A DNA stretch of 64,000 bases from Wolbachia endosymbiont of Litomosoides brasiliensis (lineage in GTDB: Bacteria > Pseudomonadota > Alphaproteobacteria > Rickettsiales > Anaplasmataceae). Numbering within the stretch: position 1 is the stretch's first letter; the number at the start of each line of letters is the position of its first letter. Below the pieces are notes generated by a model. That model saw only the letters and a program-made list of their open reading frames with translations. It was not told the origin of the DNA and searched no databases. Shown here piece by piece: positions 1 through 64,000 of this stretch. Location of the stretch: assembly GCF_013366805.1 (NCBI RefSeq), contig NZ_WQMO01000003.1, positions 1-64,000 of the forward strand, given 5' to 3'. The position numbers and the translations under genes were made by a program.

Positions 1-109
1 TTTATCCAATAATTTTGATTTCAACGTTATTTAACCACCACTATTTTGCTTAATTCGGTATGGCTTCTTCTATTGTCTATCCGTTCCTTAGTATAGTGGA
101 AATTAGTAT
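1..109 (-). mobile_element. IS630-type element, terminal remnant
   Basis: This is the 5' (N-terminal) end of a transposase copy on the minus strand, cut by the window edge. It matches the ends of the other copies in this window, for example 3080-3190, and finishes in the terminal sequence AATTAGTAT, a mutated form of the family end AATTGGTAT. It lies about 90 bases upstream of iscS. Confidence 0.75.
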
Positions 110-199
110 GACAACGTTTGTACATCAGTATTTTATACTTGAGGTAAGATTATATCTTGAAAAAATTAATTTTTAGTGCTATGAAAAACTATAACTTCT

Positions 200-1471
200 A
201 TGCTTAAAACTTTTATACTGACTATGAATGTAGAAAATAAGAAAGCACACAGTGCTAAAGTGAAATTGCCAATATTTCTTGATTATCAATCTACTACTAA
301 AGTAGATCCTCGTGTTTTAGAGGTGATGATACCTTATTTTGGTAAGTTCAGTAATGCACATTCTCGCAGCCATTCGTTTGGTTGGGCTGCTGAAGAAGTA
401 GTGGAAAAAGCGAGAAGGCACATTGCTGATCTGGTAAATGCCGATAGCAAGGAAATTATCTTTACCTCAGGTGCAACTGAGTCAAATAACATGGCAATCA
501 AGGGTGTTGCTCACTTTTATAAAAATAAAGGAGATCATCTAATAACTGTTTGCACGGAGCATAAGTGCGTTCTGGATTCTTGTCGGTATCTGGAGAATGA
601 AGGATTTAAAGTTACATATTTGCCTGTTAAGCAAAATGGAATTATAGATTTGTCTAAACTTGAAGAGGCAATAACTGATAGAACAATTCTGATTTCAGTG
701 ATGATGGTAAATAATGAAATTGGAGTAATTCAGCCTATAAAAGAAATTGGTTCAATATGCAGGAAGCATAACGTATTTTTCCACACAGATGCTGCTCAAA
801 GTTTTGGAAAAGTTCCAGTAGATGTGAATGAAATGAACGTTGATCTCATGAGCCTTACTAGCCACAAAATTTATGGACCCATGGGAATAGGTGCGTTGTA
901 TGTTCGTAGAAAAAGTCCTCGTGTTAGGCTAACGCCATTGATTAGTGGTGGAGGACAAGAAAGGGGTATGCGTTCTGGAACAGTTCCAAGCCCTCTTGCA
1001 GTTGGTTTTGGTGAAGCAGCGCGTATTGCTAAAGAGGAGATGAAAAAAGAGGCAACTAAATTAGAAGAGTTGAGGGACATTTTATACAATAAAATAAAAG
1101 AAGCATTTCCTGATGTTGTTTTAAATGGTGATTATGAGAATAGAATTCCAGGCAATTTGAACTTAAGTTTTCCCTATATTGAAGGTGAATCTCTCATCAT
1201 GGCAATCAAGGATTTGGCGGTAAGTTCTGGTTCTGCATGTACATCTGCATCTCTTGAACCTTCCTATGTTATACGATCACTAAACAGTGGTAACGGCCTT
1301 GAACATTCATCAATTAGATTTGGCCTTGGCCGATTTACAACTAAAGACGAAATTTTATATGCAGCAGATCTTATTACTAAAAATATAGAGCGGCTAAGAG
1401 AAATGAGCCCACTTTGGGAAATGGTGCAAGAAGGAATAGATTTAAACACTGTAAAATGGGACTCTCATTAA
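200..1471 (+). CDS. iscS: Cysteine desulfurase IscS
   Basis: This PLP enzyme removes sulfur from L-cysteine and supplies it for Fe-S cluster assembly and tRNA thiolation in the cytoplasm. The aminotransferase class V fold shows TSGATESNN near the cofactor site, [10 protein letters not shown], the PLP lysine in SHKIYGP (K223) and the active-site cysteine in [15 protein letters not shown] (C347). The length of 423 residues fits IscS. The first in-frame ATG is at 200; an ATG at 224 (MNVENKK) gives 415 residues and is equally plausible, since no clear ribosome binding site separates them. The isc genes expected nearby (iscR, iscU) are not in the window. Confidence 0.95.
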
Positions 1472-1474
1472 ATT

Positions 1475-2112
1475 TTGTGGTGGGTGCTTGTTCAAAGCAG
1501 GTGGTAAGCGGGGTAAGCTGTGCTGTAGTAATAATCTTTTGCATATATATAAGTAACCTTTCTGAAAAACCTTTATGGAATAAGCATCACCTGTGGAATA
1601 ATCTAAGTAAAGAGTTTTCTTGAGGTTATATAGGACTAACCCCATTCACGAAAAACCGTGATCTGGTTATCGGTGATGATTGGGTATTGTATTACCCAAG
1701 ATGGGAAGACAAAAAATTGGATTTATCTGATAGTCATAAAACAATTGGTAGAGTGGACGCTACTTATAGTAGGCTGTTGTCGTAAAATTTGCTTAGCAAT
1801 AGATAATGTGCTATATGCAATAAATGAAACCACGGTTATGTGGAAAAAGGAGTTAAAGTCTCTGGTGAGAGAAAACTCTATAACTTTCAATGCTAGACTA
1901 GCAGTTTTAACTTTAGACGACTGCTTGTACTTACTGGACATAGAGAATGATAGTATAATCTGGTCCCTATCATAAGATAGGTCATGATGATAGTAATCAA
2001 GCGACAAGGTCAAATTGCGCATCTTCTGTAGTTATACGCGATAAACTCATAGTTCTGTTTTTAAATGGAAAGTTAGTAGCTTTTGGTAAAGATAGGAAAA
2101 AGTTGTGGTCTT
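1475..2112 (+). pseudogene. BamB-like PQQ beta-propeller protein, 5' part, broken
   Basis: Three-frame reading gives a decayed protein. The stretches VGACSKQVV (a possible lipobox), RWEDKKLDLSDSHKTIGRV, LYAINETTVMWKKELKSLV and LAVLTLDDCLYLLDIEND are joined only through stops and frameshifts. The alternation of 'LYAIN..T...WK.EL' and 'LYLLDIE...IIW' units is the pattern of PQQ-type propeller blades as in BamB, the outer-membrane assembly lipoprotein. The gene is cut at 2112 by an IS copy and its 3' part lies beyond the IS block from 3716. The family call is inference from blade-like repeats. Confidence 0.6.
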
Positions 2113-3190
2113 ATACTAATTCTCATTGTTAATATATCAAATAAGTTACATTGCAGACTTGTTTAGTTACGGAGTGAGAAAGGGAAGTAATAAATTTGCA
2201 CAAAGTGTTCTCAAGCAAAGCAATTGTATTACAGATTTTATTACGCAAAATGTTCTGTTTTATATACGATCAAGGTCTCTCAATAAGATTGAGCTCAGGT
2301 GAGTATGGTAGGTAGGTATATAATTTCGATAGTTTTAGGTACCTTTCCATTTCTTGGCTTATGCTAACTGGCATAATCCATAACAAAAAAGGCTTCTCGT
2401 GTTCTTAAATATTGCAATATTTGTTCAAGAAATATATTCATATAATCAGTGTTAACATTCGGTGCAAACAAGCTAGAACTCTCTCCATTTCTAGGGTTAA
2501 CTACACTATAGAGACAAGAACTTTATCTGCCTAATTTTACTTTAGCCTGTGTTTTAACGCTCTTTTTAAATCACCCGTGCCAACTTTCAAATGTGTGGCG
2601 ATTCATCGAAGAAAAATGACTCTTGTTTAGGATGCTTACTAATAATCTCATTAATTTTTTTAACTCTTTCTGTCTGCCTTTATCTTGTTCATTGTGAATT
2701 GATCTTGGCGTAATATACGAAAACTTCATTTTTTGCATGTTACTGCAGACTTACTGACATTCAAGCTAAATTTTCCTGGATTCTTATTTCTTTAATGGTA
2801 ATATTAGGGTTTCTTGTATCCATACTTCAACTTGTTCAAATTGACTGTGATTCAATCTAATTTTTCTACTAAGTTGAGAGAGCGAGCAAACAATTTTTCT
2901 TCTCTTCTAAATTTTAGGTGCTTTGTCCATGTGGTCAATGCTATTTTTGAAATGCACCATATTTTTGCTACAACTGTTATACTGTGCTTTTTTGCTGCAA
3001 TTATAGTATTTAGTTCTTTTGTACACATGTGTTGTTTCACACTTTCTCCAGCGTTTCTTTCGTTGATTCCACGACTTTTTCATTTGATAATTTTGATTTC
3101 AACGCTATTTAAACCTCGCTACTTTGCTTACTTCAGTATGGTTTCTTTTCCATTATTGTCTATCCGTTTCTTTTAAATGGGAATTAGTAT
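2113..3190 (-). mobile_element. IS630-type element, full-length but decayed copy
   Basis: This copy of about 1,080 bases has ends ATACTAATTCTCATT and AATTAGTAT. The minus strand encodes a broken IS630-family (DDE) transposase: N-terminal helix-turn-helix pieces (AVIAAKKHSITVVAKIW) and a degraded C-terminal region. Stops and frameshifts occur throughout, so it cannot make a transposase. It splits the BamB-like gene. Confidence 0.85.
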
Positions 3191-3715
3191 AAGCATCCTG
3201 AACAAGAGTTATTCATCCTTGATGAATTGCGGTTTGGCACACATTCGAAAGTTGGAACGGGGGTTTAAAAAGAGCGTTAAAACACAGGCTAAAGTAAAAT
3301 TAGGCAGATAAAGTTCTTGTCTCTATAGTGTAGTTAATCCTAGAAATGGAGAGAATTTTGGCTTATTTGTACCGAGTGTTGACACTGATTGTATACATGT
3401 ATTTTAAAACAAATGTCACAATATTTAAGGACATGAGAAGCCTTTCTTGTCATGGCTTGTGCTAGTTGGAATAAGTTAAAAGATTTAAAGACACCTAAAG
3501 ATATTGAGATTATATACCTAACATACTCACCTGAATTCAATCCTGTTGAGAGACTTTGGTTGTATATAAAACAGAGCATTTTGCGTAATAAAGTCTGTAA
3601 TGCAATTACTTTGCTTGGGAGTGCTTTGTGCAAATTTATTACTTCTCTTTTTCACTATGCAATTAAACAACTCTACAGTATCACTTATTTGACCTATTGA
3701 TAATGAAAATTGGTG
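3191..3715 (+). mobile_element. IS630-type element, 3' half only
   Basis: Directly abutting the preceding minus-strand copy is the 3' half of a second copy in the opposite orientation, without its 5' half. It reads TYSPEFNPVERLWLYIKQSI, close to the IS630 signature 'PYSPxLNPIE' around the last catalytic acid. Its right end is a mutated terminal repeat at 3703-3715. Together with the minus copy it forms an element whose two outer arms are inverted repeats of about 0.5 kb. Confidence 0.8.
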
Positions 3716-4331
3716 TTATAAGTTACCTTCTACAAATATTTTAAACACTCAACTTACGGATGTGCAACTACTCCGGTAGTAAAGCTTAACATATTAATAG
3801 CAACAAGTAACTTGCTGTTGTTGCAGTTAATATAGAATTAGGAAATCTTTTATGGTAATAGCCTATGCAAGGCGAAAAATATCAGTGATGTGATTATGTG
3901 GGGAATACGCAGGGGGCGGTTATCTACAACATCATATAAGGATATGAATAGTAACAAATTTTTTTATGATAAACACAAAAAATGAGATTATGAAAATTGC
4001 GCTCACTGGTGGTCGGTAATTTGGAGTGCTAACTTGGTAGTGAATGATGAACTGAGTGATAAGCTAAAAGACGTGTATTATACTAGGCCAGTATTATAAG
4101 TAGCAAGGAAATCATGTTTCTGTTAGATCAAGAGTATGGTAGGATAAAGGTGTGTGCCATCTTCCTGTAACTAGTTTTGCAGTTGGAAACTATTACTTTT
4201 ATGACTGAGAAGAAAAAGTGTGTATAAATGTATTGATCCAAGTATCAGCGGATGAAATGTTATAGGTAATAAGGGAGTGATATTTTTACCATAGCTAGTG
4301 CAACACTACACTGTGCTGCTAATAAGTAGCA
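3716..4331 (+). pseudogene. BamB-like propeller protein, 3' part, broken
   Basis: Fragments in shifting frames read GNTQGAVIYNII, LRSLVVGNLEC and SKEIMFLLDQEYGRIKVCAIFL, with many stops. Position and strand make this the probable continuation of the propeller pseudogene interrupted at 2112. The sequence is decayed enough that a different origin cannot be excluded. The convergent surA gene follows at 4352. Confidence 0.5.
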
Positions 4332-4351
4332 TAAGTTACTTTAGTTATATC

Positions 4352-5512
4352 TTAACTGTATTGATAACTGACAGCTGCATTTTTACGTAAGTTATCCAAT
4401 AGCAAGTTGCTTTGTGTCATAATTTTTTGTTGATATATTTGCTGTTTAATCGCTTCTGTGTCTACTGCGTTATCTTTGATATCACACAACATCATTAACC
4501 TTACAATGCTATTTTCTCTGGATTCTATTATTTCATTTACACTTGTTTTGCTAAATAAAGCCTGTAAATTAGGATTTAAATCCCGCATTTTTATTTCAAA
4601 TTCTTTTGCGCTTGGCAAATTAAGGTTATCTGCCAATTCATCAAAGTTTAAGCAATTAACTTTTTGTTGCTTGAGGGTATCTAATAGGCTTTCTGAGTCT
4701 TTAACCACAATCTGTTTTAATTTTAGAGTGCTTTCCAGCATTGCATGATTAAGTTGTACTTTCTCTATTGCCTTTACAATAGAATAACCTTCACTGGAAC
4801 TGACTGGACCTGCTATGTCGCCAGTTTCTAATCCTTCTAAAATGCTCTTGAGGTTGCTTTTTAGTTGGTTTAAATTAACAGTTGCTTTGCGTATCTTTAT
4901 TGGAGCATCTGGAATGAAGCCGTCACTACTATTGCGTAATTTTTCTGCTAAATCTTCAGCTATACCGTAAATATCTATGTCTTTCTGATTGGGAATTACA
5001 AACTCTTGGAACGTGATAAGATAATCCGGCTTTTCTCTTTGTGCTTTTGCGTCGTTTACTTCCTTGTTGCTTATTTTAATGAATAGCATGATTCTTGCTT
5101 CAATAATTTTGCTCCACAAGAGCTGACATTCTATTTGCTTCTTTAAAATGTTAAGGTCTATATTGTGCTCTTTTACGTGTTGATCAACTTCATTGTCCTT
5201 GAGTTTAAAACTTTGAGTTAGGAATAACATGACAGCATTGTTTAATTCTTCATCACCTAATTTTATATTTAATCGTTGTGCTTCGTTGATAATGATAGTT
5301 TCATCTATTAGCTGCTTCAAAATTTGAAGCTTTAGTTCATTTTTATTAACACCGTAAGCGCCAAACAATGAATGTATCAAATTAATACGTTTTTCAATGT
5401 CTAAGTTTGAAATTGGCTCACCATTTACGTCTGCAATAATTTCAATTTTGACTGCAAGCAACTTAATTGGTAATATTATCAACAATAAAATTAATATTTT
5501 ATGCATAAGCAA
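4352..5512 (-). CDS. surA: SurA-type periplasmic chaperone / peptidyl-prolyl isomerase
   Basis: This is a predicted periplasmic chaperone that helps unfolded outer-membrane proteins reach the BAM complex. Residues 1-20 are a hydrophobic signal peptide (ILILLLIILPIKLLA). A SurA N-terminal domain follows, beginning VNGEPISNLDIEKRINL with helices ending near residue 160. A weak parvulin-like region lies at about 165-270, with GLETGDIAGPVSSSEGYSIV resembling the parvulin 'G.l.p.p..t..G.hii' ending. The length of 386 residues is typical. It sits tail-to-tail with a decayed BamB-like gene, so one outer-membrane assembly factor is kept beside a lost one. Only one clear parvulin domain is visible, so isomerase activity is uncertain. 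Confidence 0.8.
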   Translation of the reverse strand: MLMHKILILLLIILPIKLLAVKIEIIADVNGEPISNLDIEKRINLIHSLFGAYGVNKNELKLQILKQLIDETIIINEAQRLNIKLGDEELNNAVMLFLTQSFKLKDNEVDQHVKEHNIDLNILKKQIECQLLWSKIIEARIMLFIKISNKEVNDAKAQREKPDYLITFQEFVIPNQKDIDIYGIAEDLAEKLRNSSDGFIPDAPIKIRKATVNLNQLKSNLKSILEGLETGDIAGPVSSSEGYSIVKAIEKVQLNHAMLESTLKLKQIVVKDSESLLDTLKQQKVNCLNFDELADNLNLPSAKEFEIKMRDLNPNLQALFSKTSVNEIIESRENSIVRLMMLCDIKDNAVDTEAIKQQIYQQKIMTQSNLLLDNLRKNAAVSYQYS

Positions 5513-5734
5513 GGTTATTTAGTTCGTAATCAATTCTGTAGAAATATCAATATTGATACTAGCCAACTAGGGTGACCTTTAAAGATTTTTTGTAGGATCA
5601 ATATATTTGATTTCTTAATATAGCATTATTGTATTAATATAAATTAGCAAAGCAAATAAAAATTTTTAGCATTTTAAAATTAGGTATTTGGGTTCCTTGA
5701 ATGTAACATTGTTGAGAGATAAACTAATTTATGT

Positions 5735-7063
5735 ATGATGAACACGGACGAAACTATTTTCGCCTTATCAACCGTATTTGGCAAGTCAGGAGTTGCAGTA
5801 ATCAGGATTTCAGGTAATCGTGCGCTTAAAGCTTTAAATCATTTTCATGTTAAGAAAAATATTAAACCAAGGTTTACTACTTTGGTTGATCTATATGATA
5901 GTTCTGGTCAGTTGATTGATAATGGAATAGCAATTTATTTTCCTGCTCCAAACAGCTTTACCGGTGAAGATGTTATAGAATTGCAAGTGCACGGAAGCAA
6001 AGCAGTAATAAAGGTCATTTTTGAGGAATTGTCGAAAATTTTTGTCATAGCTAAACCTGGGGAATTCTCTCTCAGGGCTTTTCTGAATGGCAAATTTGAC
6101 TTAACGCAGATAGAAGGAATTGCAGATTTAATTGATGCTGAAACAAAGATGCAAGCTAAACAAGCAATTAAGCAGATGTCAGGAGAATTGGAAAGGCTAT
6201 ATAGTAGTTGGAGGCAGAGATTAATAGCAGTGCAGTCCAAAATTGAAGCTTATATAGACTTTCCAGAGGATGTTGCAACAGAAAGAAAGGAATTGGAAAG
6301 AGTCAGTAATGAGGTGCAAACTCTTGTGCAGTCGATGCAAGAGTATTTGAATGATAATAGACGTGGCGAAAGATTGCGTGAGGGTTTGCATATTGTAATA
6401 ACTGGCAAACCAAATGTTGGTAAGTCAACGCTATTTAATTTCTTGGCCAGGCGCGATATTGCTATTGTTTCTGAATATGCAGGCACAACAAGAGACGTGC
6501 TTGAAGCTCATATTGACATTGGTGGATACCCAATCATTCTTTCTGATACTGCTGGAATTCGTGAGAGTTCAGATCCAATGGAATTAGAAGGTATAGGTCG
6601 AGCGAAAAAGAAATCTTGTGAAGCTGATTTAAGGATAGAGCTATTCCCTTTTGAACAGCGTTATAACATTGATTGCAATGTTATGAGTAGTAATACTATT
6701 TACGTGTTGAGCAAAGCTGACGATGTTATCAATGATTGCGATGTAAAAGTTAACGACATAGATTTTTTACCTGTTTCTATTTTAAAAGGAATAGGCACAG
6801 AGAAGCTAATCTATGTGATTAGAGAAAAGATAGAGGAAAATTTTGGCTATGATAGGGATGTTCCTGTAATTACCCGGCAAAGGCATAGGAATTGCATGCA
6901 GAAAGCTATAGAACATTTGCAACGTTTTAATATAAACAATCCAATTGAGTTAATATCTGAAGACTTAAGGCTTGCTGCGTCTGAACTTGGTGCAGTAACC
7001 GGGATTATTAATGTTGAAGAAATATTGGATGATATATTTAATAGCTTCTGTGTAGGCAAGTGA
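5735..7063 (+). CDS. mnmE: tRNA modification GTPase MnmE
   Basis: With MnmG, MnmE makes the 5-carboxymethylaminomethyl group on U34 of several tRNAs. Visible parts are an N-terminal tetrahydrofolate-binding domain ([20 protein letters not shown]), an embedded G domain with P-loop GKPNVGKST (about residue 225), DTAGIRE (G3) and SKAD in place of the usual NKxD (G4), and the C-terminal motif FCVGK that matches the family's C(I/L/V)GK end with its catalytic cysteine. The length of 442 residues is normal. ATG codons at 5735 and 5738 are adjacent; the ATG at 5731 is out of frame. The gene stands alone and is followed by tRNA-Ser. Confidence 0.96.
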
Positions 7064-7110
7064 AACTTTTATAGGTTGTTTGAAATCAAATATTGTGATA
7101 AAAAAGAAGT

Positions 7111-7198
7111 GGACGGATGGCCGAGCGGTTTAAGGCACCAGTCTTGAAAACTGACGTACGTGGTAAGCGTGCCATGGGTTCGAATCCCATTCCGTCCG
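7111..7198 (+). tRNA. tRNA-Ser (UGA)
   Basis: Cloverleaf of 88 nt with acceptor stem GGACGGA / TCCGTCC and discriminator G, anticodon loop CTTGAAA giving anticodon TGA, a long variable arm typical of serine tRNAs, and T-loop GGTTCGAATCC. CCA is not encoded. Confidence 0.95.
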
Positions 7199-7382
7199 CG
7201 TGCCATGTATAGTAGATTTAAGTATGTTAGCCTATTTTTACCTATTTGGGCATGTGTGCCTATAGTTTTGCTGCGATGACTCAAAGATCTTCATAGAATG
7301 TCTGATCTATTTTATTTATTGGCACAAGTTTAACTTTCATATGTGAGACATTCTGCTGACCTGTATAGATTAAATACCCCTT

Positions 7383-7750
7383 ATACCAGTGCCCACTGTG
7401 CAAGGAATGGATAGACAATGATGGAAAAGAAGCCTTGCTGAGGTAAGTAAAGTAGCGAGGTTTAAATGGCGTTGAAATCAAAGTTATTGGATGAAAAAGT
7501 TATGGAATTAGCAAAGGAAACTTAGAAGAAAGTGCAAGATAATGCATATGTTGCAAAAAACTAGCTGCTGTATAGCAGCAGTAGCAAAAACATGTTGCAT
7601 TTCAAGGACAGCACTAACTGCATGGGTAAAGCACCTAAAACTTGAAAGAGAAGAAAACTGTTTGCCTCTTCTCAACTTCGTAGAAAAACTAGATTGAATC
7701 AGAGTTAATTTGAACAGGTTAAAGTATGGATACAAGAAAACCATGGTATT
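7383..7750 (+). mobile_element. IS630-type element, 5' part of an interrupted copy
   Basis: This is the 5' third of a plus-strand copy, with left end ATACCAGTGCCCACTGT preceded by TA. It stops where a minus-strand copy begins at 7751. The rest of the plus copy resumes at 8835, but roughly 300 bases of its middle are missing. No open frame survives. Confidence 0.8.
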
Positions 7751-8834
7751 ATACTAGTTCTCATTATTAGTGGGTCAGATAAGTGGCATTGCGAAGTGTT
7801 TAATTGTGGAGTAAAAAGGAGAGGTAATAAATTTACACAAAACGTTCTCAAGCAAAGCAATTATACTATGGACTTTATTGCGCAAAATGTTCTGTTTTAT
7901 ATACAACTAAAGTCTCTAAATAAGATTAAGCTCAGGTAAGTATAGTGATTGGTATATAATCTCGATGTTTTTAGATACCTTTAAATTTTTTGACTTATTC
8001 CAACTAGCACAATCCATGACAAGAAAAGATTCTCGTGTTTTTGAATATTGTGGCATTTATTTAAGAAATATATTCGTACAATCAGTGTTGACATTCGGTA
8101 CAAATAAGTTAGAACTCTCTCCATTTCTAGGATTAACTGCGCTGTAGAGATAAAAATTTTGTCTACCTAATTTTTTACTTTAACTGTGTTCTAACGCCCT
8201 TTTTAAATCACTCGTATCCAACTTTCCAATGTGTTCATCAAAGATGAATAACTCTTATTCAGGGTACTTGCCAATAGTCTTATTAAGTTTTTTTAAACTC
8301 TTCCTGTCTACCTTTACCTTGTTCATTGTGAATTGATCTTGACGTGATATACGAAAACTTCATTTTTTGCATATTATGGTGTATTGCAGACTTGCTGACA
8401 TTCAAGCCAAATTTTCCTAGATTCTTATTCTCATTTCTTTAATGATAGTGTTAGGGTTTTCTTGTATCCATACTTCAACTTGTTTAAATTAGCTCTGTTC
8501 AATCTAGTTTTTCTACAAAATTGAGAAGGGGCAAACAGTTTTCTTCTCTTTCAAGTTTTAGGTGCTTTATCCATGCAGTTGGTGCTGTCCTTGAAATGCA
8601 ACATGTTTTTGCTATAGTTATTATATTGTGCTTTTTTGCTGCAATTGTAGCATTTAGTTTTTTGCAACATATACGTTATTCACACTTTCTTTAATATTTC
8701 TTTTGCTGATCCCACAGCTTTTTCATTCGATAATTTTGATTTCAATGCCATTTAGACTTTGCTACTTTACTTGCTTCAGTATGGCTTCTTTTCTATTGTT
8801 ATCTATTCGTTTCTTATACAGTGGGAGTTAGTCT
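7751..8834 (-). mobile_element. IS630-type element, full-length decayed copy nested in another
   Basis: This complete-length minus-strand copy (ATACTAGTTCTCATT to a mutated right end near 8834) sits inside the plus-strand copy. Its translation is broken by many stops. It is the inner member of a nested pair. Confidence 0.8.
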
Positions 8835-9218
8835 TAGTACTAGAAATGGAGAGAGTTCTAGCTTATTTGCACCGAGTATCAATACTGGTTGTATGAATGT
8901 GTTTCTTGAACAGATTTTACAATATTTAAGAGCGCAAGAAGCCTTTCTTGTCGTGAATTGTGCTGGTTAGAATAAGTCAAAAAATTTAAAGGTACCTAAA
9001 AATATCGAGATTATATACCAATCACTATACTTACCTGAGCTCAATCTTATTTAGAGACTTTGGTTGCATATAAAATAGGACATTTTGTGTAATGAAGTCT
9101 GTGATGCAATTGTTTTACTTGAGAGCACTTTGTGCAAATTTATTACCTCTCTCTCACTCTGTAATTAAACAACTTTGCAGCGTCACTTATTTGACTTGTT
9201 AGTAATGAGAATTGGTAT
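8835..9218 (+). mobile_element. IS630-type element, 3' part of the interrupted copy
   Basis: The 3' part of the outer plus-strand copy restarts at the segment CTAGAAATGGAGAGAGTT and ends in AATGAGAATTGGTAT at 9218. The expected sequence between the 5' part and this point is missing, so the insertion was accompanied or followed by a deletion. Confidence 0.8.
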
Positions 9219-9575
9219 AAGTAATGTTAAGAATAATGATCAATAGCTAAATTTACAAAGTAAAAAAGGGAGCAAACTACCCATTGTGGCTGCTTCTGCA
9301 CTAGCAATAATAGGAATCGCTTTGGAGGTAGCTATTGCAGTTTAACTAGAAATGTTAGCAGTGGGAACAGCAATTGGGGTTTGTTTATCTTATTGTTACT
9401 GCAATCGTATACTATTGTGATGGGTCATCAAAGTTGCTTAAAATAGTAAAGTCCAAGAGGTTTCTGAAAACGTTCCATAACCCACTTCATAAAATCAAAG
9501 GGACCCATTAAAACATTTTTTTACTTTTCATCATATATTTCTCAACATATTATCTTTAAGTACTAATATAATAAT
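9219..9575 (+). pseudogene. Hydrophobic small-protein remnant in a 357-base gap
   Basis: Between the IS block and topA one frame reads KLPIVAASALAIIGIALEVA, a stop, then LEMLAVGTAIGVCLSYC, i.e. two short hydrophobic segments of a membrane protein. Beyond about 9,420 no frame continues. I recognise no family; this is probably a truncated relic. Confidence 0.35.
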
Positions 9576-12026
9576 ATGGCGTTATTGATAGTTGAGTCGC
9601 CTGCGAAGGCAAAGACGGTAAGTAAATATTTAAGTAAAGAGTTTAAAGTTGTTGCGTCTTTTGGACATGTAAGAGATCTTCCAGTGAGGGATGGTTCTGT
9701 TGATCCAGATAATAATTTTGCCATAAAGTACGAGATTGTTGAAAAAGCAGAAAAATATGTAAAAGAGCTGGTAAAGGAGGCAAGTCAAACATCAGATATA
9801 TACCTTGCAACAGATCCAGATAGGGAAGGGGAAGCAATAGCTTGGAATGTAATAGAGGTACTAAAGGAGAAGAAAGCAATCAATGATAAAAGCAACATTT
9901 ATAGAGTGGTCTTTAATGAGATAACGAAAAGGGCGGTGCAAGAGGCGATAGAGAATCCACGTGGAATGAATATGGACTTAGTACGCGCGCAACAAGCACG
10001 TAGAGCTTTGGATTATCTGGTTGGGTTTAGCTTGTCACCACTGCTGTGGACAAAATTGTCTGGAAGCAAATCTGCGGGGCGAGTGCAATCTGTTGCATTG
10101 AAGCTTATATGTGAACGAGAAAATGAAATTAGTAAATTTATATCACAAGAGTATTGGAGCATAAAGGCAGAAATGCAAAATAGAAAAAGCGAAACTTTTT
10201 TTGCTATGCTTAGCCACTATGACAGTAAAAAGCTAGAAAAATTTGATATTAAGGACAAAGAAGAAACAAAAGACTTAGTTGAACAAATTGAATCAAGGCA
10301 ATATACTGTAAACACAGTAGAACACAGACAAGTTAGGAGAAATCCACTACCTCCATTCATTACTTCGAGTCTTCAGCAAGATGCAGCGAATAAGCTGTAT
10401 TTTAATGTGAAAAATGTTATGCGCATAGCGCAAAATTTGTACGAAGGTATTGATATTGGTGATGAAACTGTAGGGTTGATAACTTACATGCGTACAGATG
10501 GGTTTTATATTGCAGATGAAGCTATAAACTCAATCAGAGAGTTAATTGGGTCATTGTATGGTGATAAATATTTGCCGAAGTCTTCTCGTCAATATGTAAA
10601 AAAGGTTAAAAATGCTCAAGAAGCGCATGAAGCGATTCGTCCAACTGATATAAATAGAACGCCAGACAGCATTAAGGATTACTTAACGCCAGAACAGTTT
10701 AAATTGTATGATTTAATTTGGAAAAGAACCACTGCAAGTCAGATGGAATCGGCGATCCTTGATCAAGTGGTGGTTAAAATTAGTTCTGCTGATCAGAAAG
10801 TGATTTTGCGGGCAAGTGGATCGAGCATATTCTTCGATGGTTTCTATAAAGTTTATAAAGATAATATAGATGGTAAGGACGAGAGCATGCTACCTGCTAT
10901 GAGAGAAGGTGAGGAGTGCAAGCTAATTTCTGTTGATCTAAAACAGCATTTTACTCAACCTCCATCGCGTTATAGTGAAGCAAGTATAGTTAAGAAAATG
11001 GAAGAAATTGGTATAGGACGTCCGTCAACTTATGCGGCAATTATCTCAGTGTTGCAAGATCGTGAGTACGTTACGTTGGATAATAAAAGATTTATTCCAA
11101 GCAGCCGCGGCAAGATTGTTACCATATTTTTAGAAACTTTTTTTCAGCGTTGTGTAGAGTATGATTTTACAGCACAGATGGAAGAAAAGCTCGATTTAAT
11201 CTCAAATGGACGTGCGGATTGGAAAAAGGAACTGGGTTATTTTTGGGTACCATTTTTTAATCATGTAAACTCTGTCAAGCAAATGACGCATGATGAAATT
11301 TTTAACGGCATTCATGATTTGGCAGTTGATTGGTTTTGTTCAGAAGAGGGAAAAAAAGAAGTAAATAAGAAATGCCTTGATTGTCACGATGGCATATTGA
11401 GATTAAACTTTGGAAAAGCTGGGGTATTTCTTGGATGTTCTAACTATCCTACATGTACCCATACAAAAGAAATTACTGGCAATAATGACAACCACGGATA
11501 TCCAAAAAGCTTGGGTATAGATGATGTAACGGGTCATGAGGTGGTGATCAAAAAAGGTCCTTTTGGGCTTTACCTGAAGTTTAATAGTGAGTCAGAAAAG
11601 AAAAAAGCTGTTTCCATGCCAAAAGATATAAATGTTAGTGATATTGATCTTAGTACTGCTACCAAGCTGCTTTCCTTGCCGAAAGTAATTGGAAAACACC
11701 CCGAAACTGGAAAAGAGGTAAAAATGGGCCTTGGACGGTTTGGGTACTATATTTTTTATGATAGTAAATACTTTTCTCTTAAGAAGAGTTCCAAAGAGGT
11801 GTTGGAAACACAGTTAGATGAAGCTGTGCAAATTATTGTAAATAACCCACGCAAAGAGCTAAAATTCCTTGGTTTTAATGAAGAAGGGAAAGAAGTTTTC
11901 ATCTGTAGTGGTAGGTATGGATTCTATATAAAGTGTGGTAAAACAAACGTTGCTTTAGGTAAAAATGTGGATATCGACAGTATCTCTTTGAAGAGAGCCC
12001 TGGAGTTGATTAAAAGTAAAAAGTAA
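9576..12026 (+). CDS. topA: DNA topoisomerase I
   Basis: This type IA topoisomerase relaxes negative supercoils. The TOPRIM domain starts at residue 1 (LLIVESPAKAKTVSKYL) and carries DPDREGEAIAW. The catalytic tyrosine is Y304 in LITYMRTDG, and GIGRPSTYA lies in domain IV. A CxxC...C zinc-ribbon-like segment (KKCLDCHDG ... GCSNYPTC) follows at about 605-635, and lysine-rich C-terminal repeat units (GPFGLYLK, GRFGYYI, GRYGFYIKCG) fill the end. The length of 816 residues is usual for alphaproteobacteria. It is a single gene with no close partner. Confidence 0.97.
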   Translation: MALLIVESPAKAKTVSKYLSKEFKVVASFGHVRDLPVRDGSVDPDNNFAIKYEIVEKAEKYVKELVKEASQTSDIYLATDPDREGEAIAWNVIEVLKEKKAINDKSNIYRVVFNEITKRAVQEAIENPRGMNMDLVRAQQARRALDYLVGFSLSPLLWTKLSGSKSAGRVQSVALKLICERENEISKFISQEYWSIKAEMQNRKSETFFAMLSHYDSKKLEKFDIKDKEETKDLVEQIESRQYTVNTVEHRQVRRNPLPPFITSSLQQDAANKLYFNVKNVMRIAQNLYEGIDIGDETVGLITYMRTDGFYIADEAINSIRELIGSLYGDKYLPKSSRQYVKKVKNAQEAHEAIRPTDINRTPDSIKDYLTPEQFKLYDLIWKRTTASQMESAILDQVVVKISSADQKVILRASGSSIFFDGFYKVYKDNIDGKDESMLPAMREGEECKLISVDLKQHFTQPPSRYSEASIVKKMEEIGIGRPSTYAAIISVLQDREYVTLDNKRFIPSSRGKIVTIFLETFFQRCVEYDFTAQMEEKLDLISNGRADWKKELGYFWVPFFNHVNSVKQMTHDEIFNGIHDLAVDWFCSEEGKKEVNKKCLDCHDGILRLNFGKAGVFLGCSNYPTCTHTKEITGNNDNHGYPKSLGIDDVTGHEVVIKKGPFGLYLKFNSESEKKKAVSMPKDINVSDIDLSTATKLLSLPKVIGKHPETGKEVKMGLGRFGYYIFYDSKYFSLKKSSKEVLETQLDEAVQIIVNNPRKELKFLGFNEEGKEVFICSGRYGFYIKCGKTNVALGKNVDIDSISLKRALELIKSKK

Positions 12027-12089
12027 AGGCATGCAAGATTTAAATGCACTGAGACTTCATTTAGTTCTAACATGGGAACTTTCTTGTAG

Positions 12090-12899
12090 TTATGAAGATT
12101 TACAATTAGAACAAATCACTTGGCCGCGTGAAACTGATTTTAGCTCGTCCGTTGAAACTTGATTTGAGCAAAATATGCATTTTATTTTATCACTTGGGGC
12201 AAGTGAGTTATTAATGGCAACTCTATCATCAAAAACAAAACACTCACCTTCCCAGTTACCATTTTTATTGTGAGTTCTTTCAAGATAAGAAAGAATGCCA
12301 CCTTTCAGATGGTACACATTGTTAAATCCGAGGCTTTTCATGTACGCTGTAGATTTTTCGCATCTAACCCCACCCGTGCAATACATAGCCAAGTTCAAGT
12401 CTTTACTCTTGGAGAAGGATTTTGCCCATTGAGGAAACTCACGAAAACATTGAGTATGTGGGTTGATTGCATTTTTAAACTTGCCTAACTTCACTTCATA
12501 CTCATTTCGTATATCTATTACTAAAACTTCAGGTTGAGAAATAAAATCATCCCAATAGTCTGGGTCGATGTATTTTCCTCTAAGAGAAATATCAAGATTG
12601 CTTACGCCAAGATTCACAATTTCTCTTTTTAGCTTCACCTTCATTTTACTAAATGGTTGGTATTCTACTGCACTTTCTTTCCATATGAGATCTTTCAGCC
12701 TATAATCGAAGCGTAGAAAATCAAGTATTTTATTAATTGCGTTTCTTTCACCAGATATAGTTGCATTAATGCCTTCTTCTGCAAGGAGTATGGTACCCTT
12801 TAGCTTAACGTTGTCACATGCAGCTTTTATTTCATCTTGCATATCGTAATAATTAGAGAGTTCTACAAAATGGTAGAAAGTTGCTATGACAAAGCTCAT
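12090..12899 (-). CDS. trhO: tRNA uridine(34) hydroxylase TrhO, rhodanese family
   Basis: TrhO (YceA family) makes 5-hydroxyuridine at tRNA position 34 in an oxygen-dependent reaction. Residues 1-90 form the N-terminal domain, including GTILLAEEGINATISG. The rhodanese domain follows at about 125-220 with the catalytic-loop cysteine in MYCTGGVRCEKS, and a cysteine pair lies near the C-terminus (IFCSN ... VICSNC). The length of 269 residues is close to the family norm. It converges with topA, and no start competes with the ATG at 12899. Confidence 0.92.
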   Translation of the reverse strand: MSFVIATFYHFVELSNYYDMQDEIKAACDNVKLKGTILLAEEGINATISGERNAINKILDFLRFDYRLKDLIWKESAVEYQPFSKMKVKLKREIVNLGVSNLDISLRGKYIDPDYWDDFISQPEVLVIDIRNEYEVKLGKFKNAINPHTQCFREFPQWAKSFSKSKDLNLAMYCTGGVRCEKSTAYMKSLGFNNVYHLKGGILSYLERTHNKNGNWEGECFVFDDRVAINNSLAPSDKIKCIFCSNQVSTDELKSVSRGQVICSNCKSS

Positions 12900-13043
12900 G
12901 ATTATTAATTTACCAACCTAGGGCATGATATACAAAATTATAAAGATATTCAATAGATCAGCTCTGGGTATCTTGGGCTTTTACATATAACATTTTAATA
13001 TTAAGTGTGGATTTAATTTAGTGTTTCTGAGAGTATTTTAAAA

Positions 13044-14612
13044 TATGTTCTTATTTCTAGTAAGTATATTATTTGTCTGTCTTATACTATTGTTGATATC
13101 GATTCTACTTACAAAGTCTGCAAATTCCGAGTGGGTGATCGGCACGCTTTTTCCTGAATATATTTAATACGTTAATTTTGATGATGGGAGTTGGAAGTAC
13201 ATCTTTCATATTTGGAGTAATTCTAGCTTGGCTCACCGCATTTTTTTCATTCCTTGGAAGTAAAATTTTTGAAGTTGCTTTATTTTTTTCTGATATCAAT
13301 TCCAAGATATATAGTATCGTTTGTTTACGTCAACGCGTTAGAATTTTTAGGTCCAGCACAAAGTTTATTAAGAGAAATTTTTCACTGAAGTAAAGGTGAT
13401 TATTGGTTTTCTGAGATAAAGCCTCTAGGCGGTGGAATATTAGTGATGGGGTTCAGTTTATATCTGTGCGTTTACATATTAGTCCGCTCAAGTTTAAAGA
13501 ATGTTAGCAACTCAGTTACTGTTGCATCAATGCTTGGGTTCTCTTCTTTAAAGAGCTTATTTTCTATCGTTATTCCCTCTATATATCCGTCAATTATAGC
13601 TGGGATATCCTTAGTGCTGTGGAATTACAGATTTTAGTACACCACAGCTTCTTGCGATTGGCACCTTTACCACAGGAATATGTCGCACCTGGTTTTTACT
13701 ACATGATAAATATTCGGCTGCTGCTTTAGCAGTTGCAGAATTAGTCTTCATTACAGCACTGATAGCTGTCGAAAAAATTCTACAAAAAAGGGGAATGTCC
13801 TATTCTGCCATCAATACTAATTCGGATTCCCATAATAAACGTAGTATAAGTGGTGCTATGCCATTAGTTTTTACTTATGCTATATGTATATTGCCGATAT
13901 TAGTAGGTTTTGCTTTGCCGATTATTCCATTCATATATTGGAGCATAAAGAAGAGATTTTTCATATATGAAGCAAGATTCTATAGCATAATAGCAGTAGC
14001 ATTGGTTTATCGTTTATCACTGCACTGACCTCAATTAGCATTGCAATAGTGATAGGATATGCGGCGCGTAAGAATGAGGTGATCAATAATATAGCGCGTC
14101 TAATTTCTTTAGGCTACGCGATTCCAAATGCGATTATTTCTATTAGTATAATAATATTTTTAAATGGGATATCTTCTTTTATTACTCAATATATTACAGA
14201 AATAGGCTTAGTAGGAACTGTTGGCGCTTTGATTTACTCATATTTATTTCGTTTTTTTGCTATATCTTTCAAGGCAATAGAGTTGGGGCTTAAAAAATAC
14301 TGAATGAGATTAAATAGACCGCCTATACTATGGGTCATAAACCTGTTTCCACATGCCTGAATATTCATATTCCTCTTATAAAGAAAAGTATATTATCAGG
14401 ATTTTTGCTTGTATTTATGGATAATGTTAAAGAGCTAACAGCAACACTCATTATCAGGCCATTTAATTTTGAAACTATATTAATTAGAATATATGGACTT
14501 GTAAGCGATGAACGTTATTAGAGAAGTTGTCCCATTTTCATTAATGATAGTTATAACTGGCTTAGTCTCTACAACAATCTTATTCAAGCTTGATGACAAA
14601 AGTAAAAAATAG
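13044..14612 (+). pseudogene. fbpB: Iron(III) ABC transporter permease (FbpB-like), broken
   Basis: Joined across frames, this stretch reads as a two-module FbpB-type permease, the inner-membrane channel of a ferric-iron importer. Recognisable pieces in order are IGTLFPEYI (stop), GVGSTSFIFGVILAWLTAFF, NALEFLGPAQSLL, GDYWFSEIKPLGGGILVMG, the first-module EAA-like loop VASMLGFSSLKSLFSIVIPS, QLLAIGTFTTGICRTWF, then second-module VIGYAARKNEVINNIARLI, LISLGYAIPNAIIS and FMDNVKELTATLIIRPFNFE. At least five frame changes or stops interrupt it, several of them single-base. No ATP-binding or substrate-binding partner lies in the window. The gene is lost but still readable, so inactivation is fairly recent. 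Confidence 0.85.
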
Positions 14613-14635
14613 ATTTTTGATGGCAATTGGTTGGC

Positions 14636-15040
14636 TTAATGTGGCCTGGTGTTTGTGTATGGGCTGTCCAAAGAAAAAGGTGGTATTGTAACCTCAAAAA
14701 CTTTTGTGCTTTCTTCATTTAGAAATTCGTACTTACCTTGCATTATTCCCGACGGTGCATTCAAGTATGTCCCGCTTGTGTATTTAAATACTTCTCCGGG
14801 TTTTATCACAGGCTGCTCTCCAATAACACCAGCTCCGACAATTTCATTTACCTTTCCTTTGTAGTCTATTATTTGCCAATGGCGGCTCAACAATTGAATA
14901 GTTGATAAGCTTTTATTTTTTATCTTAACATTGTACATCCATACGTAGCAATTTTCATAAGGAATAGATTGCTCATCAATATAAACTGGAAAAACTGTAA
15001 CTTCAACAGAGTTAGTAGTAAGTGTATATTCTAAAGTCAT
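14636..15040 (-). CDS. apaG: ApaG domain protein
   Basis: ApaG is a small fibronectin-III-like protein; its role in Co2+/Mg2+ homeostasis is not settled. The 134-residue form starting [20 protein letters not shown] matches the usual ApaG length of 125-135 residues and its core: [58 protein letters not shown]. The frame extends 21 codons further upstream to 15103, but that extension is atypical of the family. It converges with the fbpB pseudogene and is divergent from purK. Confidence 0.93.
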
Positions 15041-15144
15041 GACAGAGTACTCATGATAGAAAAATAATACTTTAGTTATACACTGTTTTTGTAGTTTCTT
15101 CAAGCATATTGTAGTATTCTGATTAAGAATTATTTATCAATTGT

Positions 15145-16218
15145 ATGAATAAATCAGATGTACTTTGCAAAAGAGTGATAGGAATAGTAGGTAGTGGACA
15201 ATTAGGTAAAATGATCGCTATTGCTGCGACGAAACTTGGACAAAAAACATATATTTTTGCTAGTGCTAGAGATGATCCTGCTTGTTCTGTTGCTGATGAT
15301 TTAACAGTAGCAGATTTTTCTGATAAAAAGGCACTTGAATCTTTTGCACGGAGTGTGGATTTAGTTACTGTTGAATCTGAAAATATTCCATGTGAGGTAA
15401 TTGATATTGTGTCACAATATGTAGATTTTTATCCAGGTAAAAAAGCGTTATACATTTCACAAAATAGGCTTAGAGAGAAGGATTTCATTAGAAATTTAGG
15501 CATAAGAACCACTGATTATAAAAGTATACAAAATCATAATGACCTATTAGAAGGCAGTAAAGCTTTTGGCTATCCAACAAGGCTAAAAACAGCAGAAATG
15601 GGTTACGATGGGAAGGGACAATATATGATCTGGAGTGATTCTCAAGCCGAGCAATTTGCTTCCCTTGACTGGAATGCACAATACATTCTTGAAGCAAGAG
15701 TTGACTTGCTAAAAGAGGTTTCAATAGTTATTATGAGGGATAAAAAAGGTAAAGTAGCTTTTTTTCCTGTGGCAGAAAATCACCATGTTGATGGAATGCT
15801 TGATACTTCAATAGTGCCAGCTAGAGTGGATAGCAAGTTAGTTCGAGAGATACAACAAACCGCGGAAAGAATAGCAGGTGCCCTTGATGTGGTAGGAATT
15901 CTGGCTATTGAGCTTTTCATTACTAGAAATAGTGAGCTACTAGTTAATGAACTAGCTCCAAGACCTCACAATTCTTGCCACTGGAGCTTGGATGCATGTA
16001 ATGTTAGCCAATTCGAGCAACTGGTTAGGATAATATGTGGGTTACCTATGCAAGAAGTGGTGTTGCATTTTCCTTGTATGACGAAAAACATAATAGGTAA
16101 TGATGTATATAATTCTTGCAAGTATTTGAGTAACAAGAGAGCCAGTTTAACCATGTATGGAAAAAAAGAGGTTAGAGATAGGCGTAAAATGGGGCATGTT
16201 AATATAGATTTAAGTTAG
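15145..16218 (+). CDS. purK: N5-carboxyaminoimidazole ribonucleotide synthase
   Basis: PurK uses ATP and bicarbonate to carboxylate AIR in purine biosynthesis. The N-terminal region has the glycine-rich IGIVGSGQLGKMIAIAATKLG. An ATP-grasp domain spans about residues 100-300, with RLKTAEMGYDGKGQ (ATP loop), VSIVIMRD and VNELAPRPHNSCHWSLDAC (metal and substrate site). The length of 357 residues is normal. Purine synthesis has been proposed as a Wolbachia contribution to its host; that is literature context, not something shown here. An IS copy follows 70 bases downstream. Confidence 0.95.
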   Translation: MNKSDVLCKRVIGIVGSGQLGKMIAIAATKLGQKTYIFASARDDPACSVADDLTVADFSDKKALESFARSVDLVTVESENIPCEVIDIVSQYVDFYPGKKALYISQNRLREKDFIRNLGIRTTDYKSIQNHNDLLEGSKAFGYPTRLKTAEMGYDGKGQYMIWSDSQAEQFASLDWNAQYILEARVDLLKEVSIVIMRDKKGKVAFFPVAENHHVDGMLDTSIVPARVDSKLVREIQQTAERIAGALDVVGILAIELFITRNSELLVNELAPRPHNSCHWSLDACNVSQFEQLVRIICGLPMQEVVLHFPCMTKNIIGNDVYNSCKYLSNKRASLTMYGKKEVRDRRKMGHVNIDLS

Positions 16219-16286
16219 CATAAGGTTTTGCAGCCAGTTTTGCCTCGAGCACAGGAGTAACTGGCATCCAAAAAAGTTTGCTTGTG

Positions 16287-17297
16287 GTACCGGTTGCAAC
16301 TGTACAAGAAACGGATAGATAATAATAAAGAAGGAGCCCTAATGAAGTAGGTAAAATAGCGAGGTTTCAATGGCATTGAAATCAAAATTATTGGATGAAA
16401 AAGTCGTGGAATTAGCAAAAGAAACGCTGAAGAAAGTGCAAAATAACTAAACGCTGTAATTGCAGCAAAAAAGGACAGTACAACAGCCTTGGCAAAAATA
16501 TATTACATTTCAGAACAGCACTAACTTCATGGATAAAGCACCTAAAATTTGGAAGAGAAAAAAAAATTGTTTGCTCCCTCTCAACGTTATAGAAAAACTA
16601 GATTGAATCAGAGTTAATTTGAACAAATTGAAGTATGGGTACAAGAAAACCTTAATATTACCATTACAAAAAATGAAGTTTTCATATATTACGCCAAGAC
16701 CAATTCATAATGAACAAGATAAAGGTAGACGGGAAGAGTTTAAAAAAAACTTAGTGAGACTATTGGCAAGTATCCCAAACAAGAGCTACTCATCTTTGAT
16801 GAATCTCAATTTGGCACATATTTGAAAGTTGGACACGGGTGATTTAAAAAGGGTATTAGAACACGGGTTAAAATAAAATTAAGTGACAAAATTTTTATCT
16901 CTGCAGTGCAGTTAATCCTAGAAATAGAGAGAGTTATGGCTTATTTTCACCAAAATGTCTAACACTGATTATATGAATATATTTCTTGAACAGATGTTAC
17001 AATATTTAAGAACATAAGAAGCATTTCTTATTATGAATTGCGCTAATTAGTATAAGTTAAGAAATTTAAAGGTACCTAAAAATATCGAGATTGTATATCT
17101 ACTACAATCTTACCTGAATTCAATCTTATTGAGGGATTCTAGTTGTATATAAGACAAAGCATTTTGCAATAAAGTCTATAATACAATTGCTTTGCTTCAA
17201 AACGCTTTGTGCAAATTTATTGTCTCTCTTTCTCACTTCGCGGTTAAATAACTCTGTAATGTCATTTATTTGACCTATTAATGATGGGAATTAGTAT
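16287..17297 (+). mobile_element. IS630-type element, full-length decayed copy
   Basis: This is a single plus-strand copy of about 1,010 bases. Its left end is mutated (TACCGGTTGCAACTGTAC) and its right end reads GGGAATTAGTAT. Translated pieces are FSYITPRPIHNEQDKGRREE (the helix-turn-helix to catalytic linker) and a degraded DDE region. Bases 16885-17075 are identical to 24881-25071 in another dead copy, including lesions not seen elsewhere. Confidence 0.85.
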
Positions 17298-17459
17298 AGC
17301 CTTTAGCTATGAATATTAAGAAACTTACCAAGCAAAAAAAGGCAAAAAAAGCTAGAGTAGCTAATTACAAATTCTTTATTTTAAAAATTTGATGTTAGGT
17401 GATGTCTTAAACGCTTTATAAGCACGTTTCAGCTTGTATAGGGTAAGAACTAGAAATTT

Positions 17460-17687
17460 CTATAAAGACATATGGTACACATAGTACAAAAGATTAAACA
17501 ACAGTACACTAGGTGCAGCCCTCCTTGTCATTTTAATCTGCATAGATGGAAAGTTATGTAAAACAGCTTCACTAATATAATTTAGGAAGGCTGGAAAATG
17601 TGTCAAGTAATCTTCTGCATTTCTGTAAGCTATTTGAATGACTGCTATAATAGTTGTGCTTAGTGAATAGGCGATATAAAAGTCCAT
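17460..17687 (-). CDS. Short hypothetical protein, possibly a gene
   Basis: This is a 75-residue frame lying 15 bases downstream of udg on the same strand, so it could be the last gene of a def-udg unit. It has a weakly hydrophobic N-terminus (AYSLSTTIIAVIQIAY) and no motif I recognise. The adjacent 17298-17459 holds nothing that I can name. It may be a relic of a longer gene. Confidence 0.3.
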   Translation of the reverse strand: MDFYIAYSLSTTIIAVIQIAYRNAEDYLTHFPAFLNYISEAVLHNFPSMQIKMTRRAAPSVLLFNLLYYVYHMSL

Positions 17688-17702
17688 TGTTTTATTGATT
17701 TG

Positions 17703-18506
17703 CTAGACACCTGTACAGTTGTTGTTGGTGCTATTAAGGTACTCCCTAATCCTCTTTAAATCCTCCCAGGCTAGACGTTTTTGTGCTGGTTGACGAAGTA
17801 AATAAGCTGGATGAAATATAGCAGCTGTGATAATTGAATGGGATAAGTATTGATTGGTATACGTATAGAATCTGCCGCGCAAAATTGATATAGTTTTTGT
17901 GTTATCAAGAAGGCTATAACACGCAATACCTCCAACTAAAATAAGGATCTGAGGTGAAACTAGTGCGATATGTTTCTCAACGAATGGTCTACACATGTCA
18001 AGCTCTAGATCAGTTGGCTTTCTATTGCCTGGTGGGCGCCAAAATACAGCATTGCTTATGTATACTTTAGTGCGATCAAGATTGATTGCACTAAGCATCT
18101 TATCGAGCAACATTCCGCTTGCACCACAAAATGGTATGCCTTGAAGATCTTCATTTGCTCCTGGAGCTTCACCAACAAGCATAATTTTCGCGCTTTGGTT
18201 ACCATCGGAAAAAACAGTATTAGTTGCAGTTTTTTTTATCTCACAACCTTCGAATGACCTAACTGTACTTCTTAGTTCATCCACGCTGTTACATTTACTT
18301 GCAAGTTTCCTTGCTTCAATTATCCAGTCACTCGGAAACATAGATTGCTGCTCTTTTTTTTGGATTTTGTCTTGAATAGCAGGAGATTGCACAACTTTGC
18401 TATTTTTCTCTTTTTCTACTTTTTTTTCGTCGTCACCTTCTGTCAGTGTGCAATCAACGCCCACTTCATGGTAAAACTTTAGTAACTCTAAGTCTTTATC
18501 GCTCAT
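17703..18506 (-). CDS. udg: Uracil-DNA glycosylase, family 4 type
   Basis: This enzyme excises uracil from DNA at the start of base-excision repair. Conserved blocks are LVGEAPGANEDLQGIPFCG (active-site motif with GEAPG), VYISNAVFWRPPGNRKPT, LILVGGIACYSLL, and HPAYLLRQPAQKRLAWEDL with the usual HPSxLLR-like motif. Residues 1-75 are a charged, low-complexity extension. The Fe-S cluster of classical family 4 enzymes needs a CxxC here; instead the sequence is GCEIKK, with only the first cysteine, so the cluster may be absent. The start overlaps the end of def by 11 bases, implying translational coupling. Confidence 0.88.
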   Translation of the reverse strand: MSDKDLELLKFYHEVGVDCTLTEGDDEKKVEKEKNSKVVQSPAIQDKIQKKEQQSMFPSDWIIEARKLASKCNSVDELRSTVRSFEGCEIKKTATNTVFSDGNQSAKIMLVGEAPGANEDLQGIPFCGASGMLLDKMLSAINLDRTKVYISNAVFWRPPGNRKPTDLELDMCRPFVEKHIALVSPQILILVGGIACYSLLDNTKTISILRGRFYTYTNQYLSHSIITAAIFHPAYLLRQPAQKRLAWEDLKRIREYLNSTNNNCTGV

Positions 18507-19035
18507 AGTGCCTTTTAACCTTTTGTGCTTTTTTTATGGCTATATCATACTTCAATTTAGACAAATGCCTAATATATAATATACCATTTAGGTGATCTAG
18601 CTCATGCTGGATACACCTTGCAAGCCAACCACTAGCTTTTAGTGTCTGTTCTTCATTATTTAAGTCCTTATATTTCACAGTTAAATATTTTGGGCGTCTA
18701 ATTTCATGACTTTGCTCTGGAATTGAAAGGCACCCTTCTTTAAGAATGACTTGTTCATCTGATAGTCCTGTAATTTCGGGATTAATCATGCAAAATTTGC
18801 CAGTCGATTCATATCCTGCTGGCCTACCTTTAATATCCTCTAACTGAACATCCACGACAAAAACTCTCTTTAGCACTCCAACTTGTACCGCGGCAAGACC
18901 AAGACCTTCTGCATCGTACATAGTTTCAAACATGTTGTTTACTAGTTCTTTAATTTTATCGTTTATGTCTGTTACTTTACTGGCATATGTGATTAACCTT
19001 TCATCTGGAGCGATTATAATTGATAATTTAGGCAT
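18496..19035 (-). CDS. def: Peptide deformylase
   Basis: Def removes the formyl group from the initiator methionine of new proteins. All three family motifs are present: GLGLAAVQVG (motif 1, with V where I is more common), EGCLSIPE (motif 2, metal cysteine) and QHELDHLNG (motif 3, metal histidines and catalytic glutamate). The length of 179 residues is normal. It leads a minus-strand pair with udg and is divergent from ftsA. Its functional partners fmt (27579) and map (22659) are also in the window but not in the same operon. Confidence 0.97.
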   Translation of the reverse strand: MPKLSIIIAPDERLITYASKVTDINDKIKELVNNMFETMYDAEGLGLAAVQVGVLKRVFVVDVQLEDIKGRPAGYESTGKFCMINPEITGLSDEQVILKEGCLSIPEQSHEIRRPKYLTVKYKDLNNEEQTLKASGWLARCIQHELDHLNGILYIRHLSKLKYDIAIKKAQKVKRHYER

Positions 19036-19169
19036 AAAATTATAATTCTATGTTTTATTTTTTCCTTTGTCTAGTTTTGGATATATTAAAATGTTGCTGT
19101 GTTTTTGTAATGGAAATATAAATTATTAAAGAAATCTGCTTAAATGAAGTTATGTAATAAGGTCAACTA

Positions 19170-20408
19170 ATGTATTCTGCAGTAATAGTAAAACCCAAGA
19201 GAGATGTTTTTGCTGTTTTAGATATAGGTACAACGAAAATTATCTGTCTAATTGTTAAGATAAGTGGCAACCTCAGCTATAAAATAACAGGCACAGGTTA
19301 TAGGGTTGCAGAAGGCGTAAACGGTGGATCAATAACTGATATAAAGCATGCGAGTTACTCTATTTCATCTACTATAGGTTTAGCTGAGCAAGTATCAGAG
19401 GAAACTATAGACCAAATATATGTTAATGTTGCTGGATGTGGAATCTTATCTTTCAATGTGCACAATGAGATTATTGCAGCTAATCATGAGATTTCTGACC
19501 GGGATATAAAACGTGTAGTTTTTCAAACGTTTGAGAAATATATCGAAGAAAATGTTATTATTCACAATATACCGCTGAAATACCACTTGGATGATATGAC
19601 TGATATAAGGGAAGTTAGTGGATTGTATGGAAAGAGGTTGTCTGCTGATGTTAATGTTGTAACTGCTTCGCGTCCAGCACTTACCAACATTGAAAATTGC
19701 ATAACCAATAATAGTGGTATAAGTATGGCAGGTTGCATTGCTTCCGCGTATTCTGCAGGTCTTGCTTGTCTCAGTGAAGATGAAAAAGAGCTTGGAGCTG
19801 CTATTGTTGATATAGGGGGTGGGTGCACTGCAGTTGGGGTTTTCAAAAGAAGCAAACTTATATATGCAAACAGCATCCCAATTGGTGGTATTCATATTAC
19901 TCGAGATATAGCTTATGGATTATGTGCGAGTATAGAACATGCAGAGCGTATAAAAATACTGTACGGTAGCACTATTGTAACTTCAATAGATGAGAACGAA
20001 TACATTGCAGTGCAAAATAATGAGAATGATGAACAGATTCGAGTGCCCAAGTCTGAACTTGTTAACATCATAAGACCAAGAATTGAGGAAATACTTGAGT
20101 TGGTGAAAAGGCACTTTCGGAAGCAGCAAGATCCAATTAATAAAGTGGTTATCACTGGTGGCACTAGTAGGCTGGCAAGTATAAAGGAGATTGCAAGTTA
20201 TATATTCAATAAACAAGTCCGTATTGGATACCCTGAGTCATGCAGTGGTCTTGGTAGTGAATACGATAAGAATCCTGTATTTTCTGCTGCCATAGGCTCT
20301 ATAAAGTTAATAATTGATACTTTTTATAAAAATAATCCTGATATACTGAGTCAGAATGGTAAAATAAGTAAGTTGTACCACTGGGTGAAATCGAAAGTCA
20401 CGGTCTAG
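19170..20408 (+). CDS. ftsA: Cell division protein FtsA
   Basis: FtsA is the actin-like protein that tethers FtsZ to the inner membrane. The ATPase core is visible: phosphate 1 loop VLDIGTTKIICLI (residues about 15-28), SHS2-region residues 85-165, phosphate 2 loop AAIVDIGGGCTAVGVF, and adenosine loop KVVITGGTSRLASI. The C-terminus ends in a basic stretch (KLYHWVKSKVTV) that could be the membrane-binding helix. The length of 412 residues is typical. The usual neighbours ftsQ and ftsZ are absent; the gene stands alone between def and an IS block. Confidence 0.95.
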   Translation: MYSAVIVKPKRDVFAVLDIGTTKIICLIVKISGNLSYKITGTGYRVAEGVNGGSITDIKHASYSISSTIGLAEQVSEETIDQIYVNVAGCGILSFNVHNEIIAANHEISDRDIKRVVFQTFEKYIEENVIIHNIPLKYHLDDMTDIREVSGLYGKRLSADVNVVTASRPALTNIENCITNNSGISMAGCIASAYSAGLACLSEDEKELGAAIVDIGGGCTAVGVFKRSKLIYANSIPIGGIHITRDIAYGLCASIEHAERIKILYGSTIVTSIDENEYIAVQNNENDEQIRVPKSELVNIIRPRIEEILELVKRHFRKQQDPINKVVITGGTSRLASIKEIASYIFNKQVRIGYPESCSGLGSEYDKNPVFSAAIGSIKLIIDTFYKNNPDILSQNGKISKLYHWVKSKVTV

Positions 20409-20510
20409 GCTCTATGGACAAGATTTTATAGGGGCAGCATAAGAGTCTCAACTGGATTTGAAAGTTCCATAAACCTCAGCAGTTTTATCAAATCTGGGAA
20501 AGCATGCCTA

Positions 20511-20947
20511 ATACTAATTCTTATTATTAGTGAGTCAGATAAGTGATATTAAAGAATTGTTTAATTACGGAGTGGAAAAGAGAGGTAATAAATTTGCGCG
20601 GAGCGCTCTCAAGTAAAGCAATTGTATTATAGACTTTACTACATAAAACGTTCTGTTTTATATACAACCAAAGTCTCTCAATAGAATTAATCTCTGGTGA
20701 AGCAGGTGTATGATTTCGATATTTTTAGGTACCTTTAAATTTTTTGACTTATGCTAACTAGCACAGTCCATGATAAGAAAGGCATCTCGTGTTCTTAAAT
20801 ATTGCAACATTTGTTCAAGAAATATATTCGCACAATCAATGTTAACATTCAGTACAAATACACTAGAACTTTCTCCATTTCTAGGATTAACTGCACTGTA
20901 GAGATAAAAATTTTATCTACCTAATTTTATTTTAACCTGTATTCTAA
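20511..20947 (-). mobile_element. IS630-type element, 3' part of an interrupted copy
   Basis: This is the 3' part of a minus-strand copy (left end ATACTAATTCTTATT). It breaks off near 20947, where a plus-strand copy begins. The 5' part reappears at 22007-22396. Confidence 0.78.
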
Positions 20948-22006
20948 TATTAACTCCCTATACAAGGAACGGGTAGACAGCAATGGAGAAGAAGCCATGC
21001 TGAAGTAAATAAAATGGTGAGGTCTAAATGGTATTGAAATCAAAATTATTGGATGAAAAAGTTATGGAATCAGCAAAAGAAATACTGAAGGGAATACAAA
21101 ATAGCGCATATGTTGCAAAAAGAACTGAATGCTGTAATTGCAGCAAAAAAGCACAGTATAACAAGTCGTGGCAAAAATATGTTGCATTTTGAGAATAGCA
21201 TTAACTACATGGATAAAGCACCCAAAACTTGGAAGAGAAGAAAAATTGTTTGCTCTTCCTCGATATCATAGAAAAACTAGATTAAATCAGAGTTAATTTG
21301 AACAAGTTGAAGTATGGGTACAAGAAAATCCTAATATTACCGCAAAAGAAATAAGAATAAGAATCTAGGAAAAATTTAGCTTGAATCTCAGTAAATCTAC
21401 AGTAAACCGTAATGTGCAAAAAATGAAGTTTTCGTATATTACGTCAAGACCAATTCATAATGAACAATAATGAACAAGATAAAGGTAGTAGGAAAGAGTT
21501 CAAAAAAACTTAATGAGATTATTGGTAGGTATCCTGAACAAGGGTTATTTTTTTTGATGAATCTTGGTTTGGCACATATTTAAAAGTTGGATGCGGGTGG
21601 TTTGAAGAGGGTGTTAGAACACAGATTTTACCTAAAGTTAGGTAAACAAAATTTTTATCTCTACAGTGCAGTTAATCCTAGAAATGGAGAGAATTCTAGC
21701 TTGTTTATGTTGGATGTTAACACTGATTGTATGAATATATTTCTTAAACAGATGCTACAATGTTTAAGAACGCGAGATGCCTTCTTATCATGGATTGTGC
21801 TGATTAGCATAAGTCAAAAAATTTAAAGGTACCTATATCGAAATTATATACCTGCCTCACCAGAGATTAATCTTATTGGAAAATCTATAATGCAATTACT
21901 TTGCTTGAAAGCGCTTTGTGCAAGTTTTATTTACCTCTCTTTCTCACTCCACAATTAAACAATTCTGCAGTGTCACTTGTCTGACTCACTAGCAATGAGT
22001 ACTGAT
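20948..22006 (+). mobile_element. IS630-type element, full-length decayed copy nested in another
   Basis: This is the inner plus-strand copy of a nested pair. The best-preserved region, 21587-21826, reads FYLKLGKQNFYLYSAVNPRN and DVNTDCMNIFLKQML, the IS630 segment between the first two catalytic acids. Frameshifts and stops prevent a full transposase. Bases 21212-21315 are identical, in inverted orientation, to 24500-24603. Confidence 0.8.
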
Positions 22007-22396
22007 GTCATTTCTTTAATGGTAGTATTATGGTTTTCTTATATTCATACTTTAACTTATTCGAATTAATTCCAATTCAATCTAGTTTTTCTACGGAGTT
22101 AAGGGGGCAAATGATTTTTCTCTTCTAAGTTTTAGGTGCTTTATACATGTAGTTAATGCTTTCCTTGAAATGCAATCGGCCATTATATTGTGCTTTTCTT
22201 GCTGCAATTACAGCATTTAGTTTTTTTGCAACATATGCGTTTTCGCACTTTCTTTAGTATTTCTTTTGTTGATTCTACAACTTTTTCATCCAATAATTTT
22301 GATTTTAATGCCATTTAAGCCTTGCTATTTTACTTACTTCAGCATGGCTTCTTTTCTATTACTGTTTATCCGTTCCTTGTATAGGGGAGTTGGTAT
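22007..22396 (-). mobile_element. IS630-type element, 5' part of the interrupted copy
   Basis: This is the remaining N-terminal part of the outer minus-strand copy. It resumes at TCATTTCTTTAATGG and ends with the terminal TTGGTAT at 22396. About 270 bases of the middle of this copy are missing. The following 22397-22658 shows no gene. Confidence 0.78.
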
Positions 22397-22658
22397 AAAA
22401 TATGTAATTCATAAACATCTATGAATTCACAAAATATTCAATCTGATTTTTAACTTACAATTTTGAGTATTTACCATTAATTTGAGACATATGGTTATGC
22501 GTTGCACACTGGTTTCCTAGTCTGGTGGAAGTGTATTGCAATGCTTATACAGTTATATGCTTGACACTGGGACTCACTGTGATAAATGATAAACTATAAG
22601 CAAAGCTGTTAATTTTACATAAAAATGTGTATGGTAACTACAATAATATACGGGAAAT

Positions 22659-23441
22659 ATGAACATAACTTTACATTCACAAAAAGATTTTGAATTTATG
22701 CGTAAAGCTGGAAGGTTAGCAGCTAAAACTCTTGATTTCATTGCACCATATGTAAAGGTGGGAGTAACAACTAATGAATTAAATGATCTATGTCATGATT
22801 TTATAGTCAAAGCAGGTGCAATTCCGGCACCGTTGAACTACAAAGGATACCCCAAGTCAATTTGCACTTCAAAAAATGCTGTTGTATGCCATGGCATTCC
22901 TGATAATGAGCCACTTAAAGATGGAGATATTTTAAATATTGATGTTACGGTGATTTTAAATGGTTGGTATGGTGATACAAGCCGTATGTTTTGGGCTGGC
23001 AAGCCATCAATGAAAGCAAGACGCTTGTGTGATGCTACTTATGGTGCATTGATGGAAGCAATAAAACAAGTTAAGCCTGGTAATAAATTGAATGAGATAG
23101 GGCTTGCTATAGAAAAGTATATTAGAGATTTTGGCTATTCTATTGTACGTAACTATTGCGGACATGGTATAGGGAAAGTCTTCCATGCGCCGCCGAATGT
23201 AGTACATTTCTATGATCAAGATGAAAGCCTTGTATTAAAGGAAGGGATGTTTTTTACAATAGAACCAATGATCAACGCTGGAAAACATGAAGCTCTGCTT
23301 AGTAAGCTTGATAATTGGACAGTAACAACATGTGATCTTTCACTTTCTGCGCAATTTGAGCATACGCTTGGAGTAACAAAGGATGGTGTTGAAATATTTA
23401 CATTATCACCTAAAAGTTGGCATTTCCCTCCTTATAATTAG
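22659..23441 (+). CDS. map: Methionine aminopeptidase, type I
   Basis: Map removes the initiator methionine after deformylation. The pita-bread fold is recognisable: VCHGIPDNEPLKDGDILNID (substrate histidine and first metal region), WYGDTSRMFWAG (metal aspartate), NYCGHGIGKVFHAPPNV (metal histidine), FFTIEPMINAG (metal glutamate) and SAQFEHTLGVT (second metal glutamate). The length of 260 residues is normal. It is isolated between IS blocks; an AT-rich leader precedes the ATG at 22659. Confidence 0.97.
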   Translation: MNITLHSQKDFEFMRKAGRLAAKTLDFIAPYVKVGVTTNELNDLCHDFIVKAGAIPAPLNYKGYPKSICTSKNAVVCHGIPDNEPLKDGDILNIDVTVILNGWYGDTSRMFWAGKPSMKARRLCDATYGALMEAIKQVKPGNKLNEIGLAIEKYIRDFGYSIVRNYCGHGIGKVFHAPPNVVHFYDQDESLVLKEGMFFTIEPMINAGKHEALLSKLDNWTVTTCDLSLSAQFEHTLGVTKDGVEIFTLSPKSWHFPPYN

Positions 23442-23535
23442 GTCCTTTTACAACTATATGAATATCATAATTTGAAAACAGGGAAACGGAATTACAAAAA
23501 ACTACTTAACAAACATGTCATTGAAGCCACTTATT

Positions 23536-23770
23536 TACCTTTAATCTGTGCAAGTAAAATGACGAAAAACTCAATGTACTTGGTGTCTTATGTTTAATTT
23601 TTTGCGCTATATGCACCTCATGTCTTTATAAGCTTTCAAGATTTTTACCTAATATAAGCTAAAGTGCGCTTGCTAAAGCATTTGAGCGGTAAAGAACACT
23701 AATTTAAAAAATAGATAGTGAATAACTAGCTAACAGTGATTCTTTTACCTTTTTCTGCTTAGTAAATCTC
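23536..23770 (+). repeat. Dispersed intergenic repeat, copy A
   Basis: This noncoding stretch recurs in inverted orientation at about 62300-62460. Shared blocks include TCTTATGTTTAA near 23590 and AATAGATAGTGAATAACT near 23713, followed by TTTTACCTTTTT and CTTAGTAAAT. Copy A has about 75 bases that copy B lacks. It ends exactly where an IS copy starts at 23774, so the IS probably landed in the repeat. Function unknown. Confidence 0.65.
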
Positions 23771-23773
23771 CTA

Positions 23774-24851
23774 ATACTAATTCTCATTGTTAGTGGGTTA
23801 AACAAGTGACATTGCACAGAGTTATTTAATGACGGAGTGAGAAAGAGAGGTAATAAATTTGCGCAAAATGCTCTCAGGCAAAGCAATTGTATTATAGGCT
23901 TTATTACGCAAAATGTTCTGTTTTATGTACAACCAAAGTTTCTCGATAGGATTGAACTCAAGTGAGTATGGTGGTGGGTGTGTAATCTCGATATTTTTAT
24001 GTACCTTTGAATTTTTGGCTTGTGCTAGGTAGCATAATCCATGATAAGAAAGGCTTTTTGTGTTCTTTAATTGTAACATTTGTTCAAGAAGTATATTCAT
24101 ATAATCAGTGTTGGACATTCGGTGCAAATAAGCTAGAACTCTCTATTTCTAGGATTAACTGTACTGTAGAGACAAAAATTTTGTCTACTTAATTTTACTT
24201 TAACCTGTGTTCTAGCGCCTTTTTAAACCACCCGTGTCCAACTTTCGAATGTGCACAAATCGCGATTCATCAAAGAAAAATAATTCTTGTTTAGAATACT
24301 TACCAATAATCTCATTAAGTTTTTTTTAACTCTCTTGTCTACCTTTATCTTGTTCATTATGAATTGGTCTTGGCGTAATATACGAAAACTTCATTTTTGC
24401 ATATTACGGCGTACTGTAGACTTGCTGATATTCAAGCCAAATTTTTCTAGATTTTCATTCTCATTTCTTTAATAGTAATATTAGGGTTTTCTTGTACCTA
24501 TACTTCAACTTGTTCAAATTAACTCTGATTTAATCTAGTTTTTCTATGATATCGAGGAAGAGCAAACAATTTTTCTTCTCTTCCAAGTTTTGGGTGCTTT
24601 ATCTATGTAGTTAATGTTGTTCTTGAAATGTAACGGACGTTATGCTGTGCTTTTTTGCTACAATCACGGCATTTAGTTTTTTTTGTAACATATGCTTTTA
24701 TACTTTCTTTAGCATTTCTTTTGCTGATTCCAAGGCTTTTTCGTCTAATAATTTTGATTTCAACGCCATTTAAACCTTGCTATTTTACTTGTTTTGGCAT
24801 AGCTTCTTTTCTATTACTGCCTATCCGTTCCTTGTATAGGAGAATTGGTAT
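23774..24851 (-). mobile_element. IS630-type element, full-length decayed copy
   Basis: This minus-strand copy runs from ATACTAATTCTCATT to AGAATTGGTAT. The region 23822-24127 still reads PPYSPEFNPIEKLWLYIKQN, the clearest IS630 DDE signature in the window, and DYMNILLEQML. Other parts are interrupted. The 3' half of an opposite-strand copy follows without a gap. Confidence 0.85.
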
Positions 24852-25294
24852 TAGAGTGCAGGTTAAAGTAAAATCAGGTAGACAAAATTTTTATCTCTGC
24901 AGTGCAGTTAATCCTAGAAATAGAGAGAGTTATGGCTTATTTTCACCAAAATGTCTAACACTGATTATATGAATATATTTCTTGAACAGATGTTACAATA
25001 TTTAAGAACATAAGAAGCATTTCTTATTATGAATTGCGCTAATTAGTATAAGTTAAGAAATTTAAAGGTACTAAAAATACTGAGATTATATGCCTACCAC
25101 CATATTCACTCAAGCTAATCCTATTGAGAGACTTTGATTGTATATAAAACAGAACGTTTTGCGTAATAAAGTCTATAATGCAATTGCTTTGCTTGAGAGC
25201 GCTTTGTGCAAATTTGTTGCCTTTCTTTCTCACTTCGTGATTAAACAACTCTGCAATGTTACTTATTTGACCTACTAACAATGAGAATTGGTAT
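24852..25294 (+). mobile_element. IS630-type element, 3' half only
   Basis: This plus-strand 3' half abuts the preceding minus copy and ends AATGAGAATTGGTAT at 25294. Bases 24881-25071 are identical to 16885-17075. With the upstream copy it forms another fold-back composite. Confidence 0.8.
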
Positions 25295-25518
25295 TAATTT
25301 TATTGTTGATAGTGAAATTGTGAAGCAGAAATACATCGGTATGTTATCGTCCATTATCAATGGATTTGCGTTTATCATGGGCGAAATTATAGCGTTAACG
25401 TTAACACTTTTTACAGATCATAAATGGCGCTTTCGCAATATTTGCAATGTTAGTAACCGCTAGTATTTTAGTTCTACTACAGAGGGAGCACATTCTAAAT
25501 AAAGTAGCCGAATCTTGA
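25295..25518 (+). pseudogene. MFS transporter (Bcr/CflA-like), C-terminal fragment
   Basis: After the IS end one frame reads KYIGMLSSIINGFAFIMGEI followed by ALTLTLFTDHKWRF; a frame change then gives AIFAMLVTASILVLLQREHI and a stop. The alternation of transmembrane helices with short polar loops resembles the last two helices of a drug-efflux MFS protein. The rest of the gene is gone, replaced by the IS block. The family name is inference. Confidence 0.5.
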
Positions 25519-25563
25519 GTCGATTGTTATATTATATTCATATATTGTAATACTTACTAAATT

Positions 25564-25872
25564 ATGGATTGCGTTACAACAAAGGATATGACAGTAACTA
25601 AGGCAACAATAGCTGAAGATATAAACCAAGAAATTGGGTTATCAAAAGAAGACTCTGCTGCAATAATAAATGATATATTGGATGAGATAAAAACAAGCTT
25701 GGTAAGGGACGGCATAGTAAAAATATCTTCATTTGGAACATTCTCGATTAAAAAAAAGAAAGAAAGGCCAGGAAATGTACCAAATACATCAAAAAAAGTA
25801 ATAATTCAGGCAAGAAATTCAGTTTCTTTTAGACCCTCAAAAGTGGTAAAAAAAATAATAAATAATCAATGA
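25564..25872 (+). CDS. ihfA: IHF/HU family DNA-bending protein, probably IHF alpha
   Basis: This small dimeric protein bends DNA. It has the expected order: N-terminal helices (TKATIAEDINQEIGLSKEDS), then VKISSFGTFSIKKKKERPGN, then the arm with ARNSVSFRPSKVVKK. The first ATG (25564) gives 102 residues; an ATG at 25591 (MTVTKATIAED) gives 93, nearer the IHF alpha norm. The arm sequence is NVPNTSKKV rather than the usual RNPKTGE, a divergence from textbook IHF. It is followed at once by a broken merR gene, the pair order common in alphaproteobacteria, which supports IHF alpha over HU. Confidence 0.85.
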   Translation: MDCVTTKDMTVTKATIAEDINQEIGLSKEDSAAIINDILDEIKTSLVRDGIVKISSFGTFSIKKKKERPGNVPNTSKKVIIQARNSVSFRPSKVVKKIINNQ

Positions 25873-26198
25873 ATAAGGAAAAATTGTTTTATGCAATTGG
25901 GGAAGAGCTGAAGAGTTGCATTTAAAGCAGCACGTTTTGAGGTTTGGGAGAGTCGATTTCGTCAAATTAAACTCATAAAACGTAGGAAGAAGGCTATATG
26001 ATCATAAATGTATAGAGGTCATAAAGAAAATTAAAGTACATGCTATATGATAAAGGATATACAAAAGGAGTGCAAAAAGAATTTGATAATAATATAAGAA
26101 GTGGTTGTGATTTTAGTAATCTATTACAACGACTTACCGACTTGAGAGACTATTTGATCAACAAAATAAATAGTGAGAAAGGTAACACACGATTATAA
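25869..26198 (+). pseudogene. MerR-family transcriptional regulator, broken
   Basis: The start codon at 25869 overlaps the ihfA stop. The translation begins MNKEKLFYAIGEELKSCI and a stop. Pieces in other frames then restore VLRFGRVDF, a segment equivalent to the MerR helix-turn-helix 'LR.WE..F', then YMLYDKGYTKGVQKEFDNN and SNLLQRLTDLRDYLINKI. At least three frameshifts or small deletions occur in about 150 bases. Inactivation is clear; the original targets cannot be inferred. The remaining 26199-26390 holds no gene I can support. Confidence 0.8.
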
Positions 26199-26390
26199 GT
26201 GTGGCATGAATATATTTGGTGTATATAGCTAAAAATTAACTAAGAAGGTGCGTACTCACGTTAAAGAATGGTTAGAAAAAGTACCTGTATCAGTTGCGTA
26301 GTAGTATGGGTATCTAGGTAATATGTGCCTTGCGGTTAAGAAAAAATCAATACATTCACAGTAGATTAAGCTTATATCTGTGTTTTATGT

Positions 26391-26846
26391 GTGGATGTTA
26401 GAATGGAAATTTATGCAGGTAGAGAAAGAAGAATAGCAAATGTAGTGACTCAGCACTGGAGTGAGATAAAAGGACCAGATAGAGACTGGCCGGAAAGGTA
26501 CGAGATAGATACTGCTGAAATAATGGAGTCATGGCAGCATTGTTATATTATTGAAGTTAATGATCGAGGTTATATCTGTGAGAATGCAGGAGAAAAGGCT
26601 GTTGAGTTCTATGGTTTTGAGAAAAACATGTGCATTGATAGCAAATATTCAATTGATGCACCATTTTTGCGATTATATAAAATCGATGCGGTTATTGATA
26701 AATTTGATACTATAGTAGATAATAAGCGCCCCATTAATGAAGAAGAAGAAAGTGATAGTGTTAAAATGAGGCAAGTATTGTTGCCACTTGGGAATAAAGA
26801 AGGTGTAACCCATATATTGGGTGTAGCTACATTTAAGCTCCTTTGA
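26391..26846 (+). CDS. PAS-domain-like hypothetical protein
   Basis: This 151-residue soluble protein has the composition of the small alphaproteobacterial PAS proteins: RDWPERYEIDTAEIMESWQH as a lead helix, CYIIEVNDRGYICENAGEKA as the first strands, and a strand-rich end (VLLPLGNKEGVTHILGVAT). No kinase or output domain is attached, so any sensory function would need a partner. The start at 26391 is not supported by a strong ribosome binding site; MEIYAGRER at 26403 is an alternative. The gene is alone between a decayed regulator and rpmI. Confidence 0.65.
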   Translation: MDVRMEIYAGRERRIANVVTQHWSEIKGPDRDWPERYEIDTAEIMESWQHCYIIEVNDRGYICENAGEKAVEFYGFEKNMCIDSKYSIDAPFLRLYKIDAVIDKFDTIVDNKRPINEEEESDSVKMRQVLLPLGNKEGVTHILGVATFKLL

Positions 26847-26959
26847 TATATAAGTTGTGGTTATATTGCAACTTTAGGTTGCGTGCTATTTGATTCTTTG
26901 ATAATGTTATTTATACTACTGAAAAACTTAACGGTAATGTTTGTAAACTTATTTGAGAT

Positions 26960-27166
26960 ATGAAGAAAATAAAATTAAAAACCAAGTCCTCTGTTAAAAA
27001 ACGTTTTAATCTTACAGCTAAGGGCAAGGTTATTTCTACGCAATCGGGTAAGAGGCATGGTATGATAAAGCAGAGTAAGTTTAATATTCGTAATCAACGC
27101 GGTATTACGATTCTTGGTAAATCTGACTCACGCATAGTTAAGCTTTATATGCCTTATGGAATTTAA
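26960..27166 (+). CDS. rpmI: 50S ribosomal protein L35
   Basis: L35 is a small basic protein of the large ribosomal subunit. The 68 residues contain [12 protein letters not shown], the start of the L35 signature, and [11 protein letters not shown]. It is followed 19 bases later by rplT, the standard rpmI-rplT pair; infC, often upstream, is not adjacent here. Confidence 0.95.
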
Positions 27167-27185
27167 CAAACGGGGGTAAAATAAA

Positions 27186-27551
27186 ATGGCTCGGGTAAAG
27201 CGTGGAGTCACGGCCCACGCTCGTCATAAAAAAGTATTAAATTTAGCAAAGGGTTATAGAGGGCGTGCGAAAAGTTGCTATAGAGTTGCATTACAGAGGG
27301 TTGAAAAAGCATTGCAATATGCTTATAGGGACAGGAGAAATCGTAAGCGCGATTTTCGTAGTTTGTGGATAATACGTATTAATGCGGCAGCAAGGGAACA
27401 CGGACTTACTTATGGTAGATTTATGCACGGTCTTGTACTTGCTAGGGTTGATTTGAGTAGAAAGATTCTTGCTGAAATGGCCGTTAACTATAAAGATGAT
27501 TTCGCAAAATTAGCAGGAGCTGTGAGTAGTAAACTGGCAGAGAATTCTTAA
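27186..27551 (+). CDS. rplT: 50S ribosomal protein L20
   Basis: L20 is essential for early 50S assembly. The 121 residues match throughout: [48 protein letters not shown], and [19 protein letters not shown]. The length is normal. GGGGGTAAA 8-16 bases upstream of the ATG may act as a ribosome binding site. It is co-directional with rpmI and fmt, with a 27-base gap to fmt. Confidence 0.97.
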
Positions 27552-27578
27552 TTTCCTTAAGCAAAAGCATTTGACAGC

Positions 27579-28487
27579 ATGAGAGTCATTTTCATGGGAT
27601 CACCAGAATTTGCTGTTAATGCGCTAAATTCACTATTAAAGTCAAAAAATGAGGTAGTAGCAGTATATACTAAGGCTCCAAAACCTTCAGGACGTGGACA
27701 AAAACTAACAAAATCTCCAGTGCATATTATTGCTGAAGAAAGCGGTATAGAGGTATGCACTCCTACTTCTCTGAAACTTTTGGTAGAGCAAGAAAAATTT
27801 GAAAAATTTAAACCGGACGTTGTAGTTGTTGCTGCTTATGGACTAATGCTTCCAAAAGAAATTCTGGATGTTCCAAAGTATAGTTGTATTAATATTCACC
27901 CTTCACTGCTGCCTAGATGGCGTGGAGCAGCTCCTATACAGCACACAATTTTAGCTGGAGACCAAGAAACTGGAGTTAGCATTATACAATTGAATGAGGG
28001 ACTAGATTCTGGTCCTGTTTTAAAGCAGAAAAAATTTCTAATTGAGAAAAATGATAATTATAAAACTTTACACAACAAATTGTCTAAGCTAGGTAGCGAC
28101 CTGCTGATGGGAGTAATAGATGAAATTGAAAAGCACCTTCCGCTAGAACAAAGTAATGATGGCGTATGCTACGCTGACAAAATGGAAGATTATAAAATTT
28201 ATGCAAGTGACATTTGTGAAGTTGCTTATAGAAAAGTTAAAGCTTTTTATCCCAAGGCGTTTGTCAAAATAGAGCATAAACGTATAAGAATACTCGATGC
28301 TGACTTTGAAGTAAATACTTCTCTAACCTCAGGACAAGGTAAAATTATTAATGATAATATGCACATAAGTTTAGAAAGTGGCACTTTAATTCCTAAAGTT
28401 GTGCAAATGGAGGGAAGAAGCCCTTGCAATACTGAAGATTTCGTTCGTGGCTTAAAATTCAGTATGGTAAGGAAATTCATAGAATAG
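27579..28487 (+). CDS. fmt: Methionyl-tRNA formyltransferase
   Basis: Fmt formylates Met-tRNA(fMet) with 10-formyltetrahydrofolate to start translation. The N-terminal domain shows [17 protein letters not shown], then [18 protein letters not shown] with the catalytic [12 protein letters not shown] motif, and [18 protein letters not shown] with the catalytic aspartate. The C-terminal tRNA-binding domain starts near residue 205. The length of 302 residues is normal. It lies downstream of rpmI-rplT and could be read with them. Confidence 0.96.
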
Positions 28488-28571
28488 AACCCTACATAGC
28501 TGTGATGAAGAAACACAAGCAGACAACGCAGCCTACTTAATCAACGTACACAAAATAAACATAGAGGTGAG

Positions 28572-29078
28572 CTATACTTGGCGTTCTTGTAGTGAAACAA
28601 GTTTTTCAATGCCACTAACAATAGAATTAGTTGTATTTTTAGCTATATCATCTAGTTTGTCGTTTATGCTTGTACTCATTTCTTTGTCTTCAGCATACTT
28701 ATAATCCTTAGCATATTCATATATGGCTAGAGCAGCTACAGCTGCACATGTTATAGTTATACCGGTTTTTGCTATGATAAGCAGTGACAACCCACCTGCA
28801 AATGTAGATATTAATCCAACGACTAAGTTTACAACCCTGCTTTGTGTTGTTTGTGGCGTTGGTTGGTTTGGATCTGCCTGTTTATTCTCCAAGACATTCA
28901 GTAGTGTTTTTGAGGTAATTTTTATCGCTATTGCTACAACTGAGATCATGATTAGCCCTATGACCATTTTTGCTAAAAGAAGAATTGAAGGCAACATCAT
29001 CATAAATAATAGTGAGCCAGCTCCTATGGCTAGCCACTTCTGATTTATTTTCTTAGGTCGGTCACCATTAGCAAACAT
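28572..29078 (-). CDS. Hypothetical membrane protein
   Basis: This 168-residue protein of unknown function starts at MFANGDRPKK. GGAGGG lies 6 bases upstream of that ATG (29078), one of the best ribosome binding sites in the window, so the longer frame from 29096 is unlikely. Two hydrophobic blocks (about residues 20-58 and 83-125, each long enough for two helices) are separated by a proline- and glutamine-rich loop (QADPNQPTPQTTQ). A charged C-terminal tail with an amphipathic end follows. It sits alone, convergent with fmt and divergent from carA. The family is not recognised. Confidence 0.7.
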   Translation of the reverse strand: MFANGDRPKKINQKWLAIGAGSLLFMMMLPSILLLAKMVIGLIMISVVAIAIKITSKTLLNVLENKQADPNQPTPQTTQSRVVNLVVGLISTFAGGLSLLIIAKTGITITCAAVAALAIYEYAKDYKYAEDKEMSTSINDKLDDIAKNTTNSIVSGIEKLVSLQERQV

Positions 29079-29271
29079 TGTATCCCTCCACTTCACTTAA
29101 TGATTTATTTATATTTAATACGAAATGTGAAAGTGGTCAATCAATATATAAAAGTTTTTTTCATGTTATTCTTATATGATTTATGGTTGTGGTTAGGTTT
29201 AAAATTTTAGAAAGAGTTATACATTATTTGAAATTCTTATATACTATTTTAAATTAGTTGGAGAGAATTTG

Positions 29272-30426
29272 GTGCAGGATACAGTTCTAGTTTTACAAGA
29301 TGGCAAGTGCTTTTTAGGAAAGTCGATAGGTAAAAAAGGCAAGTGCATAGGTGAGATCTGTTTTACTACTGGTGTTACTGGTTATCAGCATACTATAACC
29401 GACCCTTCTTTTGCTGATCAAATCATAATGTTTACTTTTCCTCATATTGGCAACATTGGAATAAACGATAAAGATAATGAAGGAAAGAGAATTTTTGCAA
29501 GTGGTGTGATTATACGCGAACTTTCTCCTGCGTCTCATCCTTCTTCATATGTGAGTTTAAGAGATTGGCTGGAAAAAAGTAACTTGGTTGGGATATCAGG
29601 GGTTGACACTAGAGCCCTGACTAGGCATTTGAGAAAGCATGGACCTCAAAATGGAATAATATGCCCATTAACCTACTCTGATGCCATCACGATGCATAAC
29701 AACACTGGCATCTGTGGTGGTCAAGATATTTTGGTAATAAAAGATCTATTGGATGAATTAAAGAAACATAAGCCTGTAAATGGAATAGAAATAACCGATA
29801 AGGTCAGTTTAAATAACAATTTTCAAAGCGACCTCAATGCAAAATATAAAGTTGCAGTAGTTGATTTTGGTGTAAAGGCTAGTATAGTTTCACGCTTAAT
29901 AGAGCTTGGTTGTGCAATTGAATTAATTAAGCCAGATAGAGGTTTTGCTCAAAAAATATTAAGTATATGTCCGGATGGTATAGTGCTCTCAAATGGTCCA
30001 GGAGATCCACAAGAAATAGGAAAAAGTGTGGCTCCAGAGATAGATGTTATTATAAAATCCAAAATACCAATTTTTGGTATATGCATGGGTCATCAATTAC
30101 TAGCGATTACTTTAGGGGCAAGAACTATCAAGATGAACGTTGGTCACCGAGGAAGTAATCATCCGGTTTATAACGTAAGTGGCGATAAAGTTGAGATTAC
30201 TAGTCAAAATCATGGCTTTGTTTTGGATCCATCTTCTCTACCAGATAACGTTGAGGTTACTCATATTTCTATGTTTGATAGTAGTATAGAGGGAATAATG
30301 GCAAAGGATTACCCAGTTTTTTCTGTACAGTACCACCCAGAGGAAGCGCCAGGCACACATGATTCACATTACTTATTTAAGCGTTTTATTGGCAATATTG
30401 CGTTGTATAAAATGAAATCTATCTGA
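29272..30426 (+). CDS. carA: Carbamoyl-phosphate synthase small subunit
   Basis: CarA is the glutaminase subunit that feeds ammonia to CarB for carbamoyl phosphate, used in pyrimidine synthesis. The N-terminal CPSase domain (LQDGKCFLGKSIGKKG, ITDPSFADQIIMFTFPHIGN) is followed by the class I amidotransferase domain with nucleophile cysteine in IFGICMGHQLLA and the histidine-glutamate pair in SVQYHPEEAPGTHDS. The length is 384-385 residues. No ATG is available at the start: a GTG at 29272 lies 6 bases after GGAGAG, better placed than the TTG at 29269. carB is not in the window. Confidence 0.95.
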   Translation: MQDTVLVLQDGKCFLGKSIGKKGKCIGEICFTTGVTGYQHTITDPSFADQIIMFTFPHIGNIGINDKDNEGKRIFASGVIIRELSPASHPSSYVSLRDWLEKSNLVGISGVDTRALTRHLRKHGPQNGIICPLTYSDAITMHNNTGICGGQDILVIKDLLDELKKHKPVNGIEITDKVSLNNNFQSDLNAKYKVAVVDFGVKASIVSRLIELGCAIELIKPDRGFAQKILSICPDGIVLSNGPGDPQEIGKSVAPEIDVIIKSKIPIFGICMGHQLLAITLGARTIKMNVGHRGSNHPVYNVSGDKVEITSQNHGFVLDPSSLPDNVEVTHISMFDSSIEGIMAKDYPVFSVQYHPEEAPGTHDSHYLFKRFIGNIALYKMKSI

Positions 30427-30458
30427 TTTTAATCAGACAAGGTTTTATTGCTTGATTT

Positions 30459-30486
30459 TTGGGTTTTAGGTGTTTAATATTATAAT
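30459..30486 (+). promoter_or_regulatory. Possible promoter for tRNA-Tyr/tRNA-Gly and tuf
   Basis: A perfect -10 hexamer TATAAT at 30481-30486 has a weak -35 candidate TTGGGT at 30459-30464 (16-base spacing). It starts 56 bases before tRNA-Tyr in the only gap between carA and the translation block. A short CTGATT/AATCAG hairpin just after the carA stop could separate the two units. Confidence 0.4.
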
Positions 30487-30541
30487 GTAATAAAAGCTTA
30501 AGTTAGAATGCTGGAATAGTGCTCTCTTAACAAATTCTTGT

Positions 30542-30623
30542 GGAGGAGTGACCGAGTGGTTAAAGGTAACAGACTGTAAATCTGTCCGCGTTGCGTACGT
30601 AGGTTCGAATCCTACCTCCTCCA
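30542..30623 (+). tRNA. tRNA-Tyr (GUA)
   Basis: 82-nt cloverleaf with acceptor GGAGGAG / CTCCTCC, discriminator A, anticodon loop CTGTAAA (anticodon GTA), long variable arm and T-loop GGTTCGAATCC. It precedes tRNA-Gly by 4 bases, as in the classical tRNA-tufB cluster. Confidence 0.95.
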
Positions 30624-30627
30624 TTGC

Positions 30628-30699
30628 GCGGGTATAGCTTAATTGGTAGAGCTCTAGCCTTCCAAGCTAGTGGAGTGGGTTCGAATCCCACTATCCGCT
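30628..30699 (+). tRNA. tRNA-Gly (UCC)
   Basis: 72-nt cloverleaf with acceptor GCGGGTA / TATCCGC (one G-U pair), discriminator T, anticodon loop CTTCCAA (anticodon TCC) and T-loop GGTTCGAATCC. It is likely co-transcribed with tRNA-Tyr and tuf. Confidence 0.95.
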
Positions 30700-30778
30700 C
30701 TTTTTTTTTGTTGTATTTTTATAAAATCAATATATTACTTATTGATGTATTTGTATTTTGGGTGGAAAAGTTAAAATT

Positions 30779-31951
30779 ATGGCACAAGTAGTAGAAGCAT
30801 TTGGGAAGCCGCATGTCAATGTGGGAACAATAGGGCATGTGGATCATGGGAAGACAACGTTGACAGCAGCAATAACAAAGCATTATGGGAATTTTGTAGC
30901 GTACGATCAAATAGATAAGGCACCAGAAGAGAGGAAAAGAGGAATAACAATTGCAACAGCACATGTTGAATATCAAACAGAGAGTAGACATTATGCACAT
31001 GTTGATTGTCCTGGCCACGCTGACTATGTGAAAAACATGATAGTTGGTGCAGCACAAATGGATGCAGCGATTTTGGTAGTGTCGGGAGTTGATGGACCTA
31101 TGCCGCAAACGAGGGAGCACATATTACTTGCTAAGCAAGTTGGTGTTGGGTATATTGTGGTGTATATAAATAAAGCTGATGTGTCTGATCCTGATATGAT
31201 AGGTCTGGTAGAGATGGAAGTGAGGGAATTGCTGAGTAAATACGGATTTCCAGGTGGTGAGGTTCCAGTGATAGTTGGGTCTGCATTGAAAGCATTAGAG
31301 GAGGATGGTGGTGAATATGGGAAGAAATCAATAGATAAATTGATGGAGAAGTTGGACAAGTATGTGGAAGTTCCACCAAGGCCTGTGGATTTGCCATTCC
31401 TGTTGCCGATTGAGGATGTATTTTCAATATCGGGACGTGGAACAGTAGTAACAGGGAGAATAGAAAAAGGAGAAATAAAGACCGGTGATGAAGTAGAGAT
31501 AATAGGTCTAAAAACCACACAGAAGACGACATGCACTGGTGTGGAAATGTTTAAGAAATTGCTAGAAAAAGGAAGTGCGGGGTTAAATGTGGGGGTATTG
31601 CTAAGAGGTACGAAGAGAGAAGAAGTGGAGAGAGGACAAGTATTAGCAAAACCAGGAACAATAACGCCGCATAAGAAATTTAAGGCAGAAGTTTACGTAT
31701 TAAAGAAAGAAGAGGGAGGAAGGCACACACCATTTTTTGCGAATTACCAGCCACAATTTTATTTAAGGACGACAGATGTAACGGGAAATATAAAGTTGTT
31801 GGAGGGAAAGGAGATGGTAATGCCTGGAGACAATGTAAGTGTAGAGGTAGAATTGCAAGTGCCGATAGCAATGGATAAAGGATTGCGCTTTGCAATAAGA
31901 GAAGGAGGTAGAACTATTGGTTCTGGTGTTGTTTCTGAAGTTTTGGAGTAA
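30779..31951 (+). CDS. tuf: Elongation factor Tu
   Basis: EF-Tu delivers aminoacyl-tRNA to the ribosome as a GTP complex. The start [20 protein letters not shown] is at 30779. The GTPase motifs GHVDHGKTT (P loop), DCPGHADY (G3) and NKAD (G4) are intact; domains 2 and 3 follow with the end [13 protein letters not shown]. The length of 390 residues is typical. Codon use here is strongly patterned, with long open frames on the opposite strand that are shadows. It is followed 15 bases on by tRNA-Trp, the usual tufB-like position. Confidence 0.98.
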
Positions 31952-31966
31952 AAGAGTTTGAGTCAT

Positions 31967-32039
31967 AGGAGTGTAGCTCAATTGGTAGAGCGCTGGTCTC
32001 CAAAACCAGAAGTTGTAGGTTCAATTCCTATCACTCCTG
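31967..32039 (+). tRNA. tRNA-Trp (CCA)
   Basis: 73-nt cloverleaf with acceptor AGGAGTG / CACTCCT, discriminator G, anticodon loop CTCCAAA (anticodon CCA) and T-loop GGTTCAATTCC. It lies between tuf and secE, the conserved bacterial position. Confidence 0.95.
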
Positions 32040-32058
32040 CATTAATATTGTAGCAGAA

Positions 32059-32259
32059 ATGTTAAAAAGTTTGAGTGTCTTTTTTTGTGATATAAAGCAG
32101 GAAGTAAGAAGAATTGCCTGGGTGAAAAAGCAAGAAGTTTTATCATCTCTATTTGTTGTAGTGATTGTTATATTATGCTTTTCAGTTTTCTTTTGCTTTG
32201 TAGATTTTATATCTCTTCATGCGATTAGGGCTTTATTTGGGATTGTCTATGGCATATGA
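32059..32259 (+). CDS. secE: Preprotein translocase subunit SecE
   Basis: SecE is the small clamp subunit of the SecYEG channel in the inner membrane. The 66-residue single-helix form has the conserved amphipathic start (DIKQEVRRIAWVKKQEVLSS), with the 'VxWPxxxE' region reading IAWVKKQE, then one transmembrane helix (about residues 31-51). Its last bases overlap the nusG start by 11, implying coupled translation. Confidence 0.92.
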   Translation: MLKSLSVFFCDIKQEVRRIAWVKKQEVLSSLFVVVIVILCFSVFFCFVDFISLHAIRALFGIVYGI

Positions 32260-33085
32260 CCATAAATGGTACGTTGTTAAAGTTGATCATGGACATGAGA
32301 GGAGTATACTTGAGTTGGCAAGCAATGCTGCCTATTTTAAGGAGGTATTTATTCCTTATCAGACAGTATATAACTCGAAGTTTAATATAAAAAAAGCATA
32401 TGAAGTGTATGTATGTATGTATCTATGTGATGAGAGTAGGGATATTTTAAGCAAAACGCTTGGGTTTCACGGTGGTGGTTCTGGTGGTTTTAAAATAGTT
32501 TCGGATGAAGAGGTAGATTCGAAGCGTAAGGAATTCAATAAATATAAGTGGTATATTTTAAGGGTTGCTTCCAATTATGAAGAAAAGGTGTGTCAACACG
32601 TACTGGAAAATTCTATGAGATTAGGGATTAATGGTTATTTTAAGGAAGTTTTCATTCCGTACGAGGAAGCAAATGAAGTAGAACTAAGATCTAAAAGAAC
32701 TGCTATACGAAGAAAGTGTTTCCCTGGTTATGTTTTTTTATATGTGAATTTGTGTGATGAAGTGCTAAATTTTGTCAATAATATACCAAAGTCTCTTAAA
32801 GTCTATGGGTTCTTAAAAAATGGCAACGTTCCAAAAGTGATTTCGGATGATGAGGTTCGCTCAATGTGTGATGCACTTTACAATGCTCAAGAAACAAAAA
32901 AGTTAAGCCATGGTTATGAAAAAGGTGAAAAGGTAAAAATTAATGATGGTCTTTTCCAAAACTTTACTGGTAAGGTAGATGTGATTAATGATGAAAAGAG
33001 AGTTATTAATGTAGAAGTGTCAATTCTAGGCAAGCCAACAATAATAGAGCTTGATCTAGCTCAAGTAGAGAAAATAGAGGATTAA
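32249..33085 (+). CDS. nusG: Transcription factor NusG with a duplicated NGN-like domain
   Basis: NusG binds RNA polymerase, supports elongation and links to Rho or the ribosome. The start MAYDHKWYVVKV (32249) overlaps secE; the product is 278 residues, against about 180 for normal NusG. The excess is an extra N-terminal domain: residues about 6-95 (KWYVVKV, FKEVFIPYQ, KIVSDEEV) parallel residues about 102-210 (KWYILRVASNYEEKV, FKEVFIPYE, CFPGYVFLYVNL, KVISDDEV). The second copy has the PGYVFL motif and is followed by the KOW domain (EKGEKVKINDGLFQNFTGKV). The first copy lacks the PGY motif and is diverged. Position between secE and rplK fixes the identity. Confidence 0.93.
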   Translation: MAYDHKWYVVKVDHGHERSILELASNAAYFKEVFIPYQTVYNSKFNIKKAYEVYVCMYLCDESRDILSKTLGFHGGGSGGFKIVSDEEVDSKRKEFNKYKWYILRVASNYEEKVCQHVLENSMRLGINGYFKEVFIPYEEANEVELRSKRTAIRRKCFPGYVFLYVNLCDEVLNFVNNIPKSLKVYGFLKNGNVPKVISDDEVRSMCDALYNAQETKKLSHGYEKGEKVKINDGLFQNFTGKVDVINDEKRVINVEVSILGKPTIIELDLAQVEKIED

Positions 33086-33087
33086 CT

Positions 33088-33528
33088 ATGAGTGTAATAA
33101 TTGCCAAGATTAACTTACTGATGGAAGCGGGAAAAGCAGTTCCTGGGCCCAAAATTGCTTCAGTGCTTGGTCCGCGGGGTATACCTGTTCCCAAGTTCTG
33201 CGAGGCTTTCAATAGGGTGACTAGCGCAGCTAGCGCCAATTATAAAGTGGGTGATTTAGTAACAGTGCGGGTTTCCATAAAGGATGACCGCTCTCACGAT
33301 TTTACTGTCAGTGGCCCACCTGTAGCTTGCTTGCTTAAGCAGGAAGCTAAATTGAATAAAGGTTCTAGTAATCCTGGCAAAGAATTGGTAGCTAAATTGC
33401 CTATATCTGCTATAGTTAAGATAGCAAGATATAAGATGCTTGACATGAAAGTGGATAACGAAGATTCAGCAGTGAAAATGGTTATAGGCACTGCTAAATC
33501 TATGGGTATAGAAATTATAGAAGATTAG
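33088..33528 (+). CDS. rplK: 50S ribosomal protein L11
   Basis: L11 is in the GTPase-associated centre of the large subunit. The 146-residue protein shows [20 protein letters not shown] (N-terminal domain) and [20 protein letters not shown] with the C-terminal rRNA-binding domain, ending [13 protein letters not shown]. It starts 2 bases after the nusG stop and is followed by rplA after 4 bases. Confidence 0.97.
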
Positions 33529-33532
33529 AAGC

Positions 33533-34186
33533 ATGAATATACATAGCGGCAGTCCCAAAGAATGTTTAGAAAAAATTATCAAGTCTGCTTCAGCGAAGTT
33601 TAACGAATCAATTGACATTGCAGTTAATTTAGGTATAGATTCATGTAAGTCTGAAGAACAAGTGCGTGGTACAGTAGTTTTGCCTAAAGGTGTTGGGAAA
33701 GATATTAGAGTGGCTGCCTTCGCTCAAGATAAGCATTTATTAGAAGCTAAAAAAGCTGGTGCTAATGTTGTAGGAGGAGAAAATTTAGTTGAAGAGATAA
33801 AAAGAGGTAGAAAACTAGATGTTGATTGGTGTATCACTACTCCTGATTTCATAGCGAAAATTACTCCTATTGCAAAAGTATTGGGCACTAAAGGGTTAAT
33901 GCCCAATCCTAAACTTGGTACTGTGACTTCTAACGTTGCAGAAGCTATTAAAACCATCAAGTCTGGTCAAATAAAATTTAGGACAGATAAAAATGGTATT
34001 GTCCACGGCAAATTAGGGAATATCAAATTTAGCATTGATGATTTGCTGGAAAATTTAAAAGCCTTTCTTAAAGTAATTAAGAGTAATAAACCTATTTCTG
34101 TAAAAGGAGTCTACTTTAAGAGTATTTTTTTAAGTTCAACTATGGGCAAGGCTTATAAGGTAAGTAAAGTGGAAGATATAATTTAG
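33533..34186 (+). CDS. rplA: 50S ribosomal protein L1
   Basis: L1 forms the mobile stalk near the E site and, in many bacteria, represses its own operon. Motifs are [20 protein letters not shown], the central [19 protein letters not shown] signature and [16 protein letters not shown]. The length of 217 residues is near the usual 225-235. The gene is co-directional with rplK and rplJ. Confidence 0.97.
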
Positions 34187-34197
34187 GGAGTAATGTT

Positions 34198-34716
34198 GTG
34201 AAGCGTAAGGATAAGGATGAATTTATACAAAATATAGTAAACGTGTTTATAAATAATGATTTTTTAATACTGGTAAATTTTAAATCTATAAATGCTAGCG
34301 ATTCATTAGCTCTTAGGGATAGCTTAAAGTCTGCAGCGAGTGGGATGCTAGTAGTTAAAAACACTCTAGCACGCTTAGCTTTAGAAAGAGCTAGTAAATT
34401 TTCTTACTTATCAGATAGATTTTCTGGTCCCGTTGCTATTATATACTCTAGTGGTATAGTAGAGGCTGCAAAACTAATAGTTGATTTCACTAACGCTAAC
34501 AAAGAAAAGATGTCTGTGGTTTGTGCAGCTTACCTAAACCAATTGCTTACAGCAGAGGATGTTAATAAGCTAGCTAAGTTGCCTTCTCTCAATGAGCTGC
34601 GTATTAAAGTTATGCATTTAATATCTTATAATATTTCTGCCAGGTTGGTGTTATCTATTAACTCGCCTTTCATGAGGCTTATGAGAGTATTAGATTATTA
34701 TAGTTCTAAAAAATAA
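34198..34716 (+). CDS. rplJ: 50S ribosomal protein L10
   Basis: L10 is the base of the L7/L12 stalk. The start is GTG at 34198, with GGGAG 9-13 bases upstream. The 172 residues show ILVNFKSINASDSLALRDSL and LVVKNTLARLALERA, then SGPVAIIYSSG, and a helical C-terminal part that binds L7/L12 dimers. No separate leader attenuator is visible in the 11-base gap after rplA. Confidence 0.95.
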   Translation: MKRKDKDEFIQNIVNVFINNDFLILVNFKSINASDSLALRDSLKSAASGMLVVKNTLARLALERASKFSYLSDRFSGPVAIIYSSGIVEAAKLIVDFTNANKEKMSVVCAAYLNQLLTAEDVNKLAKLPSLNELRIKVMHLISYNISARLVLSINSPFMRLMRVLDYYSSKK

Positions 34717-34732
34717 ATTTATTGTCAAGTAA

Positions 34733-35143
<411 letters not shown>

Positions 35144-35200
35144 GATGTTTATATTAATATGTTTATTTTATATTGATATAGCCCTTTGTAGTTAGTTTGA

Positions 35201-43738
<8,538 letters not shown>

Positions 43739-43796
43739 ATGTAGCTAACAAAAACAGACGTGCTGTTTATAACTGTGTGAACGTTGGCGTAGCCCT

Positions 43797-44422
43797 ATAC
43801 TAATTCTTATTGTTAATGGGTCAAATAAATGGCATTGCAAAGTTATTTAGTTGTGAAATGAGAAAGGGGGGTAGTAAATTTGCACAAAGCGCTCTCAAGA
43901 AAAGCAATTGTATTACAGGCTTTATTGCGTAAATAGTCTTGTTAAGTTTTTTAAAAACTCTTCCTATCTACCTTTCTTGTTTATTGAATTGGTCTTGACA
44001 TAATATATGAAAACTTCATTTTTTACATATTACGGTGTACTGTAAACTTGTTGATATTCAAGCTAAATTTTCCCTGGATTCTTATTCTCATTTCTTTAAC
44101 GGTAATATTAGGTTCTCTTATATTCATGCTTCAACTTGTTCAAATTGACTCTGATTCAATCTGGTTTTTCTATGACGTTAAGGGGGAGTAAATAATTTTT
44201 CTTCTCTTCTAAATTCTATGTGCTTTATCCATGCAGTTAGTGCTGTTCTTGAAATGCAACATATTTTTGTTACTGCTGTTTATGCTGTGCTTTTTTGCTG
44301 CGATTACAACATTTAGTTTTTTTGCAACATATGCGTTATGCTAATTTCGTAACTTTTTCATCCATAATTTTGATTTCGATGCCATGTCGCTTATTTAACC
44401 CATTAACAATTAGAATTGGTAT
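43797..44422 (-). mobile_element. IS630-type element, internally deleted copy
   Basis: This minus-strand relic begins ATACTAATTCTTATT at 43797, jumps at about 43934 over most of the catalytic region, and resumes in the N-terminal half. Near 44385-44422 its right end turns into the last bases of a plus-strand copy (TTATTTAACCCATTAACAAT then AGAATTGGTAT), so the terminus is chimeric. It separates rpoBC from ssrA. Confidence 0.75.
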
Positions 44423-44529
44423 AAATATCTCTACTGCAGTTATGATCACATCGGCAAGCAGGTAAAGTAATTCTCTTTCTGAAAATTTTAATTTTATTTT
44501 AGCTATCGATTAACTTAAAGTTAAATATC

Positions 44530-44558
44530 TTGACGTTTATTAAATATTACTATATAAT
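44530..44558 (+). promoter_or_regulatory. Promoter of ssrA
   Basis: TTGACG (-35) at 44530-44535 and TATAAT (-10) at 44553-44558 are 17 bases apart, the closest match to the vegetative sigma consensus that I saw in the window. Transcription would start near 44565. Confidence 0.8.
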
Positions 44559-44564
44559 AGCTGA

Positions 44565-44866
44565 GTGTACTTTATACGCTATGGCAATAAAATTACCTTG
44601 TAATAGGTGTATTGGACCCGAGGGCAGTACTCGGCGCCTCCACCATATTTTCAGTTTACATGGGGGCGAGTAAGGATCGACATGCATAGTAAAGATGGTA
44701 ACTTTGCTCGGTTAGATACCACCGCTAAGAGTTCATAATTTAAATGCAAACGATAATTTTGCTGCTGAAAACAATGTTGCGGTAGCTGCTTAATTTAAGC
44801 ACTATAACTTCATTGCTATAAGCACGGTTTAGGGAACGCCGGGTAACAGAAGTTCCCCAGAATTCA
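44565..44866 (+). ncRNA. ssrA: tmRNA, permuted two-piece form
   Basis: tmRNA rescues stalled ribosomes and tags the nascent chain for degradation. The gene is circularly permuted. The acceptor piece comes first and ends GCGCCTCCACCA at 44645 (CCA encoded). After an intervening loop of about 16 bases (44646-44661) the coding piece begins GGGGGCGAGTAAGGATCGAC at 44662; GGGGGCG pairs with CGCCTCC of the acceptor piece. The tag frame 44746-44793 reads ANDNFAAENNVAVAA then TAA. A GGGAAC/GTTCCC pair (44832-44857) marks a late stem. The 5' end is set from the promoter and the 3' end is approximate. Confidence 0.93.
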
Positions 44867-44867
44867 C

Positions 44868-45320
44868 ATGTTTAAAATTTATATGGATAAGGCAAGTTAT
44901 AAGAAATCACTCAATTCTGCCAAGTTTCAAGTTATCAGAAAGGCGTTAGGTATTATATCAGGTGGGAGCTTCACTCCTCACTTAGAAATATTATTTTTCA
45001 CGTGTTTTAATAGTGTTATCATACCGGATTACTTAAGAAAGTCATATCCCACTCAAATGCTTATTATATTGCAGCATCAGTTTTATGATTTGAAAATTTT
45101 TGAGGATAAATTTAGCGTTAATTTGAGTTTTCGCGGGAAACAAGAGCAAGTTACCGTGCCGTTTTTTGCTATTGGTGAATTTCATGATAAAATTTCAGGA
45201 GATGTTTTAATATTTGACAAAATCAGTATCGATTTTGACAAAGAATATAAAAGTGAGAAATGTACTGAGAATTCGTTAAATGATAGTATTATATCTATAG
45301 GCCAACTGCGTGATAAGTAG
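44868..45320 (+). CDS. sspB: ClpXP adaptor SspB (alphaproteobacterial type)
   Basis: SspB binds ssrA-tagged proteins and hands them to ClpXP. The 150 residues match the SspB fold: a lead helix (KFQVIRKALGIISGG), LEILFFTCFNSVIIPDYLRK, MLIILQHQFYDLKIFEDKF (the signature block, usually 'IVLQHQFWDL'), VNLSFRGKQEQVTVPFFAIG, then a variable acidic C-terminal tail that in other species ends in a ClpX-binding peptide (here IISIGQLRDK). ATG codons at 44868 and 44883 both fit. It starts immediately after ssrA, whose tag it should recognise. Confidence 0.88.
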   Translation: MFKIYMDKASYKKSLNSAKFQVIRKALGIISGGSFTPHLEILFFTCFNSVIIPDYLRKSYPTQMLIILQHQFYDLKIFEDKFSVNLSFRGKQEQVTVPFFAIGEFHDKISGDVLIFDKISIDFDKEYKSEKCTENSLNDSIISIGQLRDK

Positions 45321-45538
45321 TTATTTGTGGGATGTTTAAAAATATACTCTGTAAATAAAAAATAAGCGAATAGAATTATCAGACTTGCTACCAAAACTTT
45401 AAATATATTTCTACGCAGTCACCTTCCACAATAAGTTCTCTAACTTAGGGTAAAATAACGTGTTGAGCTTGAAAAGGGGGATTGATTTAAAATTCCTAAA
45501 TACTTATCTTTTATATAATTTTCATATAATGGACACGC

Positions 45539-45817
45539 ATGCATCCAATCATATATTTACTGAATATGTTGCTTGATCTTTATAGCTTCATTCTAATATG
45601 TTGGATTGTTCTGGATTGGTTGATCAAGCTTAATGTAGTAAACATGTATAACGAAGTTTTAAGCAACATAATGCACACTTTGGACAGGCTCATCCATCCA
45701 CCGCTAAAAGTTGTCAGGAGGTATATACGATCACTCAACGGGTTGGACTTATCTGTAATGATATTGCTAATAGCAATTCACTTTGTAAAATATACAATAA
45801 CTTACTACTTTAAGTAG
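45539..45817 (+). CDS. YggT family membrane protein
   Basis: The 92-residue protein has two transmembrane helices (IIYLLNMLLDLYSFILICWI and LDLSVMILLIAIHFVKYTI) around the loop YNEVLSNIMHTLDRLIHPPL, which resembles the YggT 'LxxlteP.l.p.R..ip..ggiDlSp' pattern (here RSLNGLDLSVM). Its role is poorly known; family members are linked to the division and wall region. It ends one base before the ftsK start, so the two are probably one operon. Confidence 0.8.
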   Translation: MHPIIYLLNMLLDLYSFILICWIVLDWLIKLNVVNMYNEVLSNIMHTLDRLIHPPLKVVRRYIRSLNGLDLSVMILLIAIHFVKYTITYYFK

Positions 45818-47935
45818 ATGCTAAAAAAATATTTGAAAGCAGCAATATACTTGTCGCTTTTAATGTACATATATATGTCAGTTTTTAGCTATAACTATGA
45901 AGATCCATCCTTAAACACAGTCACAGATAAAGCAGTAACGAATTTAGGTGGAATAGTAGGTTCTTATTTAGCTGATATATTAGTTCAATTTTTTGGATTA
46001 ATTAGTGTTACAATAGCCACCACTGTAGTTTATTTTTTGATCTTTAGACCATCAAGAAGGCTACTGAAAATTCTCTACTCAATATTAATTAACTTGGGGA
46101 TATGTGCTGTATTACCACAACTTCCACTGGGCATCACTGCGGGATATATGCACAGTGGAGTAATAGGAAATGCACTAATTAATAACTGCCCCTTTTACAT
46201 GTTCATGATAGCAGTGTTAATAGGTATTATAGGGCTAATTGGTTGGAGGAGAACAATTTACTTGTTATTCCTCTTATGTAAAAAAGCAGCTTCTCTTTTT
46301 GTAAGGGTTTTGTTTTTTAGGTTATATAAAGCCGCTGAGTACCCGACTGTACCATTAGTAGTGGATAAAAAATACAGAGCTAAAGTTGCTACTAGGCAGC
46401 AACCAAAAGAAATGCGGAAGAAAGTTGTTGAAGAGATTTTTGAATCTTTCAACGAGTTTAAGTTTCCAAGTGTCCACTTACTTTCTAAAGCAGAAGAATC
46501 TTTACAGAGAAAGCAGCTAAGTGAGATGGAGAGCAATAAGAATTTACTTTTGCTGAAGCAGGTCCTTAGTGATTTTGGCATACAAGGAAAAATTATTAGT
46601 GTATGTTATGGACCAGTTGTAACTTTATATAAACTTGAACCACAAGCTGGCACAAAATCTGCAAGAGTAATTGGCCTTGCAGATGATATTGCGCGTTCAA
46701 TGAGTGCATTATCTGCGCGTATTTCAATAATACGTGGACAAAATGCTATGGGAATAGAATTGCCAAACAAGGAACGAGAAATCGTTATGCTGCGTGACTT
46801 ACTTGAATCATCAGAATACCAAAATGCAAATTTAAACCTTCCAATTGCGCTTGGTAAAGAAATAAGTGGGAAACCAGTTGTTGCTGATCTGGCTAAAATG
46901 CCTCACTTGCTTGTTGCTGGGACTACAGGATCAGGTAAATCAGTTGCAGTTAACACTATGATTCTCTCACTCGTTTATCGGTTAAGTCCTGATGCATGTA
47001 AGATGATAATGATCGACCCAAAGATGCTTGAGCTTTCAATATATGATGCAATACCACACTTAATAACGCCGGTAGTAACAGAGCCAAAAAAGGCTGTTAT
47101 TGCTCTTAGGTGGGTAGTAAAGGAGATGGAAAATCGCTATCGCATGATGTCATATTTGAATGTACGCAATGTAATAAACTATAACCAAAAAATCACAGAA
47201 GCGATGAATAGTGGGATAGAATTGGAGCGTGTTGTACAGATTGGGTTTAGCTCAACAACAGGTAAACCCTTATTTGAAAAGATGCCAATCAAGATGGAGA
47301 CATTTCCGTATATTGTAGTAATTATAGATGAAATGGCAGATTTGATGCTTGTTGCTGGCAAGGAAATAGAGTGTTCTATTCAACGTTTAGCTCAAATGGC
47401 TCGTGCTGCAGGAATACACATTGTAGTAGCAACACAACGTCCATCTGTGGATGTGATAACAGGTGTGATAAAAGCGAACTTTCCAACGAGAATCAGTTTT
47501 GCCGTCACTTCTAAAATAGATAGCAGAACAATACTTGGTGAACAAGGTGCTGAACAGTTGCTTGGTATGGGTGACATGCTCTATATGGCTTCTGGTGGTA
47601 AGATTATTCGAGTTCATGGCTCATTTGTGAGTGATGAAGAGGTGCAAAATATAGTTGATCATCTGAAAACGCAAGGTGAACCAAACTACATGGAGGAAAT
47701 CACAAAAGAAGATTCCTCTGCAGAATTAGAAGGTGAAACAGAGGATGGAGAGAATGATCTATACAAGCAAGCGGTAGCTGTCATTCAAAGGGATCAAAAA
47801 GTTTCAACTAGTTACATTCAACGACAGCTTAGAATAGGCTATAACAGAGCTGCAAATATTGTTGAAAGAATGGAAAAAGAAGGTATTATCAGCGCTCCAA
47901 ATTACTTAGGAAAGAGAGAGATATTGGTAGAGTGA
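45818..47935 (+). CDS. ftsK: DNA translocase FtsK
   Basis: FtsK is anchored at the septum and pumps chromosome termini apart during division. The N-terminus has about four transmembrane helices in residues 1-165, followed by a short linker and the motor: alpha domain (GIQGKIISVCYGPVVTLYKL), Walker A GTTGSGKSV at about 368-376, Walker B YIVVIIDEMADLMLV, and VATQRPSVDVITGVIKANFP. A C-terminal gamma winged helix follows (VSTSYIQRQLRIGYNRAANI). The 705-residue form is shorter than E. coli FtsK because the linker is brief. A perfect hairpin overlaps its stop. Confidence 0.96.
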   Translation: MLKKYLKAAIYLSLLMYIYMSVFSYNYEDPSLNTVTDKAVTNLGGIVGSYLADILVQFFGLISVTIATTVVYFLIFRPSRRLLKILYSILINLGICAVLPQLPLGITAGYMHSGVIGNALINNCPFYMFMIAVLIGIIGLIGWRRTIYLLFLLCKKAASLFVRVLFFRLYKAAEYPTVPLVVDKKYRAKVATRQQPKEMRKKVVEEIFESFNEFKFPSVHLLSKAEESLQRKQLSEMESNKNLLLLKQVLSDFGIQGKIISVCYGPVVTLYKLEPQAGTKSARVIGLADDIARSMSALSARISIIRGQNAMGIELPNKEREIVMLRDLLESSEYQNANLNLPIALGKEISGKPVVADLAKMPHLLVAGTTGSGKSVAVNTMILSLVYRLSPDACKMIMIDPKMLELSIYDAIPHLITPVVTEPKKAVIALRWVVKEMENRYRMMSYLNVRNVINYNQKITEAMNSGIELERVVQIGFSSTTGKPLFEKMPIKMETFPYIVVIIDEMADLMLVAGKEIECSIQRLAQMARAAGIHIVVATQRPSVDVITGVIKANFPTRISFAVTSKIDSRTILGEQGAEQLLGMGDMLYMASGGKIIRVHGSFVSDEEVQNIVDHLKTQGEPNYMEEITKEDSSAELEGETEDGENDLYKQAVAVIQRDQKVSTSYIQRQLRIGYNRAANIVERMEKEGIISAPNYLGKREILVE

Positions 47936-47949
47936 CTACCAATATCTCT
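47917..47949 (+). terminator. 14-bp hairpin overlapping the ftsK stop codon
   Basis: AGAGATATTGGTAG (47917-47930) is a perfect inverted repeat of CTACCAATATCTCT (47936-47949), with loop AGTGA holding the TGA stop. No T-run follows, so it is either a Rho-independent-like terminator of weak type, an mRNA 3' end stabiliser, or a cis element. The stem includes the last four sense codons of ftsK. Confidence 0.6.
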
Positions 47950-48010
47950 GCGTTATGATATATTTATGAGTATCCGATATGGTATTCAATCAGTTAGTTT
48001 AAATGGATAG

Positions 48011-48991
48011 ATGAAGTTGCCTGCAAAAATATTTTTTACCTCATTTATTCTTGGGTTTATTCTTTCTCCTTATTTTATAAAATTTCTAAAAAAAATTAGC
48101 AAAAATAGACAACCTATCAGGTTCTGTAGTCCAGAAAGTCATTTAATTACAAAAAGAAATACACCTACCATGGGCGGGATAGTAATACTGGCTTCTTCTT
48201 TGCTACCAATTTTATTTTGGGTTCAGTCAACACCAGAGATTCTGTTGCTAGTGTCTATAACTCTATCTTTTGCTCTAATTGGGTTCATTGACGATTATTT
48301 AAAGTTAAAAGCAAATAGCTATCGAGGGTTAAGCGCAAAAACAAAAATACTCATCCAATTTATTGTTGCACTGGTTGGCATATCTGTATTTAAGCTATGC
48401 TTTGCTGAAGATTTTGCAAAAACGGTCCTATTTAAAGGAGTAATGATTGACTTTGGCTACCTATATGTTCCATTTGCTGCATTTGTAGTGGTTGGCTCTT
48501 CTAATGCTGTGAACCTCACAGATGGCCTAGATGGCCTTGTGGCAACTCAAATCATTACTTCTTTTGTTTCTTTGGGATTAGTTGCATATATGACTCAAGC
48601 AGATATAAGTGTTGTCCTATTCTGCATCGCATTTATAGGCGCGACTTTAAGTTTCTTGTGGTTTAATATGCATCCAGCAAAAATGTTTATGGGTGACATT
48701 GGCAGTTTATCAATTGGTGCAGCTCTAGGATTAACTAGTGTTTTAATTAAAAGAGAAGTGCTTTTTGCTATTATTGGAGTGATCTTTGTGATAGAGACTT
48801 TATCTGTTATTATTCAGGTATCGTACTTCAAATATACAAAATTTAAGTATGGAAAGGGAAAAAGGATTTTTCTTATGACACCAATACACCACCATTTTGA
48901 AAAGAAGGGATGGTCCGAAAACGAAATAGTTATAAAATTTTTGATAATTACTGTTATCTGTTCAGTTTTCACTGTTGCTTTCTTGTTATAG
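48011..48991 (+). CDS. mraY: Phospho-N-acetylmuramoyl-pentapeptide transferase MraY
   Basis: MraY transfers phospho-MurNAc-pentapeptide to undecaprenyl phosphate, making lipid I at the inner membrane. The 326-residue polytopic protein has TMGGIVILASSLLPILFW, LIGFIDDYLKLKANSYRGLS (the DDY catalytic aspartates), NAVNLTDGLDGLVATQ (third aspartate), FNMHPAKMFMGDIGS and the loop MTPIHHHFEKKGWSE (HHH motif). About ten helices are evident. Lipid II synthesis is retained in Wolbachia, so presence is expected. rnhB begins 6 bases later. Confidence 0.97.
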   Translation: MKLPAKIFFTSFILGFILSPYFIKFLKKISKNRQPIRFCSPESHLITKRNTPTMGGIVILASSLLPILFWVQSTPEILLLVSITLSFALIGFIDDYLKLKANSYRGLSAKTKILIQFIVALVGISVFKLCFAEDFAKTVLFKGVMIDFGYLYVPFAAFVVVGSSNAVNLTDGLDGLVATQIITSFVSLGLVAYMTQADISVVLFCIAFIGATLSFLWFNMHPAKMFMGDIGSLSIGAALGLTSVLIKREVLFAIIGVIFVIETLSVIIQVSYFKYTKFKYGKGKRIFLMTPIHHHFEKKGWSENEIVIKFLIITVICSVFTVAFLL

Positions 48992-48997
48992 AAGCTT

Positions 48998-49609
48998 ATG
49001 GCATGTCCGGATTTTACATTAGAAAATAAGTTATCAGGAATGATAGCAGGAGTAGACGAAGTTGGAAGGGGACCACTAGCTGGTCCAGTAATATCCGCGG
49101 CTGTAGTGTTTCCTAGTAGAAGTATAATCATTGAAGGAATTAACGACTCAAAGAAATTGACCGCTAAGAATAGGCAAATTCTATATGAAAAAATAATATC
49201 CATTGCAAAATTTGGTATAGGGATAGCAAGTGTAGCAGAAATAAATTCATATAATATTTTGCAAGCAACGAAACTTTCAATGGAACGTGCGTTGGTAAAA
49301 TTAGGTATAGAGTTAGATTATGTGCTAATTGATGGTAATCAGCCACCTAAAGCAAGATGGCAAGTAAAGTCCATAGTAAACGGCGATAGTTTAAGCATAT
49401 CAATTGCAGCGGCTTCAATCGTTGCAAAAGTTACAAGAGATAAACTGATGCAAGAATTGCATAATCAATATCCAAAATATAACTGGTATAAGAATAAAGG
49501 ATATGGAACAAAAGAGCACATAGATGCCATAAACCTTTATGGTGTTACAGGGCATCATAGAAAGAGCTTCGCACCTATTTTGAGCTCTATTAAACGGGCA
49601 CTACTTTAA
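48998..49609 (+). CDS. rnhB: Ribonuclease HII
   Basis: RNase HII removes RNA from RNA-DNA hybrids and single ribonucleotides from DNA. The DEDD residues lie in AGVDEVGRGPLAGPVISAAV (D and E), KKLTAKNRQILYE, and VLIDGNQPP (D), with SIVAKVTRDKLM as the conserved S/K region and KNKGYGTKEHIDA near the end. The length of 203 residues is typical. It is co-directional with mraY. Confidence 0.96.
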   Translation: MACPDFTLENKLSGMIAGVDEVGRGPLAGPVISAAVVFPSRSIIIEGINDSKKLTAKNRQILYEKIISIAKFGIGIASVAEINSYNILQATKLSMERALVKLGIELDYVLIDGNQPPKARWQVKSIVNGDSLSISIAAASIVAKVTRDKLMQELHNQYPKYNWYKNKGYGTKEHIDAINLYGVTGHHRKSFAPILSSIKRALL

Positions 49610-49614
49610 CACGG

Positions 49615-50283
49615 TTACTTATATTCATAACCATTAACAATAAATTTAAATGGTATTATACCAGCTAGAGTTGCCTTTATATTTGACAAAGTAAAGCTAA
49701 TCTCAATAGTATGGTCCTTCATTTCCTTATTTTGCTCAGTTGTGGAAATCACAGTAGCATTTCCAACAAACGTGATTAGATCTTTGATTGATCGGTCAAT
49801 AGACAATTTTATTACATTTATGTTGGAAATTTTTCTTTTAGATGAAGATAAATCACTAGCCTCATCGTTCATTTTCTTCTGAAAGCCTTGATAGATTTTA
49901 TGTGTAGAGTTATTTTTTATGAAATTTTCCTGGTACTCTGGCTCAACAACTTTATTAGATTCATACATTTCAACATATTTACTCATTAAGTACCTTGCTA
50001 CAGAAGTGTATTCATCTTCATCTTTTTTAAAACTAAGTTTGCGTATTACAGAAAACTCATCCTCTGTGTGACTTACATACTTCACGAAGTTTAAATCTTT
50101 TTTAATAGGGAACAATAAGTATATATTTAATAGTAATAGGCACAGGCACACTAGGAGGCACAATACTATCAACGCCATCCAAGACCTTTCTGCTACGCAA
50201 AACAGATACCTATGACAGTACCATTCAATTGCTTTACTGAAATAACTATTATTCTTTACTGATTCAAGCAGCTTGTCTTCCAT
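49615..50283 (-). CDS. virB8: VirB8 paralogue, type IV secretion
   Basis: VirB8-type proteins are inner-membrane assembly factors of the type IV secretion channel. The 222-residue form starting MEDKLLESVKNN (50283; a GTG frame begins at 50295) has a cytoplasmic N-terminus, one transmembrane helix (MALIVLCLLVCLCLLLLNIY) and a periplasmic domain (residues about 65-222) with EDEYTSVARYLMSKYVEMYE and GFQKKMNDEASD, then strands as in the NTF2-like fold. Wolbachia carry more than one virB8; this copy stands away from virB9/B10/B11, none of which is in the window. It converges with rnhB. Confidence 0.8.
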   Translation of the reverse strand: MEDKLLESVKNNSYFSKAIEWYCHRYLFCVAERSWMALIVLCLLVCLCLLLLNIYLLFPIKKDLNFVKYVSHTEDEFSVIRKLSFKKDEDEYTSVARYLMSKYVEMYESNKVVEPEYQENFIKNNSTHKIYQGFQKKMNDEASDLSSSKRKISNINVIKLSIDRSIKDLITFVGNATVISTTEQNKEMKDHTIEISFTLSNIKATLAGIIPFKFIVNGYEYK

Positions 50284-50436
50284 AATGGAGAGCACTATTG
50301 AATTATTATAACAATAATAAACCCTAAAAACTTTAAAATATATTTAAATTTCTCAAAACAGGATGAATAATTATATCACCTTATCCAGCGATAAGATAGA
50401 ATTTGTTGATTTTACTCATATCTACATTTATCGTTT

Positions 50437-51062
50437 TTACACTAAAATTTTAGGATTATAAGTATCACTTTCTGCACTTTTGTGATAATTATAGTAATGT
50501 AATTTATCTTGGTTGTTAAAACAACCAAATTCATCAGCAAGAGCTTCCACCTTTCTACCTTTATCACCTTTAACTAGCCCAAACAAGTCGAATGAATGGT
50601 TTTAATACTTGGGCTCAACAGCTCTTTCCGCGGTGAAAAATTTAGGTGCATGACTAACACGTTCCTTAAATTTTAGACTATAAGTCTTTTTTGCACTACT
50701 AAAATCCACAAGCTTATATTCATCTAAAGCGTTAAAATGTTGTGGATCATGTTTTTTATATTCAAAAAACTCATTACCTAAAATGTTACAAAACTTTAAT
50801 TTATAATTGCCTTCATTTGATTTAACAACTTTAAGGCAATGAAAACCTCTAGTAATTTTTGCCTCCTCTTTCGTAATATGATTGCGTGCAACTAGCTTGC
50901 CATTGAACATGTGATAGCCAATTCTGGCAAAGTAGCTATATTGATTGCATTTGTTTAGCTTAAAATTTGCTTCGCAAATACCATTCGATAGCTCTTTCCA
51001 CTTCTCTAAGGTTACATTCTGATCTGAAGCTATATTTTTAATTCAGCTTGGTTCTTTCTGTA
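50437..51062 (-). pseudogene. Hypothetical protein, broken by stop codons
   Basis: One minus-strand frame reads, from about 51040 down, IKNIASDQNVTLEKWKELSN, GICEANFKLNKCNQYSYFAR, IGYHMFNGKLVARN, EFFEYKKHDPQHFNALDEYK and VEPKY, a stop at 50602-50604, then NHSFDLFGLVKGDKGRKVEA and YYNYHKSAESDTYNPKILV to a stop at 50437. A second stop (TGA at 51043-51045, perhaps from TGG) lies near the upstream end. The frame is otherwise intact over about 200 codons, so inactivation is recent. The family is not recognised. An IS begins at 51068. Confidence 0.65.
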
Positions 51063-51067
51063 TGCTT

Positions 51068-51352
51068 GTGCCAATCCTCATTGTTAGTTGGTTAAATGAG
51101 TGGTATTACAGAGTTGTTTAATTGTGGAGCGAGAAAGAGAGGTAGTAAATTTGCACAAAGCGCCCTCAAGTAAAGCAATTTTATTACAGACTTTATTACG
51201 CAGAATATTCTGTTTTATATAGAACAAAAGTCTCTAACAAGATTGAGTTCGGGTGAGCATGGTGGCAGGTACATAATCTCGATACTTTAGGTACTTTTAA
51301 ATTTTTTGACTTATGCCAACTAGCATAATCCATAATAAGAAAGGCTTCTCAT
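51068..51352 (-). mobile_element. IS630-type element, 3' fragment
   Basis: This is the 3' end of a minus-strand copy (left end a mutated ATGCCAATCCTCATT-like sequence). It breaks off at about 51352, where a plus-strand copy starts. Only the C-terminal transposase region is represented. Confidence 0.75.
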
Positions 51353-52381
51353 AATATGAGGAACGAATAGACAATGATGGAAAAGAAGCCATACTGGAGT
51401 AAATAAGATAGCAAGATTTAAATGGTGTTGCAATCAAAACTGTTGAATGAAAAATCGTAAAATTAGCAAAAGAGATGCTGAAGAAAGTACGAAGTAGTGC
51501 AATGTTACAAAAAAACTAAATGCTGTGCACAGCATAACAGCTGTAGCAGAAATATGCTGCATTTCAAGAATAGCACTAACTGCATGGATAAGCACTAAAA
51601 TTTGGAAGAGAGGAAAAATTGTTTACTCCCCCAACTTTGTAGAAAAACTAGATTGAATCAGAGTCAATTTGAAGTCTGGACACAAAAGAAACTAATATTA
51701 CCATTAAAGAAATGAGAGTAGGAATTCAGGAAGAATTTAGCTTAAATGTTAGCAAATCTACAGTACACCGTAATATGCAAAAAATGGAGTTTTTATATAT
51801 TACGCCAAGGCCGATCGCAATGAACAAGATGGAGGTAGCGAGAAGAGTTTAAAAAAATCTAATGGGACTATTGGTAAACACCCTGAACAAGAGTTATTTT
51901 TCTTTGGTGAATCATGGTGGCACACATTTGAAAGTTAGACACGGGTGATTTTTAAAGGGCGTTAGAACACAGGTTAAAGTAAAATTAGGTAGAAAAAATT
52001 TTTATCTCCTACAGTGCAGTTAATCATAGAAATAGAGGGAGTTCTAGCTTATTTGTACCTAATGTCGACACTGATTGTATGAATATATTTCTTGAACAAA
52101 TATTGCAATATTTAAGAATATGAGAAGCCTTTCTTATCATAGATAATGCTAGTTGGCATAAGTCAAAAAATTTAAAAGTACCTAAAGTATCGAGATTATG
52201 TACCTGCCACCATGCTCACCCGAACTCAATCTTGTTAGAGACTTTTGTTCTATATAAAACAGAATATTCTGCGTAACTTGAGGGCGCTTTGTGCAAATTT
52301 ACTACCTCTCTTTCCTCGCTCTGCAGTTAAACAACTCTACAATGTTACTTATTTGACCTTATTAATAATGAGAATTGGTAT
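51353..52381 (+). mobile_element. IS630-type element, full-length decayed copy
   Basis: This plus-strand copy of about 1,030 bases begins ATAATATGAGGAACGAATAG (terminal bases eroded) and ends AATGAGAATTGGTAT at 52381. Translation is broken in all regions. It is the second member of an opposed pair with the preceding fragment. Confidence 0.8.
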
Positions 52382-52499
52382 CGGTACGGCTTTTATTAAA
52401 ACTTCTACTGATTGTCGTACAGTTGATTTGCTATCAGTCAAATCAAGTGCTTCAAATATTAAACTAACAAAATTTTATCACAGATTTATATTAAAAGTA

Positions 52500-53336
52500 T
52501 TATGCTTCGTAAACTGATACTACGATATTAACTGCGTTAGTTAAAACGTGTTTTTTATCTAAGTGAAGCTGTCCAGCAGCAGAAAAAAGTTCATCTATTT
52601 TTCTCCATTGATTAAGTAAGATTTCGATATTATTGGCCTCTCTCTTTATGTTTTCTAGAATGAAGGCCTGAATTATATATGATGCTAGTTCCAGTTCAAC
52701 TTCGCTATTAATTACTTTATTAATTGCATCAGGATTCTTTAGATTATGAAGGAATTTATAAAAGCACTTGTATGAGTTATAAGTATCACTACTTATTGCA
52801 TTTATTATTATTCCTGGCATTCCAGGAAATAGAGTAGTGATTTCGTCAAATGTGCTATCGTCCAATTTACACTGAGATAAAACAATTTGCTTTGTTTCAT
52901 TGTAAGTTAATGGCAGTAAATTCAGCTGAAAACACCTGCATTGAATAGTGGTTTGTGTATTGTACGGCCTATGGCTAATTATGAATATTTTAGAGTTTTT
53001 TGGCGGTTCTTCTAATACTTTTAGTATTGCATTTCTAGCGTTGTTCGTCATTGCTTCTAGGCTATCTATTATAGCTATCTTGTATTCTGATTGAATAGGA
53101 CTTAAGTACAGAGAGTCTTTCACTTCTCTCACTTTTTCTACTCCAATGATGTCGCCTTCAACAATGTGTAAATCCAATGCTACTTCATTACGGTTTTTTG
53201 CAAGAAACCAATTGGAAAAGGATTTTGCGAGTGTTGCTTTTCCTATACCTTTTTTACCACAGATTAACCAAGATTGAACAGATAAGTTATCCATCAATCT
53301 TTTTTTAGCTTGATCATGACCTATTACTTTTTTCAT
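52500..53336 (-). CDS. holB: DNA polymerase III delta' subunit
   Basis: HolB is part of the clamp loader. The N-terminus MKKVIGHDQAKKRLMDNL leads to a P-loop (LICGKKGIGKATLAKSFS), EYKIAIIDSLEAMTNNARNA (Walker B-like) and LKVLEEPPKNSKIFIISHRP (sensor region), then QTTIQCRCFQLNLLPLT in place of the usual SRCQ motif. The C-terminal half is helical. The 278-residue length is short for HolB but normal in Rickettsiales. It lies 16 bases downstream of tsaC and reads with it. Confidence 0.88.
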   Translation of the reverse strand: MKKVIGHDQAKKRLMDNLSVQSWLICGKKGIGKATLAKSFSNWFLAKNRNEVALDLHIVEGDIIGVEKVREVKDSLYLSPIQSEYKIAIIDSLEAMTNNARNAILKVLEEPPKNSKIFIISHRPYNTQTTIQCRCFQLNLLPLTYNETKQIVLSQCKLDDSTFDEITTLFPGMPGIIINAISSDTYNSYKCFYKFLHNLKNPDAINKVINSEVELELASYIIQAFILENIKREANNIEILLNQWRKIDELFSAAGQLHLDKKHVLTNAVNIVVSVYEA

Positions 53337-53352
53337 TTTTTTCTTATAGATT

Positions 53353-53976
53353 TCAGTCTGAAAGCATATTATTTACTGCTTGCAATGAAATTGTGCCTTC
53401 TCTTAAAACCTTAACCTTATCCCCAGTTAAGTCGATAATAGTAGATTCTATACTAGACACCAATTCATCATCTTCAATCACTGCAGATAAATGTTGCTTA
53501 ATAGGTTGAGGTATATCGCTTGCCTTGCACACACTTTTTTCTCCCGAAACATTTATACTGGTTGCAACTATTGGAGTTTTCAACCCATTTAATATTGAAA
53601 TTGCAATAGGGTGATCAGGTATTCTTATTCCTATACTACCTTTAAAGAACCTATTTGGCAATGTGTTGTTATTTTTGAGCGGTAAAATATAGGTAATTGG
53701 CCCCGGAGAAAAGTGATTTATTAAATTAATATGTTTTTCCTCTAGACTTACTATTTTTGCCAAACTGCGAACATCACTAACAAATATAGATAGTGGCTTA
53801 TCTTGAGAGCGTTTCTTTACCTGATATGTTTTCTCGATAGCTCCACCATCTAGTGCATTGCAAGCAAGAGCATACACTGTTTCTGTTGGAAAACACACTA
53901 GCAAATTATTCTGTATTGCATTTATTATTTCAGCTATCATATAGCTAAACTTAGCAATCAGATTGGCCTTTTGCAT
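53353..53976 (-). CDS. tsaC: Threonylcarbamoyl-AMP synthase, YrdC/Sua5 family
   Basis: This enzyme makes threonylcarbamoyl-AMP for the t6A37 modification of ANN-decoding tRNAs. Conserved stretches are LLVCFPTETVYALACNA (residues about 26-42), KKRSQDKPLSIFVSDV, FSPGPITYILPLK and GIRIPDHPIAISILNGLKTP, then IVATSINVSGE and IIDLTGDKVKVLREGTI. The length of 207 residues from 53976 fits; a start at MIAEIINAIQ (53940) would give 195. It is the first gene of a tsaC-holB pair. Confidence 0.93.
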   Translation of the reverse strand: MQKANLIAKFSYMIAEIINAIQNNLLVCFPTETVYALACNALDGGAIEKTYQVKKRSQDKPLSIFVSDVRSLAKIVSLEEKHINLINHFSPGPITYILPLKNNNTLPNRFFKGSIGIRIPDHPIAISILNGLKTPIVATSINVSGEKSVCKASDIPQPIKQHLSAVIEDDELVSSIESTIIDLTGDKVKVLREGTISLQAVNNMLSD

Positions 53977-54057
53977 AAGTAGTTGAATAGTTGCTTATAT
54001 TAAACTTTGCCAAAACTTTCTAGTTAGTGTGAATGTTACAAGTTTACCGCAAATTTG

Positions 54058-54528
54058 CTAGATTCCAAATTCTTCATTAATTTTATCAACTATTTCTGGT
54101 GACGGATCATCTCCCCACCCTGAGTATAAAACCTCTCCATAATCCGCAACATCCATAGAACCAGTTCTACTTTTTGCGAGAAACATTTCTTTCTTATCTT
54201 TATCAACTAATACATAGTGCCATGCTGATCTTCCGCGATCTTTACCACGGACTAAATATATAAGATCTGACCTACTTCTTCTTGTTGCATCAGCAAAAGA
54301 TCTTTCATTGACAGTTCTGCTTCTACCTTTTATGCTAGCACTCTCAGAAAAAGCTTCTTTTGGTTCAATTTTTTTGCTTACTAACTGGGAAATTTTTTTT
54401 CTCTCTTCTAGTGCACGTGCTTTGGTGTTTTGAGATGAATATTTACTAGAAAAACTTCCTCCTGTGCTGTTAGAACTCCTGTTTGCAAAACGCTTAGTAA
54501 ATGAATTATCGTCGTTGTTTTTTACCAT
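54058..54528 (-). CDS. Conserved hypothetical protein with basic Ser/Arg-rich N-terminus
   Basis: This is a 156-residue protein of unknown function. The start MVKNNDDNSF at 54528 is preferred because GGAG lies 6 bases upstream; the longer frame from 54540 would include that site. Residues 1-90 are polar, low-complexity and rich in S, K and R (FANRSSNSTGGSFSSKYSSQ), suggesting disorder. Residues 90-156 look folded (LIYLVRGKDRGRSAWHYVLV, EMFLAKSRTGSMDVADYGEV, YSGWGDDPSPEIVDKINEEF). No signal peptide or helix pair is evident. It is divergent from miaA. Confidence 0.65.
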   Translation of the reverse strand: MVKNNDDNSFTKRFANRSSNSTGGSFSSKYSSQNTKARALEERKKISQLVSKKIEPKEAFSESASIKGRSRTVNERSFADATRRSRSDLIYLVRGKDRGRSAWHYVLVDKDKKEMFLAKSRTGSMDVADYGEVLYSGWGDDPSPEIVDKINEEFGI

Positions 54529-54603
54529 AAAAATCTCCAAATTTTAGATTGTGGAATCTAAATTTTTACTACACCCTACCATATGTTAATTAAATTAATA
54601 CTA

Positions 54604-55497
54604 ATGAGAGATAAAATAATAATTATTACAGGAATCACAGCTTCAGGTAAATCAGAATTATGCAATGACCTGATAAAAAAGTATGGAAATATTAACATAG
54701 TAAACTGTGATTCAAAGCAGGTGTACAAAGAAATTCCCATAATCACTGCTCAGCCACCAAAGCAAGAAGAACTTTATAAACTATATGGTTATGTTCCAGT
54801 AAAAGAAAATTATTCTGTGGGTTTATGGCTAGAAGATTTGAAAAGAGAAATTGATTACGCATTAGAAAATGCGCGAATGCCTATTCTCACTGGAGGAAGT
54901 GGGCTTTATATTAGTAGTTTAATCAAGGGTTTATCGGCAATACCAAAAATAAGCGAGGAAGTAAGAAAAAATGTAAGTGAGCTCAGGAAAAATTTAAGTA
55001 AAGAGGAGTTCTACAAATTAGTGCTAAGCACAGACTCAAAAATTCAAGGTAAAATATCCGCAAATGACTCGCATCGCCTTTCAAGGGCACTTGAAGTTGT
55101 TACTGCAACTGGCAAGTCAATTTTCTTATGGCAAGAAAATAAGCAGCCTCCTTTATTCGATAATTTTAAGATATATATAATTTTGCCTGAACGTGAGGAC
55201 GTATACCGAAAAATAAATTCTCGTTTTGTTTCAATGATTGAAAGTGGGGCGGTTGACGAGGTAAAAAAACTACTTAGCATGAAACTAGCTCCACACTTGC
55301 CAGCTATGAAAGTGCACGGAGCACCAGAAATCATAAAGTACTTAAAGGGTAAGATTACTTTAAGTGAGGCAATACAAATCGCTCAAACGAACACAAGGCA
55401 TTACGCAAAACGTCAGTATACCTGGTTTAAAAATCAATTCCCAAATTCTGAAGTAATTGACTGTGCAAAAAAGTTGATAGGGTTTGAGATATTTTGA
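54604..55497 (+). CDS. miaA: tRNA dimethylallyltransferase
   Basis: MiaA adds a dimethylallyl group to A37 of tRNAs reading UNN codons. The start MRDKIIIITGITASGKSELC at 54604 is preferred (P-loop GITASGKS at residues 10-17); an ATG at 54583 adds 7 residues. Others are VNCDSKQVYKEIPIITAQP (substrate region), PILTGGSGLYISSLIKGL, HRLSRALEVVTATGKSIF, and NTRHYAKRQYTWFKNQ near the C-terminus. The length of 297 residues is typical. Confidence 0.96.
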   Translation: MRDKIIIITGITASGKSELCNDLIKKYGNINIVNCDSKQVYKEIPIITAQPPKQEELYKLYGYVPVKENYSVGLWLEDLKREIDYALENARMPILTGGSGLYISSLIKGLSAIPKISEEVRKNVSELRKNLSKEEFYKLVLSTDSKIQGKISANDSHRLSRALEVVTATGKSIFLWQENKQPPLFDNFKIYIILPEREDVYRKINSRFVSMIESGAVDEVKKLLSMKLAPHLPAMKVHGAPEIIKYLKGKITLSEAIQIAQTNTRHYAKRQYTWFKNQFPNSEVIDCAKKLIGFEIF

Positions 55498-55631
55498 TTA
55501 TTATCAAGGTGAAATATCATATCACTTATATTATAATCCTTTAGTTTCTTAGAAACATGATGGGCAATTTACCATGTTTATATATGTTACACCATCTTTT
55601 CCATCTTGGGATTCGAGTGTGAATTTTACTG

Positions 55632-56714
55632 ATACCAATTCTCATTTTTAGTAGGTCAAATAAATAACATTGCAGAGTGAGAAAGAGAGGTAATAAATTT
55701 GCATAAAGCGCTCTCAAGAAAAGCAATTGTACTACAAACTTCATTACGCAAAATGTTCTGTTTTATATACAATAAAAGTCTCTTAATAGGATTGAACTTG
55801 GGTGAGTATGGTGGTAGATATATGATCTCGATATTTTTAGGTACCTTTAAATTTTTTGACTTATGCTAATTAGCATAATCCATGACAAGAAAGACTTCTC
55901 ATGTTTTTAAATATTGCAATATTTGTTCAAGAAATATATTCATACAATCAGTGTTAACACATTCGGTGCAAGTAAGCTGGAATTCTTTCTATTTCTAGGG
56001 TTAACTGCACTGTAGAGACAAAAGTTTTATCTACCTATATTTTACTTTAGCCTGTATTTTAACGTCCTTTTTAAACTACCCGTGTCCAACTTTCGAATGT
56101 GTCTGCAGTTCTTTAAAAAGGAACCCTTGTTCAGGATACTTATCAATAGTCTTATTGAGTTTTTTTAAAACGCCTCTTATCTATCTTTGTCTTGTTCGTT
56201 GTAAATTGGTCTTGGCGTGATATACGAAAGCTTCATTATTTTATATGTTATAGTCTACTGTGGACTTGCTTATATTCAAGCCAAATTTTTCTGATTCTTG
56301 TTCTCATTTCTTTAATGGTAGTATTAGAGTTTTTTGTATCCATGCTTCAGCTTATCCAAATTGACTCTGATTCAATTTGGCTTTTCTATGAAGTTGAGGG
56401 AGGAGGGATAAAATATTTTTCTTCTCTTCCAAATTTCAGTGATTTATCCATGCGGTCAATACTGTTCTTTTGAAATGTGGCATATTTTTATTATAGCTGT
56501 TATGCTGTGTTTTTTTTGCTGCAATGACAGCATTTAGTTTTTTTGCAACATATGCGTTATTTTGCACTTCCTTCAACATTTCTTTTGCTGATTTCTCGAC
56601 TTTTTCATCCAATAATTCTGATCTCAACGCCATTAAACCTCGCTATTTTATTTACTTTAGTATGGCTTCTTTTCTATTATTGTTTACCGTTACTTGTACA
56701 GTGGTAATTGGTAT
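55632..56714 (-). mobile_element. IS630-type element, full-length decayed copy
   Basis: This minus-strand copy runs from ATACCAATTCTCATTTTTAG to AATTGGTAT at 56714. The region 56436-56633 keeps the N-terminal part ALRSELLDEKVEKSAKEMLK and LNAVIAAKKTQHNSYNKNMP. Stops interrupt the rest. A plus-strand 3' half follows directly. Confidence 0.85.
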
Positions 56715-57131
56715 AGGTATCCTGAACAAGAGTTATTCATCTTTGATGGATTGTGGTTTGCACACGTTCAAAAGTTGAACACAGGTGGTTTAAAAAGGGC
56801 GTTAGAACATAGGTTAAGGTAAAATTAAGGTAGACAAAATTTTTATCTCTATCTAAAAACATGAGAAGTCTTTCTTGTCATGGATTATGCTAATTAGCAT
56901 AAGTCAAAAAATTTAAAGGTACCTAAAAATATCGAGATCATATATCTACCACCATACTCACCCAAGTTCAATCCTATTAAGAGACTTTTATTGTATATAA
57001 AACAGAACATTTTGCGTAATGAAGTTTGTAGTACAATTGCTTTTCTTGAGAGCGCTTTATGCAAATTTATTACCTCTCTTTCTCACTCTGCAATGTTATT
57101 TATTTGACCTACTAAAAATGAGAATTGATAT
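56715..57131 (+). mobile_element. IS630-type element, 3' half only
   Basis: This plus-strand 3' half starts at GGTATCCTGAACAAGAG, nearly the same point as the half copy at 3191. It has an internal deletion near 56850 and ends GAATTGATAT at 57131. It forms a fold-back composite with the preceding copy. Confidence 0.8.
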
Positions 57132-57138
57132 TAGCCCC

Positions 57139-57345
57139 ATTTATTAATGTACCAATTAAAGTTTCGTCTGTACTTTGCCATTAATGACAAGCCTTGTTCT
57201 TTGAAGATCAACATACATAGTTGCTCCAGAATTTGCTCCCTTTATTGCCTTTTGGAGCTCTTAACTTATTAAAATCAGGTTTTTCAGCCTGAGCTTTCAG
57301 CATAAATGCTGGATTTTCCTTATTAATATCTTGATATATGTTGCT
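57139..57345 (-). pseudogene. Hypothetical protein fragment, frameshifted
   Basis: Joined across frames, the minus strand reads INKENPAFMLKAQAEKPDFN, then ELQKAIKGANSGATMYVDLQ and RTRLVINGKVQTKL, and another frame change before LIGTLINGAN. The fragment abuts an IS at one side and fades out on the other. I recognise no family. The remaining 57346-57480 is AT-rich upstream sequence of recG. Confidence 0.4.
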
Positions 57346-57480
57346 AATGATATAATAATATATTAAATTATTAATAGCTTAATAAGCATATCTAGTATAA
57401 ACTTTATGATAGAAAACAGTGTATAGCTTGACTATATGGTGACAGGGCTTTAAGAAGATTAATAAACAGTTTTACATAAT

Positions 57481-59529
57481 ATGAATGTCAATGAGCAACC
57501 AGATGTGCTGACTTTTCTAAATGGCAATCTAAAAGGCATATCTAAATTCCATTTAGGAATACTGCCTAAACTTTGTGGTGGGAACAAAGTGGTGGACCTG
57601 CTATTTTATAAACCACTCAGTTATGTAGATAGAAGCAAGTCACTACTTGACGCTCAAGTTGGAGAGCTTGCAACTTTCATCGCGAAAGTCTATGAGCATC
57701 AACTTCCGACCTTTAGAGGTAGGCCATATAAGATAGTCGTTGAAAGTGAAAGCCATTGTATATTTATAGTTTTTTTTAATTACTCAATCAAGTATTTATA
57801 TAGATTATTTCCAATTGGAGCCAGTGTGATTATCAGTGGTAAACTCGAGAAATTTGCTGAGAATTGGCAAATTGCCCACCCAGATTACGTGTTGCTTGAC
57901 ACCAGTCAATTTAAAAAAATAGCTTGCATAGAACCAGTTTACCGATTATGTCGCGGCATTACTAACAAGAGTATTAGGAACATAATGGACTCCTATCTAA
58001 AAGAGCTGTCTGGCTTGCCAGAGTGGATAAGTGATACATTAATTAAACAAAATAAATGGCTAAGTTGGAAGGAAAGCATCATAAAGCTGCATAGACCAGA
58101 TTCATTGGCAGAGGCAGAAGCTTGCAGGAGAAGGCTTGCTTATGATGAATTGTTTGCATATCAGATGGCGCTAAAATTTGCAAGAGAAAGTTATGTAAAG
58201 AAGGGGGGACGAGAATTTGCAATATCCAACAGATATAAAGAACAAGTTTTAAATGAATTGTCGTTTCAGCTAACAAATGATCAAATTCGCGCAATAGATG
58301 AAATCTCAGAGAGACAGAAATCCAAATGCCGTATGGTAAGCTTGCTGCAAGGTGATGTTGGTAGTGGCAAGACTGTGGTTGCACTTTTTGTGATGCTAAA
58401 TGTGATAGAGAATAACATGCAAGTAGCTTTGATGGCACCAACTACTATCTTAGCGGAGCAGCACTATAACTGGATCGAAGAGGTATTGTCTTATACCGAT
58501 ATAAAAGTTGCTTTACTTACTGGTAAAACTGCATGCAAGGAGAGAAGGATTATTACAAACGAACTTGCAAGTGGTATTTTAAATATAATAATTGGCACTC
58601 ACACGCTATTTCAAGCTAATGTTACATTTAAAAATTTAGGGCTTGCAGTCATAGATGAGCAACAGAGATTTGGAGTGATGCAGAGAAACTGCTTGGTAAA
58701 TAAAGGAGAAAGTGTTGATATACTTTTTATTACGGCAACTCCAATCCCAAGAACTTTGCAGCAGGCTATATATGGTGATGTCGAATATTCAATTCTGAGA
58801 GAAAAACCAAAATCCAGACTGCCAATAAAAACTGTAGCTATAAACATCAAAAAATTAGCAGATGTTATTGAAAAACTAAAAAGTGCTATAAATAGAGGCG
58901 GAAAAGCATATTGGATTTGTCCATATATAGAAGGAAATGAAGGACTCAATATTGCTGCAGCGGAGATGCGCTTTCAGGAATTACAAAAGACATTTTTTGA
59001 TAAAGTTAGGATAGTACATGGAAAATTAACTCAAGATCAGAAAGATCAAGTTATGTTTTCCTTCAAAAAGAATGAGTTTCCTCTTCTTGTTGCAACTACT
59101 GTGATAGAGGTTGGTATAGATGTACCAGATGCAACCATTATGATTATAGAAAATGCAGAACGATTTGGGCTATCGCAATTACATCAGTTAAGAGGCAGAG
59201 TAGGGCGAGGAAATAAACCGTCTTTTTGTGTATTATTATATGATAACCTAAGTAAAAGCTCATCTTCAAAATTAAAAATCATGTGCGAGTCACAGGATGG
59301 ATTTTACATTGCTGAAAAGGACATGATGCTAAGAGGCAGTGGAGATATCCTGGGCCTAAAACAATCAGGGTGCATGGAATTTAAGTTTGCTGATTTATAC
59401 AAGGACAAAAAACTACTCAACCTTGCATACAATAATGCAAAAAGTACAGCTGCTGAGAATAAGTCTTTTGAATTGCTGCTTGATATATTTGAATATAGAA
59501 ATAGATTACATTTTTCGAAGCTTCAGTGA
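57481..59529 (+). CDS. recG: ATP-dependent DNA helicase RecG
   Basis: RecG remodels stalled replication forks and Holliday junctions. The N-terminal wedge/OB domain (about residues 60-160) precedes the superfamily 2 motor: Walker A GDVGSGKT at 291-298, LMAPTTILAEQHYNWIEEV (Ia), DEQQRFG at 392-398 (II), TATPIPRTLQQ (III), TTVIEVGIDVPDATIMIIEN (V) and QLRGRVGRG (VI). The length of 682 residues is typical. The product is complete despite dead IS copies on both sides. Confidence 0.96.
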   Translation: MNVNEQPDVLTFLNGNLKGISKFHLGILPKLCGGNKVVDLLFYKPLSYVDRSKSLLDAQVGELATFIAKVYEHQLPTFRGRPYKIVVESESHCIFIVFFNYSIKYLYRLFPIGASVIISGKLEKFAENWQIAHPDYVLLDTSQFKKIACIEPVYRLCRGITNKSIRNIMDSYLKELSGLPEWISDTLIKQNKWLSWKESIIKLHRPDSLAEAEACRRRLAYDELFAYQMALKFARESYVKKGGREFAISNRYKEQVLNELSFQLTNDQIRAIDEISERQKSKCRMVSLLQGDVGSGKTVVALFVMLNVIENNMQVALMAPTTILAEQHYNWIEEVLSYTDIKVALLTGKTACKERRIITNELASGILNIIIGTHTLFQANVTFKNLGLAVIDEQQRFGVMQRNCLVNKGESVDILFITATPIPRTLQQAIYGDVEYSILREKPKSRLPIKTVAINIKKLADVIEKLKSAINRGGKAYWICPYIEGNEGLNIAAAEMRFQELQKTFFDKVRIVHGKLTQDQKDQVMFSFKKNEFPLLVATTVIEVGIDVPDATIMIIENAERFGLSQLHQLRGRVGRGNKPSFCVLLYDNLSKSSSSKLKIMCESQDGFYIAEKDMMLRGSGDILGLKQSGCMEFKFADLYKDKKLLNLAYNNAKSTAAENKSFELLLDIFEYRNRLHFSKLQ

Positions 59530-59749
59530 AAGGGTGTAGTGTTATTGATGGCATAAAAGACTCCGATTTGTATAGAAGATTTCTTTGTGTTCGATCACAA
59601 ACAGATTTACACCATATTCCATTGTTTAAAGCCTTGCGTATAATTATCCCTTCAAGTTCTTCCATCTTTTTGCCTGAGTCAATAGGGCTTTTATAAAATC
59701 TGCCTTACCCTTTATATATGCCTCTCTATTTTTAACGGAGGTTTTACTG
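59530..59749 (-). pseudogene. Hypothetical protein remnant, frameshifted and truncated by IS
   Basis: The minus strand reads NREAYIKGKADFIKALLTQA and then, after a one-base frame change in an A-run near 59663, MEELEGIIIRKALNNGIWCK, SVCDRTQRNLLYKSESFMPS and ITLHPFTEA. The upstream part is cut by the IS at 59750. The family is not recognised. It converges with recG. Confidence 0.4.
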
Positions 59750-60789
59750 ATACCAATTCCCACTGTACAAAGAACAGGTAGACGATAATGGAAAAGAAGC
59801 ATACTGGAGTAAATAAAATAGGGAGGTTTAAATGTCGTTGAGATCAAAATTATTGGATGAAAAAGTCGTATAATCAGTAAAAGAGATGATGAGGGAAGTG
59901 CGAAATAATGCATATGTTGCAAGAAAAACTAAATGCTGTTCAAGAACAGCACTGACTGCATGGATAAATCACTAAAATTTGGAAGAAAAGAAAAATTATT
60001 TACTCCCCCTCAACGTCATAGAAGAACTAGATTGAATCAGAGTCAATTTGAACAAGTTGAAGCATGAATACAGGAGAACCTAATGTTACCGTTAAAGAAA
60101 TGGGAATAAGAATCCAGGAAAAGTTTAGCTTAAATGTCACAAGTTTACAGTACACCGTAATATGTAAAAAATGAAGTTTTCATATATTGTGAAAAGACCA
60201 ATTCACAATGAACAAGAAAGGTAGACAGGAAGAGTTTTTAAAACTTAATAAGACTATTGGTAAATATCCTAGATAAGAGTTATTTTTTTTCGATGAACCA
60301 CAGTTTTGCACACATTCGAAAGTTGAACATGAGTGGTTAAAAAGGGGCATTAGAACACAGGTTAAAGTAAAATTAGGTAGACAAAATTTTTATCTTTACA
60401 GTGCAGTTAATTCTAGGAATAGAGAGAGTTCTAGCTTATTTGTGTCTAATGTCAACACTGATTGTATGAATATATTTCTTGAACAAATGTTGTGATGTTT
60501 AAGAATACGAGAAGCCTTTCTTATCATGAATTATGTTAGTTGGCATAAGTCAAAAATTTAAAGGTACCTAAAAATATTGAGATTATATACCTACCACCAT
60601 ACTCACCTGGACTCAATCCTATTAGAGACTTTGGTTATATATAAAATAGAATATTCTGCGTAATAGAGTCTGTAATAAAGTTGCTTTACTTGAGAGTGCT
60701 TTGTGCAAATTTATTACCTCTCTTTCTTGCTCCGCAATTAAACAACTCTACAATGTTACTTATTGATCCACTGACATGAGAATTGGTAT
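59750..60789 (+). mobile_element. IS630-type element, full-length decayed copy
   Basis: This is a single plus-strand copy of about 1,040 bases from ATACCAATTCCCACTGT to GAGAATTGGTAT. Numerous stops and frameshifts are present. It has one hypothetical relic on its left and the RelE-like relic on its right, so it probably truncated both or joined a deletion between them. Confidence 0.85.
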
Positions 60790-61272
60790 AAGGAAGTTGT
60801 ATTCCTTTAGTAGTCTTCTATTCTTTTTTAATCTGCCACGTAATAGTTTACCAAATTCAATTGGATCAGTTATGAGTCGCTCATTTATTACTTTTGTAGT
60901 TTTTGATCTTGTTATTTTGGGGAGATTGGGAAAATTTATTTCAGTAAAGTTTTTTGAGTAAATAATGTCGTATTTCAGTTCATGTCCTCGCTCTTTCAGG
61001 TAGCACTGTGCTCCAGTTATACCCTTTCCCTTAATAATATTGGCTAATGCAATCTCCTCTATTTTACATTTAATTCTTTCTGTGATTAACCTTCTTGCCA
61101 GTTCTTGAATAGGCTCCTTAGTTACTTCAGCTAGTCTAGCAAGGTGATGTGAGGTTTTTAGATCGAGTGCTATGTTAATCTTGAACCTATTATAAGTTTT
61201 ACTAAAGCCGAATACTGCAGCTGGTATAGAACGTTTTTCTAGATTTTCAATAAAAAAGAGTGTTTACATAAA
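60790..61272 (-). pseudogene. RelBE-type toxin-antitoxin relic in one reading frame
   Basis: A single minus-strand frame without a usable start runs from ATG-TAA at 61267-61272 to the IS. The upstream part (IALDLKTSHHLARLAEVTKE, PIQELARRLITERI) looks like a ribbon-helix-helix antitoxin. The downstream part (DIIYSKNFTEINFPNLPK, TTKVINERLITDPIEFGKLL, RGRLKKNRRLLKEY) looks like RelE, whose usual end (YRIIYEI) is missing at the IS boundary. No stop separates the two halves, so they are fused in frame. Dead for lack of a start and a C-terminus. Confidence 0.7.
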
Positions 61273-61334
61273 ACCTCATGAATCAGGCAATGGACACAGA
61301 GAAAGTAGTTATATATTGTACATTTGTGGTAGGT

Positions 61335-62045
61335 TTAATAACGTACACTAATCTCTCTCTTTATCTTATACGAATTAGTCAGGTAAAGTGAATACAATAT
61401 CCACACTACTAAAAAAAATGTGATATAAAATATAAACATTGTAATTAACGGTAACAGTAGAGAACCTTCTATTGCTACTCCACCTTTTCTGAGAATACTT
61501 GCTGGTTGATGAAGAGTAGACCAAAGATTTACAGAGAATTTTACTATAGGGATATTTATAGCACTAAAGATGGCAAATACTGCTGCTGATTTTTTAGTTC
61601 TTTCTTCATTATCAAAAGCACTCCACAATGAAAGGTATCCAACGTATAGAAAAAATAAGATCAGCATTGAAGTAAGCCTTGCATCCCATACCCACCAAGT
61701 ACCCCATGTTCCTTTTCCCCAGATGCTGCCTGTGATTAAACATATTGCAGAAAAGACCATCCCTGCAGGAGCGGCAGCATGTGCCAAAACGCTAGCAATG
61801 TTATTACTCCATACTAGGGAAATGAAACTGAGTGATGCAATTAATCCATATATTCCGAGAGAAAGCCATGCGGAGGGCACATGAAGATACATAATGCGTA
61901 CAATTTCTCCTTGTTTATAATCCTCTGGGGAGAAAACTAAAGCTAAAAACATTCCAGCTAAAAAACATGCAAAACAAATAACCACAAGCCAAGGCAGAGC
62001 TTTCTTAGCAAAATAAGGGAAATTTTTAGGCTTTAATGAAAACAT
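61335..62045 (-). CDS. ccmC: Heme exporter protein CcmC
   Basis: CcmC moves heme to CcmE for cytochrome c maturation. The 236-residue protein has six transmembrane helices, MYLHVPSAWLSLGIYGL and LAHAAAPAGMVFSAICLITG (periplasmic heme-ligand histidines), and the tryptophan-rich WWD signature GTWGTWWVWDARLTSMLILF (about residues 117-136). The length is normal. The other ccm genes are not in this window, consistent with the scattered ccm genes of Rickettsiales. It reads away from the PPDK regulator gene. Confidence 0.95.
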   Translation of the reverse strand: MFSLKPKNFPYFAKKALPWLVVICFACFLAGMFLALVFSPEDYKQGEIVRIMYLHVPSAWLSLGIYGLIASLSFISLVWSNNIASVLAHAAAPAGMVFSAICLITGSIWGKGTWGTWWVWDARLTSMLILFFLYVGYLSLWSAFDNEERTKKSAAVFAIFSAINIPIVKFSVNLWSTLHQPASILRKGGVAIEGSLLLPLITMFIFYITFFLVVWILYSLYLTNSYKIKREISVRY

Positions 62046-62606
62046 TTACTTCAAGAATAATTATATTAAGAATCTATCAGTTAGTTTGAGATTTATCAAC
62101 AGGATAGTGTCTATGTTTACATAGGCGGCAAATTAGCACGATCCACCTTTACGTAGTCCTGTTAAAAAGCTGTATTTTAACGTGAGGTTGGCTGCTTTTG
62201 CGCTCACCAACTTAGTGCCCAATCTGGATTGCAATGTTACACGCTGCAATGATACCATTCTTGTTTCTCCCAAGTTACTTCGGCTACAGATGCTTAGAAA
62301 ATTTACTAAGTAAAAAAAGGTAAAAGGATCCCTGCTATAGTTATTCACTATCTATTTTTTTAGCGTTCTTTGCTATCTCAAACGCTTAAAGTGCAAAAAG
62401 TTAAACATAAGATGCCAAATATGTTGAGCCTTTTGTTGTTTTATCTGTGCAGACTAAAGCTAAATGAATAGATTTAGAGCTAAGATGAGGGGCTGGAGAG
62501 TTTGTCAAGTGGTTTTTAGCCCCAACTCTCTGTTTTTATGTTCATGCAATTTTAGTAGCAGGTTGCTTAAATCTGTACTATTATTTAACATGATGCTACA
62601 TAAAAC
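62046..62606. repeat. 561-base gap with dispersed repeat, copy B
   Basis: No protein gene is supported here. From about 62300 to 62460 (minus-strand sense) lies a second copy of the repeat at 23536-23770, lacking about 75 internal bases. It contains the same AATAGATAGTGAATAACT block and the TCTTATGTTTAA block. A 71-codon frame on the minus strand at 62133-62348 lies in and beside this repeat and has no recognised domain. Confidence 0.55.
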
Positions 62607-63425
62607 ATGACTCTTAAAAAGCTCAATTTACACTTAGTATCAGACTCGAGCGGTGAAACTGTTATATCAGTTGCAAAGTCAGCTCTGAAGCACTTTCGTT
62701 CTGTAGAGACGGTTGAATATGTTTGGTCTTTTGTGAAAGAAGAAGAACAAATTGATAAAATTTTGGAGGAAATCAACAAGAAAAGTAATGAGCATAACTT
62801 TGTTGTATGCACCATTACTAATGATGAGCTAAGAAAATATCTAAAAGATAACTGTGTGAAATTGAAAATTCCCTATAGAGCGATATTATCACATATTATT
62901 AGGGAGATTTCGTCCTATCTTGAAATTGAAAAAGAAGAAAAGCTTGACTTGTATACTGAGATAAATGCTGAATATTTTCAGCGCATCGAGGTAATAAATT
63001 ACACTATTAATCATGATGATGGACAAAATGTTCAAGACATTGATAAATCAGACATAATCTTGATTGGAGTTTCACGTACGTCAAAATCTCCCACCAGTAT
63101 GTATTTAGCTTATCGTGGCTATAAAGTTGCAAATATTCCTTTTATTGGTGAAATACCCTTTTATATTGACTTGTCAAAATTGAAAGATAAACTAACAATA
63201 GGGTTAACAATAGACGTAAATAGGCTGGTCGAAATACGCAAGAATAGGCTTACTTCAATTAACAACGAAGATAATAATATATATGCTGATCCCAAGAAAG
63301 TAGAAAAGGAAATTAAAAAAGCAGAGGAGCTCTTTAAACAGAATAACTGGCCAACTATTGATGTAACACAAAAGTCGATCGAGGAAGTATCAGCAACAAT
63401 TATACAATATTTTAATAGGGTATAG
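62607..63425 (+). CDS. Pyruvate, phosphate dikinase regulatory protein
   Basis: This bifunctional kinase-pyrophosphorylase (DUF299 family) uses ADP to inactivate PPDK by threonine phosphorylation and phosphate to reactivate it. The N-terminal [20 protein letters not shown] and the nucleotide loop [20 protein letters not shown] (about residues 150-169) are diagnostic, with ERK-like [13 protein letters not shown] after it. The length of 272 residues is typical. PPDK itself is not in the window. Wolbachia use PPDK instead of pyruvate kinase, so this gene controls that step (family knowledge). Confidence 0.92.
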
Positions 63426-63491
63426 GTAGTTTATCAATTGACTAGCTTTTTATAGGTGGCCATAATGTGGTAATTTAGTGCTGAGATACGT

Positions 63492-63620
63492 ATGAAAGTC
63501 AAAGGTTCATTAAGATCCCACCGCAACAGAGATAAAAATTGTAAAGTTGTGAAAAGGGGCGGTAAGATTTACATTATAAATAAAATAAAGCCGAGGTGCA
63601 AAACACGTCAGGGCTCTTAA
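63492..63620 (+). CDS. rpmJ: 50S ribosomal protein L36
   Basis: This 42-residue gene begins [20 protein letters not shown] and continues [20 protein letters not shown] before TAA. It matches alphaproteobacterial L36, including the C-minus forms with a single early cysteine and IYIINK. It stands alone between the PPDK regulator gene and ftsB. The following 63621-63779 has no coding frame; GGTCCTGAGAGGGC near 63719 may form a weak hairpin. Confidence 0.92.
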
Positions 63621-63779
63621 GGTTAGTTGTCTTAAGGTGCGGGGAAAAGTACGGCACTACATGTAAGTGTTAGCATGCTTTCTGGTGTAAGTACTTAATT
63701 TGGAAAAGTATCATAAGAGGGTCCTGAGAGGGCTTAGTTTTTTGTTTATCTCTCCATATTATATGTTTCTTAATTTCTT

Positions 63780-64000
63780 GTGTGTGGAAGTATTTCTCAA
63801 AAAAAGAAAAAGTTACTGTATTTAAGTGCAGCTTTGCTCGTTTCTTCTCTTACACTGTGTTTTAGTATTAGTGCAATTACAGACAAACGTGGCTTATTGG
63901 TCTTAATAGATTTAAAAAAAGAAATAGGGTGCACTAAAATTTTGCTGAAAAATATCTCTATTTGAGAAAGAGAAGTTGAGTAACAAGGTACTTGGCTTAT
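63780..64000 (+). pseudogene. ftsB: FtsB-like septum protein with a frameshift, runs off the window
   Basis: FtsB (DivIC family) is a small bitopic division protein. From GTG at 63780 the frame shows a transmembrane helix (LLYLSAALLVSSLTLCFSIS), the family signature DKRGLLVLIDLKKEI and then stops at 63963-63965. Removing one A from the AAAAA tract at 63948-63952 restores KISLFEKEKLSNKVLGL to the window end, the start of the coiled coil. So there is a one-base shift in a homopolymer: a true lesion, a slippage site or an assembly error. Whether the full gene is functional cannot be judged. Confidence 0.7.

Follow-up and report, generated by a model that had tools for sequence, protein, structure and literature searches.

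A NusG with two tandem NGN domains in Wolbachia, encoded in one gene cluster with a fused rpoBC

Introduction

To our knowledge, no family of transcription factors other than NusG/Spt5 is conserved throughout all forms of life. Its members normally have a single NGN domain. In the bacterial form of the protein, as known from Escherichia coli NusG, one NGN is followed by a KOW domain. Symbionts of the genus Wolbachia are very widespread and have few regulators of transcription. A general NusG carries an extra domain in some other bacteria. In Thermotoga maritima this domain, called DII, is inserted inside the NGN. It has been reported to stabilise the complex between NusG and the polymerase (PMC7819879), and an extra domain likewise interrupts the NGN of Aquifex NusG (PMC3382729). 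Binding of the NGNs themselves to the clamp helices of the polymerase involves a hydrophobic depression that is conserved, and the gate loop is contacted as well (PMC3382729; PMC7819879). In archaea and eukaryotes, a second small module stands beside the polymerase-binding NGN of Spt5, namely Spt4, a separate zinc protein with another fold (PMC3382729). The polymerase genes can also depart from the common arrangement, and fusions of rpoB and rpoC have already been reported in Wolbachia and Helicobacteraceae (PMC7483510).

Here we describe a NusG encoded in a 64,000-nucleotide stretch of Wolbachia DNA (the window), which differs from that of E. coli in that the usual NGN is preceded by another, altered one. 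This two-NGN NusG is a new domain architecture in a known family, unreported as far as our searches reach. The open literature searched gave no description of a NusG with two NGN domains and nothing on point for a NusG with ankyrin repeats.

Results

The nusG gene (32249-33085, forward strand) starts with an ATG at 32249, with a longer in-frame alternative at 32219, and encodes 278 amino acids up to a stop codon ending at 33085. It belongs to a cluster with the order secE-nusG-rplK-rplA-rplJ-rplL-rpoBC, the same as secE-nusG-rplKAJL-rpoB in E. coli. The rpoBC fusion reported for this cluster in a preliminary description of the DNA is real: a single forward-strand frame of 2842 amino acids (35210-43738) joins the beta and beta-prime genes, with the junction near residues 1429-1444 (39494-39541), and rplK, rplA, rplJ and rplL lie between it and nusG. 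The secE gene (32059-32259, forward strand), named from its size, its type of sequence and its synteny with secE-nusG of E. coli, overlaps nusG by 11 nt (32249-32259), which suggests coupled translation. Downstream of rpoBC, ARAGORN predicts an asterisk-marked tmRNA (44553-44884) with the tag ANDNFAAENNVAVAA, perhaps of the permuted two-piece kind of alphaproteobacteria.

Pfam places the NGN domain twice in this protein, at residues 5-90 and 100-206. The first copy, NGN1 (residues 1-97; 32249-32539), is followed by NGN2 (residues 98-212; 32540-32884), which matches PF02357 with 62 bits and contains PGYVFL at residue 159, and by the KOW domain (residues 218-278; 32900-33082), all on the forward strand. 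The Pfam match to KOW is weak and under the Pfam cut-off, and the domain is assigned from TIGR00922 and from structural matches of NusG KOW domains to residues 220-278. The NCBIfam equivalog model for nusG, TIGR00922, covers just residues 101-276 (192 bits against a cut-off of 135.7), so that the extra NGN precedes a complete, ordinary NusG; by the match of this model over its whole length, NGN2-KOW is the canonical part, like E. coli NusG. The preliminary description had proposed the tandem from recurring motifs, and it was confirmed by Pfam, profile alignment and structure prediction. PGYVFL occurs only in the second copy, which TIGR00922 spans together with KOW. The motifs KWYVVKV/KWYILRV (residues 6 and 100), FKEVFIPYQ/FKEVFIPYE (30 and 131) and KIVSDEEV/KVISDDEV (82 and 196) do recur in the same order. 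However, their spacing, first described as matching, is only roughly so: the motifs of copy 1 are separated by 24 and 52 residues and those of copy 2 by 31 and 65. The differences, of 7 and 13 residues, are due to the shorter loops of copy 1.

The repeat goes beyond a chance resemblance. Residues 1-99 alone match PF02357 (E 2.6e-6, 28.3 bits against a curated cut-off of 22.2), and the alignment of NGN1 with NGN2 by hhalign, built on the NusGs of 39 Wolbachia, has a probability of 99.1 with 33% identity over 89 columns, whereas the control alignment of NGN1 with KOW gives 4.8. In AlphaFold2 models made with nine Wolbachia sequences, residues 1-97 show the order E-H-E-E-H-E-H both within the full-length protein, where the mean pLDDT of 10-residue blocks goes from 46 to 88 with its minimum at a variable loop, and in isolation (mean pLDDT 70, pTM 0.63). 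The full-length model has a pTM of 0.53, too low to place the domains, and NGN1 was not observed to touch NGN2, the polymerase or another partner. Alignments in the fold search with this model were nearly confined to NGN2-KOW, and NGN1 was therefore modelled separately. The best PDB match of the separate model is the NGN of E. coli NusG, 2k06 (Foldseek E 6.4e-4, TMq 0.64), and most of the top rows in VIA-align are NGNs of NusG, RfaH or Spt5, with a middling Z of 7.4. A search of the PDB with the sequence of NGN1 alone gave insignificant matches, a NusG NGN at E about 1 included, and does not count as evidence here. The structure prediction that had been put forward as a check thus has residues 1-97 folding as an NGN, and the NGN fold of this region is accepted here as a modelled one.

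NGN1 has lost several features of its neighbour. The PGY motif (residues 159-161 here), which we take to be part of the clamp-binding pocket from NusG and RfaH structures, is present in 39/39 NGN2 and absent in 39/39 NGN1, where two residues are deleted and the stretch is gone. Helix 1 and the hairpin that joins strands 2 and 3 are shortened in every NGN1, the helix by about 8 residues, and the hairpin has lost its basic character, so that all the NGN1 domains miss two elements of the polymerase-facing side, PGY and the basic hairpin. The mean net charge is -5.6 for NGN1 against +4.6 for NGN2, and 0 to +8 for the single NGNs of relatives, a contrast that may be incidental. With no PGY, shortened loops and an acidic character, NGN1 is unlikely to be another clamp-binding NGN of the ordinary type; its motif loss and the charge contrast make NGN2, and not NGN1, look like the clamp binder.

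All 39 Wolbachia genomes in which nusG is intact encode the extra domain (39 distinct sequences, all inspected; open frames of 280-304 amino acids), even where the Pfam score fell under threshold, and two fragmented genomes of the genus have no nusG. Among the 344 Rickettsiales genomes scanned, no two NGN matches were found outside Wolbachia. In a sample of 249 Pseudomonadota genomes, and among the matches listed, only the NusG of the window follows the two-NGN profile from its start, the others starting at profile position at least 64 and nearly all at 84-100. The relatives that match the full-length protein are from Wolbachia or from Rickettsiales bins, with 62-80% identity.

NGN1 is translated and under purifying selection, which is less strict than in the rest of NusG. 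On the same 286 pairs (Nei-Gojobori), dN/dS is 0.19 for NGN1, 0.12 for NGN2 and 0.10 for KOW, rough values since dS is high, and the highest pairwise value for NGN1 is at most 0.59, none approaching 1. Columns at 95% identity amount to 18% in NGN1 and 50% in NGN2, and the length of a loop varies among NGN1 domains. Overall, the conserved NGN1 is probably useful.

The status of rpoB and rpoC was fully surveyed within Anaplasmataceae, with at least 150 rpoC matches in the whole order. Both genes form one frame in intact Wolbachia genomes and in a second genus, g6, and are separate in the other genera. In a tree of RpoB and RpoC, g6 adjoins Wolbachia (SH-aLRT 93, by a quick method), and the fusion junction is identical, for which a single fusion event is the simplest reading. 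Mesenet has been reported as the sister genus of Wolbachia (PMC12445526), and g6, from its sister position, is probably Ca. Mesenet. Like Wolbachia, this genus combines the fusion with an N-terminal extension of NusG (L041-L043, genomes G018-G020), but the extension is not NGN1: residues 35-122 consist of ankyrin repeats (Ank_2 at E 3e-9), after which come a single, divergent NGN, where PGY is replaced by PRY, and KOW. The NusG frames are of 340-342 amino acids in g6 and of 171-193 in the seven unfused genera. The preliminary description had linked the additional domain to the fusion, and indeed none of the Anaplasmataceae relatives with separate rpoB and rpoC carries NGN1. A correlation of NusG length with the fusion stood as far as long NusGs are found only in fused genera, but NGN1 itself does not follow the fusion into g6, and the fusion therefore does not require NGN1. 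Moreover, fusion and NGN1 map to the same or neighbouring branches, so that a single fusion event underlies the correlation. The fusion and an extended NusG are found together in a single clade of the family, whose two genera added different domains and which has no independent replicate, and a link of NGN1 to the fusion is possible but weak.

Co-evolving changes in the clamp helices or the gate loop were considered and rejected. The clamp helices are nearly invariant in Wolbachia. The fused genera share RPGE in place of the RSGE of g3, g4 and g7, but RPGE or KPGE also occurs in more distant unfused genera. Another Rickettsiales family shows a further rpoB-rpoC fusion in one genome (G146, L101 1-5445), an open frame of 1690 amino acids with RpoB and the start of RpoC that ends at the contig end; the assembly is incomplete and nusG is absent from the assembled sequence, and it is not usable as an independent case of fusion. 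Two RpoC frames are shorter than those of their relatives (1780 and 410 amino acids), in G037 (C1 721539-722522) and G025 (C1 615022-616002), perhaps from frameshifts or assembly errors.

Discussion

The best explanation overall, which we hold tentatively, is that NGN2-KOW works as NusG, whereas NGN1, a duplicated copy that retains the fold, acts in cis as an accessory module. We infer that a partial duplication, of the NGN in nusG itself or in a close relative, is the most likely source of the N-terminal NGN of Wolbachia NusG, and that it took place before the split of the known Wolbachia lineages. Both copies share motifs such as YFKEVFIPY and LCDE and cluster with Anaplasmataceae NGNs, similarities that point to a duplication inside this lineage. 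AU tests on the domain tree (p 0.42, 0.30) reject neither a grouping of NGN1 with Wolbachia NGN2 nor one with other NGNs, which leaves the timing unset. NGN2 would be the sole clamp binder, on the beta-prime clamp helices and the beta gate loop, and KOW would contact partners. NGN1 has kept the fold, as predicted by modelling, but has lost PGY from its clamp pocket as well as the basic hairpin, and has turned acidic; placed in cis beside NGN2, it could stabilise NusG on the polymerase or offer a docking face to a partner.

By analogy, such a role would most likely be comparable to that of DII in Thermotoga NusG or of Spt4 on Spt5. As in T. maritima and Aquifex, the extra domain belongs to a general NusG; unlike those inserts, which are not NGN folds, it is a whole NGN ahead of the canonical one, and Wolbachia NusG falls outside the DII type, whose extra domain lies within the NGN. 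For Spt4, which differs from NGN1 in fold and in being a separate protein, the likeness may be one of role only.

Other readings of NGN1 have to be weighed against this accessory module. One could think of an autoinhibitory switch, following the logic of RfaH, in which NGN1 keeps NGN2 or KOW covered, to be released by a signal or a partner. An acidic NGN1 next to a basic NGN2, with almost no linker between them in the AlphaFold2 model, would suit such a device, but no contact is predicted, no paralogue was seen in the genome, and this NusG is the sole, general factor; we regard the switch as unlikely. NGN1 could also be a near-neutral relic of the duplication, kept merely as a soluble spacer. 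Its faster evolution relative to NGN2, its fewer conserved columns and its variable loop are also compatible with a weakly constrained spacer, but a dN/dS near 0.2 with no pair above 0.59, and a frame that stays open with its fold residues kept in every lineage, even in strongly reduced genomes, make a relic quite improbable. A two-headed NusG, whose NGN1 binds the clamp helices as any NGN does, could appeal to the predicted fold, but with the pocket PGY and the basic hairpin gone from the NGN1 of all Wolbachia it seems extremely improbable.

The preliminary description had suggested that NGN1 may cover another surface of the fused polymerase, or bind a ribosomal protein or Rho. In line with the former, NGN1 could compensate for the rpoB-rpoC fusion, covering a surface created or changed by it. 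In accordance with this, nusG and rpoBC share one gene cluster, and the NusG frames of the fused genera (280-342 amino acids) are longer than those of all seven unfused genera. Against it, g6 has ankyrin repeats in place of NGN1 with the same fusion and the same junction, only one fusion event is behind the correlation, and the Wolbachia clamp helices are almost unaltered. Helicobacter also has a fused rpoBC (PMC7483510). Its NusG is presumably of ordinary length. In our view compensation is quite unlikely. A broader version is that in the fused clade the NusG N-terminus turned into a place where modules are added, ankyrin repeats in g6 and NGN1 in Wolbachia, because the fusion altered the way in which NusG has to be held on the polymerase or recruited to it. 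Two different domains would then serve one new contact, which is very doubtful.

Returning to the accessory module, the whole genus Wolbachia keeps two NGNs and its sister genus the ankyrin version, both with a fused polymerase gene. This pair offers a clean comparison of how NusG gains functions and of what constrains its contacts with the polymerase, and purified proteins would allow in vitro testing. As a minor observation on the KOW domain, the residue encoded at 33026-33028, equivalent to F165 of E. coli NusG, a known contact with S10 and Rho, is Leu in 36/39 Wolbachia NusGs and Phe in 3.
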